DNA from: Kitasatospora xanthocidica
GTDB taxonomy: Bacteria > Actinomycetota > Actinomycetes > Streptomycetales > Streptomycetaceae
DNA: 64,000 nt
Assembly: GCF_014656195.1 (NCBI RefSeq)
Contig: NZ_BNBY01000004.1
Coordinates: 1-64,000, forward strand
Direction: 5' to 3'
Positions 1 through 64,000 of the stretch are shown in pieces. A program made the translations under genes and the position numbers. The notes beneath the pieces were generated by a model, which was given only the letters and a program-made list of their open reading frames with translations, was not told the origin of the DNA and searched no databases. How positions within the stretch are numbered: position 1 is the first letter of the stretch; every line of letters begins with the position of its first letter.

Positions 1-282
1 AACTGGGGCGAGACCACCATCCTGCGCTCGCTCGACGAGGTCGCCGCACTGAAGGAGACCGAAGGCGGCCCGATCATCGTCCACGGCAGCGCCGCCCTCA
101 ACCAGGCCCTCTCCGACGCCGGCCTGGTCGACCGCTACCACCTGCTCGTCTTCCCCCTGCTCCTCGGCGCCGGCAAGCGACTCTTCAGCACCACGGACAA
201 GGACGCCCAGAAGCTGAAGCTGGTCGAGCACGAGGTCTACAGCAACGGCCTGCAGAAGCAGGTCCTCGACGTCCTCCGCTGA
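1..282 (+). CDS. Dihydrofolate-reductase/RibD C-terminal family protein, 3' part only
   Basis: Frame 1 is open from the first base and gives 93 residues before a TGA at 280-282; the start lies left of the window. The visible part contains GGPIIVHGSAALNQALSDAGLVD followed by DRYHLLVFPLLLGAGKRLF, the two strands and NADPH-side loop typical of the RibD C-terminal/DHFR-like fold found in many one-domain actinobacterial proteins (established family knowledge). Such proteins are presumed NADPH-dependent reductases but substrates are mostly unknown. The nearest gene is convergent on the minus strand 33 bp away. Family call is fairly sure, substrate unknown. Confidence 0.85.
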   Translation, partial: NWGETTILRSLDEVAALKETEGGPIIVHGSAALNQALSDAGLVDRYHLLVFPLLLGAGKRLFSTTDKDAQKLKLVEHEVYSNGLQKQVLDVLR

Positions 283-315
283 ATGCGCCTGTCCCGCAGA
301 TTGCTTGACCGATCG

Positions 316-1296
316 TCAGCCCTCCTGCGGGAGACGCCAGATGTGCACCTCGGTGCCCGGCTGCCGCTCCGAGAACAGGCCCGACGGGGAGGCCCGCGCG
401 AGCAGACCGCGCAGGTCCGCCTCGAAGGCCGGACGGCGGCCGGCGAAGAGGTGCGGGGCCGAGAAGGAGAGCGAGAACACGCCCGCGACCGCGTCGTCGG
501 CCGTACGCTCCAACGGCTGCCCGCCCGGTACGACGATCCGCTGCGGGCCGGTGAATCCCGCCCGGGCGAGGACGGCGGCCTCACCGCCCGGCGTGCCGTA
601 CGGCAGCAGGCTCTGGCCGGCCCGGCGGACCGGGCCGAGGTAGCGCCGGACCAGCTCGCCGATCTCGGCGAACGGCACGGACGGGTGCGGCAGAACCGCG
701 CCGGGGCCCGGATTCCGGTCCGGCTTCAGGTCCGACGCCGGCTTCAGGTCCGGCGCCGGCTTCAGGTCCGGCGCCGGCTTCAGGTCCGGATCCGGTTTCA
801 GGTCCGGCGCCGGCTTCAGGTCCGGGTCCGGCTTCCGGTCCGAATCCGAGGCTGGGTCCGGCTTCAGGTCCGAGACGTGCACCAGCGCGCCGCCGGGGCG
901 CAGCATCCGCCGTACGGTCGCCGCCACCAGGTCGCGGTCCATCCAGTGGAAGGACTGGCCGAAGGTCACCACCGTGAAGGTGCCGAGGCCCAGCGGCAGT
1001 TCCTCGGCCCGGGCCCGAACCCAGGTGACCCTGGGTTCCCCAGCGCCCGCCCGCCGTGCCTCGGCGATCATCCCGGCGTCCGGGTCCAGCCCCACGACCT
1101 CGCCGAACAGGTGGGCCAGTCCCAGTGCCAGCGTCCCCGGCCCGCACCCCACGTCGAGCAGCCGGCCGTGCCCGTCCGGCGAGAGTGCGTCGGCCAGCGC
1201 CTCCGCCAGCCCGGGGGCGTACGGGAGCCTGCCGCGCGTGTAGTGGGCGGCCGTTCCGGCGAACAGCGTCTCGTCCCAGGTCCAGCCGTCGGCCAT
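316..1296 (-). CDS. Class I SAM-dependent methyltransferase with a repeat-expanded insert
   Basis: 326 residues. The N-terminal half has the SAM-binding motif LLDVGCGPGTLALGLA (about residues 45-60), then GLDPDAGMI and the post-motif VVTFGQSFHWMDRD, as in Methyltransf_11-type enzymes. After LRPGGALVHVSD the chain enters a low-complexity stretch of hexapeptides of the form DLKPxP, encoded by an 18-bp tandem repeat, and then resumes a normal C-terminal part ending HIWRLPQEG. The insert sits where related enzymes usually have a short loop, so it may be a surface linker or an expansion artefact. Substrate not predictable. Divergent from the DinB-like gene across a 114-bp gap that must hold both promoters. 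Confidence 0.9.
   Translation of the reverse strand: MADGWTWDETLFAGTAAHYTRGRLPYAPGLAEALADALSPDGHGRLLDVGCGPGTLALGLAHLFGEVVGLDPDAGMIAEARRAGAGEPRVTWVRARAEELPLGLGTFTVVTFGQSFHWMDRDLVAATVRRMLRPGGALVHVSDLKPDPASDSDRKPDPDLKPAPDLKPDPDLKPAPDLKPAPDLKPASDLKPDRNPGPGAVLPHPSVPFAEIGELVRRYLGPVRRAGQSLLPYGTPGGEAAVLARAGFTGPQRIVVPGGQPLERTADDAVAGVFSLSFSAPHLFAGRRPAFEADLRGLLARASPSGLFSERQPGTEVHIWRLPQEG
719..842 (+). repeat. 18-bp tandem repeat inside the methyltransferase gene
   Basis: The core TTCAGGTCCG recurs at 725, 743, 761, 779, 797 and 815, exactly every 18 bp, with a degenerate copy at 833 and a last one at 863. Because the unit is a multiple of three it stays in frame and encodes DLKPDP/DLKPAP hexapeptides on the minus strand. 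Copy number is likely to vary between strains. Confidence 0.95.
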
Positions 1297-1410
1297 GTCA
1301 GCCCCTCCGCTGCGGTGACCAGGTCAACCTCCTTGATCATGGCACGGGTTGGCGACCGGCCGGCGCCGGAAATCGATGGACAGGCCTGCCGTGATCAACA
1401 GACTGATCCC

Positions 1411-2001
1411 ATGACTGCGACGGATGACAAGACCGATCTTCGGGTCTACCTCCAGGACGCCCGCGACGTCCTGCTGTGGAAGCTCGAAGGCCTCTCCGAA
1501 TACGACCTGCGCCGCCCGCTCACCCCCACCGGGACCAACCTGCTCGGACTGGTCAAGCACCTCACCGGGGCCGAGGCGCTGTACTTCGGCGACACCTTCG
1601 GACGGCCCTTCCCCGAGCCGACCCCCCTGTGGTTCCTCGGCGACACCGAGCCGAACGGCGACCTGTGGGCGCGGGCCGACGAGAGCACCGAGGAGATCGT
1701 CGGACGCTACCGGCGCGTCTGGGCCCACTCGGACGCCACCATCGAGGCCCTGCCGCTGGACGCGACCGGCCGGCTCCCGTTCGGCGACCGCCCCGAGCAG
1801 ACCCTGCACCGGGTACTCGTCCACATGATCGCCGAGAGCCACCGGCACGCCGGCCACGCCGACCTGGTCCGCGAGCTCGTGGACGGCGCCACCGGCCAGC
1901 GCCCCGACGGCGTCAACACCGCCGAGGGCGACGCGGACTGCTGGAAGGCCCACCACGACCGCGTGGAACAGGCGGCCCGGAAGGCCGGCGGGCTCGCCTG
2001 A
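1411..2001 (+). CDS. DinB-like (DUF664, mini-circle protein family) protein
   Basis: 196 residues from the ATG at 1411; the longer upstream extension reads through the methyltransferase on the other strand and is rejected. It has the helical-bundle signature of the DinB/YfiT superfamily: LVKHLTGAEALYFGD early (first metal-ligand His in KHLTG) and AESHRHAGHADLVREL near residues 140-155 supplying the other histidines. Members are putative metal-dependent transferases, in some actinobacteria linked to mycothiol-type thiol chemistry; the substrate of this one is unknown. Stands alone, with 20-bp repeats covering its stop codon. Confidence 0.88.
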   Translation: MTATDDKTDLRVYLQDARDVLLWKLEGLSEYDLRRPLTPTGTNLLGLVKHLTGAEALYFGDTFGRPFPEPTPLWFLGDTEPNGDLWARADESTEEIVGRYRRVWAHSDATIEALPLDATGRLPFGDRPEQTLHRVLVHMIAESHRHAGHADLVRELVDGATGQRPDGVNTAEGDADCWKAHHDRVEQAARKAGGLA

Positions 2002-2037
2002 CCCCTCGCGGGCTCGCCCGGGCCCCTCGGGCTCGCC
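1989..2037 (+). repeat. About 20-bp imperfect tandem repeat over the stop codon of the DinB-like gene
   Basis: GGGCTCGCC occurs at 1990, 2010 and 2029. The first copy holds the last codons (Gly-Leu-Ala) and TGA of the gene; the next two copies follow directly with the stop mutated to CCG. One of a series of stop-codon-associated duplications in this window. Confidence 0.85.
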
Positions 2038-2079
2038 CGGCCCCCCGGGGTTGTCCCTCCGGCCGGATACCTTGCCCGG

Positions 2080-2616
2080 ATGGACCGAATGGACCGGATG
2101 GAGTGGATGGACCTGCTGGAGTGGATCGATTCCGAGGGCGGGCCGCTGGTGCTCGTCCCCGGGACGGCGCTGGCCGCCTGGACCGGCTGCGCGGGCGCGG
2201 ACTACGACCGGGCCTGCCGGGTCGACGGCTTCACCGGGCCGCTGGACGTCGGCGGGGCCCAGGCACTGGTCCTGGGCGAGGAGCCGATGTCGACCGCCTA
2301 CCTGCCCGAACAGGGCCTGCTGCTGCGGTGGATGGCGGCGGAATCGGAGGAGGCGGTCCTCGCCGCCGTACCGCAGGCGCTTCGACTCGCCTCCTGGGAG
2401 CCGGAGTCGGCCTGGGAGGTACCGGACGGGCCGGTGTACCTGTTCGACGCCGGGTGGACGGGCGAGGAGTCCGCCGCCGAACACCGGCTCCGCCTCGACC
2501 TGCCCACCGGCCGCCACCGCGTCCGCGCCGCCCACGTGGAACCGGACGAGGAGACCATGCTCGTCCTCGTCCGGCTGGAGGCGGCGGACGAGGACCCCGG
2601 CCGGCGGGAGGCGTGA
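2080..2616 (+). CDS. Imm21-family immunity protein
   Basis: 178 residues. The sequence WIDSEGGPLVLVPGTALAAW near the N-terminus, YDRACRVDGF, ALVLGEEPMSTAYLP and MAAESEEAVLAAVP match the conserved order of Imm21 proteins, which are predicted immunity factors of bacterial polymorphic toxin systems (family knowledge recalled, not searched). No toxin gene adjoins. A -10-like TACCTT lies at 2068-2073, six nt before the ATG, so the message may be leaderless. The start MDRMDRMEWM contains four in-frame Met codons in a short ATGGACCG repeat, so the exact start is uncertain by up to nine codons. Confidence 0.75.
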   Translation: MDRMDRMEWMDLLEWIDSEGGPLVLVPGTALAAWTGCAGADYDRACRVDGFTGPLDVGGAQALVLGEEPMSTAYLPEQGLLLRWMAAESEEAVLAAVPQALRLASWEPESAWEVPDGPVYLFDAGWTGEESAAEHRLRLDLPTGRHRVRAAHVEPDEETMLVLVRLEAADEDPGRREA

Positions 2617-2859
2617 GGAGGGGAGGCGGGCCGCGCCCCCGGACGTCGACCGCGGCCTCCACGAAACGACGGGTCCCGCCGGGGCTCCGGTTCGCCCATG
2701 GCCTGCCGCAGGGCGATGACGTCCTGGCGGCCTCCTCGGCCACCGGGTAGCCCTCGTGCTCCGGCCACCGCAGGATCGCGGTGTTCCCGGCCCCAGCCTC
2801 GGTCCCGGACTCCGGTCCCGGGGTCCCGATCAGCAGGTAACGCCTCGCCCCCTCCCCCT

Positions 2860-2891
2860 GGGCTGCCGGGCTGCCGGGCTGCCGGGCTGCC
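2860..2891 (+). repeat. Four copies of an 8-bp tandem repeat before the zinc-ribbon gene
   Basis: GGGCTGCC is repeated at 2860, 2868, 2876 and 2884 without interruption, just upstream of the TAGGGT (-10-like) element at 2896-2901. Placed in the -35 region, so copy number could change promoter geometry. The rest of 2617-2908 shows no convincing gene on either strand. Confidence 0.9.
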
Positions 2892-2908
2892 GCCGTAGGG
2901 TGTCGGGC

Positions 2909-3844
2909 ATGACCGGTACGGAGCAGGGCGTGCGGATGGCCGTCCGGTGCTGGGACTGCGGGGGCAGCACCGTTCGGAGCGCCGGGCAGTTCCTGGTGGA
3001 CGGGCGGGAGTTGTGGTGGGACGCCGAACGCTGCTGCCCGCAGTGTGGCGTCCACCTGTGCGAGCAGTTCGGGCCGGGCCCGGTGCCGCAGGACGTCCGC
3101 GAGGCGCTGCTGACCGCCCACGGGCCGGCCCGGCTCCGGCTCACCGGTCCGCCCGCCTCCCCCGTTGCGGCGCTGCGGGCGATCCGGGAGGGTTCGGAGG
3201 CCTCGCTGTCGCGGGCCCGTGAACTCCTCGCCGAGCTGACCGGCTTCGGGCTGAGCGGGACGGCCGTCGAGATGGCGTACTGGCGGGCGCGGCTGGCCGA
3301 ACGGGGCGTCACGGCGGAGGTGACGGTCGGCTTCGGCCGGGCGTACCGGTACGTGGGGCCGCCGGAGCTGCGGGAAGCCGGCGGACCGGCCGGCCCACCC
3401 GTGCGGACGGCTGACGAGTTCGCCGCCTGGGCGGACGCCCGGACCGCGGAGGAGCTGACCGAACCGTTCACCTTCGTGATCGACCTCGGCGGCGCGCTGC
3501 GGCTCGCCCCGCGCCGCAGCGAGCACGTGGCGTGCGCGGGCGGGGAGCCGGTGCTGAGCGCCGGGGAGGTCGGGTTCCGGCGGTCGGGCGGCGGCTGGGA
3601 GGTCGAGACGGTCAGCAACCACTCCACCGGCTACTGCCCCGAGCCCACCTCCTGGCCCGCCGTGACCGCCGCCCTCACCCGCCTCGGCCTGCCGCACCCC
3701 GGTGCCTTCACCTACGCGGCGGTCTTCCGCCGCTGCCCCGGGTGCGGCACGACCAACCTGGTCCGCGAGGAGCACTACGTCTGCGCGTCCTGCGACGCCG
3801 ACGTGCCCGCACGCTGGAACGTCGACCCGACGGCGGAGGTGTAG
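2909..3844 (+). CDS. Conserved protein with N- and C-terminal zinc ribbons
   Basis: 311 residues. Cysteine pairs CWDC and CCPQC (residues about 14-46) form a first zinc ribbon; a second, CPGC with CASC, lies within the last 40 residues. Between them, AALRAIREGSEASLSRARELL followed by WRARLAERGVTAEV resembles the helix-helix-strand pattern of the ribosomal L7/L12 C-terminal domain (inference from pattern). The C-terminal half contains the phrase VSNHSTGYCPEP, as does a conserved hypothetical family I recall from diverse bacteria with no assigned role. A -10-like TAGGGT at 2896-2901 stands seven nt before the ATG (leaderless-type). Lies between two immunity-type genes, same strand, so a third immunity factor or accessory is possible. 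Confidence 0.8.
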   Translation: MTGTEQGVRMAVRCWDCGGSTVRSAGQFLVDGRELWWDAERCCPQCGVHLCEQFGPGPVPQDVREALLTAHGPARLRLTGPPASPVAALRAIREGSEASLSRARELLAELTGFGLSGTAVEMAYWRARLAERGVTAEVTVGFGRAYRYVGPPELREAGGPAGPPVRTADEFAAWADARTAEELTEPFTFVIDLGGALRLAPRRSEHVACAGGEPVLSAGEVGFRRSGGGWEVETVSNHSTGYCPEPTSWPAVTAALTRLGLPHPGAFTYAAVFRRCPGCGTTNLVREEHYVCASCDADVPARWNVDPTAEV

Positions 3845-3885
3845 GCGCCCCGCGGCTGAGGTGCGGCGGCCCGACGGCGGAGGCG
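3826..3885 (+). repeat. Direct repeat of the last codons of the zinc-ribbon gene
   Basis: A 16-bp sequence starting CCCGACGGCGGAGG at 3826-3841, coding the final Pro-Thr-Ala-Glu-Val, recurs at 3870-3885 with 15 of 16 identities, 44 bp downstream and beyond the TAG stop. Confidence 0.85.
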
Positions 3886-4054
3886 CGGCGGTGCCGGTAC
3901 GGGGCGGCCCGGCGAACCCCTCCGTGGCGAAACCGCCCCGCCGCCCCCAAGGCCGACGCTGCCCCGGACCGGAAACCCGCACGGCGATGTCCGGCCGGGC
4001 CGCTAGGGTCTGGGGGTCAGGGCCGGGGAAAGGTGGGGGGAAGGGTGGGGATAC

Positions 4055-5191
4055 GTGGGGTGTGAGCAGGTGGCGGGTTCGCCGGGCGGGGTGGTGCACG
4101 CGGGGAGCCGGGAGTTCCTGGCGGGCGGAGGTCTGCCGGCCGCGGGGGCGTTCCTGGAGTTCGGGGCGGTACGGCCGTTCCCGGCGGACGCGGAGCGGCT
4201 GTTCGTCCTCGGGGAGACGGACTACTGCACGCCGTTCGCGGCCGTCGGCAACCTGGTACTGCTGGACGGCGTGACCGGCGAGGTGTTCCTGGACAACGGC
4301 GGCCCGCGGCGGGATCCGCTGGCCTCCGACCTGACCGCGCTGGCCGGGCTGGTGCGGGAGGTCGAGGCGGTCGCCGAGGCCGCCCGACGGCCGGAGGCCC
4401 TGGACGGGAGGCGCGGCCCGGCGGTGGTGGCCGAGGTCATGGCCCGGGCCGAGCGGCGGATGCGGGAGGTCGACCCGGCCCTGTTCGCGGGCGACGCCAC
4501 GCCACCCGCGCACTGGGACACCGCGCTGCTGGTCCACGCGCTGGGCTGGGGCGCGCTGCCGGGCGGTCCGGACGGGCCCGCGTACGAGGTCGGCCCCGAG
4601 CTGGTGGCGGAACTCGCCGCGCTGACCGACGAGGCCGACGGCCCCGGCCAGGTGCACCGCTTCCGGCGCGAGCACCTGCCCGCCGCCCTGGTGCACGAGC
4701 CGACCAGGCGGCTGCTGACCGAGGTCGGGCTGCCGCTGGGCGGGGCGATGTTCGGGGTGTGCGAGGAGCCGCTGGTCACCATGGGCGAGGCGTACCCGGA
4801 GTACTTCGACGGCGAGGAGGAACGCCCGTACCAGCGGGACTTCATCGCCCTCGGCGACTGGCCGACGGACCTCACCATCGCCCTGGACGGCGCCACCGGC
4901 CGGCTGGAGCTGCCGGACTGGTACGACGACGGCCAGCCCGAGGCCTACCTGAACCGCGACCTGTCCGCCCTGCTCTACGCCCTGTGGACGTACGAGCGGC
5001 TGCGCGCCGAGTGGGAACGCTGGGACTACGGCCGGAGCCACGACACCTGGGCGGTGTTCGACCCGCAGTCGCTGCTGAGCACCGTGGTGGACCGGCTGGT
5101 GGAGGCCGTCGACCCGGAGGCCTTCGGCTCGCCCGGCTGCTCCTGGCGGCTGCTCGCCGAGGACGGGCACATGGGCGGCATGCTGGGGTGA
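4055..5191 (+). CDS. SUKH-4 family immunity protein, probably duplicated
   Basis: 378 residues from a GTG at 4055, preceded by a purine-rich AAGGTGGGGGGAAGG site. Residues about 18-110 (REFLAGGGLPAAGAFLEF, FVLGETDYC, GNLVLLDG, GEVFLDNGG) show the SUKH-4 pattern; a second, weaker copy of the same order appears at about 208-330 (RRLLTEVGLPLGGAMFGV, YQRDFIALGDW, IALDGATGRLELPDWYDD). SUKH proteins are predicted or shown immunity factors against diverse polymorphic toxins. Together with Imm21 1.4 kb upstream this looks like a small orphan immunity cluster. The GTG at 4070 is an alternative start. No nuclease or toxin domain seen nearby. Confidence 0.8.
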   Translation: MGCEQVAGSPGGVVHAGSREFLAGGGLPAAGAFLEFGAVRPFPADAERLFVLGETDYCTPFAAVGNLVLLDGVTGEVFLDNGGPRRDPLASDLTALAGLVREVEAVAEAARRPEALDGRRGPAVVAEVMARAERRMREVDPALFAGDATPPAHWDTALLVHALGWGALPGGPDGPAYEVGPELVAELAALTDEADGPGQVHRFRREHLPAALVHEPTRRLLTEVGLPLGGAMFGVCEEPLVTMGEAYPEYFDGEEERPYQRDFIALGDWPTDLTIALDGATGRLELPDWYDDGQPEAYLNRDLSALLYALWTYERLRAEWERWDYGRSHDTWAVFDPQSLLSTVVDRLVEAVDPEAFGSPGCSWRLLAEDGHMGGMLG

Positions 5192-5200
5192 CGCCGCGGC

Positions 5201-5226
5201 CGTCGGGGGAACCCGTCGGGGGAACC
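5201..5226 (+). repeat. 13-bp tandem duplication after the SUKH-4 gene
   Basis: CGTCGGGGGAACC is present twice in direct succession, nine bp after the stop codon, and decays into further GTCGGGG copies up to about 5285. Confidence 0.85.
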
Positions 5227-5371
5227 CGTCGGGGAGCCGTCGAGGGCCTGCCGAGGATTTGTCGGGGGCTTGTCGGGGGCCTGTCTGGACGGCAGCTGAG
5301 GGGCAGTCGGGAGCGGAGCGGGCCAGGCGTAGGCTGGGTCGGTTTCGATCATCCGAAAGGACCCCAGCGGG

Positions 5372-6397
5372 ATGCACAGTGACACGGGGAACGCCTACCG
5401 CGCATTCGCGGAGCGGGAGGCCCGCGGCAACTCGGCGATCTACCAGGACCTCGCCGAGCACGTCGCCGGGGACGCGCGGTTGTGCGCGCTGCTGGACGGG
5501 CTGCCGGCCCCGAAGCGGCAGCCGAACCTGCTGTTCGGCGCCGTCCGCCACCTGGGCGGACCGGTCACGGAGGGCTGGCCTGCCTTCCGGGACTGGGTGA
5601 CCGCCCACTGGGACGGGACCTCGGCGACCATGCTGGAACGCCTGACGCAGACCAACGAGTCGGGCCGCTGCGCCACCCTGCTGCCGCTGCTGGCCACGCT
5701 GCCGCAGCCGCTCGCGCTGATCGAGGTGGGGGCCTCGGCCGGGCTCTGCCTGTACCCGGACCGGTACCGCTACCGGTATCTGCGCGCGGACGGCGGTGGC
5801 GACGGCAACGGCGGTGGCGACACCACGGTGGCAGAGTTCGGCGCGGCGGAGAGCCCGGTGACGCTGGACTGCACGGTGAGCGGCCCGGCGCCGATCACCC
5901 CGGCCCTGCGGGAGCGGCTGCCGGAGGTGGTCTGGCGGGCGGGGATCGACCTCAACCCGCTGGACGTCCGGTCCGAGGACGACATCCGCTGGCTGGAGTC
6001 GCTGGTCTGGCCGGAGCAGACCCACCGTCTGGACCGGCTGCGCGGCGCCGTCCGGGTCGCCCGGGCCGAACCGCCGCTGCTTGTGCGCGGCGATCTCAAC
6101 GCCACGGTACGGGAGTTGGTGGCGCGGGTGCCGGCCGGGGCGACTCCGGTGGTGTTCCACAGCGCCGTCCTCGCCTACCTGTCACCGGCGGCCCGCGAGG
6201 AGTTCGCGGCGACCGTGCGCCAGCTGCCCGGGCACTGGATCTCCAACGAGGCGGTCTCCGTCCTGCCGGCCGTGGCCCGTCGGCTGCCCCGCCCGGCCCC
6301 GACCGGATCCGGGCTGTTCGCGCTCGCCCTGGACGAGCGGCCGGTGGCCTTCACCGGGCCGCACGGGCAGTCCCTGGACTGGTTCGACGAGGCGTAG
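5372..6397 (+). CDS. DUF2332 domain-containing protein
   Basis: 341 residues; the ATG at 5372 follows GAAAGGA. The whole length matches DUF2332: an N-terminal FAEREARGNSAIYQDLAEHVAGD, NLLFGAVRHL, then LIEVGASAGLCLYPDRYRYRY and a C-terminal VVFHSAVLAYLSPAAREEF. The GASAGL segment resembles a Rossmann SAM-binding loop, so a methyltransferase-like fold is possible, but no function is established. A glycine-rich insert (GGGDGNGGGD) interrupts after residue 130. A -10-like TAGGCT sits about 35 nt upstream. Confidence 0.9.
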   Translation: MHSDTGNAYRAFAEREARGNSAIYQDLAEHVAGDARLCALLDGLPAPKRQPNLLFGAVRHLGGPVTEGWPAFRDWVTAHWDGTSATMLERLTQTNESGRCATLLPLLATLPQPLALIEVGASAGLCLYPDRYRYRYLRADGGGDGNGGGDTTVAEFGAAESPVTLDCTVSGPAPITPALRERLPEVVWRAGIDLNPLDVRSEDDIRWLESLVWPEQTHRLDRLRGAVRVARAEPPLLVRGDLNATVRELVARVPAGATPVVFHSAVLAYLSPAAREEFAATVRQLPGHWISNEAVSVLPAVARRLPRPAPTGSGLFALALDERPVAFTGPHGQSLDWFDEA

Positions 6398-6433
6398 CCG
6401 GACGGGCGCAGCCGGACGGGCGCAGCCGGACCG
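6392..6433 (+). repeat. 14-bp tandem repeat (three copies) beginning in the DUF2332 stop codon
   Basis: GCGTAGCCGGACGG, GCGCAGCCGGACGG and GCGCAGCCGGACCG follow without gap. The first carries the TAG stop at 6395-6397; the others have CAG at that position. Confidence 0.92.
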
Positions 6434-6472
6434 GCGGCTCGCGTCCGGCTGCGGGGCCCTTGGAGTCCGGGC

Positions 6473-6503
6473 TTGAAGCTGCCGCAGCGGCAGCTTCTAC
6501 GGT
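6473..6503 (+). promoter_or_regulatory. MerR-type promoter/operator of the TipAS-like regulator gene
   Basis: A -35-like TTGAAG (6473-6478) and a -10-like TACGGT (6498-6503) are 19 bp apart, the over-long spacer diagnostic of MerR-activated promoters. The spacer is filled by a perfect palindrome, arms GAAGCTGCCGC (6475-6485) and GCGGCAGCTTC (6487-6497) around one base. It lies 70 bp before the regulator's ATG, so the gene most likely autoregulates. Confidence 0.85.
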
Positions 6504-6572
6504 CGTGACCAGGGCCGGAGGAACCGGCCCCGGTCACGACGAACGTGGGGACCCGGAACGAGGGAGGCAGCC

Positions 6573-7331
6573 ATGGACTGGCCGATTGCGGAGGTCGCCC
6601 GGATGTCCGGGGTGACCGCCCGGACGCTGCGGCACTACGACGAGATCGGACTGCTGCCACCGGCCCGGATCGGCTCCAACGGCCACCGCTACTACGAGGA
6701 GCGGCAGTTGCTGCAGCTGCAGCAGATCCTCGTGCTGCGGGCGCTGGGCGTGGGGCTGACCGAGATCGCCCGGATCCTGGGCGAGCAGGTGGACGAGCTG
6801 GACGCCCTGCGGGGCCACCACCGGCAGCTGGTCGCCGAGCGCGACCGGCTGGACGCCCTGGCCGCCACCGTTTCCCGCACGATCGCCGACCTGGAACGCT
6901 CCCGGAAGGACGGCACACCCATGACCATCAACCGACCCGAGAACCTGTTCGAGGGCATCCAGCCCGCCGACGTCGACGCGAGCCTGCGCGACTTCCCCGA
7001 GCACGCCGAGGCGGCCCGGCGCGCGAGCGCCGCGATGAGCCCGGAGGAGGTCGAGGCCGGGCAGCGCGAGCGGACCGCGCGCATGATCCGCCTGGCCGAG
7101 CAGATGGCGGCCGGCCACCCGGCCGACGCCGAGCCCGTGCAGACCATGATCGACGAGGAGTACCGGCTGCTCGGTGCGGTCCGATCCGTCCCGACGGAGG
7201 AGTACCTCGCGATCGCCCGCTCCTGCACCGAGCACGAGCAGTGGAGCGCCGCGTACGAGGCCATCGCCCCGGGCCTGGCCGCGTACCAGCGCGCCGCCAT
7301 GGAGGCGTACGCGGCGGCACGGCTGGCCTGA
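6573..7331 (+). CDS. MerR-family regulator with TipAS ligand-binding domain
   Basis: 252 residues. The N-terminus carries the winged HTH of MerR proteins (IAEVARMSGVTARTLRHYDEIGLLPPARIGSNGHRYY, residues 5-41), a coiled-coil dimer helix to about 110, then a TipAS-type domain (from about residue 117) ending EQWSAAYEAIAPGLAAYQRAAMEAY, the all-alpha fold that binds thiopeptide antibiotics in TipA. An internal ATG at 6921 (Met117) follows GGAAGGA at 6904-6910, so a short ligand-binding-only form like TipAS could also be made. Expected to activate its own promoter at 6473-6503 on binding a peptide-like ligand. Ligand unknown. Confidence 0.92.
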   Translation: MDWPIAEVARMSGVTARTLRHYDEIGLLPPARIGSNGHRYYEERQLLQLQQILVLRALGVGLTEIARILGEQVDELDALRGHHRQLVAERDRLDALAATVSRTIADLERSRKDGTPMTINRPENLFEGIQPADVDASLRDFPEHAEAARRASAAMSPEEVEAGQRERTARMIRLAEQMAAGHPADAEPVQTMIDEEYRLLGAVRSVPTEEYLAIARSCTEHEQWSAAYEAIAPGLAAYQRAAMEAYAAARLA

Positions 7332-7366
7332 CGGTCCGATGGCCTGACGGTCTGACGGTCTGACGG
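7325..7366 (+). repeat. TGACGGTC repeats at the stop codon of the TipAS-like gene
   Basis: TGACGGTC occurs at 7329 (containing the TGA stop), 7345, 7353 and, as TGACGGCC, 7361. The longer GGCCTGACGGTC is duplicated at 7325 and 7341. Confidence 0.85.
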
Positions 7367-7400
7367 CCGCCCGGGGCCCCTGGTCGGGGTTCTCCGGAAC

Positions 7401-7429
7401 GGGCCGCTCCTGCGGGGGAAGAGCGGCCC
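7401..7429 (+). terminator. Probable terminator hairpin after the TipAS-like gene
   Basis: Perfect 9-bp stem GGGCCGCTC (7401-7409) and GAGCGGCCC (7421-7429) with an 11-nt loop, 70 bp past the stop. No U-tract, as usual in high-GC actinomycetes. Confidence 0.6.
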
Positions 7430-7473
7430 TCGGCCACCGGCCGACCGACGGCCGGCTCGCCCTCGCCGTCACC

Positions 7474-7507
7474 GCACCCGCACCCGCACCCGCACCCGCA
7501 CCCGCAC
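7474..7507 (+). repeat. GCACCC hexamer microsatellite
   Basis: About five and a half tandem copies of GCACCC in the gap between the convergent TipAS-like and ABC permease genes. No coding frame uses it. Confidence 0.95.
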
Positions 7508-7511
7508 CACC

Positions 7512-7544
7512 TCACTCTGTCCGCAGGGCCGTCACTCGGTCACC
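7512..7544 (-). pseudogene. Relic copy of an FtsX-permease C-terminus
   Basis: Read on the minus strand this stretch spells GDRVTALRTE and a TGA. The adjoining permease ends RTVTALRTE with its own TGA at 7574-7576. Over VTALRTE plus stop there are 20 of 24 identical bases and every difference is synonymous, so it looks like the tail of a second permease gene that has been deleted, or a diverged duplication. It has no body: upstream sequence is simple CGCTGCCGTCACT repeats leading into the intact gene. Confidence 0.55.
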
Positions 7545-7573
7545 GTCGCTCCGCTGCCGTCACTTCGCTGCCG

Positions 7574-9979
7574 TCACTCCGTCCGCAAGGCCGTGACCGT
7601 CCTGGTGCGAGCCGCCCAGGTGGCCGGGAGGACGGCGCCGAGCAGCGCCAGGACCAGGCCGCCGAGTATCAGCGGCCCCACCACCGCCGGCTCGAACACG
7701 CCGAGGTCCCCGTCGGGCACCCCGACCCCGGCGGCGCGGGCCATCGCGGGCATCACCTCGTGGTGCACGGCGATCCCGATCGGTACCCCGATCAGCCCGG
7801 CCACCAGCCCGCTGCCGCAGACCGAGGTGAGCACCATGCCGACGGTCTGCCGGGGCGACATCCCGAGCGCCTTGAGCACCCCGAGGTCGTGCACCCGCTC
7901 CCGGGTGTCCAGCAGCACCGTGTTGAGCACCCCGAGCCCCGCGACCACGGAGAGCAGCAGCGTGAGCGTCCCGGCCAAGGTGTTCATCGCCAGCACCACG
8001 ATGTTGATGTGCCGCTCCCCCGGCTCGGCGCCCAGCCCCAGCGGGCGGACCGCGCCGTCGAGCGCGTCGACGTACGCCTTCGCGTCGGTGCCGGGCTCCA
8101 GGTCGATGCGGAAGGAGATCGCCTCGGCGGCGACGGTGCCGCCGAGCGGGGCGAGGGTGGCCCGGTCCACGTAGACGAAGTCGCCCGTGGTCAGGACCTC
8201 GCCGGTGATCGTCGCGGGGGTGGTGCGGCCGTGGTCGGTGAGGGTCACGGTGTCGCCGACCTTCGCCTGGTTGGCACGGAGGTAGGCCGCTCCGACCACG
8301 ACCTCGCCGGCGCCCCGGAACCAGCGGCCGGAGACCAGCTGGTAGCCGCTCCACGAGGCGTCACCGCTGAACGCGACCACCTCCGAGCGGCCGGTGTTCC
8401 CGGCCACGGCCACCGGGGTGGGGACGCTGCTGTACCAGGCGCGGGTGCCCGGTCGGGCGGCGATCGCCCTGGCCACGGCCGCCTCGTCCACCCGCTCGGG
8501 GGGCTTGGTGGTGCCCTCGATCGGGGCCTGGACCACGACCTCGCCCGCGCGCCCGGCCTCCAGGCCGTCCTGGAGCAGGCCGAGCGAGAGCGTCAGCCCG
8601 ACGCAGAGCGTGACCCCGGCCGTGCCGAGCACCACCGCGGCCCCGGTGGTCGCCGAGCGGCCCGGCCGGTTGAGCGGGCTCGCCAGCCCGAGGCTCAGCG
8701 AGCGCGGCACCGGCAGCCGGCCGATCGCGTTCCGCACTCCCGCCAGGAGGCCCGCCGCTCCGGCCCGGCCCGGGGCCCTGCCGGGGGCGCGCCGGGCCGC
8801 GGCCTGCTTGCCGCCCGGCGCCGTCCGGCCGACCGCGAGCGCCTCCACCGTACGCAGCCGCCCGGCCCGTAGCGCGGGCACCAGCGCGGTGCCCGCCACG
8901 GCGGCCAGCGCCGCCGCCGGGACGGCGAGGTCCACCCAGAGCGGAATGCCGAGCAGGCCGCCGCGCAGCGCCTTCCGGGCGATGCCGAGGACCGGCACGG
9001 CGAGCAGGTTCCCGCCGAGCACGCCGAGCGCCGTGCCGATCCCGGCGGGGATCAGGGCCTGGCCGACGTAGGCGCGCGCCACCTGGGCCGGGGTGAAGCC
9101 CAGCGACTTGAGGATGCCGATCCGCCGGGTGGCGGCGGTGACGGCACCGCTGACCACGACGCCGATGATCAGCACCGACATGGCGAGGCCGAGCACCCCG
9201 AAGGCCGTGACGAACGGGACGAAGGTCGAGGCCGTCCGGTCGGCCTCCTGCTGGGCGGGCCGGTAGGAGGTCGCCCTGGTGAGCGCGCCGGCCGGCACCG
9301 CGGCGGCGAGCGCGGCGTGGTCGGCCTCCAGCTCGGCGTCGGTGCCGGCGTGGGCGAAGCGGTAGAGGTACTGGGCGGCGGGCGTCGTGCCGGGCGCGGT
9401 GAGCCCGGCGAGCTGCTCGGGGGCGACCCAGCCGTCCGCGCTCCAGGAGACGGAGGAGGCGAGGCCGACCACCTTGAGCGTCGGCTGCCCGGGCAGGTCC
9501 GGGAACCGGAGGCTCTCTCCGACGGCCAGCGGGGAGCGGCCGTCCGGGAACACCACCTCGCCGGGGCCCGCGACCCACCGGCCCATGGTGATCCGCAGGC
9601 CGTCCAGCGGTCCGTCCTGGGCCCGGCCGACCAGTGTCATCGCCGGGAGCGGGCTGCCGGGCGGCGGGATGCTGCTGTCCTCCCCCGCGCGCGGCTGGAC
9701 GGTGACGGCTGCGTACGGGCCCGCCGAGGCCGTCACGCCGGGCGCGTGGGCGGCTGCGGCCAGCTGGGCGGGGCTCGCCGCAGCCGGGTCGTACAGCACG
9801 TTGAGGTGCGCGCCGTGCTGGTCGGCGAAGGACCGCTGGTACGGCCCCCGGGCGGCGACCAGCAGCCCGACCGCGAGGACGCATGCCGTCACGGACGCCA
9901 TCGTGGTGAGCACCATGACCAGGGTCTGCACCCGCTTGCGGCCCACCCCGGCCCGGACCACCTTGCCGAGGGCGCTCAT
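7574..9979 (-). CDS. ABC transporter permease, FtsX/MacB type
   Basis: 801 residues from the ATG at 9979 (MSALGKVVRAG); longer upstream starts would overlap the ATPase gene heavily. One TM helix near the N-terminus (VLTTMASVTACVLAVGLLVA) is followed by a large extracytoplasmic domain, then two blocks of three TM helices each preceded by the FtsX-type cytoplasmic loop (RRIGILKSLGFTPAQVARAYVGQ and ERVHDLGVLKALGMSPRQTVGMV). This duplicated arrangement is typical of actinobacterial exporters and mechanotransmission ABC systems. Pairs with the ATPase upstream; the gap between ATPase stop and this ATG is 70 bp. Confidence 0.92.
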   Translation of the reverse strand: MSALGKVVRAGVGRKRVQTLVMVLTTMASVTACVLAVGLLVAARGPYQRSFADQHGAHLNVLYDPAAASPAQLAAAAHAPGVTASAGPYAAVTVQPRAGEDSSIPPPGSPLPAMTLVGRAQDGPLDGLRITMGRWVAGPGEVVFPDGRSPLAVGESLRFPDLPGQPTLKVVGLASSVSWSADGWVAPEQLAGLTAPGTTPAAQYLYRFAHAGTDAELEADHAALAAAVPAGALTRATSYRPAQQEADRTASTFVPFVTAFGVLGLAMSVLIIGVVVSGAVTAATRRIGILKSLGFTPAQVARAYVGQALIPAGIGTALGVLGGNLLAVPVLGIARKALRGGLLGIPLWVDLAVPAAALAAVAGTALVPALRAGRLRTVEALAVGRTAPGGKQAAARRAPGRAPGRAGAAGLLAGVRNAIGRLPVPRSLSLGLASPLNRPGRSATTGAAVVLGTAGVTLCVGLTLSLGLLQDGLEAGRAGEVVVQAPIEGTTKPPERVDEAAVARAIAARPGTRAWYSSVPTPVAVAGNTGRSEVVAFSGDASWSGYQLVSGRWFRGAGEVVVGAAYLRANQAKVGDTVTLTDHGRTTPATITGEVLTTGDFVYVDRATLAPLGGTVAAEAISFRIDLEPGTDAKAYVDALDGAVRPLGLGAEPGERHINIVVLAMNTLAGTLTLLLSVVAGLGVLNTVLLDTRERVHDLGVLKALGMSPRQTVGMVLTSVCGSGLVAGLIGVPIGIAVHHEVMPAMARAAGVGVPDGDLGVFEPAVVGPLILGGLVLALLGAVLPATWAARTRTVTALRTE

Positions 9980-10049
9980 CCGCGCACCCCGTTCCGCCGG
10001 GCGCGGACCGCCCGCGCCCGCCCTGCTCCGGACCACCCGCCCCGCCCGC

Positions 10050-10763
10050 TCACCGCGCACCCCCGGGGGCCGCCGCGGCCGCGGTGTCCCGGACCAGCCG
10101 GCCGTCGAGCAGCTCGATCGTCCGGCGGGCGCAGGCCTCGGCGAGCGCGGTGTCGTGGGTGACCAGCACCACCGTCTGACCCTCCTCGTTGAGCCCGCGC
10201 AGCAGATCGCGGACGTCGGCGGCCGAGGCGGTGTCCAGCGCCCCGGTGGGCTCGTCGGCCAGCAGCACCGGCGGGCGGTTCATCAAGGCCCGCGCCACCG
10301 CCACCCGTTGGCGCTCGCCGCCGGAGAGCCGGCCGGGGAAGGCCTTGGCGTGCCGGGCCACGCCCAGTCGCTCCAGCAGCTCCCCGGCCCGGGCGCGGGC
10401 AGGCTCCCGCCGCATCCCGGCGAGCTGGGCCGGGAGCAGCACGTTGTCCTCGACGTCCAGGTCGTCCAGCAGGTTGAAGAACTGGAACACCATGCCGATC
10501 CGGCGCCGCCGGTACTCGGCCAGCGCGGCCTCGCCCAGCTCGTGGACGGCCACGCCGTCCACCTCCACCACTCCCTCGCTCGGGCGGTCGAGGCCGGCGA
10601 TCAGGTTCAACAGGGTGGACTTGCCGCTGCCCGAGCGGCCGAGCACGGCCAGCGCCTCGCCGGCCCGTACCTCCAGGTCGAGCCCGGCCAGCGCGGGGCG
10701 GGCGGCGGCGGATCGGTCGTACGTCTTGCTGACGCCGCGGATCCGGATGATCGGCGCGTTCAC
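10050..10763 (-). CDS. ABC transporter ATP-binding protein (LolD/MacB-like)
   Basis: 237 residues from the GTG at 10763. Walker A GRSGSGKST, Q-loop region GMVFQFFNLLDDLDVEDNV, signature LSGGERQRVAVARAL, Walker B VLLADEPTGALD and switch His in VLVTHD are all intact. The FQFFNL motif and short length are those of ATPases serving FtsX/MacB permeases. Encoded just ahead of the permease and divergent from the sensor kinase gene, giving an exporter/two-component module probably involved in antibiotic or envelope-stress response. C-terminus is alanine-rich (DTAAAAAPGGAR). Confidence 0.94.
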   Translation of the reverse strand: MNAPIIRIRGVSKTYDRSAAARPALAGLDLEVRAGEALAVLGRSGSGKSTLLNLIAGLDRPSEGVVEVDGVAVHELGEAALAEYRRRRIGMVFQFFNLLDDLDVEDNVLLPAQLAGMRREPARARAGELLERLGVARHAKAFPGRLSGGERQRVAVARALMNRPPVLLADEPTGALDTASAADVRDLLRGLNEEGQTVVLVTHDTALAEACARRTIELLDGRLVRDTAAAAAPGGAR

Positions 10764-10871
10764 GGGCCCTCCACGGTTCGGGATCCGGCCCGGAGGGACC
10801 CGGGCCGGCTGACGGGACACGACGCTACGAACCGGCGCGGGGGTGCGGACAGCCGTCTGGACGGCGTCTGC

Positions 10872-10893
10872 GGGGTGTATCCAGATACACCCC
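10872..10893 (+). promoter_or_regulatory. 22-bp perfect palindrome between ABC exporter and kinase genes
   Basis: Arms GGGGTGTATC (10872-10881) and GATACACCCC (10884-10893) around CA. It lies in the 277-bp divergent region, 109 bp before the ATPase start, followed by a further CTGGGTGT. Best candidate for the binding site of the adjacent LuxR-type response regulator. Confidence 0.7.
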
Positions 10894-11039
10894 GAACTGG
10901 GTGTCCAGGCCTAGAGCATCGGCCGTCGCTGCCGGGCAGACTGAGCCCGCGAAAGATCGGAACCGGGGCCCGCGAGGGCCTCGGGGCCACGGGCTTCGGG
11001 CCTCCCTGCGGGGGCTCCGGGACGGCGAGGGGGCGCCTC

Positions 11040-12551
11040 ATGGGTGCGGACGTACAGGCGGAAGCGCGGGTGGGAGCACAGATGGAGGAGCGGGCGGAGG
11101 CGATGACGGGAGTGGTGGGCGGGGTCGCCTGGCGGGTGGGCCGGGCCTGTGTGGACGGCGTGCGCGCCTGGTACGCGGTGACGCTGGCCGTGACGGGCCT
11201 GATCTCGCTGCTGGCCGGGCCGCTGCTGCTGGCCGCCGCGCTGTTCGGCCCGGAGGATGCCGGGCCGTTCGGGCCCGGCGGTCCGTTCTTCCTCGCGGTG
11301 CCGCTGGGGCCGGTCGCGCTCTGGGCACTTTGCTGGGCCACCGGGGGCGGCGGCCGGGCGGTCGGGGCCGCCCTGTTCGCCCCGGGCTCGCTCGCGGTGA
11401 TGGCGACGCACCTCTACGGGGGCGCCGCGCCCGGCGGCCGCTCGGTCTCGCTCTGGCTGGCGCCCGCGCTGCTGGTGCTCGGGCTGTTCGGCGCGCGCTG
11501 GATCGCGACGGAGAGCAGGCGGACGGTCGGGAAGTGGAGCGGACGGCCGGTCCCGGTGCCGTACCGGCGCCCGCCCGGCGCGGCCGGCCCCTGGCAGCGG
11601 CTGCGGGCCGGCGGCTGGCTGACCGACCCGGCGACCTGGCGGGACGCCGCCTGGGCCCTGCTCTCCGGCGCCGCGGTGCTGCTCACCGCCGCGGTCGTCC
11701 TGTTCACCCCGATCGCCCTGGAGGTCTTCGGCCGGCACGGGCCGTTCTTCCCGCTGGCCATCGTCTACGGGCTGGGGCTGTGCGCCGCCCCGGCGGCCGC
11801 CCTGTGGGCCGCCCCACCGGTCCTGCGGATCCACGAGCGGGCCGTCCGGTCCCTGCTCGGGCCCTCCCGGCAGGCCCGGCTCGCCCACCAGGTCAGCCAC
11901 CTGGCCCGCACCAGGGCGGACACCATCGACGCCGGGGCCGCCGAGCTGCGCCGGATCGAGCGGGACCTGCACGACGGGGCGCAGGCCCGGCTGGTCGCCC
12001 TGGGCATGCTGCTGACCGTGGCCGAGCAGTTGAAGGACGACCCGGACGCCCTGGGCCCGCTGCTGGCCGAGGCCCGGACGTCCTCGGTGAAGGCGCTCGG
12101 CGAGCTGCGGGACCTGGTCCGCGGCATCCACCCCCCGGTGCTCGCCGACCGCGGGCTGGCCGACGCGGTGCAGGCGACCGCGCTGGACCTCCCGCTGCCG
12201 GTCACCTTCACCGGCGTCCTGCCGGGCCGGGTGCCCGCGCCGGTGGAGTCGGCGGCCTACTTCGCGGTCACCGAGCTGCTGGCCAACGTGGTGAAGCACG
12301 CGGGTGCCTCGCACGTGTGGATCGAGATAGGGCACAGTGACGGGCTGTTGCGGATATCGGTCACCGATGACGGGCGCGGCGGCGCCGACCCGTCCCGGGG
12401 TACCGGCCTCAGCGGAACCGAACGCAGATTGGCCGCCTTCGACGGGGTGCTGGCGATCAGCAGCCCGCCCGGTGGACCGACCATCGTGAACCTGGAGATC
12501 CCGTGCGCGTTGTCATCGCCGAAGACCTCTTCCTCCTCCGGGACGGCCTGA
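11040..12551 (+). CDS. Sensor histidine kinase (HisKA_3/NarL-type)
   Basis: 503 residues from ATG 11040, preceded by GAGGGGG. About five hydrophobic segments fill residues 40-260 (for example VTLAVTGLISLLAGPLLLAAALF and LLSGAAVLLTAAVVLFTPIAL), then the dimerisation/phosphoacceptor motif RDLHDGAQARLVALGM with His311, the X-box, and an HATPase_c domain (TELLANVVKHA, DDGRGGADP, GTGLSGTERR). The 3' end overlaps the regulator start by 49 bp in another frame, so translation is coupled. An in-frame ATG near 11082 is an alternative start. Partner of the regulator at 12503 and probably controls the divergent exporter. Confidence 0.93.
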   Translation: MGADVQAEARVGAQMEERAEAMTGVVGGVAWRVGRACVDGVRAWYAVTLAVTGLISLLAGPLLLAAALFGPEDAGPFGPGGPFFLAVPLGPVALWALCWATGGGGRAVGAALFAPGSLAVMATHLYGGAAPGGRSVSLWLAPALLVLGLFGARWIATESRRTVGKWSGRPVPVPYRRPPGAAGPWQRLRAGGWLTDPATWRDAAWALLSGAAVLLTAAVVLFTPIALEVFGRHGPFFPLAIVYGLGLCAAPAAALWAAPPVLRIHERAVRSLLGPSRQARLAHQVSHLARTRADTIDAGAAELRRIERDLHDGAQARLVALGMLLTVAEQLKDDPDALGPLLAEARTSSVKALGELRDLVRGIHPPVLADRGLADAVQATALDLPLPVTFTGVLPGRVPAPVESAAYFAVTELLANVVKHAGASHVWIEIGHSDGLLRISVTDDGRGGADPSRGTGLSGTERRLAAFDGVLAISSPPGGPTIVNLEIPCALSSPKTSSSSGTA

Positions 12552-13150
12552 CCAGGCTGCTGGAGGCCAACGGCATGAAGGTCACTGCGGCGGTCGAGAA
12601 CGGCGACGAGCTGCTCGCCGCGGTGGCCGCCGACCGGCCGGACATCGCCGTCGTCGACGTCCGGCTGCCGCCGGGCTTCACCGACGAGGGGCTGCGCGCG
12701 GCCCTGGCCGCCCGTCAGGCCCACCCGGGCCTGCCCGTCCTGGTGCTGTCGCAGTTCGTCGAGCAGTTGTACGCCCGCGAGCTGCTGGCGGGCAGCACCG
12801 GCGGGATCGGCTACCTGCTCAAGGACCGGGTGATGGACGGCACCCAGTTCATCGACGCCGTCCGCCGGGTCGCCCAGGGCGGCACCGCGATGGATCCGGA
12901 GGTGATCACCCGGCTGCTCACCCACAACTCCTCGGCCGGCCCGGTCTCCACCCTCTCCCCGCGCGAGCGGCAGGTGCTGGCGCTGATGGCGGAGGGCCGT
13001 TCCAACGCCGCCATCGCCCAGCAGCTGGTGATCACCGAACGGGCAGTCGCCAAGCACACCGCGTCGATCTTCGTCCGGCTCGACCTCCAGCCCTCCGATG
13101 ACGACAACCGCCGGGTCCTGGCCGTCCTGGCGTACCTCAACAACGCCTGA
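12503..13150 (+). CDS. LuxR/NarL-family response regulator
   Basis: 215 residues starting at a GTG inside the kinase gene. Receiver domain with acidic pocket AED (residues 6-8), phosphoacceptor Asp52 in VVDVRLPP and Lys in YLLKD; C-terminal GerE-type HTH (LSPRERQVLALMAEGRSNAAIAQQLVITERAVAKH). Followed at its stop by CGAAGAACGCC repeats. Together with the kinase it resembles the antibiotic-responsive two-component systems commonly paired with FtsX-type exporters. Confidence 0.95.
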   Translation: MRVVIAEDLFLLRDGLTRLLEANGMKVTAAVENGDELLAAVAADRPDIAVVDVRLPPGFTDEGLRAALAARQAHPGLPVLVLSQFVEQLYARELLAGSTGGIGYLLKDRVMDGTQFIDAVRRVAQGGTAMDPEVITRLLTHNSSAGPVSTLSPRERQVLALMAEGRSNAAIAQQLVITERAVAKHTASIFVRLDLQPSDDDNRRVLAVLAYLNNA

Positions 13151-13190
13151 AGAACGCCGGCAAACACCCGAAGAACGCCCGAAGAACGCC
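13148..13190 (+). repeat. 11-bp repeats over the response-regulator stop codon
   Basis: TGAAGAACGCC (13148, containing the stop), CGAAGAACGCC at 13169 and CGAAGAACGCC at 13180, the last two in direct succession. Same pattern as at other gene ends here. Confidence 0.88.
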
Positions 13191-13321
13191 CGAGAGGAGC
13201 CGCCCACCGCCACACACGGGTATCCGCGCACCCGAGACTTGAAAGGTCACCGACAAGTGATGAGCGGTCCTCCGCGGCAGGGGGCTCGCCTGCCGCCGAA
13301 CCCGTCATCTAGGCTGGTCAC

Positions 13322-13396
13322 GTGCTCATCCTTGTTCGCCGCCGCCACGTGGACCTGCTCCGCGTGACCACCATGTCCTGTCGACGCTCCGGCTGA
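13322..13396 (+). CDS. RRHVDL-type leader peptide (24 aa)
   Basis: GTG start, 24 codons, TGA at 13394-13396, giving a peptide with the core RRRHVDLLRVTTMSC. This matches the short peptides annotated in actinobacterial genomes as putative leader peptide, typically with RRHVDLxRV and a cysteine near the end, and found before sulfur-related genes. A -10-like TAGGCT lies at 13310-13315, six nt before the GTG, so it is probably leaderless. The next gene, a 2-oxoglutarate/Fe(II) oxygenase, starts 136 bp later. The position of the Cys near the end fits ribosome stalling or attenuation on cysteine shortage (inference). The remainder of 13151-13532 holds repeats and a small CCCGGT/ACCGGG hairpin near 13493-13509. 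Confidence 0.85.
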   Translation: MLILVRRRHVDLLRVTTMSCRRSG

Positions 13397-13532
13397 ACCT
13401 CGCTCCACCCACCCTCAACGACGGCCCCACCCGGCCGCCCCCGCCTCCCGGCTCCCGCAGCACACGCCGCACCAGGCGTTGCTCCGGCGCCCCCGGTCGA
13501 CCACCGGGCCCGGCCGGGACGAGACCCAGCGG

Positions 13533-14585
13533 ATGTCACACATGACGCAGCAGCACACGCCCATACCCGAAACCGGCACCGGCTCCACCCTCGCGGACGC
13601 CCTCCCGGTGATCGACCTCTCGCTCGCCGACGGCACGCCGGAGGAGCGCCGCCGCCTGCACGACGAGCTCCGCGCCGCGGCCACCGGCGTCGGCTTCTTC
13701 CAGCTCGTCGGCCACGGCGTCACCCCGCAGGAGACGGCCGCGCTCACCCAGGCCATGCGCGCCTTCTTCGCCCTCCCCGAAGCCGACCGGCTCGCCGTGA
13801 GCAACCTCAACTCCCCCCACTACCGGGGCTACACCCGCACCGGCGACGAGCGCACCGGCGGCAGCCAGGACTGGCGCGACCAGCTGGACATCGGCGCCGA
13901 GCTGCCCCCGCACGTGCCCGGCAGCGGCGAGCCCCCGTACTGGTGGCTGGAGGGTCCCAACCAGTGGCCCGAGGCGCTCCCCGAGCTACGCACCGCCGCG
14001 CTCGGCTGGATCGACCGCCTCGGCGCCGTCGCCCGGCGACTGCTGCACGAACTCCTCACCGCGATCGGCGCCCGCGCCGACTTCTACGACGAGGCCTTCG
14101 CGGGCCACCCCCACCTGCGCCTCAAGCTGGTCCGCTACCCCGGCACCGCCCCGGACGGCGCCGGGCAGGGCGTCGGCGCCCACAAGGACTACGGCTTCAT
14201 CACCCTGCTGCTCCAGGACACGGTCGGCGGCCTCCAGGTCGAACGACAGGACGGCTCCTTCCTCGACGTCCCGCCGCTCGACGGCGCCTTCGTCGTCAAC
14301 CTCGGCGAACTGCTGGAGGTGGCCACCGACGGCTACCTCAAGGCCACCAGCCACCGGGTGATCAGCCCGGCCGGGGCCCGCGAGCGCTACTCCGTCCCGT
14401 TCTTCTACAACCCGCGCCTCGACGCCCACATCGCGCCGCTGGAGTTCCCGCTCGCCCACCACGCCCCCGGCGCCACCGAGGACCCGGACAACCCGCTCTT
14501 CGCCGACTTCGGCCTCAACGAGTGGAAGGGCTACACCCGGGCCCACCCCGAGGTCACCCGCCTCCACCACTCCGCCCTCGCCTGA
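13533..14585 (+). CDS. Isopenicillin-N-synthase-like 2-oxoglutarate/Fe(II) oxygenase
   Basis: 350 residues from ATG 13533; ATG 13542 is equally possible. DIOX_N domain (LPVIDLSLADGTPEERRRLHDEL, GFFQLVGHGV) followed by the 2OG-FeII core with HxD at His217/Asp219 (GAHKDYGF), distal His274 (TSHRVISP) and the RxS motif ERYSVPFFYNP that binds 2-oxoglutarate. Length and order match the family closely. Position just behind an RRHVDL leader peptide suggests control by sulfur status; the substrate could be a sulfur or nitrogen metabolite, but nothing in the sequence fixes it. Confidence 0.93.
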   Translation: MSHMTQQHTPIPETGTGSTLADALPVIDLSLADGTPEERRRLHDELRAAATGVGFFQLVGHGVTPQETAALTQAMRAFFALPEADRLAVSNLNSPHYRGYTRTGDERTGGSQDWRDQLDIGAELPPHVPGSGEPPYWWLEGPNQWPEALPELRTAALGWIDRLGAVARRLLHELLTAIGARADFYDEAFAGHPHLRLKLVRYPGTAPDGAGQGVGAHKDYGFITLLLQDTVGGLQVERQDGSFLDVPPLDGAFVVNLGELLEVATDGYLKATSHRVISPAGARERYSVPFFYNPRLDAHIAPLEFPLAHHAPGATEDPDNPLFADFGLNEWKGYTRAHPEVTRLHHSALA

Positions 14586-14818
14586 CCCACGCCGCGACGA
14601 CCTGAGGGCCGAGCGGACCCGCTCCGGCCCCGGACCGACGGAACCGGGAACCCCCGCACCGACGCCCCTGCCCACTCCCGCCCCGGCGGCCGGCAGGGGC
14701 GTCGGCCTGCCCACCCCTGGCAACGGGCCGCCAGACCAACGGACCGGCGCCCCTCGGACCGGCGGACCGGCGGACCGACCCCTCGCACCGGTGGACCGGT
14801 GGACCGGTACGAGCAGCA

Positions 14819-14840
14819 CTGTCACACTGCAGCTGTCACA
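14819..14840 (+). promoter_or_regulatory. Candidate operator of the fatty-acid MerR regulator
   Basis: CTGTCACA is repeated at 14819-14826 and 14833-14840, fourteen bp apart, 29 bp before the regulator ATG. The related decamer AGCTGTAACA occurs at 21787-21796 in front of the fatty-acid operon (here AGCTGTCACA, 14831-14840), so one protein may bind both. Confidence 0.4.
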
Positions 14841-14868
14841 GCAGGAGTGTGCCAGTGGGAGGCAGCAG

Positions 14869-15606
14869 ATGGGGGAGCACGGCGCCGTAGCGGGCGGGGT
14901 GCGGCTGACGGTGGACGAGTTGGCGGCGCGCGCCGGGGTGACGGTGCGGACGGTGCGCTTCTACGGCACCAAGGGTCTGCTGCCGCCGCCGGAGCTGGGG
15001 CCGCGCCGGGTGGGGTTGTACGGGGCGACGCACCTGGACCGGCTGGAGCTGATCGAGGAGTTGCAGCGGCAGGGGCTGACGCTGGCGGCCATCGAGCGGT
15101 ACCTCGCACGGCTGCCGGAGGACAGCACCCCGCTGGACCTGGCGATCCACCGGGCGCTGGTGGCGTCCTGGACGCCCGAGTCCCTCGAGGAGCTGGGCCG
15201 GGCACAGCTGGAGCGGCGGGCCGGCCAGGGGCTGTCGGAGGAGCAGCTCGAACGGCTGGCGGCGATGGGGGCGCTGGAGCGGACCGACGACCCGGAGGTG
15301 TTCCGGGTGGATCCGGGCCTGCTGCCGCTGGGCGTGCGGATCCTGGACGTGCCGATCCCGCTGGAGACGCTGCTGGCCGCCCGGGCGGTGGTGGTGGAGC
15401 ACAGCCGGGCGACGGCGCGGGAGTTGCAGCGGCTGTTCCGGGAGACGGTCTGGAAGCCGTACCGGGAGAGCGAACCGGCGCCGGCGGAGCTCGCCCGGAT
15501 GAAGGCGTTGACGGACCACATCCAGCCGATGGTGGCGCAGGCCCTGGTCACGGCGTTCCAGCGCTCGCTCCGGGAGGAGCTGGGCGAGGAACTCGGCGAG
15601 GCCTGA
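14869..15606 (+). CDS. MerR-family regulator, probable regulator of the adjacent beta-oxidation operon
   Basis: 245 residues; the ATG at 14869 follows GGGAGG at 14857-14862. HTH near the N-terminus (LTVDELAARAGVTVRTVRFYGTKGLLPPP, residues 13-41), then the MerR dimerisation helices and a long alpha-helical C-terminal half without cysteines that could bind metal, so a small-molecule ligand is likely. Convergent with the fadB end of the operon, 70 bp apart. Role in acyl-CoA metabolism is inferred from proximity and a shared DNA motif, not from the protein itself. Confidence 0.88.
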   Translation: MGEHGAVAGGVRLTVDELAARAGVTVRTVRFYGTKGLLPPPELGPRRVGLYGATHLDRLELIEELQRQGLTLAAIERYLARLPEDSTPLDLAIHRALVASWTPESLEELGRAQLERRAGQGLSEEQLERLAAMGALERTDDPEVFRVDPGLLPLGVRILDVPIPLETLLAARAVVVEHSRATARELQRLFRETVWKPYRESEPAPAELARMKALTDHIQPMVAQALVTAFQRSLREELGEELGEA

Positions 15607-15627
15607 CACAAAAACGGACACGGGAAA

Positions 15628-15662
15628 CCGGGTGAGGACGCGCCGCTCGCGCCCTCACCCGG
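15628..15662. terminator. Bidirectional terminator between MerR and fadB
   Basis: Perfect 10-bp stem CCGGGTGAGG (15628-15637) with CCTCACCCGG (15653-15662) between the two convergent stop codons. Read on the minus strand the right side runs into GGTTTCCC. Confidence 0.7.
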
Positions 15663-15676
15663 CTCCCCCGGACCGG

Positions 15677-17896
15677 TCAGTCCGTGAACGTCCGCCCCTC
15701 GGCCGCGATCCGCTCCAGCAGCGCCGGCGGCGCGAACCGCTCGCCGTACGCGGCGGCGAGTTCGCGGGCCCGGGCCGCGAAGCCGGCCGGGCCGCCCTCG
15801 TAGCCGTTGATGTACTGGAAGACGCCGCCGGTCCAGGCCGGGAAGCCGATGCCGAGGATCGACCCGACGTTGGCGTCGGCGACCGAGGTCAGTACGCCCT
15901 CCTCCAGGCAGCGCACCGAGTCCAGCGCCTCGCTGAACAGCATCCGCTCCTTGAGGTCCTCGAACGGCACCCCGCCGTCACCCTGAGCGTCGCCCGGGGC
16001 GTCCGAAGCGTCCGAGACGTCCGAGCCGGCACCGCCGAAGTGCTCCAGCAGCCCCGGCCACAGCCGTCCGCGCTTGCCGTCCTCGCCGTACTCGTAGAAG
16101 CCCGCGCCGCCGCTGCGGCCGGGGCGGCCGAACTCGTCGACCATCCGGTCGACCACGGCGTCCGCCGGGTGCGGCGTCCAGGTGCCGCCGGCGGCCTCGA
16201 CCGAGCGCCGGTACTCGTCGCGGATCTTGCGCGGCAGGGTGAGGGTGAGCTCGTCCATCAGGGAGAGCACCTTGGCGGGGTAGCCGGCCTGGGCGGCGGC
16301 CTGCTCGATGCTGGACGGGTGGATGCCCTCGCCGACCATGGCGACGCCCTCGTTGAGGAACTGGCCGATCACCCGCGAGGTGAAGAAGCCCCGCGAGTCG
16401 TTGACCACGATCGGGGTCTTGTCGATCTGCCGGACCAGGTCGAAGGCGCGGGCCAGCGCCTCGTCCCCGGTCTGCGGGCCACGGATGATCTCCACCAGCC
16501 GCATCTTGTCGACCGGCGAGAAGAAGTGCAGGCCGATGAAGTCGCCGGTGCGCCGGACGCCTTCGGCGAGCAGGCCGATCGGGAGGGTGGAGGTGTTGGA
16601 GCAGAGCAGCGCGTCGGGCTCGACGACGCCCTCGATCTCCTGGAACACCTTGTGCTTGAGCTCGGTGTTCTCGAAGACCGCCTCGATGACGGCGTCGCAG
16701 CCGGCCAGGTCGGCGGCGTCGCCGGTGGGGGTGATCCGGTCGAGCAGTTCGTCGCGCTTGGCCTCGGTGGAGCGGCCGCGCGCGACGGCCTTGTCCAACA
16801 GGCCCTCGGAGTAGGCCTTTCCGCGTTCGGCGGCCTCGGTGCTCACGTCCTTGAGCACGACCTCGATGCCGGCCTTGGCGCAGGCGTAGGCGATGCCCGC
16901 GCCCATCATCCCGGCGCCGAGCACGGCGACCTTGCGGACCGTCCGCTTCTCGACGCCCTTGGGGCGCCCGGCGCCGGAGTTGACGGCCTGCATGTCGAAG
17001 AACAGCGCCTGGATCATGTTCTTGCTGGTCTGGCCGCAGGCGAGCTCGGTGAAGTAGCGGGCCTCGATCGCCATCGCGGTGTCGACGTCCACCTGGGCGC
17101 TCTCCACGGCGGCGGCCAGCACGTTGCGCGGGGCCGGGTAGGGCGCGCCGTTCAGCTGCTTGCGCAGGTTGGCCGGGAAGGCGGGCAGGTTGGCGGCGAA
17201 GGCCGGGGTCGACGGGGTGCCGCCGGGGATCTTGTACCCCTTGACGTCCCAGGGCTGGACGGCGGCCGGGTTGGCCTCGATCCAGGCGCGCGCCCGGGCG
17301 GTCAACTCCTCGGGGGTCTCGACCAGTTCGTGCACCAGCCCGTGTTCGTGCACCTGCGCCGGGCGGTACTGGCTGCCCTGCAGCAGGAACTTGAGCAGTG
17401 CGTCGGTGATGCCGAACAGCCGCACCGTACGGACCACTCCGCCGCCGCCCGGCAGCAGGCCGAGGGTGACCTCGGGCAGGCCGATCCGGCTCGCCGGGGT
17501 GTTCAGCGCGATCCGGTGGTGGCAGGCGAGGGCGATCTCCAGGCCGCCGCCGAGCGCGCTGCCGTTGACGGCGGCGACGACCGGCTTGCCGAGGGTCTCC
17601 AGCGTGCGCAGCGAGCGCTTGATCCGCATCGACTTCTCGAAGACGGCCTCGGCGTCCTCGGGGCGGGCGGCGGAGAGCATCCGCAGGTCTCCCCCGGCGA
17701 AGAAGGTCTTCTTGCCGGAGGTGATCACCACGCCGCGCAGCCCGTCCCCGAGCTCGGCCAACCGCCCGACGACGGTCTCGAAGTCGGCGGTGAAGGCCTC
17801 GTTCATGGTGTTGACGGACTGGGTGGGGTCGTCGAGGACGAGGGTGACCACACCGTCCTGGTCCTGCTCCCAGCGGATGGTGGTGGTGTCGCTCAT
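15677..17896 (-). CDS. fadB: Fatty-acid oxidation complex alpha subunit (enoyl-CoA hydratase/3-hydroxyacyl-CoA dehydrogenase)
   Basis: 739 residues from ATG 17896, preceded by GGAGAACCTC. N-terminal crotonase domain (VTLVLDDPTQSVNTMNEAF; FFAGGDLRML; VNGSALGGGLEIALACHH), then the dehydrogenase NAD-binding fold VAVLGAGMMGAGIAYACAKAG (about residue 338) and the conserved LHFFSPVDKMRLVEII plus two C-terminal 3HCDH helical domains. Catalyses hydration and oxidation steps of beta-oxidation. Last gene of a four-gene minus-strand operon with thiolase, acyl-CoA dehydrogenase and CoA-transferase. Confidence 0.95.
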   Translation of the reverse strand: MSDTTTIRWEQDQDGVVTLVLDDPTQSVNTMNEAFTADFETVVGRLAELGDGLRGVVITSGKKTFFAGGDLRMLSAARPEDAEAVFEKSMRIKRSLRTLETLGKPVVAAVNGSALGGGLEIALACHHRIALNTPASRIGLPEVTLGLLPGGGGVVRTVRLFGITDALLKFLLQGSQYRPAQVHEHGLVHELVETPEELTARARAWIEANPAAVQPWDVKGYKIPGGTPSTPAFAANLPAFPANLRKQLNGAPYPAPRNVLAAAVESAQVDVDTAMAIEARYFTELACGQTSKNMIQALFFDMQAVNSGAGRPKGVEKRTVRKVAVLGAGMMGAGIAYACAKAGIEVVLKDVSTEAAERGKAYSEGLLDKAVARGRSTEAKRDELLDRITPTGDAADLAGCDAVIEAVFENTELKHKVFQEIEGVVEPDALLCSNTSTLPIGLLAEGVRRTGDFIGLHFFSPVDKMRLVEIIRGPQTGDEALARAFDLVRQIDKTPIVVNDSRGFFTSRVIGQFLNEGVAMVGEGIHPSSIEQAAAQAGYPAKVLSLMDELTLTLPRKIRDEYRRSVEAAGGTWTPHPADAVVDRMVDEFGRPGRSGGAGFYEYGEDGKRGRLWPGLLEHFGGAGSDVSDASDAPGDAQGDGGVPFEDLKERMLFSEALDSVRCLEEGVLTSVADANVGSILGIGFPAWTGGVFQYINGYEGGPAGFAARARELAAAYGERFAPPALLERIAAEGRTFTD

Positions 17897-17972
17897 GAGG
17901 TTCTCCAGATCGGCAAAGGAGGTGCCACGCGCGGCCTGTCCCGGGACGGGCGGCGGCGGGCGACGGGTGGTC

Positions 17973-19187
17973 TCAGATGCGCTCGACGATGGTGGCGATG
18001 CCCATGCCACCGCCCACGCAGAGGGTGATCAGGCCGTAGCGCAGGTCGCGCCGCTCCAGCTCGTCGATCACGGTGCCGAGCAGCATCGCGCCGGTGGCGC
18101 CGAGCGGGTGGCCGAGCGCGATCGCGCCGCCGTTGACGTTCACCTGGTCGTGACGGAAGCCGAGTTCGCGGATGAAGCGGAGCGCGACCGCCGCGAAGGC
18201 CTCGTTGATCTCGACCAGGTCGATGTCGGCGGCGGTCAGCCCGGCCTTGGCGAGCGCCTTGCGGGTGGCCGGGGCGGGACCGGTGAGCATGATGGTCGGC
18301 TCGGAGCCGGAGACGGCGGCGGAGACGATCCGGGCGCGCGGGCGCAGCCCGTACCGCTCGCCGACCTCGCGGTTGCCGATGGCGACGAGGGCGGCGCCGT
18401 CCACGATGCCGGAGGAGTTGCCCGCGTGGTGGACGTGGTCGATGGCCTCCACCCAGTGGTACTTCTGCAGGGCGACGGCGTCGAAGCCGCCGGCCTCGCC
18501 GATGGCGGCGAAGGAGGGCTTGAGGCCGGCCAGGGTCTCGACGGTGGTGCCGGGGCGGATGAACTCGTCGCGCTCCAGCACGACCAGGCCGTTGCGGTCG
18601 CGCACCGGGACCACCGAGCGGTCGAACAGGCCGTCCGCCTGGGCCTTGGCGGCGCGCGCCTGGGACTCGGCGGCGAAGGCGTCCACGTCGGTGCGGGAGA
18701 GGCCTTCGATGGTGGCGATCAGGTCGGCGCCGATGCCCTGCGGCGCGAAGTTCGTCTCGTAGGCGGTCATCGGGTCGGCGAACCAGGCGCCGCCGTCCGA
18801 GGCCATCTTGACCCGGGACATCGACTCCACGCCGCCGGCCAGCACCAGGTCCTCCCAGCCCGAACGGACCTTGGCGGCGGCCAGGTTGACGGCTTCCAAG
18901 CCGGACGCGCAGAAGCGGTTCTCCTGGACGCCGGCGACGGTGTCGGGCAGGCCGGCCGCGATGGCCGCGATCCGGGCGATGTCGGAGCCCTGGTCGCCGA
19001 CCGGGCTGACCACGCCGAGCACGATGTCGTCGATCGCGGCCGGGTCCAGGTCGGGGAAGCGGCGGCGCAGTTCGTGGATCAGGCCGACGACCAGGTCGAT
19101 CGGCTTGGTGCCGTGCAGGGAGCCGGTGGCCTTGCCCCGGCCGCGCGGGGTGCGGATCGCGTCGTAGACGTACGCTTCGGTGGTCAC
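17973..19187 (-). CDS. fadA: Acetyl-CoA C-acyltransferase (thiolase)
   Basis: 404 residues from a GTG at 19187. Nucleophilic Cys93 in [13 protein letters not shown], the GHPLGATGA histidine motif and the C-terminal CVGGGMG cysteine are present, as in degradative thiolases. Follows the acyl-CoA dehydrogenase after a 127-bp gap filled by a 19-bp tandem repeat, and precedes fadB by 76 bp. Performs the thiolytic cleavage of 3-ketoacyl-CoA. Confidence 0.95.
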
Positions 19188-19214
19188 GATGGGAATGCCT
19201 TTCGGGGCAGGGGG

Positions 19215-19309
19215 GTTCCTGGGGATTCCGGGGGTTCCTGAGGGCTCCGGGAGTTCCTGAGGGCTCCGGGAGTTCCTGAGGGCTCCGGGGGTTCCTGAGG
19301 GTTCCGGAC
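19215..19309 (-). repeat. Five copies of a 19-bp tandem repeat inside the fad operon
   Basis: Units beginning GTTCCTG (plus strand) start at 19215, 19234, 19253, 19272 and 19291, exactly 19 bp apart; the middle copies share GTTCCTGAGGGCTCCGG. They fill the space between the acyl-CoA dehydrogenase stop (19317-19315) and the thiolase start (19187). No stem-loop potential beyond short CCGG pairs. Confidence 0.95.
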
Positions 19310-19314
19310 GGGGC

Positions 19315-20457
<1,143 letters not shown>

Positions 20458-20459
20458 CG

Positions 20460-21704
20460 CTACTCTCCTTGCTCTGCTGCGGAGTTGACTGCGGGGGTGG
20501 CTACCGGAGAACTGCCCTCCGGCGGGCCGCCGCCCACCCCGGCGTCGAGGCCCGCCCCGGCGTCGAGGCCCAGCCCGGCACCGAGGCCGGGCACGCCCCA
20601 GTCCCTGGCCACCTCGGCGGTGTCCGCCCCCGGCCGGGCCGGCGGGCGGCGCAGCGCGCCGGGGGTGGCCGAGAAGCGGGGGGCGGGGGCGGGCTGGGTG
20701 ACGCCGCCCGCCTCGACGTACGTCCCGCGCGCCGACAGGTGGTCGTCCACGACGGCCTGACGCATCGTCAGGACCGGTTCCACGCAGGCGTCGGAGCCCG
20801 CGAAGACGGCCTCCCACTCGGCCCTGGTCCGGGTGGCGAAGCGGGTGGCGATCCGGGCGCGGAGTTCGGGCCAGCGGGCGAGGTCGTACTGCCCGGGGGC
20901 GTCCGGGCCGAGGTCCAGCAGCCGGGCGAACTCGGCGTAGAAGCGCGGCTCCAGCGCGCCGACGGCCAGGTGCCCGCCGTCGGCGGCCCGGTAGACCGCG
21001 TAGAACGGCGCACCGCCGTCCAGCAGGTTGACGCCCCGGCGGTCCTGCCAGTGGCCGGCCGCGAGCAGGCCCCACAGCATGCTGCCGAGGTGCGCCGCGC
21101 CGTCCACGATGGCGGCGTCCACGACCTGGCCCGCGCCGGTGGACCGGGCGTGGTGCAGCCCGGCGAGCAGGCCGACGACCAGGTAGAGCGAGCCGCCCGC
21201 GTAGTCGCCCAGCAGGTTGGCCGGGATCCCGGGCGCCTCGTCGGCACCGCCGGGCGCCGCCACCATCCCGAGCACCCCGGCGACCGCCGCGTACCCGAGG
21301 TCGTGCCCGGCGGTCGCGGACCGCGGGCCCTGCTGCCCCCAGCCGGTCATCCGCCCGTACACCAGGGCCGGATTGCGCGCCAGGCAGTCCTGCGGGCCGA
21401 CTCCGAGCCGCTCCGCGACGCCGGGCCGGTAGCCCTCGATCAGCAGGTCGGCCCGCTCGACCAGGTCGAGCACCAGTCCGGGCCCCTCAGGGGACTTCAG
21501 GTCGACCAGCACCGAGCGCTTGTTGCGGTTGCTGAGGTCGTACGCCGGGTCCGTCCCGAGCGGCGACGGGTCCGGCCGGTCCACCCGCACCACGTCCGCG
21601 CCGAGGTCCCCCAGCAGCATCGCCGCGAACGGCCCCGGCCCGATCCCGGCGAGCTCCACCACCCGCACGCCCGCCAGCGGCCCACCGGCCGACGGCGAGG
21701 GCAT
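20460..21704 (-). CDS. CaiB/BaiF CoA-transferase family protein, alpha-methylacyl-CoA racemase type
   Basis: 414 residues from ATG 21704 (MPSPSAGGPLAGVRVVELAG); earlier starts lack the family homology. Conserved blocks: ELAGIGPGPFAAMLLGDLGADVVRVDRP, NRNKRSVLVDLKSPEG, DLLIEGYRPGVAERLGVGP, YGRMTGWGQQGP, AGHDLGYAAVAGVL and DGAAHL. GIGPGPFAAMLL is closest to the AMACR branch, which epimerises 2-methylacyl-CoA so that it can enter beta-oxidation. The C-terminal tail is a low-complexity GLGAGLGLDAGAGLDAG run coded by an 18-bp repeat near 20532-20590. First gene of the operon; with the downstream enzymes it suggests use of branched-chain acids. Confidence 0.92.
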   Translation of the reverse strand: MPSPSAGGPLAGVRVVELAGIGPGPFAAMLLGDLGADVVRVDRPDPSPLGTDPAYDLSNRNKRSVLVDLKSPEGPGLVLDLVERADLLIEGYRPGVAERLGVGPQDCLARNPALVYGRMTGWGQQGPRSATAGHDLGYAAVAGVLGMVAAPGGADEAPGIPANLLGDYAGGSLYLVVGLLAGLHHARSTGAGQVVDAAIVDGAAHLGSMLWGLLAAGHWQDRRGVNLLDGGAPFYAVYRAADGGHLAVGALEPRFYAEFARLLDLGPDAPGQYDLARWPELRARIATRFATRTRAEWEAVFAGSDACVEPVLTMRQAVVDDHLSARGTYVEAGGVTQPAPAPRFSATPGALRRPPARPGADTAEVARDWGVPGLGAGLGLDAGAGLDAGVGGGPPEGSSPVATPAVNSAAEQGE

Positions 21705-22059
21705 CTGCGACGGTGCCGGGCCGCGACCGCCCGGTGGACTGCTTGTGTCACGCACTGGCCGCAGACCCTTCGGGGTTTGACAGTAAAGCTGTAACACTCG
21801 GGATGATAGGCAAGCGACCCGCCGGTAACAAGACCTCCGCGCCGGTCCACCCACCCCCTTCCACCCCGCCGAACGCCGCACACTCCCCGCGCGACCGGAA
21901 CCACCCCTGGCGTCACCGCCGGGGTGCGGGTGAGCAGGGCGGGGGTCGATCCCGCAGGGGCGTGCGGGGCCGGGGGAAATGGCCGGGCGAGTGTCGGCGT
22001 AATGGTCTATTCTCCGACCTGACCATTACGACGGATGACACCGATGACGGGGGACCACC
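21705..22059. other. Divergent intergenic region with the fad operon promoter
   Basis: 355 bp between the CoA-transferase and GNAT starts, no gene seen. Minus-strand side: near 21777-21798 an imperfect palindrome ACAG-TAAAG-CTGT (TTGACAGTAAAGCTGTAACA) stands 80 bp before the operon start and shares AGCTGTAACA with the region before the MerR gene. Plus-strand side: a long inverted repeat at 21998-22030 listed separately. Confidence 0.5.
21998..22030 (+). promoter_or_regulatory. Perfect 10-bp inverted repeat upstream of the GNAT gene
   Basis: CGTAATGGTC (21998-22007) and GACCATTACG (22021-22030) are exact inverse complements 13 bp apart, 30 bp before the ATG. It is AT-richer than its surroundings, which suits an operator with two half-sites in successive major grooves, or a 5'-UTR hairpin. 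Confidence 0.65.
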
Positions 22060-22593
22060 ATGACCACTGCCCAGCACACCGCCCGCACGGTCGTCGCCGT
22101 CTCCGAGCGCCTGGTGCTCACGCGGCCGCAGGAGGGGGACGTGGAGGCCATGTTCGCGGTGCACGGGGATCCGGAGACCAACCGGTACAACCCGCACGGC
22201 CCGCAGCGGGACAGGGCACAGGCGCAGGAGGCGCTGGACGGGTTCGTGGCCGACTGGGTGCGGGACGGCGTGGGGTACTGCGCCGTGTCGACGCGGGCGG
22301 AGCCGGAGGTGGTCATCGGGTACGCCGGGCTCTACCTGCACACGCTGGACGGCGAGCGGGTGTTCAACCTCTACTACCGGTTCCGGCCCTCCGCCTGGGG
22401 CCTGGGCTACGCGGCGGAGGCGGCGCGGGCGGCGATGGCGGAGGCGCGGCCGCGGTTCCCCGGAATCCCGGTGGTCGCCCTGATCCGGGCCGACAACCTG
22501 CCCTCCCGACGGCTCGCCGAGCGGCTCGGGCTGGTGGCGGACCCGGACGGGCGGGTCGACCAGGAGGACCGGCTGATCCACCGCATGGCCTGA
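22060..22593 (+). CDS. GNAT-family N-acetyltransferase (RimJ/RimL-like)
   Basis: 177 residues; ATG 22060 after GGGGGACC. Shows SERLVLTRPQEGDVEAMFAVHGDPETNRYNP at the start, a central YYRFRPSAWGLGYAAEAARAAM which holds the acetyl-CoA-binding segment (Q/RxxGxG/A equivalent WGLGYA), and ADNLPSRRLAERLGL (the NxxSxxxxxxxGF equivalent). Acts on unknown amines or protein N-termini. Single gene with its own palindromic control site; followed by a hairpin at 22600-22625. Confidence 0.92.
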   Translation: MTTAQHTARTVVAVSERLVLTRPQEGDVEAMFAVHGDPETNRYNPHGPQRDRAQAQEALDGFVADWVRDGVGYCAVSTRAEPEVVIGYAGLYLHTLDGERVFNLYYRFRPSAWGLGYAAEAARAAMAEARPRFPGIPVVALIRADNLPSRRLAERLGLVADPDGRVDQEDRLIHRMA

Positions 22594-22599
22594 GCCGAA

Positions 22600-22625
22600 G
22601 ATCCCCCGCCGGGGGGAGGGGGATC
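22600..22625 (+). terminator. Hairpin after the GNAT gene
   Basis: GATCCCCC (22600-22607) pairs with GGGGGATC (22618-22625), eight bp perfect, starting seven bp after the stop codon. Confidence 0.65.
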
Positions 22626-22674
22626 GGGCCCCGGGCGGAGGACCGGGGCCGGGGCCCGGCGCGACCGTAGCGGC

Positions 22675-23655
22675 ATGAGGATCAACGAAGGTGTCGTACG
22701 GGCCGGGGCTGCGTGGACGGCGGTGGCCGCGACGGGACCGTACCTGACGCTCAAACTGCTCTGGCTGACCGGCCATCCGGTGGGGTCGGACAGCCCCGGC
22801 GAGATGGACGGCCTGTGGCTGGTGAACCTGCTCACCTTCGGGATGGACGCGATCGCCGTCGCCCTGGCGCTGGCCTTCGTACGGCCGTGGGGGCGACGGG
22901 TGCCGGCCGGGCTGGTGGCGTTCCCGATGTGGGTGGCGACCGGACTGCTCGGCACGATCCTGGTGGCGCTGCCGCTGTCCCTGCTGAGCTCCCTGCTGCT
23001 GGGGCCGGAGCAGGGCAAGGCGCCGGACGACAAGGGGCTCAGCGACTGGGTCTTCCTGGTCGTGTACGGCGGCTTCACGGTGCAGGGCCTCGCGCTGCTG
23101 ACCGCCTTCGCCCTGTACGCCCGGCGGCGCTGGGCCGGGCTGCGCACCGACCGGATCGGCGACCTGCCGGCCACCGCCACGCTGACCGTGCAGCGCGCCC
23201 TGGCCTGCGTGGCCGCGCTGCTCGCCGCCGGGGTCGCGGCGGCCCGGGTCTACTGGGCGGCGGGCGGCACCGCCGGGGTACCGGTCGCGATGGCCCAGGA
23301 GCACAACCGGGGCATGGCGGTGATGGACGGGGTGACCGCGGCGATGGCGGTGGCCGCGGCGGCGGCGCTGCTGGTGCTGGTGTTCCGGGTCCGGCCGCGG
23401 CGGCGGCTGCTCGTCCCGCTGCTGGTGGCCTGGACGGCGGCCGGCTCGCTGTTCGGCTGGGGCAGCTGGCAGTTGGTGGCCTTCGGGGCGAGCACCACCC
23501 GGGTGACCGACCTGGGGCGGGCGGTGCCCGGGCTGATGCCACTGGTGCAGGCCGGCCAGGTGGTCGCCGGGGTGCTGGTGCTGGCCGTCGGGGCGATCGC
23601 GCTCACCGAACGGGGAACCCGCGACAACGCCGCTGACGTAGAGTCACCCAGGTGA
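22675..23655 (+). CDS. Polytopic membrane protein in a kinase operon
   Basis: 326 residues, about eight hydrophobic segments (for example [73 protein letters not shown]). No recognised domain. Its stop codon overlaps the GTG start of the histidine kinase gene by four bases (GTGA), so the two products are made together; a signal-sensing or regulatory partner of the kinase is the natural guess (inference). Confidence 0.8.
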
Positions 23656-24968
23656 TCACGGGGGCGGGCACGCGGTGGCGACGTGCGGCGGGGGCGCGGT
23701 GGCGGCGTGCGGAGGGCGCGTGGTGGCGGCGTGCGGCCGGGGCGATGGTCGGACGGCGGGCCCGGCTGCGCTGGGTGCACCTGGTGCTGGGCGGCGCGCT
23801 GCTGATGCCGTACTGGCTGCTGTCGGTGGTGCTGCTCGGGGCGCTCAACCCGGCGCAGGGGCAGCCCCGGCAACTGCTGATGCAACTCCTCGCGCTGTTC
23901 ACCTCCCTGCCGATGGCCGCGGCCACCGCGCTGGTGCCGACGGTCCGGGGGCTGGAGGGCGCCGCCGCGCGGGCGCTCTGCACGGCCGCGCGGCCGGAGG
24001 AGCTGGCCACCGGCCCGGCCCGCGCCTGGCCCGCCCGGTGGCGCACGGCGCTCTGGTTCGTGCTGCACGTGTTCTTCGGCGGAGTGGTCGCCGGGATGTC
24101 CCTGGCCGGGACGCCGTTCGCGGTGGTGCTGATCCTCAACCTCGACGGGGTCCGGGACTTCGTCGCGTTCTGGGAGGACCGCTTCCCCGGCTGGATGGTC
24201 ACCGGCCCCGCCCTCGGCGTCGGCGTCCTGCTGCTGATCGCCCTCACCAACGCCGGCTGCGGGGCGCTGCTCGCCCGCCTGGCGCCCGCCCTGCTCGGCC
24301 CCACCCCGGAGGAACGGCTGGTCGCCGCCGAGCGCCGGGCCACCGTACTCGCCCAGCGCAACCGGCTCGCCCGGGAGCTGCACGACTCGGTCGGACACGC
24401 GCTCAGCGCGGTCGGCATCCAGGCCTCGGCCGCAGCACGGGTCCTGCGCAGCAACCCCGACTTCGCCGCCGAGGCGCTGCACGCGATCGAGGAGACCGCG
24501 CGGGCGGCCGTCGCCGAACTGGACACCGTGCTCGGCCTGCTGCGCGAGGAGGACCCGGAGGCCACCGGGCCGGCCGGCCCCACCCTCGCCGGGCTGGACG
24601 ACCTGCTGCGCCAACTGGCCCGCACCGGGGTGACGGTGGAAGCCGAACTCGCCCCCGGCCTGGCCGGCCTGCCCGCCCCGGTCTCCCGCGAGGCGTACCG
24701 GATCGTGCAGGAGGGCCTGACCAACGTGCTGCGGCACGCCGGCCCCGCCCCCGCCGGACTCCGGGTCGGGCTGGCCGGGGACCGGCTGGAGATCGAACTG
24801 ACCAACCCGCTGGGCGCCACCCGCCCGAGCCGCCCCGGCGGCGGACGGGGACTGCGCGGGATCGGGGAACGCGCGACGGCCCTGCGCGGCGGCAGCACCG
24901 CGGGGCCGAGCGCGGACGGAACGACGTGGCGGCTGGCCGTCTGGCTGCCGGTGGGAGGAACCGCATGA
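23652..24968 (+). CDS. Sensor histidine kinase (HisKA_3 type)
   Basis: 438 residues. After an Arg/Trp-rich N-terminus made of a threefold RWRRAxGA repeat there are four TM segments ([24 protein letters not shown] onwards to about 200), then [18 protein letters not shown] with His244, and an HATPase_c domain ([31 protein letters not shown]). The end overlaps the response-regulator ATG by ATGA. Translation could also begin at the Met near residue 32, which would remove the repeat. Confidence 0.93.
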
Positions 24969-25747
24969 GGAACGACGGGGGCACGGTGAACGGTGTGAAC
25001 GCTGTGGACGGTGCCGGTGGCCCGAGCAGCCAGGGCGACCAGGGCGCTCCGGGCGACGTGGGCGACGTGGGCGACGGACGCGGTGCGGGCATCCGTGTGG
25101 TGATCGCGGACGACGAACGGCTGGTCCGGATGGGCCTGCGGGTGGTGATCGACGCCGAGCCGGACCTCACCGTGGTCGGCGAGGCCGCCGACGGCGCCGA
25201 GGTCGTCCCGCTGGTGCGCGAACTGCGGCCGGACGTGGTGCTGATGGACGTCCGGATGCCCGGCATCAACGGGATCCGGGCCACCGAGCAACTGGTCGGC
25301 GGGATGGCCGAACCGCCCAGGATCCTGGTGGTCACCACCTTCGAGCACGACGACCACGTGTACGACGCGCTGCGCGCGGGCGCCGCCGGGTTCCTCCTGA
25401 AGCGGGCACGGGCGGAGGAGATGGTGCAGGCCGTACGGCTGGTCGCGCGCGGGGACTCGCTGCTCTTCCCGACGGCCGTCCGCGAACTGGCGCTGCGCCA
25501 CGGCGCGGACCGCCGCCGGGAGGCCGCGGTCGAGCGGGGACCGATCGGACGGCTGACCGACCGGGAGGGGCAGGTGCTGCGGCTGATGGCCACCGGGCTC
25601 AACAACGGCGAGATCGCGGCCCGGCTGGTGGTGAGTCAGGAGACGGTGAAGACGCACGTCGGCAGCGTGCTGGCCAAACTCGGCGCCCGGGACCGCACCC
25701 AAGCGGTCATCGCGGCCTACGAGTCGGGGTTCGTGCTGCCGGGCTGA
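24965..25747 (+). CDS. LuxR/NarL-family response regulator
   Basis: 260 residues from ATG 24965. A 40-residue Gly/Asp/Val-rich lead ([11 protein letters not shown]) precedes the receiver domain ([18 protein letters not shown]; phosphoacceptor Asp95 in [18 protein letters not shown]) and the GerE HTH ([43 protein letters not shown]). The lysine block FLLK is intact. A later in-frame start within the lead would give a standard-length regulator, so the 5' end is uncertain. Confidence 0.95.
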
Positions 25748-25894
25748 GCCCGGCCGGAGGACGGTCACCGTACCTGGGTGTCGCACACCGGTTTCGCACA
25801 CGGATTCCACCCCGCCGACACCGCGAGGTAAAGTGCGATTTTCCCCTCAACCGTCCGATACCTCCCGTATCGCCTGGAACGAACTGGTGGCCGC

Positions 25895-26545
25895 ATGACA
25901 GTCCGGACCCGTCCCGCGCTCTGGTGGCGCATCGGCATCGTGCTCTCGGCGGGCCTCGGCCTGACCCTCGGGACAGCACCGCTGGTCTACTTCACCGTGC
26001 AGAGCAACGTGATCGTGCTCGGCTACTTCATCGGAGCGGTGTACTGGATGGTCCAGCGGGGCAGCGTGGACGCGCCCGCGCCCCGGCTGCGCGGCGCCGC
26101 CACCCTGTACATCCTGATCACCGGGCTGGTCTCGCACGTCCTGCTGCAGCACGGCGCCAACCCGCTGCCCGGGCTGGTCAGCGGGCCGGACAAGCTGGCC
26201 AACTGGTCCTCGTTCTTCCTGCACTACGTGACGCCGGTGATGGTGATCGTCGACTGGCTGGTGCTCAAGCCGCGCAACGCGGCGGCCTGGAAGGACATCC
26301 CGCTCTGGCTGGCCTTCCCGCTCGGCTACGCGGCGATCGTGCTCGCCCGCAACGCGCTCTTCGACGACTACCCGCTGCCCTACCCGTACTTCTTCTTCGA
26401 CCCGACCACCAAGGGCTACGGCTACGTCTGGGGCCAGATCGCCCAGCTGACCGTCGAGTTCGTCCTGCTCGCCGCCCTCGTCATCGGACTGGACCGGCTC
26501 GGGACCCGGGTCGCGGACAAACTGCGGCCCGCTCCACAGGCCTGA
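25895..26545 (+). CDS. Pr6Pr family membrane protein
   Basis: 216 residues with six TM segments: WWRIGIVLSAGLGLTLG, YFTVQSNVIVLGYFIGAVYW, LRGAATLYILITGLVSHVLL, WSSFFLHYVTPVMVIVDWLV, IPLWLAFPLGYAAIVLA and AQLTVEFVLLAALVIGLD. FTVQSN, LHYVTPVMVIVDWL and YPYFFFDP are hallmarks of the Pr6Pr group related to FAR-17a/AIG1 proteins. Function in bacteria unknown; eukaryotic relatives include lipid (FAHFA) hydrolases with a conserved Thr and His, and T53?/H in the segments noted could correspond (inference only). Confidence 0.9.
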   Translation: MTVRTRPALWWRIGIVLSAGLGLTLGTAPLVYFTVQSNVIVLGYFIGAVYWMVQRGSVDAPAPRLRGAATLYILITGLVSHVLLQHGANPLPGLVSGPDKLANWSSFFLHYVTPVMVIVDWLVLKPRNAAAWKDIPLWLAFPLGYAAIVLARNALFDDYPLPYPYFFFDPTTKGYGYVWGQIAQLTVEFVLLAALVIGLDRLGTRVADKLRPAPQA

Positions 26546-26777
26546 CGACCCGCGTGCCTGCCGACTCCGCTGGAGCCGACGGTTTTCCACCCGCCGTCAA
26601 AACGGTTTGCTGTCGATACCCCCTGGGACCGTTCCGCCGGGGCCCCGGGTAGGCCCGGAGGAGGAACCGGGTGCGGCGCGGCGGATGACGCCCCGGCGGC
26701 GAGGCCGGCCGTAGCGTCGGTGACAGCGGCGGCGGAGGGGTTCCGCGGGGGAGGCCGGGATTCGGCGGAGGCCGGAG

Positions 26778-28238
26778 ATGACGCACGGGCCGACGAGGAC
26801 ACGCAGGGGAATCGGCAGGGCGGGGGCCGCGGTGGTGGCGCTCGCGACGGCGGCGGGGCTGGCGGCGCCGGCGGCGGCCGCGGACCGGGGAGGGCCGGGC
26901 AACCCCTTGACGGGGATCTGGCGGACGGACGGCTACGGCCTGGTGATCGCGGTCTCCGGGGGCCGGCTCACCACCTACGACGTGACCGGGCACAGCTGCG
27001 TGCCCGGCTGGATCACCGCCACGCAGTCCGGGACGCCCGGCCCGGACGGCACCACCCGGTACACCGTGGGCACCAACGCTCTGACGCTCACCCCGGCCGG
27101 GCGGAACCGGGCGGTCGAGCGCGAGGAGGGCGGGGTCGGCAGCAAGACGCTGGACCGTCTCGACGCGCTGCCGGCGCTGTGCGCCCGGCCGGCGCCGAAC
27201 GACCCGCTCGCGGTCTTCGACCGGTTCTGGGAGACCTTCGAGGAGAACTACCCCTTCTTCGCGGCCAAGGGCATCGACTGGCACGCCGTCCGGGACGAGC
27301 AGCGGCGCAGGATCACCCCGACGACGACCGTCGAGGAGTTGCAGAACGTCCTGATCGACATGCTCCGGCCGCTGGGCGACGCGCACACCGGCCTCGCCCG
27401 GGTGGTCGACGGGGCGCCGAAACCGGTCTTCGGCGGACGGCGGCCCGGCTCGACGGTGCGCACCGACGAGCTGAAGGCGCGGGCCCTTCAGGCGTCGGCC
27501 GCCCAGCTGACCGGCCCGGAGCAGACCTTCGCCGGCGGCCGGCTCGGCGTGGGCCGGCTCCCCGGCGGCATCGGCTACTTCCGGGTGAGCAGCTTCGACG
27601 ACTACACCGGCGGCGACTACCGCAGCCAGGTCGCCGAGCTGGACCGGGCCCTGGACGCCCTGCTGGCCGGCCCGGACCGGCCCACCGGACTGGTCGTCGA
27701 CGTGCGGCTGAACGGCGGCGGTTCGGACGCGCTCGGGCTGCACATCGCCGCCCGGCTGACCGACCGCCCCTACCTCGCCTACCGGAAGGTGGCGCGGGAC
27801 GACCCGGCCGACCCGACGGTGTTCACCCGGCCCGAACCGGTCACCGTGCGGCCCTCGGCGGGCGCGCACTTCACCGGTCCGGTGACGATCCTGACCTCCT
27901 CGATCTCGGCCAGCGCGGCGGAGACCTTCACCCAGGCCATGACGGGCCGCTCCCCCCGGGTGCTCCGGATCGGCGAGAACACCCAGGGCGTCTTCTCCGA
28001 CGTGCTGATCAAGACGCTCTCGCCGGAGCTCATGGTCGTCCTGCCGAATGAGAAGTACCTCACCAGGAGCGGCAGCACCTTCGACGGACCGGGCATCCCG
28101 CCGAACCTGCGCACCCCGGTGTTCACCCCCGGCGAGCTGGCCGCGCTCAGGGACTCGGCCCTGAGCACGGCCCGCCGGGTGCTCGCCGAGGACGCCCGGG
28201 GTGAGCAGGGTGGCCAAAGCGACGGGAGCGAGGAGTAG
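26778..28238 (+). CDS. Secreted S41-family (C-terminal processing type) peptidase
   Basis: 486 residues. N-terminal signal peptide with RTRRGIGRAGAAVVALATAAGLAAPAAAA and probable cleavage after AAA-AD. The body contains PNDPLAVFDRFWETFEENYPFFAAKGIDW (tricorn/S41 N-terminal helix), LGDAHTGLARV, LVVDVRLNGGGSDALGL and TSSISASAAETFTQAM, the last holding the nucleophilic serine of tail-specific proteases. No PDZ domain is evident, as in the smaller S41 relatives. Likely exported housekeeping or niche protease. Stop lies 30 bp before the convergent ABC-F gene's stop. Confidence 0.88.
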   Translation: MTHGPTRTRRGIGRAGAAVVALATAAGLAAPAAAADRGGPGNPLTGIWRTDGYGLVIAVSGGRLTTYDVTGHSCVPGWITATQSGTPGPDGTTRYTVGTNALTLTPAGRNRAVEREEGGVGSKTLDRLDALPALCARPAPNDPLAVFDRFWETFEENYPFFAAKGIDWHAVRDEQRRRITPTTTVEELQNVLIDMLRPLGDAHTGLARVVDGAPKPVFGGRRPGSTVRTDELKARALQASAAQLTGPEQTFAGGRLGVGRLPGGIGYFRVSSFDDYTGGDYRSQVAELDRALDALLAGPDRPTGLVVDVRLNGGGSDALGLHIAARLTDRPYLAYRKVARDDPADPTVFTRPEPVTVRPSAGAHFTGPVTILTSSISASAAETFTQAMTGRSPRVLRIGENTQGVFSDVLIKTLSPELMVVLPNEKYLTRSGSTFDGPGIPPNLRTPVFTPGELAALRDSALSTARRVLAEDARGEQGGQSDGSEE

Positions 28239-28268
28239 CGGCGGTGCCCGCGGCCCCGGCCGGGTCCG

Positions 28269-29876
28269 CTACATCGGATCCACCGCCCTCAGTTCGCCGT
28301 CCAGCTCCAGCCACCTGGTCACGCCCAGGCCGCGCAGGAACGGCACGTCGTGGCTGGCCACGATCAGCGCCCCCTGGTAGGCGGCCAGCGCCTGGGTGAG
28401 CTGGCGGACGCTGGCGAGGTCCAGGTTGTTGGTCGGCTCGTCGAGCAGCAGCAGCTGCGGCGGCGGGTCGGCCAGCAACAGGGCGGCCAGCGTGGCGCGG
28501 AACCGCTCGCCCCCGGAGAGGGTGGCGGCCGGCTGGTCGGCCCGGGCGCCCCGGAACAGGAAGCGGGCGAGCCGGGCGCGGATCGCGTTGTCCCCGGCGG
28601 CGGGGGCGAACAGCTTGACGTTCTCCACGACGCTGAGCCCCTCGTCCAGCAGGTCGAGCCGCTGCGGGAGGTGCCGCAGCGCCACCGGGGCGGTGATCTC
28701 CCCCTCCAGCGGGGCGAGTTCGCCCGCGATGGTGCGCAGCAGGGTGGACTTGCCGGACCCGTTGCGGCCGGTCAGCGCGATCCGCTCGGGGCCGCGCAGG
28801 TCCAGCTCGGCGGTGACGCCGTGCGGCAGCCGGACCTTCTGCAGGGTGAGCACCGTGCGCCCGGCCGGGACCGCCGTACGGGGCAGGTCGATCCGGATCT
28901 CGGCGTCGTCCCGGACGGCCTCCTCGGCCTCGGTGAGCCGCGCCCTGGCCTCCTCCAACCGCTCGGTGTGCATGCCCTGGAGACGGCCGGCCGTCTCCTG
29001 GCCCTTGCGCTTGAGCATGCCCCGGAAGATGTGCGGGTCGTTGCGGGTGACCGAGCGCTTCTTGCCGTACGCGACGCTGCGGTCCAGCCGGGACCGGGCG
29101 TCGACCAAGTCCCGCTTCTGACGCTGGACGTCGGCCTCGGCGTTGCGCAGCAGCCGCTCGGCCGTCTCCTGCTGGGCGGCGAGCGTGCGCTCGTACGCCT
29201 CGAAGTTGCCGCCGTACCAGGTGACGTCGCCGTCCCGGAGGTCGGCGATCTGGTCGACGTGCCGCAGCAGCTCGCGGTCGTGGCTGACGACCAGCATCAC
29301 GCCGTGCCACCCGGCCACCGTCTCGTAGAGCCGCTCGCGGGCGGCCCGGTCGAGGTTGTTGGTGGGCTCGTCGAGCAGCAGGACGTCGGGGCGGGCCATC
29401 AGCAGGGCGGCCAGCCGCAGCAGGACCGCCTCACCGCCGGAGAGTTCGCCGGTGGTGCGGTCGAGGCCGAGGCGCTGCAGGCCGAGCCGGTCGAGCGTGG
29501 CCCGGGCGCGCTCCTCGACGTCCCAGTCGTCGCCGACGGCGTCGAAGTGGCGCTGGTCGGTGTCGCCGGACTCGATGGCGTGCAGGGCCTCGCGGGCGGC
29601 GCGGACGCCGAGCGCCTCGTCCACCCGCAGCGTGGTGTCGAGCGTCAGGCCCTGCGGCAGGTAGCCGAGTTCGCCGTCGACCCGGACGGTGCCGCCGGTC
29701 GGGGTGAGGTCCCCGGCGATCAGCCGCAGCAGGGTGGACTTGCCCGCGCCGTTGAGCCCGATCAGGCCGGTGCGGCCGGGGCCGACGGCGAGGTGGAACC
29801 CGTCCAGGACGGGCTTGCCGTCGGGCCACTCGAACGCGAGGTCGGTGCAGAGGACGGCGGTGGTGGGTTGTGCCAT
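28269..29876 (-). CDS. ABC-F family ATPase (ribosome-associated, possible antibiotic resistance)
   Basis: 535 residues from ATG 29876. Two ABC domains without membrane segments: Walker A GLNGAGKST and GRNGSGKST, signatures LSGGEAVLLRL and LSGGERFRATL, Walker B VLLLDEPTNNLD and LLLLDEPTNNLD; between them the charged helical linker (RNAEADVQRQKRDLVDARSRLDRSVAYGKKR and so on, about residues 240-330) that reaches the ribosomal P/A site in this family. Such proteins protect ribosomes from macrolide, lincosamide, pleuromutilin or streptogramin antibiotics or rescue stalled translation. The leader of about 180 nt has a possible minute uORF (see 30064-30086). Confidence 0.93.
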   Translation of the reverse strand: MAQPTTAVLCTDLAFEWPDGKPVLDGFHLAVGPGRTGLIGLNGAGKSTLLRLIAGDLTPTGGTVRVDGELGYLPQGLTLDTTLRVDEALGVRAAREALHAIESGDTDQRHFDAVGDDWDVEERARATLDRLGLQRLGLDRTTGELSGGEAVLLRLAALLMARPDVLLLDEPTNNLDRAARERLYETVAGWHGVMLVVSHDRELLRHVDQIADLRDGDVTWYGGNFEAYERTLAAQQETAERLLRNAEADVQRQKRDLVDARSRLDRSVAYGKKRSVTRNDPHIFRGMLKRKGQETAGRLQGMHTERLEEARARLTEAEEAVRDDAEIRIDLPRTAVPAGRTVLTLQKVRLPHGVTAELDLRGPERIALTGRNGSGKSTLLRTIAGELAPLEGEITAPVALRHLPQRLDLLDEGLSVVENVKLFAPAAGDNAIRARLARFLFRGARADQPAATLSGGERFRATLAALLLADPPPQLLLLDEPTNNLDLASVRQLTQALAAYQGALIVASHDVPFLRGLGVTRWLELDGELRAVDPM

Positions 29877-30063
29877 GAAGGCCTCCCGGGTTGGTTGCCG
29901 AAGGGGTGGTGAGCAACACGGGGAGACACCGCGGGTGCGGAACCGGTACGGCCGGAGGAAGGAAGGGGTGACGTCACACGGAGGATCGCCACGGGGCCGT
30001 GACTGAGGTCGCACACTCGCGCACCACGCGGCAAGAGGGCCTGCGTGGCGGGGCGGTGTCCCG

Positions 30064-30086
30064 GGACCTCAGTAGATCAACGGCCT
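30064..30086 (-). promoter_or_regulatory. Possible Shine-Dalgarno plus three-codon uORF in the ABC-F leader
   Basis: On the minus strand AAGGAG is followed seven nt later by TTG ATC TAC TGA (Met-Ile-Tyr-stop), about 190 nt before the ABC-F ATG. ABC-F and Erm resistance genes are often controlled by ribosome stalling on very short leader peptides; the arrangement fits but a TTG start is weak evidence. Confidence 0.3.
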
Positions 30087-30272
30087 TCTCCTTGTCTGGC
30101 TGACGACCCTGACCACGTTAGGTACCCCGGAAGACGCGTGCAACCGGTTTTCCGGGCCGCGGCGGAGGCCGCGGAGGAGGCCGCGGTCAGCGCCCCGACG
30201 ATGGCCCGACGGAGGCTCCGTGCCGATCCGGTGCCGATCCGGTGACAGCCTCGTCCCAGCCGGGGTCGGGTT

Positions 30273-30313
30273 TAAGGACTTCCTTATCCACATGGCAGAC
30301 TCCTCCACTGCCA
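30273..30313 (+). promoter_or_regulatory. Palindromes before the secreted protease gene
   Basis: A perfect 14-bp palindrome TAAGGACTTCCTTA at 30273-30286, AT-rich for this genome, and a TGGCAG/CTGCCA stem at 30293-30298 and 30308-30313. They lie 70-110 bp before the ATG and probably contain the operator or promoter. Confidence 0.45.
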
Positions 30314-30383
30314 TACCTGCGGCCCCGGGGCCGCACCCGAGGAACGGGCCGTATGGCGGTAGTCAACAGGGGGATTTGAACTC

Positions 30384-31607
30384 ATGTCACCGATATCCCG
30401 GCCGAGCCGAGCCGTCCTGGGCGCCTCCGTCGCCGCGCTGACCATGGTGGTCGCCACCGCGTGCGGACCGGACAACGCCGACCCGGCCGGAGCCCAGACC
30501 ACGGCTCCCACGGTCGCGGCCAGCGCCTCCGGCAAGCCGGGCGCGGCTCCGATCAAGCTTCCGACGGTCGAGGAGCTGAAGACCTGGAAGCTCGATGACT
30601 GGGACAAGTGGGCCCAGGCGAACGTCATCACCCCGGCGGTCAAGGGCTACTGGACCCTGCAGAAGCTGCTGAACGCCAAGCCGAAGCCGCTGCCGCAGGC
30701 CCCGGCCCAGGACCCGACGCAGGCGCCCGCCCAGCCGACCGCGCAGCCGACCAGCGCGGCCCCGGCCCCGGCCCAGCCCACCGCGGCGCAGCCGCCGGCC
30801 GGCCCGGACCAGATGCCCGCCATGGTCCCGGCGAAGCCCGTCGCGCACCCGTTCCCGAAGAACATGCACGTCAACGGCAAGATCTTCTTCAAGGACGGCA
30901 ACGAGGACTACGTGTGCTCCGGCACCGTCGTCTCCGACCCGGCCAACCCGGGCAAGAGCAACCTGGTGTGGACCGCGAGCCACTGCCTGCACGGCGGCAA
31001 GGGCAACAAGTACTACACCGACATCACCTTCGCCCCGGCCTTCAACAGCAACGGCGTGCTGAGCAACGGCAACAAGCAGAAGTCCAAGCTGGACGACGCC
31101 GAGCCGTACGGCGAGTGGGGCGCGACCGCCGGCATGGTCTCGCCGCAGTGGACCGGCGAGGCCGACCCGGAGCACGGCGGCCCGTGGAGCCAGTACGACT
31201 TCGGCATCATCAAGGTCGCCAACCCCGACCCGAACGGCAAGTCGCTGGAGGAGACCGTCGGCGGCTCGGTGCCGCTTTGGTTCAACGCCCCGCGCGACCA
31301 GCTGGCCGCCGTCTCCAACTACGGCTTCCCGGAGGGCAAGCCCTTCGACGGCGTCGAGCTGGAGCACTGCGACGGCGGCAAGCCGTCCAAGAAGACCGGC
31401 GACCCGAGCCGCCCGGCGATGCTGCTGATCGGCTGCAACATGACCGGCGGCAGCAGCGGCGGCGGCTGGTTCGCGACCAAGGACGGCAAGCCGGCCCTGG
31501 TCAGCGACACCTCCATCGGCAACGGCGCGAACACCTACGAGGCCGGTCCGTACCTGGAGGACGTGGCCCAGCACATGTTCGAGTACTTCTCGAAGAAGGC
31601 CAAGTGA
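30384..31607 (+). CDS. Trypsin-like serine peptidase, lipoprotein
   Basis: 407 residues. Signal peptide ending in the lipobox VVATAC (Cys27), so membrane-anchored outside the cell. A Pro/Ala/Gln/Thr-rich stalk (about residues 105-150, APAQDPTQAPAQPTAQPT) links to a chymotrypsin-fold domain with His200 (TASHCLHGG), Asp272 (QYDFGIIKV) and Ser358 (TGGSSGGGWF). Cys residues in YVCSG and SHCLHG suggest the usual disulfide. Common in actinomycetes, substrate unknown. ATG 30384 follows AGGGGG. Ends at a very strong terminator (31633-31669). Confidence 0.92.
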   Translation: MSPISRPSRAVLGASVAALTMVVATACGPDNADPAGAQTTAPTVAASASGKPGAAPIKLPTVEELKTWKLDDWDKWAQANVITPAVKGYWTLQKLLNAKPKPLPQAPAQDPTQAPAQPTAQPTSAAPAPAQPTAAQPPAGPDQMPAMVPAKPVAHPFPKNMHVNGKIFFKDGNEDYVCSGTVVSDPANPGKSNLVWTASHCLHGGKGNKYYTDITFAPAFNSNGVLSNGNKQKSKLDDAEPYGEWGATAGMVSPQWTGEADPEHGGPWSQYDFGIIKVANPDPNGKSLEETVGGSVPLWFNAPRDQLAAVSNYGFPEGKPFDGVELEHCDGGKPSKKTGDPSRPAMLLIGCNMTGGSSGGGWFATKDGKPALVSDTSIGNGANTYEAGPYLEDVAQHMFEYFSKKAK

Positions 31608-31632
31608 TCCACCGGGGATGATCCCCACCGGT

Positions 31633-31669
31633 CCCGGGGGCCGCGGCTGCCACAGCCGCGGCCCCCGGG
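31633..31669 (+). terminator. Strong 17-bp terminator hairpin
   Basis: Perfect inverted repeat: left arm 31633-31649 starting CCCGGGGG, loop CCA, right arm 31653-31669 ending CCCCCGGG, followed by CCTTTCC. 25 bp after the protease stop. Confidence 0.92.
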
Positions 31670-31763
31670 CCTTTCCGTCTCCCCGGGTTCTCCGTCCCCG
31701 GTCGGGGCCCTGCGCTCGGCTTTTTCCGGTGGCGCCCCCGCTCCTCTTACAATCGGCCCCATC

Positions 31764-33401
31764 ATGAGCGCCACACTCGTAGTCAAGGACCTCAGCGCCG
31801 GCCACGGCGAACGCACCCTCTTCTCCGGCCTGGACCTGGTCATCGCCCCCGGCGACGTGATCGGTCTGGTCGGCGTGAACGGCGCCGGAAAGTCGACCCT
31901 GCTGCGCCTGCTGGCGGGCCTGGACACCCCCGAGGGCGGATCGCTGCGGCTGAGCCCGGCCAGTGCCAACGTCGGCCACCTGCCGCAGGAGCCGGAGCGG
32001 CGCGAGGGCGAGTCGGTGCGCGAGTTCCTGGCCCGCCGCACCGGCGTCTCGGCCGCCCAGGCCGCGCTGGACGAGGCCACCGAGGGCCTGGTCGAGGGCC
32101 GGCCGGGCGCCGACGACGCGTACGCGGTCAGCCTGGACCGCTGGCTGGAGCTCGGCGGCGCCGACCTGGAGGAGCGGGCCGAGGAGGTCGCCGACTCGCT
32201 CGGGCTGAAGGTCTCGCTCGACCTGCCGATGACCGCGCTCTCCGGCGGCCAGGCCGCCCGGGCCGGCCTCGCCTCACTGCTGCTCTCCCGCTACGACGTC
32301 TTCCTGCTCGACGAGCCCACCAACGACCTCGACCTGGACGGCCTGGAGCGGCTGGAGGCCTTCGTCAAGGGCCTGCGCGCCGGCACCGTGCTGATCAGCC
32401 ACGACCGCGAGTTCCTGGCCCGCACCGTGACCAAGGTGCTGGAGCTGGACCTGCACCAGCAGCAGGTCAACCTTTACGGCGGTGGCTACGAGGCGTACCT
32501 GGAGGAGCGGGCGGTGTCCCGCCGGCACGCCCGCGAGGAGTACGAGGAGTACGCCGACACCAAGGCCGGGCTGGAGGCCCGCGCCCGGATGCAGCGCGGC
32601 TGGATGGAGCACGGCGTGCGCAACGCCCGCCGCAAGTCCTCCGACAACGACAAGATGGGCCGCGCGGTGCGCGCCGAGTCCACCGAGAAGCAGGCCTCCA
32701 AGGCCCGCCAGACCCAGCGGATGATCGAGCGGCTGGACGTGGTCGAGGAGCCGCGCAAGGAGTGGGAGCTGCGGATGGAGATCGCCACCGCGCCGCGCTC
32801 CGGCTCGGTGGTCGCCACCCTGCGCGGGGCCACCGCCCGGCGCGGCGACTTCTCCTTCGGCCCGGTGGACCTGCAGATCGACTGGGCCGACCGGGTCGCC
32901 ATCACCGGCGCCAACGGCGCGGGCAAGTCCACGCTGCTGGCCGCCCTGCTCGGCCGGCTCGAACTCGACGGCGGCAGCGCGACCCTGGGCTCCGGCGTGG
33001 TGGTCGGCGAGGTGGACCAGGCGCGCGGTCTGTTCCTGGGCGGCGAGCCGCTGGCGGAGGCCTTCTCCGCCGCCGTGCCGGAGCTCTCGCCGGAGGACGT
33101 CCGCACCCTGCTGGCCAAGTTCGGCCTCAAGGCGGTGCACGTCATGCGCCCGGCCGGCACCCTCTCCCCGGGCGAGCGCACCCGGGCCGCGCTGGCGCTG
33201 CTGCAGGCCCGCGGGGTCAACCTGCTGGTGCTGGACGAGCCCACCAACCACCTGGACCTGCCCGCGATCGAGCAGCTGGAGTCCGCGCTGTCCTCGTACA
33301 CCGGCACCCTGCTGCTGGTCACCCACGACCGGCGGATGCTGGACACCGTCGCGGTGAACCGGCGGATCGAGGTCCGGGACGGGCGGGCGCACGAGCTGTA
33401 G
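31764..33401 (+). CDS. ABC-F family ATPase
   Basis: 545 residues. Two ABC domains: Walker A GVNGAGKST and GANGAGKST; signatures LSGGQAARAGL and LSPGERTRAAL (the Gly-to-Pro change in the second is frequent in this subgroup); Walker B VFLLDEPTNDLD and LLVLDEPTNHLD; switch His in ISHDRE and VTHDRR. The linker (about residues 240-330, VSRRHAREEYEEYADTKAGLEARARMQRGWMEHGVRNARRKSSDNDK) has the KSSDNDK box typical of the widely conserved actinobacterial housekeeping ABC-F protein rather than dedicated resistance types. TACAAT at 31748-31753 is a good -10 ten nt before the ATG. Confidence 0.94.
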   Translation: MSATLVVKDLSAGHGERTLFSGLDLVIAPGDVIGLVGVNGAGKSTLLRLLAGLDTPEGGSLRLSPASANVGHLPQEPERREGESVREFLARRTGVSAAQAALDEATEGLVEGRPGADDAYAVSLDRWLELGGADLEERAEEVADSLGLKVSLDLPMTALSGGQAARAGLASLLLSRYDVFLLDEPTNDLDLDGLERLEAFVKGLRAGTVLISHDREFLARTVTKVLELDLHQQQVNLYGGGYEAYLEERAVSRRHAREEYEEYADTKAGLEARARMQRGWMEHGVRNARRKSSDNDKMGRAVRAESTEKQASKARQTQRMIERLDVVEEPRKEWELRMEIATAPRSGSVVATLRGATARRGDFSFGPVDLQIDWADRVAITGANGAGKSTLLAALLGRLELDGGSATLGSGVVVGEVDQARGLFLGGEPLAEAFSAAVPELSPEDVRTLLAKFGLKAVHVMRPAGTLSPGERTRAALALLQARGVNLLVLDEPTNHLDLPAIEQLESALSSYTGTLLLVTHDRRMLDTVAVNRRIEVRDGRAHEL

Positions 33402-33434
33402 CCGTCCCGTGGGCGGGCCTGCCCGTGGGACGGC
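33401..33434 (+). terminator. Probable terminator after the second ABC-F gene
   Basis: GCCGTCCC (33401-33408) pairs with GGGACGGC (33427-33434); the interior GGGC/GCCC can pair as well. Begins at the last base of the stop codon. Confidence 0.6.
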
Positions 33435-33532
33435 CCGCCCGTGGACCGGTCTGCCCCGCCCAGGGTCGACCCGGGCCGCAGATTGGTCTCTACCTCTTCC
33501 CGGAGGGGCCGTCATGTGCTGTGCTGTCCGCC

Positions 33533-34216
33533 ATGGTTGACAGTGCAGAGAGCGCCGTGGCGGGGACGTCCCACCCGACCGTCCCCCTCACCCCCATGAC
33601 GGTCCCGGCCCACGAGGCCGAGGCCCGCAGCAGGTCCTTCCACGACGTGATGGCCCAGCGCCGGACCGTCCGCGACTACTCCACCCGCCCGATCCCGGAC
33701 GGGGTGGTCGAGTGGGCGGTCCGGACCGCGAGCACCGCCCCCAGCGGCGCGCACGTCCAGCCCTGGCGGTTCGTGGTGATCACCGACCCGGAGCGCAAGC
33801 GGCGGCTGCGCGAGGCGGCCGAGGCCGAGGAGCGCGAGTTCTACGGGCACCGGGCGTCGGAGGAGTGGCTGGCGGCGCTGGCGCCGATCGGCACCGACTG
33901 GCGCAAGCCGTTCCTGGAGGACGCGCCCGCCGTGATCGTGGTCTTCGAGGTGCACAAGGGACCGGACTCGCCGCGCCCGTACTACACCAAGGAGTCGGTG
34001 GGGATCTCGGTCGGACTGCTGCTGGCCGCCCTGCACCAGGCCGGGCTGGCCACGCTGACCCACACCCCGAGCCCGATGAGGTTCCTCAACGAGGTGTGCG
34101 ACCGCCCGGCCGAGGAGCGGGCGGCGTACGTGATCCCGGTCGGCTACCCGGCCGAGGGGGCGCGCGTGCCGGACCTGCGGCGCAAGGAGCTCGACGAGGT
34201 GATGGTCCGGCTCTGA
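33533..34216 (+). CDS. Nitroreductase-family flavoprotein
   Basis: 227 residues from ATG 33533, or 206 from ATG 33596. [41 protein letters not shown] is the FMN-binding start of the family; [33 protein letters not shown] and the C-terminal [22 protein letters not shown] follow. The layout (SGAHVQPW, long helical insert with [34 protein letters not shown]) is closest to the iodotyrosine-deiodinase-like branch. Probably an FMN-dependent oxidoreductase or reductive dehalogenase of unknown substrate. Confidence 0.88.
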
Positions 34217-34309
34217 CGCGCCGGGGCGGCGAGCCCGCGCGCCCGCCGTCAGGGGGTCCGGCGGGGGCCCGGATGGTGACAGGTCCGGGCCAAGGACATA
34301 ATCGCCGAC

Positions 34310-35143
34310 ATGAGCCAAGCGCAGCCACGGTCCTGTGACCCGACCCCGGCCCGAGGGGACCGCACGGCCGACCGGGAGCGGTCGGCCGACCGGGAGCGGG
34401 CGGCCGACCGGGAGCACACCAGCGAACGGGAACAGGCCGGCGAACGGGAACAGGCCGGCGAACGGGACCGCACCGCCGACCGGGAGCGGTCGGCCGGCAC
34501 CGCGCCGGCGGCCGGACGGGCCCGGACGGCCGCGGAGGTGACCGCCGGGCGCCCGCCCGAGCTGCTGCGGCTGCCCGGCGGCCTCTGGCTGCGCCGCCGC
34601 AGCAGCACCCACGCGGTGGCGCTGAACCGGGCCGTCCGCGCCAACCTGGACCACCTGCGGCCGTGGATGGAATGGGCGGCCGAGGCCCCCACCCGGGCGC
34701 AGACCGCCGAGCTCACCCGGGCCGGCTCCGCCGCCTGGGAGGCCGGCACCGACTTCATGTACCTGGTCGGCCTGGACGCCGAACCCGGCGGCGTGATCGG
34801 CGCCTTCGGCCTGCACGGGCGGATCGGCCCGGGCGCGCTGGAGATCGGCTACTGGGTCGCCACCGGCCACGTCGGCCGGGGCATCGCCACCACTGCGGCC
34901 GGGGCGCTGACCGAGGCCGCGCTGGCCCTGCCCGGGATCACCAGGGTGGAGATCCGCTGCGACCGGGCCAACGCCGCCAGCGCCGCCGTCCCGCGCAAGC
35001 TCGGCTACCGGCTGGACCGGGTCACCGCGACCGCCGTCCGGGCCCCGGGCGAGACCGGCCGACAGCTGGTGTGGGTCAAGGAGCGGCCCGGGGCCGCCCC
35101 GGACGCGGCTGTCCGGAACGGCCACGACTCGGACGGTCGGTAG
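34310..35143 (+). CDS. GNAT acetyltransferase with charged N-terminal repeat
   Basis: 277 residues. Residues 15-62 are imperfect hexapeptide repeats of the type ADRERS/GEREQA coded by an 18-bp unit, likely a long charged helix. The GNAT domain follows: RRRSSTHAVALNRAVRANLDHLRPWMEW, FMYLVGLDAEPGGVIGAFGLHGRIGPGALEIGYWVATGHVGRGIATTAAGAL (acetyl-CoA loop GHVGRGIA) and RCDRANAASAAVPRKLGYRL. RimJ-like. A -10-like CATAAT ends seven nt before the ATG (leaderless-type). Its TAG stop lies inside a 17-bp tandem duplication shared with the convergent aldo/keto reductase gene. Confidence 0.9.
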   Translation: MSQAQPRSCDPTPARGDRTADRERSADRERAADREHTSEREQAGEREQAGERDRTADRERSAGTAPAAGRARTAAEVTAGRPPELLRLPGGLWLRRRSSTHAVALNRAVRANLDHLRPWMEWAAEAPTRAQTAELTRAGSAAWEAGTDFMYLVGLDAEPGGVIGAFGLHGRIGPGALEIGYWVATGHVGRGIATTAAGALTEAALALPGITRVEIRCDRANAASAAVPRKLGYRLDRVTATAVRAPGETGRQLVWVKERPGAAPDAAVRNGHDSDGR

Positions 35144-35170
35144 CGCTCGCCGGTCAGTAGCGCTCGCCGG
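35137..35170. repeat. 17-bp tandem duplication covering two convergent stop codons
   Basis: TCGGTAGCGCTCGCCGG (35137-35153) is followed directly by TCAGTAGCGCTCGCCGG (35154-35170), 16 of 17 identical. The second copy holds the last codons and stop of the aldo/keto reductase (minus strand, GERY-stop); the first supplies the stop (35141-35143) of the GNAT gene. Confidence 0.95.
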
Positions 35171-36107
35171 TCGGCGCCGGCAGCGCGTCCAGCTCGGCGA
35201 GGTCGGCCGCCGAGAGCGTCACCTCGGCCGCACCCACGTTGTCCACCAGGTAGCGCGGCGTCCTGGTCCCGGGGATCGGGAAGACGTACCGGCCCTGTGC
35301 CAGCACCCAGGCCAGCGCCACCTGCGCCGGCGTGGCCCCGATCCGCTCGGCGACCTCCCGGACCTTCGCCACCAGCGCCAGGTTCGCCTTCAGCGCGTCC
35401 TGCTGGAAGCGCGGCAGCCGACGGCGGAAGTCGTCCGCGGGCAGCTCGTCGAAGGAGGAGATGCTGCCGGTCAGGAAGCCGCGGCCGAGCGGGGAGAACG
35501 GCAGCAGGGCGATGCCCTGCTCCTCGGTGTACGGCAGGACCTCGGCCAGCGCGTCCCGGGTCCACAGCGACAGCTCGTTCTGCACGGAGGCGACCGGGTG
35601 CACCGACTGCGCCCGCTTGATCTCCTCGACGGTCACCTCGGAGAGGCCGATGTTGCGGACCTTGCCGGCCGCGACCAGCTCGGCGAACGCGCCCCAGGTC
35701 TCCTCGATCGGGACCTCCGGGTCGATCCGGTGCAGCTGGTAGAGGTCGACGTGGTCGGTACCCAGGCGACGCAGGCTCTCGTCGATCGAGCGGCGCACGT
35801 GCTCGGGCCGGCCGTTGCGCTCCGTCTGGCCCTCCCCGCCGGGGACGATGCCGACCTTGGTGGCAAGGAAGGCGCGCTCCCGGTACGGGCCGGCCAGTGC
35901 GGCGCCGACGACCTCCTCGTTGGTGTACGGGCCGTACATGTCGGCGGTGTCGATCAGGCTGACGCCGAGGTCCAGCGCCTGCCGGATCACCCGGACGGAG
36001 TTCTCGTCGTCCCGGTTCTGCACGTCGTAGGCCCAGGTCATGCCCATGCAGCCGAGGCCGATGACGCCGGTCTGCGGACCGTTGGTACCGAACGGGGCGT
36101 TGCGCAT
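35154..36107 (-). CDS. Aldo/keto reductase
   Basis: 317 residues from ATG 36107, preceded by AGGAG. TIM-barrel AKR with the catalytic tetrad Asp53, Tyr58 (IDTADMYGP), Lys84 (LATKVGI) and His126 (DLYQLHRID), and the C-terminal NADPH-binding [17 protein letters not shown]. Sequence motifs ([33 protein letters not shown]) match the AKR13-like group. NADPH-dependent carbonyl reduction, substrate unknown. Confidence 0.95.
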
Positions 36108-36184
36108 GACGGTGCTCCTGTCGTGGGTGCCGCGTGGCCGGCGTGCCGTCCCGCGGTTCGCGTGGTGGTGCGTGATCAACGCCT

Positions 36185-36832
36185 TCAGCTTTCACCTTGG
36201 AGTGCACTCGAGGTCAAGCCCGTTCCGGCCCACTCGCGGAACCCGCCCGCCAGGACCAGCTCGGCGAGTGCCGCGTACCCGCCCGCCCCCGGGTGCGCGC
36301 CGTCCCCCGCCGCGGCCTCGGCCGCCCAGACCGGGTGGGCCGCGAGCGCCTCCGTGACGTCGACGAACGGGACTTCGGCGGCGGCGCAGATCCCGGCCAT
36401 CCCCGGGACGAGCTCACGCAGCCGGTCCAGGTGGGCCGTTCCCCCGCAGACCACCGGCGGCGGGCCGACCACCAGCACGCCCAGGCCGAGGTCGCGGGCT
36501 CCGTCGAGCAGCGCGGCGAGGTTGCGCAGGGTCTCGTCGGGCGCCACGCGCGGTGCGCCGTCCTCCTCCATCGCGTCGTTGGCGCCGAAGGAGAGCACCA
36601 GCCGGTTGTCCGCCCCGGGGGCGGTCCGCGCCTCGACCTCGGCCTGCCAGCGGTGTCTCACCCGGGCCGAGGTGTCGCGCCGGACCCCGAGGTTGAACGC
36701 GGTGGCGGCCGGGGCGGCGGCCTGCAGTGCCCGGCCGACCCAGCCGCGGAACTCCGGGTCGCCGAGGCCCTGGACGAAGGAGTCGCCGAGGAAGCAGATC
36801 CGAGGAGCGTCGTCGCCGTTTCGTATGGTCAT
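36185..36832 (-). CDS. SGNH/GDSL-family hydrolase
   Basis: 215 residues. Block I FLGDSFVQG with Ser18, block II glycine in GWVGRAL, block III SFGANDA (Asn), and block V DGAHPG (Asp/His) are in order. No signal peptide, so cytoplasmic esterase or lipase-like activity, substrate unknown. Start ATG 36832; the region upstream is a 326-bp gap shared with the secreted protein gene at 37159. Confidence 0.9.
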   Translation of the reverse strand: MTIRNGDDAPRICFLGDSFVQGLGDPEFRGWVGRALQAAAPAATAFNLGVRRDTSARVRHRWQAEVEARTAPGADNRLVLSFGANDAMEEDGAPRVAPDETLRNLAALLDGARDLGLGVLVVGPPPVVCGGTAHLDRLRELVPGMAGICAAAEVPFVDVTEALAAHPVWAAEAAAGDGAHPGAGGYAALAELVLAGGFREWAGTGLTSSALQGES

Positions 36833-37158
36833 CGGCCCACCGTAGAGGTGCGATCGGGGCGCGCGATTCCGGTCTCACCACCCGGGCACGACGAACCGGC
36901 CGTCAACCCCGCACCGTTCTTCCCGGACCTTTCACCGGGCCGCCACAGGTGCCCCTCCGTCAAACCGGCGCGGGAGAGCACGTTCACGAACCGTCCGCAC
37001 CACCGGGCGCCGTCCGTCCGGCCTTGGCAGAGCCCATCGCGGCGGTCGACGCTCTGCACACGGCCGATCATCGGCTCGTCAGGTCATGGCCGGGCCGCTG
37101 CCAGGCCCGTCCTTTCACGTCCGGCCACATCCGGCCACGTCCATTCGGGAGGAACCCC
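36833..37158. other. Divergent intergenic region, no gene recognised
   Basis: 326 bp. A 13-bp palindrome GCCGATCATCGGC at 37063-37075 and a short TCCGGCCACA direct repeat near 37120-37140 are the only structures noted; GGGAGGA at 37148-37154 is the ribosome site for the next gene. Confidence 0.5.
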
Positions 37159-37755
37159 ATGCAGCTCTCGCGCACCCGCATCGCCGCCGTCGCCCTGCTC
37201 GCCGCCGCCACCACCGCGCTCGCCGTCCCGGCCCACGCCGCCGGCGGGAACCGCGCGCTCAGCCACTTCGACGACGGCAGCTTCGAGTCGCCCAAGGCCC
37301 CGGCGAACTCCTTCAGCACCCTGAGTGCCGGTCAGGTCATCGGCCCGTGGCGGGTCACCGCCGGCAACGTCGACCTGATCGGCGCCGGCTTCTGGCAGGC
37401 CGCCGAGGGCGACCAGTCCGTCGACCTCAACGGCAACACCACCGGCACCATCGCCCAGACCTTCACCACCGTCCCGGGCACCACCTACTCGGTCACCTAC
37501 GCGCTGGCCGCCAACCCCGCGGGCGGGCCGGCCGTGAAGACCGGCCGGGCGCTGATCGACGGCCAGGACTTCCAGGACTTCTCCTTCGACTCCACCGGAA
37601 AGACCCTGGCCGCGATGGGGTACGTGGGACGGCAGTTCAGCTTCGTGGCGCAGAACTCCTCCACCACCCTGACCTTCGCCAGCACGGTTGCGGGGGCGTA
37701 CGGGCCGGTGCTCGACAACGTGCAGGTGAAGGAGTGCAAGCCGTGCTGCGGCTGA
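37159..37755 (+). CDS. Secreted choice-of-anchor-C (DUF642-like) protein
   Basis: 198 residues from ATG 37159 with GGGAGGA just upstream. Signal peptide ends AVPAHA-AG. The mature part FDDGSFESPKAPANSF, STLSAGQVIGPWRVTAGNVDLIG, FWQAAEGDQSVDLNGNTTGTIAQTF and TTYSVTYALAANP follows the choice-of-anchor C / DUF642 jelly-roll pattern, a galactose-binding-like fold. The very C-terminus, CKPCCG, has three cysteines. Possibly a carbohydrate or cell-wall binding protein; the chitinase gene follows on the same strand but has its own promoter. Confidence 0.88.
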   Translation: MQLSRTRIAAVALLAAATTALAVPAHAAGGNRALSHFDDGSFESPKAPANSFSTLSAGQVIGPWRVTAGNVDLIGAGFWQAAEGDQSVDLNGNTTGTIAQTFTTVPGTTYSVTYALAANPAGGPAVKTGRALIDGQDFQDFSFDSTGKTLAAMGYVGRQFSFVAQNSSTTLTFASTVAGAYGPVLDNVQVKECKPCCG

Positions 37756-37834
37756 CCGGCGGGAGCCCGCGGCGCCGCCGCCTTAACCCCCGCTAAAACC
37801 TGCCCTCGGTGAGGCCTCCGGTGCGGGGAAGTGC

Positions 37835-37864
37835 TTGACGTGCACAGCTGGTCTAGTCCAGTTT
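37835..37864 (+). promoter_or_regulatory. Chitinase promoter with DasR-type (dre) operator
   Basis: TTGACG at 37835-37840 can serve as -35. CTGGTCTAGTCCAG at 37848-37861 differs by one base from the DasR consensus core CTGGTCTAGACCAG and overlaps the expected -10. DasR is the GntR repressor that senses glucosamine/GlcNAc phosphates and controls chitinases in streptomycetes (established). The site is 109 bp before the start codon. Confidence 0.85.
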
Positions 37865-37969
37865 GATGCTCAGCACCGCGCTCCCCCGCACCGGACCACC
37901 CCAGGCCGCCGCCCGACCCGCGCCCCCCTCGCGGCGCGGGCGGCCCACCACGTCCCGAGAGGCACCCCC

Positions 37970-39514
37970 ATGCCCAGCGCGCTCCAGCACGCCCCCACGC
38001 ACCGCCGTCCCACCGGCCGGACCACCCTGCTGAGCCTCGCCGCCGCCACCACGCTGGCCGCGAGCGGAATCGCCGTCCTCGCCGGGAACGCCGGAGCCGC
38101 CGACGGCAACCTGCTCGCCAACGGCGGCCTGGAGAGCGGCGCGCTCACCCCCTGGAGCTGTTCCGCCGGCACCGGCAGTGTCGTCAACTCCGGTGCGCAC
38201 AGCGGTAGCTACGCACTGAAGGGGGCGGTCGGCGCGAGCGACACCGCGCAGTGCGGGCAGACCGTCAGCGTCCGGCCCAACACCGCCTACAGCCTCAGCG
38301 CCTCGGTACAGGGCCAGTACGTCTACCTCGGCGCCACCGGCAGCGGCGTCACCGACCCCGCCACCTGGACCCCGGGCGGCACCGGCTGGCAGCAGCTGTC
38401 CACCAGCTTCACCACCGGCCCGGCCACCACCAGCGTCACCGTGTACCTGCACGGCTGGTACGGGCAGGGCGGCTACCTCGCCGACGACATCACGCTGACC
38501 GGCCCCGGCGGCACGCCCACCACCCCGCCGCCCACCTCGACGACGCCGACCCCGACCGGCACCCCCACCGGCACGCCGACCGGTTCTCCGACCGCGACGC
38601 CCACCGGCGGCCCGAGCACCCCGCCGCCGAGCACCGCGCTCCCGGTCGCCCCGTACATCGACATGGGCGCCTGGCCCACCCCGTCCATGCCCGACCTCGC
38701 CAAGGCCGGCAACCTCAAGGGCTACACGATGGGCTTCGTCACCGGCGTCGGCTGCAAGGCCAGCTGGTTCAACGCCTACGACCCGCGCACCGGCTGGGCC
38801 AAGGACCAGATCGACGCGCTGCGCGCCGCGGGCGGGGACGTCAAGGTCTCCTTCGGCGGCGCCAGCGGCACCGAACTCGCCGCCGCCTGCACCTCGGTGG
38901 ACTCGCTGTTCGCCGAGTACGACGCCGTGGTGAAGGCCTACGGCCTGCGCTACGTTGACTTCGACATCGAGGGCGCGGCGATCGCCGACACCGCCGCCAA
39001 CGACCGCCGCTCCGCCGCGCTCGCCAAGCTGCAGCAGGCCCACCCCGGCCTCAAGGTCTCCTTCACCCTGCCGGTCCTGCCGGAGGGCCTGACCGCCGAG
39101 GGCGTCGCCATCGTCAAGTCGGCCCGCGACGCCGGGGTGAACACCGACCTGGTCAACATCATGGCGATGGACTACTACCGCGGCGGGACGGACTACGGCA
39201 ACGCCGCCGTCCAGGCCGCCCAGTCGCTGTTCGGCCAGCTCAAGGCGCTCCACCCGGCGAAGACCGACGCCCAGCTCTGGGCCATGGTCGGCGTCACCCC
39301 GATGATCGGCGAGAACGACGACCACCAGGTCTACGACCAGGCGGACGCCCGGCAGCTGGTGGCCTTCGCCCAGCAGAACCACCTCGGTCTGCTCGCCTTC
39401 TGGGACGCCACCCGGGACGCCAACGCCTGCACCGGCGGCTCGCTCTCCAAGTGCACCAACATCCCGCAGCAGCCGTACGAGTTCGCGAAGCTCTTCGCCC
39501 AGTACGCGGGCTGA
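37970..39514 (+). CDS. Secreted family-18 chitinase with N-terminal carbohydrate-binding module
   Basis: 514 residues from ATG 37970. Signal peptide (TTLLSLAAATTLAASGIAVLAGNAGAA), then a CBM4/9-like beta-sandwich (NLLANGGLESGALTPWSCSAGTGSVV to ITLTGPG, about residues 45-180), a Pro/Thr linker (TPTPTGTPTGTPTGSPTATP), and a GH18 barrel: YIDMGAWPTP, DVKVSFGGASG and YVDFDIEG with catalytic Glu334 in DxxDxDxE form. Retaining hydrolysis of chitin by substrate assistance. The barrel lacks an obvious insertion domain, like ChiC-type enzymes. Probably repressed by DasR. Confidence 0.95.
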   Translation: MPSALQHAPTHRRPTGRTTLLSLAAATTLAASGIAVLAGNAGAADGNLLANGGLESGALTPWSCSAGTGSVVNSGAHSGSYALKGAVGASDTAQCGQTVSVRPNTAYSLSASVQGQYVYLGATGSGVTDPATWTPGGTGWQQLSTSFTTGPATTSVTVYLHGWYGQGGYLADDITLTGPGGTPTTPPPTSTTPTPTGTPTGTPTGSPTATPTGGPSTPPPSTALPVAPYIDMGAWPTPSMPDLAKAGNLKGYTMGFVTGVGCKASWFNAYDPRTGWAKDQIDALRAAGGDVKVSFGGASGTELAAACTSVDSLFAEYDAVVKAYGLRYVDFDIEGAAIADTAANDRRSAALAKLQQAHPGLKVSFTLPVLPEGLTAEGVAIVKSARDAGVNTDLVNIMAMDYYRGGTDYGNAAVQAAQSLFGQLKALHPAKTDAQLWAMVGVTPMIGENDDHQVYDQADARQLVAFAQQNHLGLLAFWDATRDANACTGGSLSKCTNIPQQPYEFAKLFAQYAG

Positions 39515-39732
39515 GCCCGACCCGATCGCGCCTGCGGCCGCGGCCGCCCACCGGTCGGCTTCGGCGGCCACGAGCCCGACGGGCGCCGGGTCGGCTCGCT
39601 GACGTCCGACTGCGGCTGAGGCTCCGGCTACGGCTGAGGCCCGGCCAGGGCCGCGCCCGAAGAAATTGGCATCTCATCGTCCCGGACCGTCGACTACTGT
39701 CCGTCCCATCTGTACGGCACGAGGGGGCGGCC

Positions 39733-41307
39733 ATGACGGTCCGGGACAACCACAACCAACGAGACACGATCCTTGCCACCGGCGACGCCGGCCGCGCAGG
39801 CTGCTTCGAGAGCGCGCGAGAGACCGGCCGCGACGCCGACCTCACCGCCGAGGAACTCGCCGCGTTCAGCCGCACCCTCGGCCGCCTGCGGGCACTCCCC
39901 CCGACCGACCACACCCGGCTGCACGCCGAGCGGCAGCTCAACTCCTTCGTCATGGAGAACCGCAAGCGCCGCCGCCAGGAGGCCCGGCAGGCCGTCCGCG
40001 ACGCCGACACCGCACTGCTCACCGCCACCGCGACCGGCAGCCGGAACCGGCGCGAGGACGCGCCGCTCGCCCCCGGGGGCGGACCCGTCGGCGAACTGCG
40101 GATACCGCGCAAGTGCTATGTCTGCAAACAGGCTTACCGCCAGGTCGACGGCTTCTACCACATGCTCTGCCCGGACTGCTCGGCCGACAACACCACCCGC
40201 CGCGACCTGCGGACCGACCTGCGCGGGCGGCGCGCGCTGCTCACCGGCGGGCGGGTGAAGATCGGCTTCCAGCTCGCCCTGATGATGCTGCGCGACGGCG
40301 CCGAGCTGACCGTCACCAGCCGCTTCCCGCAGGACGCCGTCCGCCGCTTCCGCGCCGCCGAGGGCAGCGAGCAGTGGTGGGACCGGCTCACCGTGGTCGG
40401 CATCGACCTCCGCGACCCGCGCCAAGTCCTCGGCCTGACCGAGCAGTTCCGCACCGAAGGACGTCCGCTCGACATCCTCGTCAACAACGCCGCCCAGACG
40501 CTCCGCCGCCCGCCCGAGTCGTACGCACTGCTGGCCGCCGGCGAGCAGGAGGCCCTGCCCGCCGCCGACCGCCGGGCGATCAGCCACGCCCCCGGCTTCC
40601 TCCCGGCCGCCACGCACTCCCAACTGGCCTACGGCGCCGGGCCGTTGCCCGGGATCGGCGGGTTCGGGGGGAACGCGGGGATCGACGCGCTCGGCGAGCT
40701 CGACGGCCTGGGCGGGTTCGGCGGCACGGGTCGGTTCGGCGGCATAGGTGGGTTCGGCGGCATAGGTGGCCCGGGTGACCTGAGCCTCCGTACCGACGAG
40801 GCCGGACTGCTGCCCGACCTCGCCCCCGCCAACTCCTGGTCCGCCACGCTCGGTTCGCTCGACCCGGCGGAGGTCCTGGAGGTCCAGCTGGTCAACGCCC
40901 TCGCCCCGGCCCTGCTCTGCGACCGGCTGCTGCCCCTGCTGCTGGCCTCCCCGCACCCCGCCCGCTACATCGTCAACGTCACCGCGGTGGAGGGCCGGTT
41001 CGCCGTACGGAAAAAGACCAACCGGCACCCGCACACCAACATGGCGAAGGCCGCGCTCAACATGCTCACCCGCACCAGCGCCGCCGAACTCGCCACCCAG
41101 GGCGTGCACATGTGCGCCGTCGACACCGGCTGGATCACCGACGAGAACCCGGCACCCAAGAAGGCCCACCTGGCCGAGCGGGGCTTCCGGACGCCGCTCG
41201 ACATCGTGGACGGCGCGGCCCGCGTCTACGACCCGATCGTGCGGGGCGAGGCCGGGCACCCGGTGTCCGGGGTGTTCCTCAAGGACTACCGGGTGGCGGA
41301 GTGGTGA
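39733..41307 (+). CDS. SDR-fold protein with zinc ribbon and glycine-rich insert
   Basis: 524 residues from ATG 39733. The N-terminal 130 residues are helical and charged, followed by a zinc ribbon CYVCKQAYRQVDGFYHMLCPDC (about residues 131-152), then a Rossmann domain: ALLTGGRVKIGFQLALMMLRDGAELTVTSR, DLRDPRQVLGL and ILVNNAAQTLRR (the NNAG-type motif). A 40-residue insert of GGFGG repeats (about 305-350) separates this from VNVTAVEGRF and TNMAKAALNMLTRT. The Tyr of the YxxxK motif is absent (T at that place, Lys kept), so ordinary SDR catalysis is doubtful. Domain order is recalled from uncharacterised actinobacterial and eukaryotic proteins. Confidence 0.88.
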   Translation: MTVRDNHNQRDTILATGDAGRAGCFESARETGRDADLTAEELAAFSRTLGRLRALPPTDHTRLHAERQLNSFVMENRKRRRQEARQAVRDADTALLTATATGSRNRREDAPLAPGGGPVGELRIPRKCYVCKQAYRQVDGFYHMLCPDCSADNTTRRDLRTDLRGRRALLTGGRVKIGFQLALMMLRDGAELTVTSRFPQDAVRRFRAAEGSEQWWDRLTVVGIDLRDPRQVLGLTEQFRTEGRPLDILVNNAAQTLRRPPESYALLAAGEQEALPAADRRAISHAPGFLPAATHSQLAYGAGPLPGIGGFGGNAGIDALGELDGLGGFGGTGRFGGIGGFGGIGGPGDLSLRTDEAGLLPDLAPANSWSATLGSLDPAEVLEVQLVNALAPALLCDRLLPLLLASPHPARYIVNVTAVEGRFAVRKKTNRHPHTNMAKAALNMLTRTSAAELATQGVHMCAVDTGWITDENPAPKKAHLAERGFRTPLDIVDGAARVYDPIVRGEAGHPVSGVFLKDYRVAEW

Positions 41308-41312
41308 CGGCC

Positions 41313-41396
41313 CAGGTGTCGTAGCTCAGGTGTCGCGGCTCAGGTGTCGCGGCTCAGGTGTCGCGGCTCAGGTGTCGCGGCTCAGGTGTCGTAGCT
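41313..41396 (-). repeat. Six copies of a 14-bp repeat over the stop codon of the 41382 gene
   Basis: CAGGTGTCGCGGCT-type units start at 41313, 41327, 41341, 41355, 41369 and 41383, exactly 14 bp apart. The last unit is the true end of the minus-strand gene (Ser-Tyr-Asp-Thr-stop); the other five are copies running into the 3' space of the convergent SDR gene, whose stop is at 41305-41307. Confidence 0.97.
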
Positions 41397-41807
41397 GCCG
41401 CACCAGGGCTCGTGGAACCCCAGGCCGTCCGGGTGGAGCTCGGCGGTGAAGCGGTAGTCCTCCTCGTCCTCCTCCACCTCGTCGTCCTCCTCGACGACGA
41501 GCCCGAACAGCTCGCCGTCGACCCGGACTTCGAACGGCGCGATCGCGATGTCCCGGTACTCCCGGCCGGGCAGGGCGTCGAGCCACCCGTCCAGCAGTCG
41601 GCGGGCCTCGGCGCCCGTGCCGGCGGGCTCGATGCTCGAATCGAGGTGCCGGCCGGCGGCGTCGAAACGGTGCAGCACCGCGTACCACCCCGGGCGGCCG
41701 GCCGGCCCGGTGACGGAGGCGAAGAACTCGCCGCCCTGCCAGCGGCCGACGGTACGGGTGCGCCCTTCCGGCTCGTGCCGGATCGGGATCAACTCGGGGA
41801 CGTTCAT
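41382..41807 (-). CDS. Conserved actinobacterial hypothetical protein
   Basis: 141 residues: MNVPELIPIRHEPEGRTRTVGRW, FFASVTGPAGRPGWYAVLHRFDAAGRH, DALPGREYRDIAIAPFEVRVDGELFGLV, an acidic run EEDDEVEEDEED and a C-terminal LHPDGLGFHEPWCGSYDT. I recall similar small proteins, sometimes several per genome, in Streptomyces; some carry the automatic name HycA-like, for which there is no functional support. Soluble, no signal peptide. Role unknown. Confidence 0.75.
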   Translation of the reverse strand: MNVPELIPIRHEPEGRTRTVGRWQGGEFFASVTGPAGRPGWYAVLHRFDAAGRHLDSSIEPAGTGAEARRLLDGWLDALPGREYRDIAIAPFEVRVDGELFGLVVEEDDEVEEDEEDYRFTAELHPDGLGFHEPWCGSYDT

Positions 41808-41846
41808 GGTCGAACCGTAGCCGCGACCTGCGACAACGGCCCGGCC

Positions 41847-41882
41847 CGGCCCGGCCCGGGGACACTCCCCCGGGCCGGGCCG
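41847..41882 (-). terminator. Terminator of the SDR gene
   Basis: 15-bp perfect stem, CGGCCCGGCCCGGGG (41847-41861) with CCCCGGGCCGGGCCG (41868-41882), six-nt loop, 23 bp past the stop of the minus-strand SDR. Confidence 0.85.
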
Positions 41883-41904
41883 CGTCCTCGGGTACCTCGG
41901 CGCC

Positions 41905-42648
41905 TCAGCGCCCGGTGGGCAGGTTGGCTCCGCCGGTGCAGTCGAGGACCACGCCCGTCACGAAGGTGTTGGCCGCGAGCATGTGGATCGCCCGGGCGAC
42001 GTCCTCGGCGCGACCGACCCGGCCGACCGGGGTGGTCGCGGCGAGGCCCTCGAAGAGCGCGGTGCGCTGCTCCGCCGGGACGCGGCCCCACCACGGGGTG
42101 TCGATGACACCGGGCGAGACGGCGTTGACCCGCAGCGGGGCGAGCTCGACGGCCAGCGGCGGGACCATCGCCTCCAGCGCGCCGTTGATGGCGGCCAGCC
42201 CGGCGGTGCCGGGGATGGCGGCACGGGCGGAGGCCGCGGTGATCAGGGTGACCGAACCGTCCGCGCGCAGGTGCGGCAGGGCCGCCTGCAGGACGCGGAC
42301 CTGCGGCCAGAACTTGGCGTCGAAGCCGGTCGCGAGATCGGCCAGGTCGAGCCCGGCGAACGGGCCGCTGCCGGCCGCGCCGCTGACCGCGACGACCAGG
42401 TGGTCCACGGCGCCCTCCGCCGCGAAGAAGGCGGCGACCGCGGCGGGGTCGGCCGCGTCCAGCTGCCGGCCGGTGACCTTGCCGCCGATCCGGGCGACGG
42501 CCGCGTCCAGCCGCTCACGGTCACGGCCGGTGACCACGACCTCGGCCCCGTCGGCCGCGAAGGCGGTGGCGGCCGCCTCACCGATGCCCGAGCTGCCGCC
42601 CATCACGACGACGCGCTGACCGGCGAAGAGGTTTGACGCAGTGCTCAT
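41905..42648 (-). CDS. SDR-family oxidoreductase, catalytic YxxxK not conserved
   Basis: 247 residues from ATG 42648. Nucleotide-binding GGSSGIGEA (residues 17-25), VVVTGRDRERLD, AVSGAAG and INGALEAMVPPLAVELAPLRVNAVSPGVIDTPWW give a classical SDR scaffold, but the position of the catalytic Tyr and Lys reads GLAAINGALEAM, lacking both. A C-terminal LDCTGGANLP is normal. Either an SDR with altered chemistry or a binding protein. Divergent from, and probably repressed by, the TetR regulator across a 104-bp gap with clear inverted repeats. Confidence 0.9.
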   Translation of the reverse strand: MSTASNLFAGQRVVVMGGSSGIGEAAATAFAADGAEVVVTGRDRERLDAAVARIGGKVTGRQLDAADPAAVAAFFAAEGAVDHLVVAVSGAAGSGPFAGLDLADLATGFDAKFWPQVRVLQAALPHLRADGSVTLITAASARAAIPGTAGLAAINGALEAMVPPLAVELAPLRVNAVSPGVIDTPWWGRVPAEQRTALFEGLAATTPVGRVGRAEDVARAIHMLAANTFVTGVVLDCTGGANLPTGR

Positions 42649-42664
42649 GGTGGGGCCTTTCAGC

Positions 42665-42720
42665 TTGTCGAGACTGTTGGTTCCGGCAATGATGTTTGTC
42701 GAGACTGCTAGTCTTGTCAA
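42665..42720 (+). promoter_or_regulatory. TetR operators between SDR and regulator
   Basis: TTGTCGAGACTG occurs at 42665-42676 and 42696-42707. The second copy is the left half of a near-perfect 25-bp palindrome (42696-42720): TTGTCGAGACT, GCT, AGTCTTGTCAA, two mismatches. It is 33 bp before the regulator ATG; the first copy is close to the SDR start, so one protein could control both genes. Confidence 0.75.
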
Positions 42721-42752
42721 GTGTCGGCAAGGGAACGGGAGAGAGGGACACC

Positions 42753-43397
42753 ATGAGCGGAACCGAACCCCAGGCAGCGCAGGGGCACGACGACCCGGCG
42801 GCCGAGCAGGCCCCTCCCGGCCGCCCGCACACCGGACGCCGCCGCAACGAGGCCGCCCACCGGGCGATCCTCGACGCCGCCCTGAACCTGCTCGCCGACT
42901 CCGACGGCACACCCGTCACCATCGACGCCATCGCCCGCACCGCCGGCGTCGGCAAACAGACCGTCTACCGGTGGTGGCCCTCCAAGGGCGCCGTCCTGCT
43001 CGACGCCCTCACCGACCGCGCCGACCAGGACGTCCGGGGCCCCGACACCGGCACCCTGCGCACCGACCTGCACGCCTTCGTCGCCACCACCTTCGACGCC
43101 GCCCAGCGCAGCACCACCGCCTCCGCACTGCGCACCCTTGCCCGCGAGGCCGCCCGCGACCCGCACCTCGCCGAACTCATGCAGACCTTCACCGCGACCC
43201 GCCGCACCGCCCTGCGCGAACTCCTCTCCCGCGGCCGCGAGCGCGGAGAACTCGCCGACGACGCCGACCTGGACCTCATCGTGGACCAGGTCTACGGGGT
43301 GTTCTGGTACCGCTTCCTCCTCGGCCACGCACCCCTCGACCCGGGCGCGGCAGAGCGGCTCACCGATGCGCTGATCACCGGGAACGGGAGCGCATAG
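42753..43397 (+). CDS. TetR-family transcriptional regulator
   Basis: 214 residues from ATG 42753. HTH region AAHRAILDAALNLLADSDGTPVTIDAIARTAGVGKQTVYRWWPSKGAVLLDAL (residues 34-86), then a TetR_C-like ligand domain (LHAFVATTFDAAQRSTTASALRTLAREAARDPHLAELMQTF; WYRFLLGHAPLDP). The N-terminal 30 residues are unstructured Pro/Gly/Ala-rich. Adjacent divergent SDR is the expected target. Palindrome A1 of the following array begins 17 bp after the stop and could terminate this transcript. Confidence 0.93.
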   Translation: MSGTEPQAAQGHDDPAAEQAPPGRPHTGRRRNEAAHRAILDAALNLLADSDGTPVTIDAIARTAGVGKQTVYRWWPSKGAVLLDALTDRADQDVRGPDTGTLRTDLHAFVATTFDAAQRSTTASALRTLAREAARDPHLAELMQTFTATRRTALRELLSRGRERGELADDADLDLIVDQVYGVFWYRFLLGHAPLDPGAAERLTDALITGNGSA

Positions 43398-43413
43398 GGG
43401 GCGGCTGGATCGT

Positions 43414-43966
43414 CGCGCAGGAAGTCGGCCCGGCCGACTTCCTGCGCGAGCCCCCCGGACAGGGACGGTCAGGGAAATATGCCGACCGGTCTACATACCC
43501 GACCGCCGGCGAGCCTCCAGCGGCTTCAGCCACACCACGCGCACCGGAAGTCGGCCAGACCGACTTCTCGCGCACGCACCCTCCCGCCTCGCATCTCATC
43601 GCGACGAATATGACGGTCGGTCTACATATTTGCTCGGAGAAGCAGCGCCCTGCGCACAGGAAGTCGACCGGGTCGACTTCCTGTGCAACTGCCCAGCCCA
43701 CCACAGGACCCCGCCCGCAGAATATGACGACCGGTCTACATATCAACCCCACCCACGGCAGCACCCCGGCACGAAAAGTCGGCCCGGCCGACTTCTCGCG
43801 CGCGGCGCCCTGCGGCGGCCCCCGAGGGAATATGACGGTCGGTCTACATATTCGTCCGGGGAAGCAGCGCCCGTGCACAGGGAGTCGACCGAGTCGACTT
43901 CTCGCGCGAGCACTCTGCGGCAAGACGGGCGCGGCCCATAAGGAATATGACGGTCGGTCTACATAC
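43414..43966. repeat. Array of five palindromes alternating with five 23-bp boxes
   Basis: Palindromes (A): A1 43414-43448, arms CGCGCAGGAAGTCGGCC and its exact complement, one central base; A2 43547-43567; A3 43654-43686, arms GCACAGGAAGTCGACC, exact; A4 about 43772-43798, core AAGTCGGCC/GGCCGACTT; A5 43883-43899, AGTCGAC/GTCGACT. Boxes (B), each 23 bp, starting AATATG and ending GGTCTACATA plus T or C: 43476, 43607, 43721, 43829 and 43944. B1 and B3 contain GACCGGTC, B2, B4 and B5 contain GGTCGGTC. Spacing of like elements is 106-131 bp. Changes between A1 and A3 are compensated on both arms. Linkers also share pieces (AAGCAGCGCCC before A3 and A5). No gene recognised within; function unknown. 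Confidence 0.9.
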
Positions 43967-44522
43967 TTGCCCCGCGCGGGGCTGCCTCCGATAGGGCGGG
44001 GCGGCGACGGCGGCGGTAGTAGGCGAGGGCCAGGGCGAGGACGATGGGGCCCCAGAGCATGGCGGGTGCGGTGCAGGTCCGGGCTAGGAGCTGCCACCAG
44101 ACGGTGGTGTAGGGGAGTTCTTCGAAGCCGAGTACGCCGAGCCAGGCCAGTGGCATCGGGTCGAAGAGGGCGACGAGGGTCAGTCCGCCCAGGACCGCCG
44201 GGATGACGGCCGCGAGCGGCGGGACCCGCCGGCCGCGCAGGCCGGGTACCCAGGACGGGAACACCTCGCCCCACCCGCTGACCAGCCCCATGGTGAGCAG
44301 CGCCAGGGCCTCGGTCAGCACGCTCAGGCCGATCACGTACGGGGTGGCCCACCAGTCGTAGGCCGGGGCGAGGGGGTCGATCAACCCCATCCGGTAGTCC
44401 ACCGCGAAGGGCAGCCGCCACAGGCAGTGGGGCAGCAGGACGAAGGGCAGGGCCTTGGCGAGGCGCAGCGCCCAGCGGGGTACGGGGCGTTCGGTGTCAC
44501 CGACCGGAGTGTTCTTCAGCAT
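43959..44522 (-). CDS. Small integral membrane protein
   Basis: 187 residues from ATG 44522. Four to five TM segments: RLAKALPFVLLPHCLWRLPFAV, WATPYVIGLSVLTEALALLTMGLV, VPPLAAVIPAVLGGLTLVALF and TCTAPAMLWGPIVLALALAYY. Similar proteins occur throughout Streptomyces without assigned function. Its last three codons and TAG stop (43959-43961) are provided by box B5 of the palindrome array, so the original 3' end may have been replaced. The following 164 bp (44523-44686) towards the deformylase contain nothing recognised. Confidence 0.8.
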   Translation of the reverse strand: MLKNTPVGDTERPVPRWALRLAKALPFVLLPHCLWRLPFAVDYRMGLIDPLAPAYDWWATPYVIGLSVLTEALALLTMGLVSGWGEVFPSWVPGLRGRRVPPLAAVIPAVLGGLTLVALFDPMPLAWLGVLGFEELPYTTVWWQLLARTCTAPAMLWGPIVLALALAYYRRRRRPALSEAAPRGASM

Positions 44523-44686
44523 GGTTCCACCGTCGCCGGGGCCGCGCCGTCGCGCCTCGGTCGCGCGGGGTGACCTACTCCCCCGGCAGAGCCAGTCAGC
44601 TGTCCTACCGGGCGAGGATGCTGCCGAGCGGTCGGCGGCGACGGTGTCGTCGGAGGTCAGGAATGCGGCGAGGTGGGCGGGTTCGC

Positions 44687-45352
44687 TCAGGCCGTCGGGT
44701 CGAGCCGGCGGCAGCGGCACGAGGCGGCGCACTCCTCCACCGGGCCGGTCCAGTCCAGTTGCCCGGTGGCGGCGGCCCGCTGCGCGAAGACCTCGTCCCG
44801 CCGGTCCGCCGTCTGCCGCAGTACGTCCTTGCGTTCGCGCCGCGCGAGCCGGTCCACGTACAGCTGCCCGTCGAGGTGGTCGGTCTCGTGCTGCAGGCAG
44901 CGGGCGAAGTAGCCGGTGGCCTCGACGGTGCGCGGGTTGCCGTGCCGGTCGTAGCCGCGCACGACCGTGCGGGCCGGGCGGGCGAGCGCGGGGGTGCCCG
45001 CGCCCGGGACGGAGAGGCAGCCCTCGGGTTCCTCGATCAGCGGGCGCCCCGCGGTCTGCGGCTCGACGACCGGGTTGAGCAGGTGCCCGGTGTGCCGGAC
45101 GCCGTCGTCGTCGCGACAGTCGTAGACGAACAGCCGCAGGTCCACGTCGACCTGGTTGGCGGCGAGCCCGCAGCCGTCGGCGACGTACATGGTCGCGAAC
45201 ATGGAGTCGATGAGCTGCGCCAACTCCTGGCTGCCGTAGTCCTGTTCGCCGGCCGGGCGGCAGGGGCCGTGCAGGATCGGCTCCCCGATCTCGGTGATCC
45301 GCAGGACGGGGGGACGTTCGCGCGGGTCGGAACGTTCGCGCGGGTCGGACAT
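44687..45352 (-). CDS. def: Peptide deformylase
   Basis: 221 residues from ATG 45352. Three PDF boxes: GCGLAANQ (residues 60-67, instead of GxGLAAxQ exact), EGCLSVP (110-116, metal Cys112) and QHETDHLDG (154-162, HExxH His155/Glu156/His159). Removes the N-formyl group from nascent proteins. N-terminus has a SDPRER duplication; C-terminus is about 40 residues longer than core enzymes and has a Cys-rich ECAASCRCRR. Divergent from an HTH gene through an 81-bp region with a palindromic operator; an accessory deformylase is likely as streptomycetes carry several. Confidence 0.93.
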   Translation of the reverse strand: MSDPRERSDPRERPPVLRITEIGEPILHGPCRPAGEQDYGSQELAQLIDSMFATMYVADGCGLAANQVDVDLRLFVYDCRDDDGVRHTGHLLNPVVEPQTAGRPLIEEPEGCLSVPGAGTPALARPARTVVRGYDRHGNPRTVEATGYFARCLQHETDHLDGQLYVDRLARRERKDVLRQTADRRDEVFAQRAAATGQLDWTGPVEECAASCRCRRLDPTA

Positions 45353-45399
45353 GGAACGGCACTCCTCGACACGGACGGGACGGACGGGCATGACGGCTT

Positions 45400-45438
45400 G
45401 TCACTGCCTTTGCAAAGTAGCAGACTTTGCAAAGTGAC
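45400..45438. promoter_or_regulatory. Double CTTTGCAAAG operator between def and the HTH gene
   Basis: Two perfect 10-bp palindromes CTTTGCAAAG at 45408-45417 and 45425-45434, 17 bp apart, bracketed by GTCACT (45400-45405) and its complement AGTGAC (45433-45438), so the whole 39 bp is symmetric. The last palindrome runs into the GTG start of the HTH gene (45434), which would then be leaderless or occluded when bound. It is strikingly AT-rich for this genome. Confidence 0.85.
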
Positions 45439-46036
45439 AGAAGAAGATCTCGCCGCCGCCGGAACCCTCCCCGAGCACGCCGTCCGTACCGCGCTGCTCG
45501 AGCTGCTCGCCGAGCACGGCACCATCACCTCCACCGAGGCCGCCGCCCGGCTCGGGCTCAGCTCCGGCCTCTGCTCCTTCCACCTGCGCAGGCTCGGCCT
45601 GCACGGGCTGATCGAGGAGGCCCCGCCCGTCGACGGGCGCGCCCGGCCCTGGCGCCTGCCCCGGCCCGAGGCCCCCCGGGACGCGCCGGGCGCGAGCGAC
45701 GCGGGCGACGCGGGCGACGGGTTCGGCACGCTGGCCCGCGGCCTGGAGGACGAGAGCTACCGTCGCTGGCTCGCCCGCCGCGGCGAGGCCCCCGCCGACT
45801 GGCAGCACGACGAGGCCTTCAGCGCCGTGGTCTACCTGACCCCCGAGGAGCTGACGGCCGTCGGCGAGGCCGTCCGCCGCGTGCTCGCCCGCTACCGCGA
45901 CCGCGAGACCGATCCGGCCGCCCGCCCCGCCGACGCCCGCCCGGTCGCCGCCGTCACCCGGCTCTTCCCGCTCCTGGACGAACTCCCGGGCGAACTCCCG
46001 GGCGAACTCCCGGGCGAACCCCGCCACCGGCCGTAA
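45434..46036 (+). CDS. Winged-HTH regulator (ArsR/MarR-like) divergent from peptide deformylase
   Basis: 200 residues from GTG 45434. HTH region LLELLAEHGTITSTEAAARLGLSSGLCSFHLRRLGLHGLIEEAPPVDGRARPWRL (about residues 16-72). A second conserved part, LEDESYRRWLARRGEAPADWQHDEAFSAVVYLTPEELTAVGEAVRRVLARYRDRE, resembles the C-terminal domain frequent in actinobacterial HTH regulators of the ArsR group. C-terminus is the repeat LPGELPGELPGEP. Most likely binds the CTTTGCAAAG sites overlapping its own start. Confidence 0.88.
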   Translation: MTEEDLAAAGTLPEHAVRTALLELLAEHGTITSTEAAARLGLSSGLCSFHLRRLGLHGLIEEAPPVDGRARPWRLPRPEAPRDAPGASDAGDAGDGFGTLARGLEDESYRRWLARRGEAPADWQHDEAFSAVVYLTPEELTAVGEAVRRVLARYRDRETDPAARPADARPVAAVTRLFPLLDELPGELPGELPGEPRHRP

Positions 46037-46049
46037 CCCCCGGCCGTAA
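45980..46049 (+). repeat. Repeats at the 3' end of the HTH gene
   Basis: GAACTCCCGGGC is repeated at 45980, 45992 and 46004 (in frame, LPGE units). CCGGCCGTAA, holding the TAA stop, is at 46027-46036 and again at 46040-46049, thirteen bp on. Confidence 0.92.
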
Positions 46050-46097
46050 TCCGCCGGGCGCGACCCACCCGGCCTGGCCCGCGAACCGCCGGAACGC

Positions 46098-46634
46098 TCA
46101 GGCCCGGCGCCAGGACTGCCGCGCCACCGCCCGTACCAGCGGTCCGATCAGCAGCCCGGCCGCTGCGCCCAGGACGACGCCCTGCACCCCGTCCCAGACG
46201 TCCTGCACATCGCAGTCCCGCCCGATCACCGGCAGCGCGTAGTGCAGCGCCGACACCGCGAACGGCAGCACCGCCGCGACGAGCAGCGCCACCACCGCCC
46301 GGCGGCGGGTGCCCGCCAGCGCGGCCGCGAAGCCGACCGGGGCGAAGGTCGCCAGCTTGAGCTCGATGTGCCGGACGTGCAGCAGCTCGTACGGCGACCG
46401 CGGCCGCCCGCCCGCGACGGTGCAGTGCCGGACGGCGTCCTCGGACAGCTGGAACGCGTCCGGCAGCAGGGTCGCCACGACCACCCCGCCGAGTCCGAGC
46501 AGCAGAACGAAGCCCACCGCCCAGTGGGCCCGCAGCAGCCGCCCCACCGGCCGGTTCAACAGGGCCGCGGGCACCAGCGAGAGCAGCAGCCCGGGCCAGA
46601 ACATCGGCATCCCGCCGAGCACCGCACTGATCAC
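46098..46634 (-). CDS. VanZ-like membrane protein
   Basis: 178 residues; the GTG at 46634 overlaps its ribosome site, so GTG 46622 or ATG 46610 may be the real start. TM segments: FWPGLLLSLVPAALL, AVGFVLLLGLGGVVVATLLPDAF, LATFAPVGFAAALAG, AVVALLVAAVLPFAVSALHYAL and GVVLGAAAGLLIGPLV. RHIELKLATFAPVGF and RDCDVQDVWDGVQGVVLGAAAG are the VanZ signature. VanZ proteins give low-level teicoplanin or lipoglycopeptide tolerance in some hosts, but most actinobacterial members are uncharacterised. Confidence 0.88.
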   Translation of the reverse strand: MISAVLGGMPMFWPGLLLSLVPAALLNRPVGRLLRAHWAVGFVLLLGLGGVVVATLLPDAFQLSEDAVRHCTVAGGRPRSPYELLHVRHIELKLATFAPVGFAAALAGTRRRAVVALLVAAVLPFAVSALHYALPVIGRDCDVQDVWDGVQGVVLGAAAGLLIGPLVRAVARQSWRRA

Positions 46635-46947
46635 TCCTCAACGGACGCCGCGGACCCCCGCCCGGTTCTCGCCCACCGCGGGAGATTCCGTTCCGGCATC
46701 CGCCCCGTGCGAAGGAGGGCCGCCGCGGAAGGGCATCACGGAGACGCCGCCGCGAAAAGGCCTTGCCCGGCCCGGACGCCCCGCGTTACCGTCGCCGCAC
46801 TCCGACGATCACGCTCCCCGGGACGAAGCAGCCGCAGAACGGGAGCACGGCCCGCGGCCACGAGGCAGCGCGGGCCCATGGAGGGGCGGCACCGGTATCC
46901 GGCATGCCCGCGGACGCGGCCTGCCCCCTCCGAAAGACGGTCCTCCC
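46635..46947. other. Divergent intergenic region, no gene recognised
   Basis: 313 bp between the VanZ-like and LLM genes. The frame of the oxidoreductase stays open through it, but without family similarity. No conspicuous repeat or palindrome; a GTTACCGT element near 46785 may be a -10 for the plus strand. Confidence 0.4.
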
Positions 46948-47799
46948 GTGAAGATCGGCCTCGGCCTCCCCGTCGACGACCCCGCCCTCCTGCTCACCTG
47001 GGCCCGGCGCGCCGACGCCGCCCGGTTCAGCACGCTCGGGCTCCTCGACCGGCTGGTGTTCGACAATCCCGAGCCCCTGGTCACGCTGGCCGCCCTGGCC
47101 GGCGCGACCGCCCGGATCCGCCTGCAGACCGAGGTGCTGCTCGCGCCCCACCACAACACCGCGCTGCTGGCCAAGCAGACCGCGACCCTGGACCGGCTGT
47201 CCGGCGGCCGGTTCACGCTCGGCATCGGGATCGGCGGTCGCGCCGACGACTGTCGGGCCGCCGGCGTCGACCCGCGTCGCCGCGGCCGCCGGCTGGACGA
47301 GCAGCTTCCCGTGCTGCGCCGGCTCTGGGCGGGCGGACGGTACGACGAGGAGGTCGGCCCGATCGGCCCCGCGCCCGTGACGCCCGGCGGCCCCGAGGTG
47401 CTGTTCGGCGGTTTCGCCCCGGCCGCGCTGGAGCGGGTCGCGCGGTTCGGGGACGGTTTCCTCGGCGCGGCGCTGCCGCCGGAGGCGATGGGCGGGCTGT
47501 TCCGGGACGTGGAGGCGGCCTGGCGGCGGCACGGACGGTCCGGGCGGCCCCGGCTGGTCGCCCAGGTGAACGTGGCACTCGGCCCCGGGCCCACCATCGA
47601 ACAGGCTCGCCGGAACATCCGCTCGTACTACGACTTCACCGGCCGGGCCGCTCACGTGGCGGACCACCTGCTCACCACCTCGCAGGCGGTCCGGGCCGCC
47701 GTGGACGACTTCACGGCCGTCGGCGCGGACGAGGTCGTGCTCTACTGCTGGTCCTCGGATCCGGACCAGGTGGACCGGCTCGCCGACGCCCTGTTCTGA
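46948..47799 (+). CDS. LLM-class (luciferase-like) F420/FMN-dependent oxidoreductase
   Basis: 283 residues from GTG 46948. Starts MKIGLGLPVDDPALLLTWARRADAARFSTLGLLDRLVFDNPEPL, with the family's ALAGATARIRLQTEVLLAPHHNTALLAKQTATLDRLSGGRFTLGIGIGGR and a C-terminal FGGFAPAALERVARFGDGFLG. The (beta/alpha)8 bacterial-luciferase fold binds F420 or FMN. Substrate unknown. Downstream is a series of CGTCCGACCGTTCG repeats before hemC. Confidence 0.92.
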   Translation: MKIGLGLPVDDPALLLTWARRADAARFSTLGLLDRLVFDNPEPLVTLAALAGATARIRLQTEVLLAPHHNTALLAKQTATLDRLSGGRFTLGIGIGGRADDCRAAGVDPRRRGRRLDEQLPVLRRLWAGGRYDEEVGPIGPAPVTPGGPEVLFGGFAPAALERVARFGDGFLGAALPPEAMGGLFRDVEAAWRRHGRSGRPRLVAQVNVALGPGPTIEQARRNIRSYYDFTGRAAHVADHLLTTSQAVRAAVDDFTAVGADEVVLYCWSSDPDQVDRLADALF

Positions 47800-47816
47800 C
47801 CACTCCCCGGCCGGTA

Positions 47817-47867
47817 CGTCCGACCGTTCGTCCGACCGTTCGCCCGGCCGCTGCGTCCGACCGTTCG
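47817..47867 (+). repeat. CGTCCGACCGTTCG repeats after the LLM gene
   Basis: Copies at 47817, 47829 (12-bp step, overlapping by two) and 47854, with further CCGTTC remnants to 47890. Fill the gap between convergent LLM and hemC genes. Confidence 0.9.
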
Positions 47868-47921
47868 CCCCGTTCCTCCGGCCGTTCCTCCACCGCCCGG
47901 GAAGCCCCCCGAGGGCCGCCG

Positions 47922-48857
47922 TCAGTGCGGGATCGAGGAGATCAGCTCCTGCGCCCCCTGCCGCTTGAGCGCCAGGGCGACCGAGGTCCCCAGGTCCTCC
48001 GGGCTGAGCGCGCCCGCCCATTCGTGGGCGTCCAGCACCTGCTTGCCGTCCAGGGTGAAGACCCGGCCGCGCAGGGAGAGGCGGCCGTCCGGCTCGGCCT
48101 TGGCGTAGCCGGCGATCGGGCTGTTGCAGTGGCCTTGGAGCACGTGCAGGAACATCCGCTCGGCCGCCGCCTCGCGCCAGGTGTCGCGGTGGCCGAGCGT
48201 GGTGACGGCCTCGATGGTCGCCGTGTCGTCCTCGCGGCACTGCAGGACGAGGATGCCGGCGCCGATCGGCGGGCACATCGCCTCGATGCCGAGGACCTCG
48301 GTGATCCGCGCCTGCTCGCCGATCCGTTCCAGGCCGGAGACGGCGAGGAGCAGGGCGTCCACGGTCCCGGCCTCCAGCTTGGCGAGCCGGCTGTTGGCGT
48401 TGCCGCGGATGGGCAGGCACTCCAGGTGCGGGTGGGTGGCGGCGAGCTGGGCGACGCGGCGGACGGAGGAGGTGCCGATCCGGGTGCCGGGCGGTAGTTC
48501 GGCCAGGGTCAGGCCGCCCGGGTGGACGAGGGCGTCGCGGATGTCGTCCCGGCGCAGGTAGGCCGCGAAGACGGTGCCGGCGGGCAGTGGACGGTCGGCG
48601 GGCACGTCCTTGAGGCAGTGCACGGCGACGTCGGCCTCTCCGGCGAGCAGGGCCGCGTCGACCTCCTTGGTGAACGCGCCCTTGCCGCCCAGGTGTGCGA
48701 GGTCGCCGGTCCAGCGGTCGCCCGAGGTGGTGACCGGCACCACTTCGGTGCGCAGGTCCGGGTGCAGGGCGGCGAGTTCGGCGCGGACCCGCTCGACCTG
48801 GGCGAGCGCCATGGGCGAGGAGCGGGAGACGATGCGGATCAGCTCAGCGGTGGGCAT
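47922..48857 (-). CDS. hemC: Hydroxymethylbilane synthase (porphobilinogen deaminase), stand-alone copy
   Basis: 311 residues. [26 protein letters not shown] and [35 protein letters not shown] (with the Lys and Asp of the active site), [11 protein letters not shown] and [11 protein letters not shown] (arginines holding the dipyrromethane) are present, and Cys244 in [13 protein letters not shown] is the cofactor-attachment cysteine. Polymerises four porphobilinogens to hydroxymethylbilane. None of hemA, hemD or hemB lies nearby, and the cysteine loop GHCNSPI differs from the common GGCxxPI/V, so this may be a second, specialised paralogue of the housekeeping enzyme. Confidence 0.92.
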
Positions 48858-48949
48858 GGCGCGATGATAGGCCGTCGAACACCCGCCGTTGACGTCACGT
48901 CAGGCATTCGGCGGCCTCCCATCACCCCCCACCGCGACCACCCCGCCGC

Positions 48950-51298
48950 TCACTCGTTGTGCAGCACCTCCGCGATCGGCAGCCGCGCCGCCGAGCGGGC
49001 CGGGACCAGCGCCCCCAGGACGGCGATGCCGACGCCCGCCAGGGCGAGCCCGATGAGCAGCGGGACGTCCCAGACGTCCATCGCCGACTCCGGGAAGACG
49101 ATGCTCCCGACGTTCTCGACGAGCAGCCGGTGCGCCAGGATTCCGGCCGGGACGCCGATGGCCGCGCTGACCGCGCCCTGCCAGGTCACCGAGGCGAGCG
49201 TCATGGTCACCACCTGCCGGGGCGTCATCCCGATCGACTTCAGCATGCCGAGGTCCCGGCGGCGTTCGCGGATGGTGAGCAGCAGGGTGTTGAAGACGCC
49301 GAGCGCGGCGACCACCGACAGCAGCACGGTGAAGATCGTGGCGAAGCTGATGACCGCGACGATCGGGCCGCCCATGTCGGGTGCGAACACCGAGGGCGAG
49401 AGGCTCGGGTCGGCGGCCGAGACGGCCCGCTGGTACGCCTCGGGGTCGGCGCCTTCGGCGAGTCTCACGTCGTACTCGACCGCGTGCGGGTCGTCGGTGA
49501 GCGCGGCCCGGGTGGCGTCGTTGGAGGCGAACGCCCGGGGGTTGCCCTCACTCTCCTCGCCGACGAGGGTGACGGTCAGGTGTCGGCCGTCCAGGTCCAG
49601 GGTGAGCCGGTCGCCGAGCTTGAGCCCGTGCTGCCGGATGAAGGACGGCCCGGCCTCGATCTCGTTCGGCCCGGTCGCCGGGCGGCCCCGCACCACCTGG
49701 AGCCGCTTGGTGTCGACGGCGTCGTCGCCGCTGTAGAAGTCGGCGAAGGCCGGCTGGGGGTAGCCGACCAGCCCGACCTGGACCAGCCCGCGTACGGAGA
49801 CCCGTTCGGCGCCGGGGGTGGCGCGCAGCATCGCCTCGGTCTGGGCCGGGGTCAGCCTGGGCTCGGTCGTGGCGTCGCCCGCGAAGTGGGCGGTCAGCAC
49901 CTTGATGTGGGTGCGGCCGTCGGCGTGGTCGACCAGCCTGGTGAGGGTGGATCCCAGGCCGGTGGTCACCGTCACGGTGAGCACTCCGAGCATGATCGCC
50001 GACATGGTGAGCGCGGTACGGGCGGGGCGGGCGAACGGCTGGCCGAGGCCCAGGCTGACGGCGCGCGGCAGCCGGGTCCCGCCCAGCCGGCGCTGGATCT
50101 TCAGCCCGCGCCCGTTGCGCGGCGCGCTGCCGGCCGAGATGGCCTGGGCGGCGGAGAGCCGGTGGGCGCGCGAGGCCGGGACGAGTGCGGCGAGGAGGAC
50201 CAGCAGCGGGACGCTGATCAGGGTGGCGGCGGGCAGCCAGCCGGCCGGCTCGATGACGGCAATGCCGGTGGTGATCCCGGAGAACGCGGCCTGGAGGATC
50301 GGGTGTGCCGCGGCCCAGCCGGCCGCCGTACCGAGGACGGTGCCGGCGACGGCGGGCACCGAGACCATGGTCAGGTAGACCGTGACCACCTGGCGCGGGG
50401 TGAAGCCGATCGACTTCAGCACGCCGATGTGCCGGTAGCCGGAGACCACCGCGCCGCTGACCACGTTGCCGACGATCAGCGCGGCGACGACCAGGCCGAG
50501 CACGCCGAAGACCGTCATCAGCGGCAGGTAGGCGTCGGCGCCCGCCGAGAAGGCCTCTTTCAGCACCAGGTACGACTGCGCGTTGGTGAGCGCGTCCTTC
50601 GGCAGGCCTTCCGTGACGGTGCCCATGGCGGAGGTGAGCCGCTGCTCACCGGAGGCGTCGGAGAACCGGTAGAGCATCTGCCGGCCGGTGGGGTGCAGGG
50701 CGGCCGCCTGCTCGGGGGTGACCCAGCCGCCGGCGCTCTGGCTCATGCTGGTGGCGAAGCCGACGATGGTGAGCTGCCGGCCGTCGCCGAGCGGGAGCGG
50801 ATGGTTCAGGAACCTCTCCGAGAAGCCCCCGAAGGGCTCGTTGACGACCACCTCGCCCGGTCCGGCGGCCCAGCGGCCGCCGAGGAGTCGCACCCGGTCC
50901 ACCGGCCCGGCCGGGTCGGACCGGCCCACCAGGGTGAGCGCTCCGGGCGGGCGGCCGACCCAGTCGGTGGGGATCTCCACCACGGCCTGGTCGAACGGCC
51001 CGGCGGCCGCCTCGACGCCCGGCCGGTGGGCGGTGGCGGCGAGCTGCTCCGCCGAGGCCTTGGCCGGGTCGAAGGCGGCGACGACGTGGGCGCCTCGCTG
51101 TTGGGCGAACGCGTCGTCGAACGGCGCCCGGGCGGCGCTGATCACCGCGAGGGCGAGCAGCACGGTGGTGGTGGAGCAGAAGACGACCAGGCCGATCACC
51201 ACGGTCTGCACCCGGCGGCGCTTGACGGCCGCTCGGGAGGCGCGCCACACAGCGCCGTTCGCTCCCTTTACTCCCTTTACTCCCTTCACTCCCTTCAC
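48950..51298 (-). CDS. ABC transporter permease, FtsX/MacB type
   Basis: 782 residues from GTG 51298, which overlaps the stop of the ATPase gene (GTGA). The first twelve residues are VKG repeats coded by a 9-bp tandem repeat. Then TM1 (VVIGLVVFCSTTTVLLALAVISAA), a large extracellular domain, a first FtsX block (YRHIGVLKSIGFTPRQVVTVYL with flanking TMs), a second extracellular domain and a second FtsX block (RRRDLGMLKSIGMTPRQVVTMTL) ending APIAEVLHNE-like RLPIAEVLHNE. Architecture and several segments parallel the permease at 7574-9979, so the two modules are paralogous. Confidence 0.93.
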   Translation of the reverse strand: MKGVKGVKGVKGANGAVWRASRAAVKRRRVQTVVIGLVVFCSTTTVLLALAVISAARAPFDDAFAQQRGAHVVAAFDPAKASAEQLAATAHRPGVEAAAGPFDQAVVEIPTDWVGRPPGALTLVGRSDPAGPVDRVRLLGGRWAAGPGEVVVNEPFGGFSERFLNHPLPLGDGRQLTIVGFATSMSQSAGGWVTPEQAAALHPTGRQMLYRFSDASGEQRLTSAMGTVTEGLPKDALTNAQSYLVLKEAFSAGADAYLPLMTVFGVLGLVVAALIVGNVVSGAVVSGYRHIGVLKSIGFTPRQVVTVYLTMVSVPAVAGTVLGTAAGWAAAHPILQAAFSGITTGIAVIEPAGWLPAATLISVPLLVLLAALVPASRAHRLSAAQAISAGSAPRNGRGLKIQRRLGGTRLPRAVSLGLGQPFARPARTALTMSAIMLGVLTVTVTTGLGSTLTRLVDHADGRTHIKVLTAHFAGDATTEPRLTPAQTEAMLRATPGAERVSVRGLVQVGLVGYPQPAFADFYSGDDAVDTKRLQVVRGRPATGPNEIEAGPSFIRQHGLKLGDRLTLDLDGRHLTVTLVGEESEGNPRAFASNDATRAALTDDPHAVEYDVRLAEGADPEAYQRAVSAADPSLSPSVFAPDMGGPIVAVISFATIFTVLLSVVAALGVFNTLLLTIRERRRDLGMLKSIGMTPRQVVTMTLASVTWQGAVSAAIGVPAGILAHRLLVENVGSIVFPESAMDVWDVPLLIGLALAGVGIAVLGALVPARSAARLPIAEVLHNE
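51262..51297 (-). repeat. 9-bp tandem repeat at the permease start codon
   Basis: Plus-strand units CTCCCTTTA, CTCCCTTTA, CTCCCTTCA, CTCCCTTCA in direct succession. On the coding strand each reads GTGAAGGGA or GTAAAGGGA, so start-like GTG and SD-like AAGGGA alternate through the first codons. Confidence 0.95.
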
Positions 51299-52020
51299 GA
51301 GGACGCCTCCAGGATCCGCTCGCGCGCCACCCGGCCGTCCGCCATCTCGACCAGCCGGCCGGCGCAGCGGGTGGCCAGGGCGGGGTCGTGGGTGACGATC
51401 AGCAGGGTCTGCCCGATCTGGTTGAGGTCGATCAGCAGGTCCATCACCTGTTCCCCCGAGCGGCTGTCCAGCGCGCCGGTCGGCTCGTCCGCCAGCAGCA
51501 GGGCCGGGCGGTTCATCAGGGCCCGGGCCACCGCGACCCGTTGGCGTTCGCCGCCGCTGAGCGCGGCCGGGTAGACGTCCTTGCGGTGGGCGACGCCGAG
51601 TTCGTCGAGCAGTTCCAGCGCGCGGCGGCGGGCCTGGCGGGCGGTGGTGCCGGTCAGCTGGGCGGCCAGCGCGACGTTGTCGAGGGCCGGGAGGTCGTCG
51701 ATCAGGTTGAAGAACTGGAAGATCATCCCGATGTGGCGGCGGCGGAACAGGGCCAGCCCGTTCTCGTTCAGCGGCCCGAGGTCCTGCCCCTGTACCCGGA
51801 CGGTGCCGGAGGTGGGGCGGTCCAGTCCGGCCACCATGTTCAGCAGGGTGGACTTGCCGCACCCGGAGGGGCCCATCACGGCGACCGCCTCGCCCGCCCT
51901 GATCCGCAGGTCGAGGCCGTCGAGCGCCTTGGCGTCGCCGAACTCCTTGTGCACCCCGGTCAGCTCGACGACGACCTGCGCGTCGTCCGGCCGGGAGGTC
52001 CCGTCGTGGTCGGTGTTCAT
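51295..52020 (-). CDS. ABC transporter ATP-binding protein (LolD/MacB-like)
   Basis: 241 residues from ATG 52020. Walker A GPSGCGKST, Q-loop IGMIFQFFNLIDDLPALDNV, signature LSGGERQRVAVARALMNRP, Walker B LLLADEPTGALD and H-loop LIVTHDP intact. Close in sequence to the ATPase at 10050-10763 (shared FQFFNL..DD, ALSGGERQRVAVARALMNRP). Translationally coupled to its permease. Divergent from the kinase at 52098, gap 77 bp. Confidence 0.95.
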   Translation of the reverse strand: MNTDHDGTSRPDDAQVVVELTGVHKEFGDAKALDGLDLRIRAGEAVAVMGPSGCGKSTLLNMVAGLDRPTSGTVRVQGQDLGPLNENGLALFRRRHIGMIFQFFNLIDDLPALDNVALAAQLTGTTARQARRRALELLDELGVAHRKDVYPAALSGGERQRVAVARALMNRPALLLADEPTGALDSRSGEQVMDLLIDLNQIGQTLLIVTHDPALATRCAGRLVEMADGRVARERILEASS

Positions 52021-52059
52021 GTCGATGACGGTAGGCGCGGGTGCCCGGCCGGTACGTCC

Positions 52060-52092
52060 CACCCTGGGTGTAACCGCAGGTCGCCGTAGTAC
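52060..52092 (+). promoter_or_regulatory. Palindrome and -10 element between exporter and kinase genes
   Basis: CACCCTGGGTG (52060-52070) is an 11-bp perfect palindrome in the -35 region of a TAGTAC element (52087-52092) that ends five nt before the kinase ATG. TGGGTGT also occurs at the equivalent place in the first module (about 10898), and GGTGT/ACACC is the core of the 10872 palindrome. Confidence 0.5.
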
Positions 52093-52097
52093 CGGGG

Positions 52098-52991
52098 ATG
52101 TACGGACCGGCACCCCCGGATGATGTGGATCATGCCGTGACCTGGGAAGCTGACGCCGTGTGGGGAACGGGATGGGACTGGGCCGCCGTCGTGGCGGCGA
52201 CGACGACGGTGGCGGGCGTCGGCTGGCTGGCCGTGGCACTGGTGCGGGCGCGGCGGCTGTACCGGGCGGCGATCGGCGAGCGCGGCTGGCTGCTGGAACG
52301 CGAGCGGGAGAGCGCCGCCCGTACCGCCGTGGACGCCGAACGGGCGCGGATCGCGGCCGAGTTGCACGACATCGTCAGCCACAACGTGAGTCTGATGGTG
52401 GTCCAGGCGGGCGCGGCGCGCGAGGTGCTGACCACCATGCCGGAGGAGGCGGCGGCGGCGATGGGCGCGGTCGAGGCGGCGGGCCGGGACACCATGACCG
52501 AACTGCGGCACCTGCTGGGCCTGCTGGCCCCGGCCGCGGACGGCAGCGAGGAGCCGGCCCCGGAGGACTTCGCCCCGCAGCCGAGCCTGGGCCGGCTGAG
52601 CCCGCTGATCGACCGGTTCTCCTTCGCCGGGCTGCCGGTGGAGGTCCGGGTCTCCGGCGAGCCGAGGCCGCTGCCCGCCGGGATCGACGTGACGGCGTAC
52701 CGGATCGTCCAGGAGGCGCTGACCAACGCGCTCAAGCACGGGGACGGGGGGACGGCGGAGGTGACGGTGCGCTACGCCGACCACTACCTGCGGGTCGAGG
52801 TGCTCAACAGCGGGCCGAGCGTGCTCTCCGGCGGGTCGGCGAGCCGGGCACCGCGCCCGGCGGACGGCGCCGGGCGCGGGCTGGTCGGCCTGCGCGAGCG
52901 CGTCGCGGTGTACGGCGGGGACCTGGACGCCCGGCGCCGGCTCGGCGGCGGCTACCGGGTCCGCGCCCGCATCCCGCTGGACCGGCCGTGA
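52098..52991 (+). CDS. Sensor histidine kinase (HisKA_3 type), short N-terminus
   Basis: 297 residues from ATG 52098; GTG 52137 is an alternative. Only one clear TM segment (AAVVAATTTVAGVGWLAVALV) is present before the coiled-coil and phosphoacceptor AAELHDIVSHNVSLMVVQAGAA with His90, so it has little or no extracellular sensor and may sense through the membrane or the associated transporter. HATPase_c: AYRIVQEALTNALKHG, GAGRGLVGLRERVAVYGG. Its TGA overlaps the GTG of the regulator. Confidence 0.93.
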   Translation: MYGPAPPDDVDHAVTWEADAVWGTGWDWAAVVAATTTVAGVGWLAVALVRARRLYRAAIGERGWLLERERESAARTAVDAERARIAAELHDIVSHNVSLMVVQAGAAREVLTTMPEEAAAAMGAVEAAGRDTMTELRHLLGLLAPAADGSEEPAPEDFAPQPSLGRLSPLIDRFSFAGLPVEVRVSGEPRPLPAGIDVTAYRIVQEALTNALKHGDGGTAEVTVRYADHYLRVEVLNSGPSVLSGGSASRAPRPADGAGRGLVGLRERVAVYGGDLDARRRLGGGYRVRARIPLDRP

Positions 52992-53761
52992 CCGGGCACC
53001 GGACAGAGCCCCCGACAGAAGAGCAGGCAGAAGACAGCGTGGAGGAGACCGTGGCACAGGAACCGGCCGAGCAGCGCCGCCCGCGAGTCGTGATCGCCGA
53101 CGACCAGGAGCTGGTCCGCACCGGCTTCCGGCTGATCCTCACCGCACGCGGCATCGACGTGGTCGCCGAGGCCGGTGACGGCGCCGAGGCGGTGGCCGCC
53201 GCCGTCCTGCACCGGCCGGACGTCGCCCTGCTGGACATCCGGATGCCCGGCATGGACGGCCTGGAGGCGGCCCGCCGGATCCTCGCCGGGGTCCCCGGGT
53301 GCCGGGTGATCATGCTGACCACCTTCGACCTCGACCACTACGTCTACGCCGCCCTGTCCGCGGGGGCCAGCGGGTTCCTGCTGAAGGACGTCACCTCGGC
53401 CCACCTCGCCGCCGCCGTACGGCTGGTGGACACCGGCGACGCCCTGCTGGCGCCCTCGATCACCCGGCGGCTGGTGGAGCGCTTCGCGGCGGGCGCCCCG
53501 CACCCGGCGGCCGGCGCGGGCGGACCGGCGCTGCACCGCGACCTCGCCCCGCTCACCCCGCGCGAGGCGGAGGTGCTCGCCCTGCTCGGCCGCGGGCTGT
53601 CGAACACCGAGCTGGCGCGCGAACTGACCCTCAGCGAGTCGACGGTGAAGACGCACGTGGCCCGGATCTTCGCCAAACTGAACCTGCGCGACCGGGCACA
53701 GGCGGTGGTGCTCGCCTATGAGACCGGACTGGTGGCGCCCGGCGGCGGCGACCGCGACTGA
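52988..53761 (+). CDS. LuxR/NarL-family response regulator
   Basis: 257 residues from GTG 52988 (GTG 53051 would be a more usual length). After an acidic Glu-rich lead, receiver domain VVIADDQELVRTGFRLIL, phosphoacceptor Asp83 in ALLDIRMPGMDG, FLLKDVTSAHL, then HTH LTPREAEVLALLGRGLSNTELARELTLSESTVKTHVARIFAKLNL. Belongs with the kinase; likely regulates the divergent ABC exporter. Confidence 0.95.
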   Translation: MTGHRTEPPTEEQAEDSVEETVAQEPAEQRRPRVVIADDQELVRTGFRLILTARGIDVVAEAGDGAEAVAAAVLHRPDVALLDIRMPGMDGLEAARRILAGVPGCRVIMLTTFDLDHYVYAALSAGASGFLLKDVTSAHLAAAVRLVDTGDALLAPSITRRLVERFAAGAPHPAAGAGGPALHRDLAPLTPREAEVLALLGRGLSNTELARELTLSESTVKTHVARIFAKLNLRDRAQAVVLAYETGLVAPGGGDRD

Positions 53762-53962
53762 TTCCCGACCCGCCGATCCCCAACCCGCCCCGGACATAAG
53801 ACCGTTCGCATGACAATCAGCCATCTCACTCATTAGAGGTAACTCCCGGTCGAATCCCCCGTTTTACCCGCCCATGGGGCAACATCTGCATGTCCGCGTC
53901 CGAACCACGAGCACCACCCCGGGCGCCCTCAACCGGCATGACGAAGACAATTGGACAGGCCC

Positions 53963-55168
53963 GTGACCACCACCGCCCCCGTGTGGGACTGCCCCTTCCA
54001 CCACACCGACGGCCTGGAGTTCGACCCCCTCCTCAAGCGGCTGCTCACCGAGGCCCCGATCGCCCGGATCCGCCTGCCGCACGGCGAGGGCGAGGCCTGG
54101 CTGGCCACCCGTTACGAGGACGTCCGGGTGGTCACCACCGACCGCCGGTTCAGCCGCGCCGCGGGCATCGGCCGCGACCTGCCGCGGATGACGCCCGCCC
54201 CGATCGCCCAGGCCGAGGCGATCAACCTGATGGACCCGCCCGCGCACAACCGGCTGCGCCGCCTGGTCGCCCAGGGCTTCACCAACCGCCAGGTCGAGCG
54301 GATGCGCCCGGCCACCCAGCGGACCGTCGACGGCTACTACGACGAGATGGCGGAGCACGGCGCCCCCGCCGACCTGATGCGCTTCCTGGCCGCCCGGCTC
54401 CCACTCACCACCATCTGCGAGCTGCTGGACATCCCCGAGGCCGACCGCCCCGAACTGCGCGGCCACGCCGTCGCGATGATGCGGATGGGCCCCGGCAGCC
54501 GGGACGGCCAGGAGGCCGCCAAGGCCGCCCTGCGCGGCTACTTCGGCGAGCTCACCGCCGCCCGCCGGGCCGCCCCGGGCGAGGACCTGATCAGCGCCCT
54601 CGCCACCGCCCGCGACGGCGACGAACTGCTGGACGCCGACGAGCTGACCGTCATGGCGATGGTCCTGCTGGTCACCGGCCACGACACCAGCACCTACCAG
54701 CTCGGCAACATCGCCTACACCCTGCTCACCCACCCCGAGCAGCTCGCGAAGCTCCGCGCCCAGCCGGACCTGCTGCCGCGCGCGCTGGAGGAGCTGCTGC
54801 GCTTCATCCCGTTCCGCCAGGGCGTCGGCATCGCCCGGGTCGCCACCGAGGACGTCGAGCTGGGCGGTGTGCTGATCCGGGCCGGCGAGGCCGTGCACGT
54901 CTCCTACCTGACCGCCAACCGCGACCCGGCGGTGTACGAGCGCCCCGACGAGCTGGACCTCGACCGCGGCGCGCCCACCCACATGGCCTTCGGGTACGGG
55001 CAGCACCACTGCCTCGGCTCGCACCTGGCCCGGATGGAGCTGCAGGTCGCCATCGGCACCCTGCTGCGGCGCTTCCCCGACCTGCGGCTGGCCGTCGACC
55101 CCGCCGAACTCGACTGGGACTCCGGCTCGATCTGGCGCTTCCCCCGCACCCTGCCGGTGGCCTGGTAG
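53963..55168 (+). CDS. Cytochrome P450, likely pigment-modifying (with RppA)
   Basis: 401 residues from GTG 53963, GACAGG upstream; a TTG at 53951 is less likely. I-helix LLVTGHDTSTYQ, ExxR EELLR, PERF-like region YERPDELDLDRG and heme loop FGYGQHHCLGSHLAR with Cys350. Soluble bacterial type. Genes for P450s next to rppA in streptomycetes (CYP158 type, P-450mel) couple flaviolin or THN units by biaryl bonds (established), which is the expected role here although the order is P450 first. Upstream 53762-53962 has only the promoter, no gene. Confidence 0.93.
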   Translation: MTTTAPVWDCPFHHTDGLEFDPLLKRLLTEAPIARIRLPHGEGEAWLATRYEDVRVVTTDRRFSRAAGIGRDLPRMTPAPIAQAEAINLMDPPAHNRLRRLVAQGFTNRQVERMRPATQRTVDGYYDEMAEHGAPADLMRFLAARLPLTTICELLDIPEADRPELRGHAVAMMRMGPGSRDGQEAAKAALRGYFGELTAARRAAPGEDLISALATARDGDELLDADELTVMAMVLLVTGHDTSTYQLGNIAYTLLTHPEQLAKLRAQPDLLPRALEELLRFIPFRQGVGIARVATEDVELGGVLIRAGEAVHVSYLTANRDPAVYERPDELDLDRGAPTHMAFGYGQHHCLGSHLARMELQVAIGTLLRRFPDLRLAVDPAELDWDSGSIWRFPRTLPVAW

Positions 55169-55186
55169 CCGTAGCCACCTCCCCCG

Positions 55187-55246
55187 CCCGCCCACGGGCC
55201 CACCCGCCGTCGGGCCACCACCCGCCCACGGGCCCACCCGCCGTCG
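55187..55246 (+). repeat. 34-bp direct repeat between P450 and rppA
   Basis: A 26-bp identical segment starting CCCGCCCACGGGCCC is at 55187-55212 and 55221-55246 (34-bp step), 18 bp after the P450 stop. CCCGCCCACGGGC can also form a small hairpin, so it could act as a weak terminator in duplicate. Confidence 0.9.
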
Positions 55247-55316
55247 CGTCGGCCGCCCGTACCGTTCCACGCATCCACCGGCCTGCGACCAGGCCCCCAG
55301 GGGAGACCCGACACCC

Positions 55317-56477
55317 ATGGCAACACTCTGCCGCCCCGCCATCGCCGTGCCCGAACACGTCATCACCCTCGACGAGACCCTCGACCTGGCCCGCACCCTG
55401 CACGCCGGCCACCCCCAACTCGGCCTGGCCCTGCGGCTGATCGAGAACACCGGGGTGCGCACCCGGCACCTGGTCCAGCCGATCGAGCGGACCCTCACCC
55501 ACCCGGGCCTCACCGTCCGCAACGAGGTGTACGAGCGCGAGGCCAAGCTCCGCGTCCCCGAGGTGATCGAACGCGCCCTCGCGCACGCCGAGTTGACCGC
55601 CCGGGACATCGACCTGATGGTCTACGTGTCCTGCACCGGCTTCATGATGCCGTCGATGACCGCCTGGCTGATCAACACCATGGGGTTCCGCTCCGACACC
55701 CGCCAGGTGCCGATCGCCCAGCTCGGCTGCGCGGCCGGCGGCGCCGCCGTCAACCGCGCGCACGACTTCTGCCGCGCCTACCCGGGCGCCAACGTGCTGA
55801 TCGTCTCCTGCGAGTTCTGCTCGCTCTGCTACCAGCCGACCGACCTCGGCGTCGGCTCGCTGCTCTCCAACGGCCTGTTCGGCGACGCGGTGGCCGCCGT
55901 GGTGATGCGCGGGCAGGGCGGGCGCGGGGTGCAGATCGAGCGCAACGGCTCGCACCTCGTCCCGGGTACCGAGAACTGGATCTCGTACGGGGTGCGGGAC
56001 ACCGGCTTCCACTTCCAGCTGGACAAGCGGGTGCCCGGCACGATGGAGATGCTCGCGCCCGCGCTGCGCGGACTGGCCGGCGAGCACGGCTGGGACGTCT
56101 CCGGGCTCGGCTTCTACATCGTGCACGCCGGCGGCCCGCGGATCCTGGACGACCTCTGCCGCTTCCTCAATCTGGAGCCGACCACCTTCCGCTACAGCCG
56201 CGCGACGCTCACCGAGCGGGGCAACATCGCCAGTGCCGTCGTCTTCGACGCCCTCGCCCGGCTGTTCGCCGACGGCGGCGTGACCGAGGGCACCACCGGA
56301 CTGATCGCGGGCTTCGGTCCGGGTATCACCGCCGAGATCTCGCTGGGGAGTTGGGTCGGCGCGCCGACCGACGTGCTGCGCCCTCGACGGCCTCGCGCCA
56401 TCTCCACTTCCGACATCGCCCTCGTCCATCCGACCGTCCCCCGCCGTTTCCCGGCCGGCACTACGATCACCGAATGA
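55317..56477 (+). CDS. rppA: 1,3,6,8-tetrahydroxynaphthalene synthase (type III PKS)
   Basis: 386 residues from ATG 55317. MATLCRPAIAVPEHVIT, ALRLIENTGVRTRHLVQPI, YVSCTGFMMPSMTAWLINTMGF, PIAQLGCAAGGAAVNRAHDF with Cys138, FYIVHAGGPRILDD (catalytic His) and RGNIASAVVFDAL (Asn) are those of RppA. Condenses five malonyl-CoA into THN, which oxidises to flaviolin and, with a P450, to polymeric brown pigment. A C-terminal tail of about 25 residues beyond SLGSW is basic and Pro/Ser-rich. ATGA overlap with the following NUDIX gene. Confidence 0.97.
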   Translation: MATLCRPAIAVPEHVITLDETLDLARTLHAGHPQLGLALRLIENTGVRTRHLVQPIERTLTHPGLTVRNEVYEREAKLRVPEVIERALAHAELTARDIDLMVYVSCTGFMMPSMTAWLINTMGFRSDTRQVPIAQLGCAAGGAAVNRAHDFCRAYPGANVLIVSCEFCSLCYQPTDLGVGSLLSNGLFGDAVAAVVMRGQGGRGVQIERNGSHLVPGTENWISYGVRDTGFHFQLDKRVPGTMEMLAPALRGLAGEHGWDVSGLGFYIVHAGGPRILDDLCRFLNLEPTTFRYSRATLTERGNIASAVVFDALARLFADGGVTEGTTGLIAGFGPGITAEISLGSWVGAPTDVLRPRRPRAISTSDIALVHPTVPRRFPAGTTITE

Positions 56478-57058
56478 CCGACACCACGGAGCGCACCGAC
56501 ACTTCTGCCAGAGCCGCCGAACTCGCCGCCCGCTTCCCGGCGTTGCACGCGCCGCAGTACTGGAGCTGGGGACGGTACGACGCGCAGTTCTCCACCGAGC
56601 TGCCGCCGGACGACCTGGTGACCAACATCCACCTGGTCGGCTTCGCCGACGGCGAGGTGGTGCTCTGCCGGGACGACCGGGACCACTGGTTCCTGCCCGG
56701 CGGCACCCGGGAGCGCGACGAGAGCGTCGCCGTCTGCCTGGAGCGCGAGCTGCGCGAGGAGGCGGGCGCCCGGCTGCTGGGTGAGCCCGGCTGGCTGGGC
56801 GCGCACCGGTGCCGGACCGACGACCCGGTGCCGTACCGGCCGTGGCAGCCGCACCCGGAGAAGGCCTGGCTGTGGGGCTGGGGCGAGGTCGTGCTGGACT
56901 CCTCGCCGACCAACCCGGCGGACGGCGAGCAGGTGGTCGAGGTGCGGGCGGTCCCGGCCGACGAGGCGCGACGGCTGCTGCTGACCGGGCACGACGCCTG
57001 GTGGGGCGAGCTGATCGAGCTGGCCGTGGAGCTGCGGCGCCGGGCCGGACTGGGCTGA
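56474..57058 (+). CDS. NUDIX hydrolase
   Basis: 194 residues. Nudix box GTRERDESVAVCLERELREEAGA fits GX5EX7REUXEEXGU with all acidic metal ligands. N-terminal part FPALHAPQYWSWGRYDAQFS and the WGWGEVVLD strand are not typical of MutT, so the substrate is unclear. Overlap ATGA with rppA ties its expression to the pigment operon, although a NUDIX enzyme has no known step there; house-cleaning of oxidised or diphosphate metabolites is a guess. Confidence 0.92.
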   Translation: MTDTTERTDTSARAAELAARFPALHAPQYWSWGRYDAQFSTELPPDDLVTNIHLVGFADGEVVLCRDDRDHWFLPGGTRERDESVAVCLERELREEAGARLLGEPGWLGAHRCRTDDPVPYRPWQPHPEKAWLWGWGEVVLDSSPTNPADGEQVVEVRAVPADEARRLLLTGHDAWWGELIELAVELRRRAGLG

Positions 57059-57154
57059 GGCCTGCCGGTCGGGTTATTCCCATCGAGCCGGAAGACCACT
57101 GGATCGGCCGAACAGCGGAGAGCGGTGTCCGTTTTACGGTGATATGACTCGGCC

Positions 57155-57583
57155 ATGGAGACCAAACTGCTGGCCGTGGACTACCCGGTACTCAACATCT
57201 TCTGGACGATGCTGGAGCTGTTCCTCTGGATCCTCTGGTTCTTCCTGCTGTTCAAGATCATCACGGACATCTTCCGCAGCCATGACCTCAGCGGCTGGGG
57301 CAAGGCCGGCTGGCTGGTCCTGGTGATCATCCTGCCGCTGATCGGCGTCCTCGCGTACCTGATCGCCCGCGGGCAGTCGATGGGCAAGCGCGACGTCGAG
57401 CAGGCCCAGCAGACCGAGGCCGCGGTCAAGGCCTACATCCGGGACGCGGCCGGGTCCGGGGCGGACACCGGTGGCGGCGGCCGCAGCCACGTCGACGACC
57501 TGGCGAGACTGGCGGACCTCAAGGAGCGGGGCGCCATCTCCGACGAGGAGTACCAGAAGGCCAAGGACAAGCTCCTGGTCTGA
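57155..57583 (+). CDS. PLDc_N/SHOCT domain membrane protein
   Basis: 142 residues. Two TM helices (ILWFFLLFKIITDIF and AGWLVLVIILPLIGVLAYLI) in the PLDc_N arrangement with the DLSGWGKAGW loop between, then a Gly-rich linker and a C-terminal SHOCT motif DDLARLADLKERGAISDEEYQKAKDKLL. Common single-copy actinobacterial envelope protein, function unknown. Confidence 0.92.
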   Translation: METKLLAVDYPVLNIFWTMLELFLWILWFFLLFKIITDIFRSHDLSGWGKAGWLVLVIILPLIGVLAYLIARGQSMGKRDVEQAQQTEAAVKAYIRDAAGSGADTGGGGRSHVDDLARLADLKERGAISDEEYQKAKDKLLV

Positions 57584-57595
57584 GGACGGACGGTC

Positions 57596-57630
57596 GCGGG
57601 GCCGGTGGACACCACGTCCACCGGCCCCGC
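57596..57630. terminator. Bidirectional terminator between SHOCT and tex
   Basis: 15-bp perfect stem, GCGGGGCCGGTGGAC (57596-57610) and GTCCACCGGCCCCGC (57616-57630), loop ACCAC, between the convergent stop codons. Confidence 0.92.
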
Positions 57631-57647
57631 CGTACGTCGGTGCCCGG

Positions 57648-60161
<2,514 letters not shown>

Positions 60162-60327
60162 GAAGCCGGTCACCTTCTCCTTCAGTGCTTTCGCCGTACG
60201 CCCTGCATTCTGGCAGGTGCCGACGACGGCGCCCGGCCGCACCCGGGACCGCCGGGCGTGGCGTGCCGGTCCGCGGCCCCAAGAAGGCTCAAGCGATGCC
60301 CAGTTGCCGCTCCCTAGGCTGGCGGGC

Positions 60328-60720
60328 ATGGACACTCTGGATGCCGCCGCCGAGTTGGAGCGGCTCGCCGCCGCCAAGTACCTGCTGTTCACCACCTACC
60401 GGAGGAACGGCACTGCGGTGGCCACCCCGGTCTGGGTCGCGCGGGACGGTGACGCGCTGGTCTTCACCACAGTCACCAAGACCGGCAAGGTCAAGCGCCT
60501 GCGCAACCGTTCGGACGTGCTGGTCGGCCCCAGCGACATCCGCGGCAACCTGCTGGGGGCGCAGGTCCCGGCCACCGCCGTGCTCGACCCGGACCGGGCG
60601 CCCGCCTACCGCAAGCTGCTCCGGCGCAAGTACGGGCTGCTGTGCGCGATCGCGCTGACGGCGAACGTGCTGCGCTTCGGCAAGGGCGGCACGGTCGGGG
60701 TGCGGGTCACCCCAGCGTGA
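60328..60720 (+). CDS. PPOX-class F420-dependent oxidoreductase
   Basis: 130 residues. ERLAAAKYLLFTTYRRNGTAVATPVWVARDGDALVFTTVTKTGKVKRLRNRSDVLVGPSDIRGNLLG is the split-barrel flavin/deazaflavin-binding pattern (Rv1155-like). Substrate unknown. TAGGCT at 60315-60320 is a -10 seven nt from the ATG, so leaderless. Its last 14 bp overlap the convergent membrane protein gene. Confidence 0.9.
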   Translation: MDTLDAAAELERLAAAKYLLFTTYRRNGTAVATPVWVARDGDALVFTTVTKTGKVKRLRNRSDVLVGPSDIRGNLLGAQVPATAVLDPDRAPAYRKLLRRKYGLLCAIALTANVLRFGKGGTVGVRVTPA

Positions 60721-61285
60721 GCGAGCCGTCGGGCCGGCCGTCGGCGGCCAGGCCGATCACCGTCGTCCGGCCGCCGTAGGTCAGCCTGACCCGGTCCGGG
60801 CCGTCCCAGGCGGCGTCGACCGTGTCGCCGTACCGGAAGTCCGCGAAGGCGAGCTGCCAGCGGCGGGTGGTCAGGCCGTTGCCCTGGTCGACGAAGACCC
60901 ACTGGGCGACGTCGAGCATCCCGGGCTGCTCCTGCCGGACGATCCGCCGGTCGGGGCGGTCGGGTGCCGGCCGCGTCGCGATGGACCGCGGGGCGTCGAG
61001 GAAGATCCACAGCGGCACCGTCGCCGCGGCCGTCAGCAGCACGCCGACGCCCAGGACCACCCGGATCCAGGCCCGCCAGGTGACGCAGTAGAGCACCACC
61101 AGCAGCACCGGCAGCGCGACGGTGCCCAGCAGCAGCGGCCGGTCGAACCAGTCGCGCAGCACCAGCAGACCGCCCTGGCGCTCGCCGTACCGCCCGACCG
61201 CGCCGAGCAGGACGAGCAGCGCCAGCACGCCCAGGGCCGCACGCAGGGCCCGGCGTTCTCCCGCCGTCTGCTGACCGATCACCAT
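60707..61285 (-). CDS. Membrane protein of unknown function
   Basis: 192 residues with three TM helices (ALGVLALLVLLGAVG, PLLLGTVALPVLLVVLYCV, VVLGVGVLLTAAATVPLWIF) and a C-terminal extracytoplasmic domain of about 85 residues (QWVFVDQGNGLTTRRWQLAFADFRYGDTVDAAW). No recognised domain. The 3' ends of this gene and the PPOX gene overlap, leaving no room for a terminator. Confidence 0.78.
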   Translation of the reverse strand: MVIGQQTAGERRALRAALGVLALLVLLGAVGRYGERQGGLLVLRDWFDRPLLLGTVALPVLLVVLYCVTWRAWIRVVLGVGVLLTAAATVPLWIFLDAPRSIATRPAPDRPDRRIVRQEQPGMLDVAQWVFVDQGNGLTTRRWQLAFADFRYGDTVDAAWDGPDRVRLTYGGRTTVIGLAADGRPDGSLTLG

Positions 61286-61359
61286 GCCGTCAGCCTATAA
61301 GTCCGCGCAGTTGGGGAATACGGCTGAACGAAAACGATCGGCGCTGTACGCTGCCGGGC

Positions 61360-62259
61360 ATGTGCGCTGCCACCCGGATGCACCCCGACGAGCCGGTGGT
61401 CGACGCGGCCCTGGTGAGACGTCTGATCTCCGCCCAGTTCCCGCAGTGGGAGCGCCTTCCGATCACCCCGGTCGGCCCCGCCGGGGCGGACAACGCGATG
61501 TTCCGGCTCGGGCCCGAACTCGCCGTCAGACTGCCCCGGGTGGAGTGGGCCGCCGGGGACGTCCGCCGCGAGCACCAGTGGCTGCCCCGGCTCGCACCGC
61601 GGCTGCCACTGCCCGTCCCCGCCCCGCTCGCGCTCGGCCGGCCCGCCGCGGGCTACCCGTGGGAATGGTCGGTGCTGCGCTGGCTCGACGGCGTCAACCC
61701 GGCCGTCGGCGTCCTGGCCGCGCCCGCCGGACTCGCCCGCGACCTGGCCGGCTTCGTCAACGCCCTGCGCGCCGCCGACCCGGCCGACGCCCCGGCCGGC
61801 CGCCGCAGCGCCCCGCTCGCCTCCCGGGACGGCGCCACCCGCGCGGCCATCGCCCAGCTCACCGGATCGATCGACACCGCCGCGGCCACCGCCCTGTGGG
61901 ACAAGGCGCTCCGCCTGCCCGACTACGCCGGCCCCCCGGTCTGGACGCACGGCGACCTCACCCCCGGCAACCTGCTGCTCACCCGGACCGGCCGGCTCGC
62001 CGCCGTCATCGACTTCGCCCTGATGGGCGTCGGGGACCCGACCGCCGACCTGATCGCCGCCTGGAACCTGCTGCCCGCCGCCGCCCGCCCCACCTACCGC
62101 GCCGCCCTCGGCGCCGACGACGCCATGTGGGCCCGCGGCCGCGCCTGGGCCTTCTCCATCGCGCTGGTGACGATCCCGTACTACCGGCACACCGACCAGG
62201 CCCTGACCGCCAACGCCCGCCACGTCGTCCGCGAGGTGCTCGCCGACCGCAGCGTCTGA
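61360..62259 (+). CDS. Aminoglycoside phosphotransferase-family kinase
   Basis: 299 residues. APH-type kinase fold: N-lobe GADNAMFRLGPELAVRLPRVEW (nucleotide-binding Lys replaced by Arg in AVRLP, as in many relatives), catalytic loop WTHGDLTPGNLLL and the metal loop VIDFALMGVGDPTADL. Could phosphorylate an aminoglycoside, other antibiotic or an endogenous alcohol; the subgroup (PAGADNAMFRLG) is widespread in actinobacteria and not clearly linked to resistance. TACGCT at 61347-61352, seven nt before the ATG, suggests a leaderless message. Confidence 0.9.
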   Translation: MCAATRMHPDEPVVDAALVRRLISAQFPQWERLPITPVGPAGADNAMFRLGPELAVRLPRVEWAAGDVRREHQWLPRLAPRLPLPVPAPLALGRPAAGYPWEWSVLRWLDGVNPAVGVLAAPAGLARDLAGFVNALRAADPADAPAGRRSAPLASRDGATRAAIAQLTGSIDTAAATALWDKALRLPDYAGPPVWTHGDLTPGNLLLTRTGRLAAVIDFALMGVGDPTADLIAAWNLLPAAARPTYRAALGADDAMWARGRAWAFSIALVTIPYYRHTDQALTANARHVVREVLADRSV

Positions 62260-62276
62260 CCGACCGCAGCGTCTAG
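62243..62276. repeat. 17-bp tandem duplication covering two convergent stops
   Basis: CCGACCGCAGCGTCTGA (62243-62259) is followed directly by CCGACCGCAGCGTCTAG (62260-62276). The first holds the end of the phosphotransferase gene (Asp-Arg-Ser-Val-TGA); the second supplies the CTA complement (62273-62275) that is the stop of the LysR gene. Confidence 0.96.
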
Positions 62277-63184
62277 CCGTTCCACGCCGGGTGTCCGTCG
62301 CCGACGGCCTCCAGCAGGCGGTGCACCAGGGGGTCGGGGTCGTCGGCGCGCCAGGCCACGGCGACCCGGGTCCGCGCGGTGCCGGGCTCGATCCGCCGGA
62401 AGGCGACGCCGCGCAGGCGGATCCGCCGGATGCTCTCCGGGGCCAGGGAGACGCCCAGACCGGCCCCGACCAGCGCGCACACCGTCTGCCACTCCACCGC
62501 GTGCTGGGCGATCGCCGGGGTGAAGCCCGCCCCGGCGCACAGCCCGGTGATCCGGTCGTACAGCTGCGGCCCCTCCTCCCGGGGCAGCAGCACGAAGGGC
62601 TCGTCCGCCAGCCGTTCGAGCCGTACGGTCCGCCGGCCCGCCAGCGGGTGGTGCGCCGGCAGCACCGCGACGAACGGCTCGGTGAGGACGGTGCGGAAGC
62701 GCAGCCGCGGCTCGTCCGCCGGGGGTTCGCGCAGCAGGCCGACGTCGACGGTCCGCTCCAGCAGCGCGGCGACCTGCGGGGCGCTGGTCATCTCGCGCAC
62801 GTCCAGGCGCACGGCGGGGCTGCGCTGCCGGAAGGTGTCCAGCAGGCCGGGCAGCACGGTCAGCGCGAGGGAGGCGGAGAACCCGATCCGCAGCCGGCCG
62901 GCCTCGCCGCTGCCGACGGCGCGGGCGGCGGCCAGCGCGTCCGCGAGGTCGGTCAGCGCCCGCCGGGCGGCGGGCAGGAGTTCGCGGCCGGCCGGGGTCA
63001 GCGCGGCGCCGCCCGGGTCGCGGCGGAACAGCGGGTGGCCGACCTTGTCCTCCAGCCGCCGGATCTGCTGGCTCAGCGGCGGCTGGGCGATGCCCAGCCG
63101 GGCGGCGGCGTGGCCGAAGTGCAGCTCCTCGGCGAGCACGACGAAGGCGTGCAGCTGCGGCAGGGGGAGTTCGGGGCGTTCCAT
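62273..63184 (-). CDS. LysR-family transcriptional regulator
   Basis: 303 residues from ATG 63184. HTH LPQLHAFVVLAEELHFGHAAARLGIAQPPLSQQIRRLEDKVGHPLFRRD (residues 8-56) and a two-lobed effector domain (LRIGFSASLALTVLPGLLDTF; DVGLLREPP; PFVAVLPAHHPLAG; GLGVSLAPES), the HFGHAAxRLGIAQPPLSQQI start being that of the CatR/BenM-like subgroup of aromatic-catabolism regulators. Divergent from the RidA gene across 72 bp; likely regulates it. Confidence 0.95.
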   Translation of the reverse strand: MERPELPLPQLHAFVVLAEELHFGHAAARLGIAQPPLSQQIRRLEDKVGHPLFRRDPGGAALTPAGRELLPAARRALTDLADALAAARAVGSGEAGRLRIGFSASLALTVLPGLLDTFRQRSPAVRLDVREMTSAPQVAALLERTVDVGLLREPPADEPRLRFRTVLTEPFVAVLPAHHPLAGRRTVRLERLADEPFVLLPREEGPQLYDRITGLCAGAGFTPAIAQHAVEWQTVCALVGAGLGVSLAPESIRRIRLRGVAFRRIEPGTARTRVAVAWRADDPDPLVHRLLEAVGDGHPAWNG

Positions 63185-63198
63185 ATCTCCAGGGATAT
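63183..63198. promoter_or_regulatory. LysR-type palindrome at the regulator start codon
   Basis: ATATC (63183-63187) and GATAT (63194-63198), six bp apart, fit the T-N11-A LysR box. The left arm overlaps the regulator's ATG, so bound protein would block its own gene. Confidence 0.6.
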
Positions 63199-63256
63199 CA
63201 GACCGTCGCACGGGAAGTGTTGGACGTATCCCCGCAGGCCACCTAGCGTTCCCGGC

Positions 63257-63661
63257 ATGACAGAACGACGCGCCATCCTCAGCGGTTCGACCTTCGAGGA
63301 GCAGATCGGCTACGCCCGTGCCGTGGTGGACGGCGACTGGGTCCACGTGTCCGGGACGACCGGCTTCGACTACACCGCGATGACCATCTCCGCCGACGTG
63401 GTGGAGCAGGCCGAGCAGTGCCTGCGCAACATCGCGACCGCGCTGGCCGAGGCGGACTGCGGCTTCGCCGACGTGGTGCGGGTGCGCTACCTGCTGCCGG
63501 ACCGCGCGGACTTCGAGCCCTGCTGGCCGGTCCTGCGCCGCTGCTTCGGCGAGGTCCGGCCGGCCGCCACCATGCAGATGTGCGGGCTCGCCGATCCCCG
63601 GATGAGGATCGAGATCGAGGTCACCGCCCGGCGCCGGACCAGCCGCACGAATACCGAGTAA
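63257..63661 (+). CDS. RidA/YjgF-YER057c-UK114 family protein
   Basis: 134 residues. SGSTFEEQIGYARAVVDGDWVHVSGTTGFDY, EQAEQCLRNIATALAEADCGFADVVRVRYLL and CFGEVRPAATMQMCGLADPRMRIEIEVTA follow the RidA trimer fold; the arginine before YLLPD and the RPAATM substrate loop are kept, while the usual C-terminal R/E pair is partly altered. Members hydrolyse reactive enamines/imines. TAGCGT at 63244-63249 is seven nt before the ATG (leaderless-type). Confidence 0.92.
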   Translation: MTERRAILSGSTFEEQIGYARAVVDGDWVHVSGTTGFDYTAMTISADVVEQAEQCLRNIATALAEADCGFADVVRVRYLLPDRADFEPCWPVLRRCFGEVRPAATMQMCGLADPRMRIEIEVTARRRTSRTNTE

Positions 63662-63663
63662 AA

Positions 63664-63694
63664 AACCTTCCCCGGTCAAGGTTCCTGCTAGCCT
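63664..63694 (+). promoter_or_regulatory. Operator/promoter of the terminal TetR gene
   Basis: AACCTT (63664-63669) and AAGGTT (63678-63683) form an inverted repeat with an eight-bp centre, followed by TAGCCT (63689-63694), seven nt before the ATG. Consistent with autoregulation of a leaderless gene. Confidence 0.65.
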
Positions 63695-63701
63695 GGACCC
63701 C

Positions 63702-64000
63702 ATGACTGGACTGCGCGAGCGCAAGAAGGAACAGACCCGGCGGGCCATCTCCGAAGCGGCCATCACCCTCTTCCTGGAGCGCGGCTTCGACCAGGTGTCG
63801 GTGGCGGACGTCGCGGCGGCCGCCGAGGTCTCCAAGCCGACGCTGTTCTCCTACTTCCCCAGCAAGGAGGACCTGGTCGTCCACCGCTTCGCCGACCACC
63901 AGGACCAGGCGGCCGACGTCGTCCGCGGCCGGCTCGCCGGCGAACCGGTGCTGGACGCCCTGCTCCGCGACTTCCTGACCGGCCTCACCCGGCGCGACCC
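63702..64000 (+). CDS. TetR-family regulator, 5' part only
   Basis: 99 codons visible before the window ends. RERKKEQTRRAISEAAITLFLERGFDQVSVADVAAAAEVSKPTLFSYFPSKEDLVVHRF is a complete TetR HTH (residues 5-62), followed by the start of the ligand domain. Target and ligand cannot be judged from this part. Confidence 0.93.
   Translation, partial: MTGLRERKKEQTRRAISEAAITLFLERGFDQVSVADVAAAAEVSKPTLFSYFPSKEDLVVHRFADHQDQAADVVRGRLAGEPVLDALLRDFLTGLTRRD

What the first reader, a model, noticed from the sequence alone, without database searches (positions are those of the whole stretch)
43414..43966. Five-unit array of covarying palindromes and a conserved 23-bp box, unlike any annotated element
Seen: five palindromes sharing AAGTCG/CGACTT alternate with five 23-bp boxes (AATATG ... 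GGTCTACATA) every 106-131 bp, in about 550 bp with no gene. Two palindromes are perfect over 33-35 bp. Between A1 and A3 substitutions occur in pairs (GCGCAGG/CCTGCGC to GCACAGG/CCTGTGC; GTCGGCC/GGCCGAC to GTCGACC/GGTCGAC), the mark of selection on pairing. Boxes come in two flavours, GACCGGTC (B1, B3) and GGTCGGTC (B2, B4, B5). Inference: tandem small RNA genes with box B as promoter or 5' element and A as hairpin; or a binding-site array for a dimeric protein (nucleoid, segregation, or phage-related); or a dispersed repeat family amplified here.
Basis: partly seen in the sequence, partly recalled or inferred. Interest (0 to 1): 0.85.

Follow-up and report, generated by a model that had tools for sequence, protein, structure and literature searches.

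The report
Repressor-operator and hairpin array between genes
A stretch between two genes in a Streptomyces-like soil bacterium is a tandem array that alternates a gene-end hairpin with copies of the likely binding site of a TetR-type repressor; such arrays recur around the genome and were not found in relatives that lack the repressor gene, which suggests that a local gene switch was turned into a chromosome-wide element.

Summary
The array is real: five palindromes (A) alternate with five boxes (B) across the 561-bp gap between two convergent genes; in relative G069 those genes lie 3 bp apart. B is an operator: a B-like site stands about 28 bp before the start of all 18 LmrA/YxaF-type TetR genes printed (one degenerate), and all 5 exact B matches outside Streptomyces/Kitasatospora records lie beside a PF21993 TetR gene. 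The own genome holds at least 33 B boxes. A is a separate hairpin family: 90 copies, 3 of 88 inside genes, nearer the stop codon in 21 of 21 single-A tandem gaps, with covarying arms. B arrays occur in 7 of 7 A-rich genomes with this TetR and 0 of 11 without; a two-gene tree rejects one clade for either group, suggesting joint loss twice. Probably TetR binds the arrays; their task, a ligand-releasable transcription boundary or a repressor sponge, is inferred. Closest known: IHF-binding BIME/RIB mosaics, but two REP-defining features fail. Small RNA genes are not supported.

The parts
43413..43449 (.). A1, perfect 37-bp palindrome
   Evidence: RNA fold -35.5 kcal/mol, z -7.0
43476..43499 (+). 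B1, operator-type box (GACCGGTC flavour)
43538..43576 (.). A2, imperfect palindrome, core 43548-43566
   Evidence: RNA fold -20.9 kcal/mol, z -4.4
43607..43630 (+). B2, operator-type box (GGTCGGTC flavour)
43654..43686 (.). A3, perfect 33-bp palindrome
   Evidence: RNA fold -28.3 kcal/mol, z -5.6
43721..43744 (+). B3, operator-type box (GACCGGTC flavour)
43769..43801 (.). A4, palindrome, core 43776-43794
   Evidence: RNA fold -23.9 kcal/mol, z -2.2, 3 of 200 shuffles fold as well
43829..43852 (+). B4, operator-type box (GGTCGGTC flavour)
43872..43910 (.). A5, imperfect palindrome, core 43882-43900 (one mismatch to AAGTCG)
   Evidence: RNA fold -24.7 kcal/mol, z -3.6
43944..43967 (+). B5, operator-type box (GGTCGGTC flavour); overlaps and stops the convergent gene
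42753..43397 (+). left flanking gene, a TetR of another type (TetR_C_11); not the regulator tied to box B
43959..44522 (-). right flanking gene, convergent; no Pfam or NCBIfam match; C-terminus runs into B5

Best explanation
The array is a composite, tandemly grown intergenic repeat of two independent parts. Box B is a copy of the operator of an LmrA/YxaF-type TetR repressor whose own gene lies elsewhere in the genome (contig C33), with an SDR gene beside it. Palindrome A is a gene-end hairpin family. Shown: B is footprinted at the repressor's own promoter, and genome-wide B arrays track the repressor gene; A sits at stop codons and its arms covary. Inferred: TetR dimers bind the B boxes, so that hairpin and bound protein together form a boundary that stops transcription running between neighbouring, often convergent, genes, and that opens when the repressor's ligand releases it. 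Rough split of my belief: B is this TetR's operator 0.9; the arrays bind the TetR in the cell 0.75; boundary or roadblock as the main task 0.35; sponge 0.25.
For: A B-like site lies at -28/-29 of the TetR start in 18 of 18 genes printed (G090's is degenerate); by the stricter scan, in 17 of 19 copies. Second sites lie before the SDR gene. Outside records labelled Streptomyces or Kitasatospora, 5 of 5 exact B matches in the genome collection lie 13-201 bp from a TetR gene, and all 5 match PF21993, LmrA/YxaF-like, over its cut-off, as does the own TetR, which also matches YxaF structure 1sgm. B counts follow TetR: 7 of 7 A-rich genomes with it, 0 of 11 without it. Neither group is one clade, p-AU 3.7e-5 and 3.6e-5. 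Eleven loci of TetR-less genomes, 47.5 kb, keep A in seven of them but hold no B at up to 5 mismatches, against 30 sites in eight array loci, 40.5 kb. A: 3 of 88 inside genes at 81% coding; 26 of 55 A-bearing gaps convergent against 19 of 150 others; nearer the stop codon in 21 of 21 single-A tandem gaps. QdoR (YxaF) is released from its operators by quercetin (PMC8481877, passages).
Against: No binding or transcription data. Several arrays are not convergent: of eight B-bearing sites in the own genome (operon apart) four are convergent, three tandem and one divergent. No T-tract follows A. In the arrays the outer stem of A is degenerate. B also forms clusters about 30 bp apart without A in G123 and G073 (L062, L061). 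The tree rests on two genes; on rpoB alone the inner branches are poorly supported. TetR absence rests on one search at E up to 1e-45 that scored at most 84 of 81-142 first-look candidates per genome.
Confidence: 0.6

Rival explanations
1. Repressor sponge. The arrays titrate the TetR, so that the autoregulated TetR-SDR operon responds later and more sharply to its ligand; position at gene ends is only the tolerated place.
For: 31 array boxes against 2 operon boxes in the own genome. Array boxes are more symmetric in their outer six pairs than the promoter operator (mean 4.4 of 6 in 31 own boxes against 1.7 in 7 operators), so they may bind at least as well; five operators before the SDR gene reach 3.6 (one of three such sites in G123 was used). 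B is absent where TetR was not found.
Against: Does not explain why B alternates with a gene-end hairpin (159 A-B neighbours against 8 A-A and 19 B-B, in loci chosen for B) or why arrays persist in the same gaps of several species. The symmetry comparison is partly biased, because the search pattern contains the symmetric half.
Confidence: 0.25
2. Neutral or selfish mosaic. A spreads and grows in tandem at gene ends; B was captured from the operon and amplified as a passenger, without function.
For: Arrays grow by block duplication (L024 repeats a two-unit block). A is all-or-nothing among relatives (of 39 genus genomes 18 have 17-120 copies, 21 have none). A-only arrays have a similar period, mostly 80-110 bp.
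Against: The joint absence of TetR and B, with A kept, in two separate lineages is not expected of a passenger.
Confidence: 0.2
3. Extended regulon. The arrays are operators that bring further neighbouring promoters under the TetR.
For: Three tandem and one divergent site lie upstream of a gene.
Against: Four of eight own sites, the window's among them, are convergent gaps without an obvious promoter to control.
Confidence: 0.15
4. Tandem small RNA genes with B as promoter and A as terminator hairpin.
For: A folds strongly as RNA; A1 and A3 were folded on both strands.
Against: B is an operator of a repressor. One weak promoter-like match, no T-tract terminator; Rfam gave one match, E 0.44, 20.6 bits against a threshold of 86.
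Confidence: 0.04

Closest known systems
BIME/RIB mosaics of enterobacteria (REP palindromes with an IHF site between them)
   Same: Extragenic palindromes at gene ends, in mosaics with a site for a DNA-binding protein between them. [quoted passage not shown] RIBs lie at the 3' end of transcription units (PMC2817692, passages and one reference title).
   Different: The protein site is the operator of a ligand-type TetR repressor; the palindrome lacks a conserved foot tetranucleotide and does not track a Y1 transposase.
Operators of LmrA/YxaF (QdoR) repressors
   Same: Related regulator (PF21993, structure 1sgm) with an operator by its own gene and by a neighbouring gene; QdoR likewise has one operator at its own gene and two at qdoI (PMC8481877, passages).
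   Different: Here the operator is copied to more than 30 sites, mostly in arrays outside the operon. The letters of the Bacillus subtilis operators were not seen.
SlmA, a TetR-family protein with many dispersed sites (recalled)
   Same: TetR-fold protein binding many chromosomal sites.
   Different: Other subfamily; no tandem arrays with hairpins. Recalled, not tested.
Laboratory tet-operator arrays (recalled)
   Same: Tandem TetR-type operators with spacers.
   Different: These are man-made; the present arrays are natural.

Membership tests
REP elements / BIME (RAYT-linked) | Many dispersed extragenic palindromes per genome | tested here: met
   90 exact copies of A in the own genome; 3 of 88 in fetched loci lie inside called genes
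REP elements / BIME (RAYT-linked) | Conserved GTAG/GTGG-type tetranucleotide at the foot of the stem (as in the REP table of PMC2817692) | tested here: not met
   No conserved base at -8 to -16 or past +7 in 63 copies. Anywhere in the 16-nt flank, which includes the stem: GTAG in 6 (left) and 2 (right), GTGG in 19 and 16, GGAG in 18 and 17 of 63
REP elements / BIME (RAYT-linked) | Partner Y1 (RAYT) transposase in the genome | tested here: not met
   PF01797 found in 15 of 39 genus genomes; 9 of the 18 A-rich ones have none (G061, G065, G069, G073, G096, G099, G114, G123, G131) and 6 of the 21 A-less ones have it
LmrA/YxaF operator | Site next to an LmrA/YxaF-type TetR gene | tested here: met
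   18 of 18 genes; 5 of 5 exact matches outside Streptomyces/Kitasatospora records
LmrA/YxaF operator | Bound by the repressor and released by ligand | not testable with these tools
   needs gel shift or ChIP
Intrinsic terminator | G+C-rich hairpin after stop codons | tested here: met
Intrinsic terminator | Run of T after the stem | tested here: not met
   0 in window 43300-44100; no T run in the 16 nt 3' of the core in the base counts of 63 A copies
Rfam RNA family | Match over the gathering score | tested here: not met
   window 43000-44500: one match, mir-3136, 20.6 bits against 86

The most novel reading that the evidence does not exclude
A one-operon, ligand-responsive TetR repressor has been recruited as a chromosome-wide architectural or boundary protein: its operator was amplified into natural operator arrays, alternating with gene-end hairpins at centre distances that cluster near five helical turns, so that one small molecule could open or close dozens of transcription boundaries at once.
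Probability: 0.3. Interest if true: 0.85.

Novelty: new variant of a known kind. Interest (0 to 1): 0.62.

Why it matters
It would be a natural case in which the binding site of a local repressor became a dispersed repeat, and it offers a clean comparison: sister genomes with hairpin arrays but without the repressor and its sites. That makes a vague question, whether extragenic repeats that carry protein sites do anything, directly testable by deleting one gene. I saw no such element in the ten paper searches made (listings only, and passages of three papers); subscription journals are mostly not in that library.

Tried and rejected
Small RNA genes: rejected, see rivals. REP/RAYT element: Y1 transposase does not track A, no foot tetranucleotide. 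Phage origin: no exact B match in viral contigs, no blastn match of the array to phages. Plasmids: one weak match of 36 bp on a Streptomyces viridifaciens plasmid, not followed. Regulation by the flanking TetR (42753-43397): it is of another subfamily. A second box type, C (TCTACnCGCGTAGAT), between A copies on contig C30 (L104): 5 copies in one array; three other places in the genome match with one mismatch, none beside a gene that I could read as TetR, so no regulator could be named. Helical phasing of A-B distances: nominal signal only (R 0.29 and 0.33 at 10.5 bp), and the units are not independent. Does A replace an older hairpin? The 70 nt after the SDR gene were folded where they were held: A stands there in G000, G053, G099 and G069; nine A-less genomes show no A, but three of these (G045, G049, G105) fold to -24.7 to -33.8 kcal/mol by other structure, and the end of the gene in G041 is doubtful, so this is undecided. 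Of 11 loci orthologous to the window's left flank only G000 and G053 hold the array in the fetched stretch; G099 has part of it further on (L075), G140 a lone A; G065, G114, G077, G069, G134, G061 and G049 have none there, mostly with other neighbours, G069 with the same two genes. The B genome G134 thus lacks the window's array. A script for the first tree took wrong frames and the next failed; corrected.

Full report
Observation. Window 43413-43967 holds five palindromes A (AAGTCG-N7-CGACTT core; A5 has one mismatch) and five boxes B (AATATGnnGACCGGTCTACATA), strictly alternating, A spaced 126, 113, 115, 106 and B 131, 114, 108, 115 bp. B: 5 matches, 0.00 expected; A: 6 matches with up to 3 mismatches, one of them outside the array, 0.10 expected. 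By a codon-usage gene caller that I wrote, the gap is 43398-43958, between a TetR_C_11 gene and a convergent gene without a family; B5 gives the latter its stop codon. In G069 the two orthologous genes lie 3 bp apart, so the array is extra DNA relative to G069. Of the 11 loci found with the left flanking gene (34 genomes searched) G053 also holds five A and five B, with another gene on the far side; G140 has a lone A beside the convergent gene; the remaining eight show no array in the fetched stretch, G099 having two A and two B beside the convergent gene further on (L075).

Other copies. In the own genome B boxes lie at seven further places with A (L024-L029, L095): 31 boxes in all with the window's five, plus two at the repressor operon, 33 (up to 5 mismatches in 24, in fetched loci only, so at least 33). 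Of these eight sites four are convergent, three tandem, one divergent. Arrays sit between the same genes in several species, judged by the starts of the flanking proteins: L024 with L067 and L072, L026 with L065 and L069, L068 with L074, L060 with L064. L024 repeats a two-unit block, and an A-only array holds a 119-nt pair 91% alike: growth by tandem duplication.

What B is. Next to an LmrA/YxaF-type TetR gene and an SDR gene (Pfam NAD_binding_4) on C33 there is a B box just before the TetR start and another before the SDR gene. One search printed the 35 nt before the start of 18 TetR genes (all's but the second G073 copy): all 18 hold a B-like site at -28/-29, G090's degenerate. By the stricter scan (up to 7 mismatches to the full 24-base palindrome) 17 of 19 copies have it; G090 and G049 show only the second site. 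In the collection of about 85,000 species the exact pattern AWTATGNNGACCGGTCTACANA hits 16 stretches: 11 in six records labelled Streptomyces or Kitasatospora, and 5 elsewhere (Shouchella clausii, a Gemmatimonadetes MAG, Citreicoccus inhibens, two Nocardiopsis). All 5 lie 13-201 bp from a TetR gene, and all 5 proteins match PF21993 over its cut-off (E 1e-22 to 2.7e-29). The own TetR matches PF21993 (E 6.5e-29) and YxaF structure 1sgm (E 2.2e-30). The relative QdoR has an operator at its own gene and two at qdoI and lets go on quercetin (PMC8481877, passages); the letters of those operators were not seen.

B follows the repressor. In 150 family genomes, 12 have B with up to 2 mismatches (near-palindromes count on both strands): G000 36, G053 24, G069 12, G073 62, G099 24, G123 18, G134 4, and five genomes with 1; three of those five are of the genus, and in all five (L030, L031, L032, L036, L039) the box stands beside the TetR-SDR pair. 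In the 39 genomes of the genus, 18 have 17-120 exact copies of A and 21 have none; 18 of 39 have the TetR at E up to 1e-45 (at most 84 first-look candidates scored per genome). A-rich with TetR: 7 of 7 have B arrays. A-rich without TetR: 0 of 11. A-less with TetR: 11 genomes, B 0 or 1. The rest, 10 genomes: 0. On rpoB (40 genomes) 14 A-rich genomes form one clade (99/96) and four others (G027, G131, G145, G149) stand apart. On rpoB+carB (20 genomes, those four not included) one clade of the seven B genomes is rejected (p-AU 3.7e-5), and one clade of the seven A-only genomes too (3.6e-5). The simplest history is that TetR and B were lost together twice, in G065 and in the ancestor of six genomes, while A stayed; repeated gain of B is not excluded, and two genes may not tell the species tree. 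Eleven loci from TetR-less genomes, 47.5 kb, hold no B at up to 5 mismatches, while eight array loci of TetR-bearing G053 and G099, 40.5 kb, hold 30 sites (59 when both strands are counted).

What A is. 90 exact copies in the own genome; the core is invariant by the search itself. Among 88 exact copies in fetched own loci 3 lie inside called genes at 81% coding; 26 of 55 gaps with A are convergent against 19 of 150 other gaps of 40 bp or more; in the 21 tandem gaps with a single A it is nearer to the stop codon in 21. Outer 7-nt arms pair perfectly in 32 of 61 copies outside the main A-B arrays (63 copies, two not counted, which I take to be those with unread bases) against 4.7 re-dealt, but in 6 of 25 within A-B arrays against 2.4 (max 7). 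RNA folding on the plus strand gives -20.9 to -35.5 kcal/mol for the five copies of the window; A4 is the weakest against shuffles (z -2.2); another copy reaches -51.4. No T run. Outside the genus A is at background: at most 2 per genome in the family sample and 3 in one genome (G227) of the class sample. A-only arrays exist in the own genome and in relatives, mostly 80-110 bp apart (range 79-169 in L101 and L104), and B clusters about 30 bp apart without A in G123 and G073 (L062, L061).

Mechanism. Shown: B is the operator of this TetR by footprint, and B arrays were found only where it was found. Inferred: binding in the cell, and the task. I put first a boundary made of a gene-end hairpin and a bound dimer, because A is tied to stop codons, half of the own sites are convergent, and A-B centre distances are regular (medians 57.0 and 54.5 bp, many at 50-56). 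The sponge is close behind and the two are not exclusive. A passive mosaic remains possible.

Known or new. The design resembles BIME/RIB mosaics with IHF sites (PMC2817692, passages), but two defining features of REPs were tested and not met. I therefore call it a new variant of a known kind, not a REP.

Noticed in passing
L104:2243-2816 (own genome C30:40.2-40.8k): An A array that alternates with a different palindromic box, TCTACnCGCGTAGAT, five copies; possibly the operator of another regulator. One of three other near matches (L199) lies in a divergent gap.
   Followed up: partly
L104 and L186 (own genome C30; G140): By the starts of the flanking proteins the A-only array of L186 in G140 lies in the same gap as the A-C array of L104.
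   Followed up: no
L061:2323-2404 and 11094-11175 (G073): Three B boxes in a row lie inside a long reading frame that looks like a polyketide synthase (by eye), twice; the first run was checked to be in frame.
   Followed up: partly
L189:1916-2141 (G145): Four A copies inside a called gene, the last three 81 bp (27 codons) apart.
   Followed up: no
window 43959-43967: B5 supplies the stop codon of the convergent gene; the C-terminus differs from the G069 ortholog.
   Followed up: yes
G087 (L129): The TetR match is reported with one TGA inside.
   Followed up: no
plasmid CP090842.1:93904-93939: Weak A-like match on a Streptomyces viridifaciens plasmid, two places in the record.
   Followed up: no
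window 41905-43397: A gene that reads like an SDR stands divergently to the TetR_C_11 gene left of the array; the pair is side by side in all 11 loci (SDR by eye, not searched).
   Followed up: no
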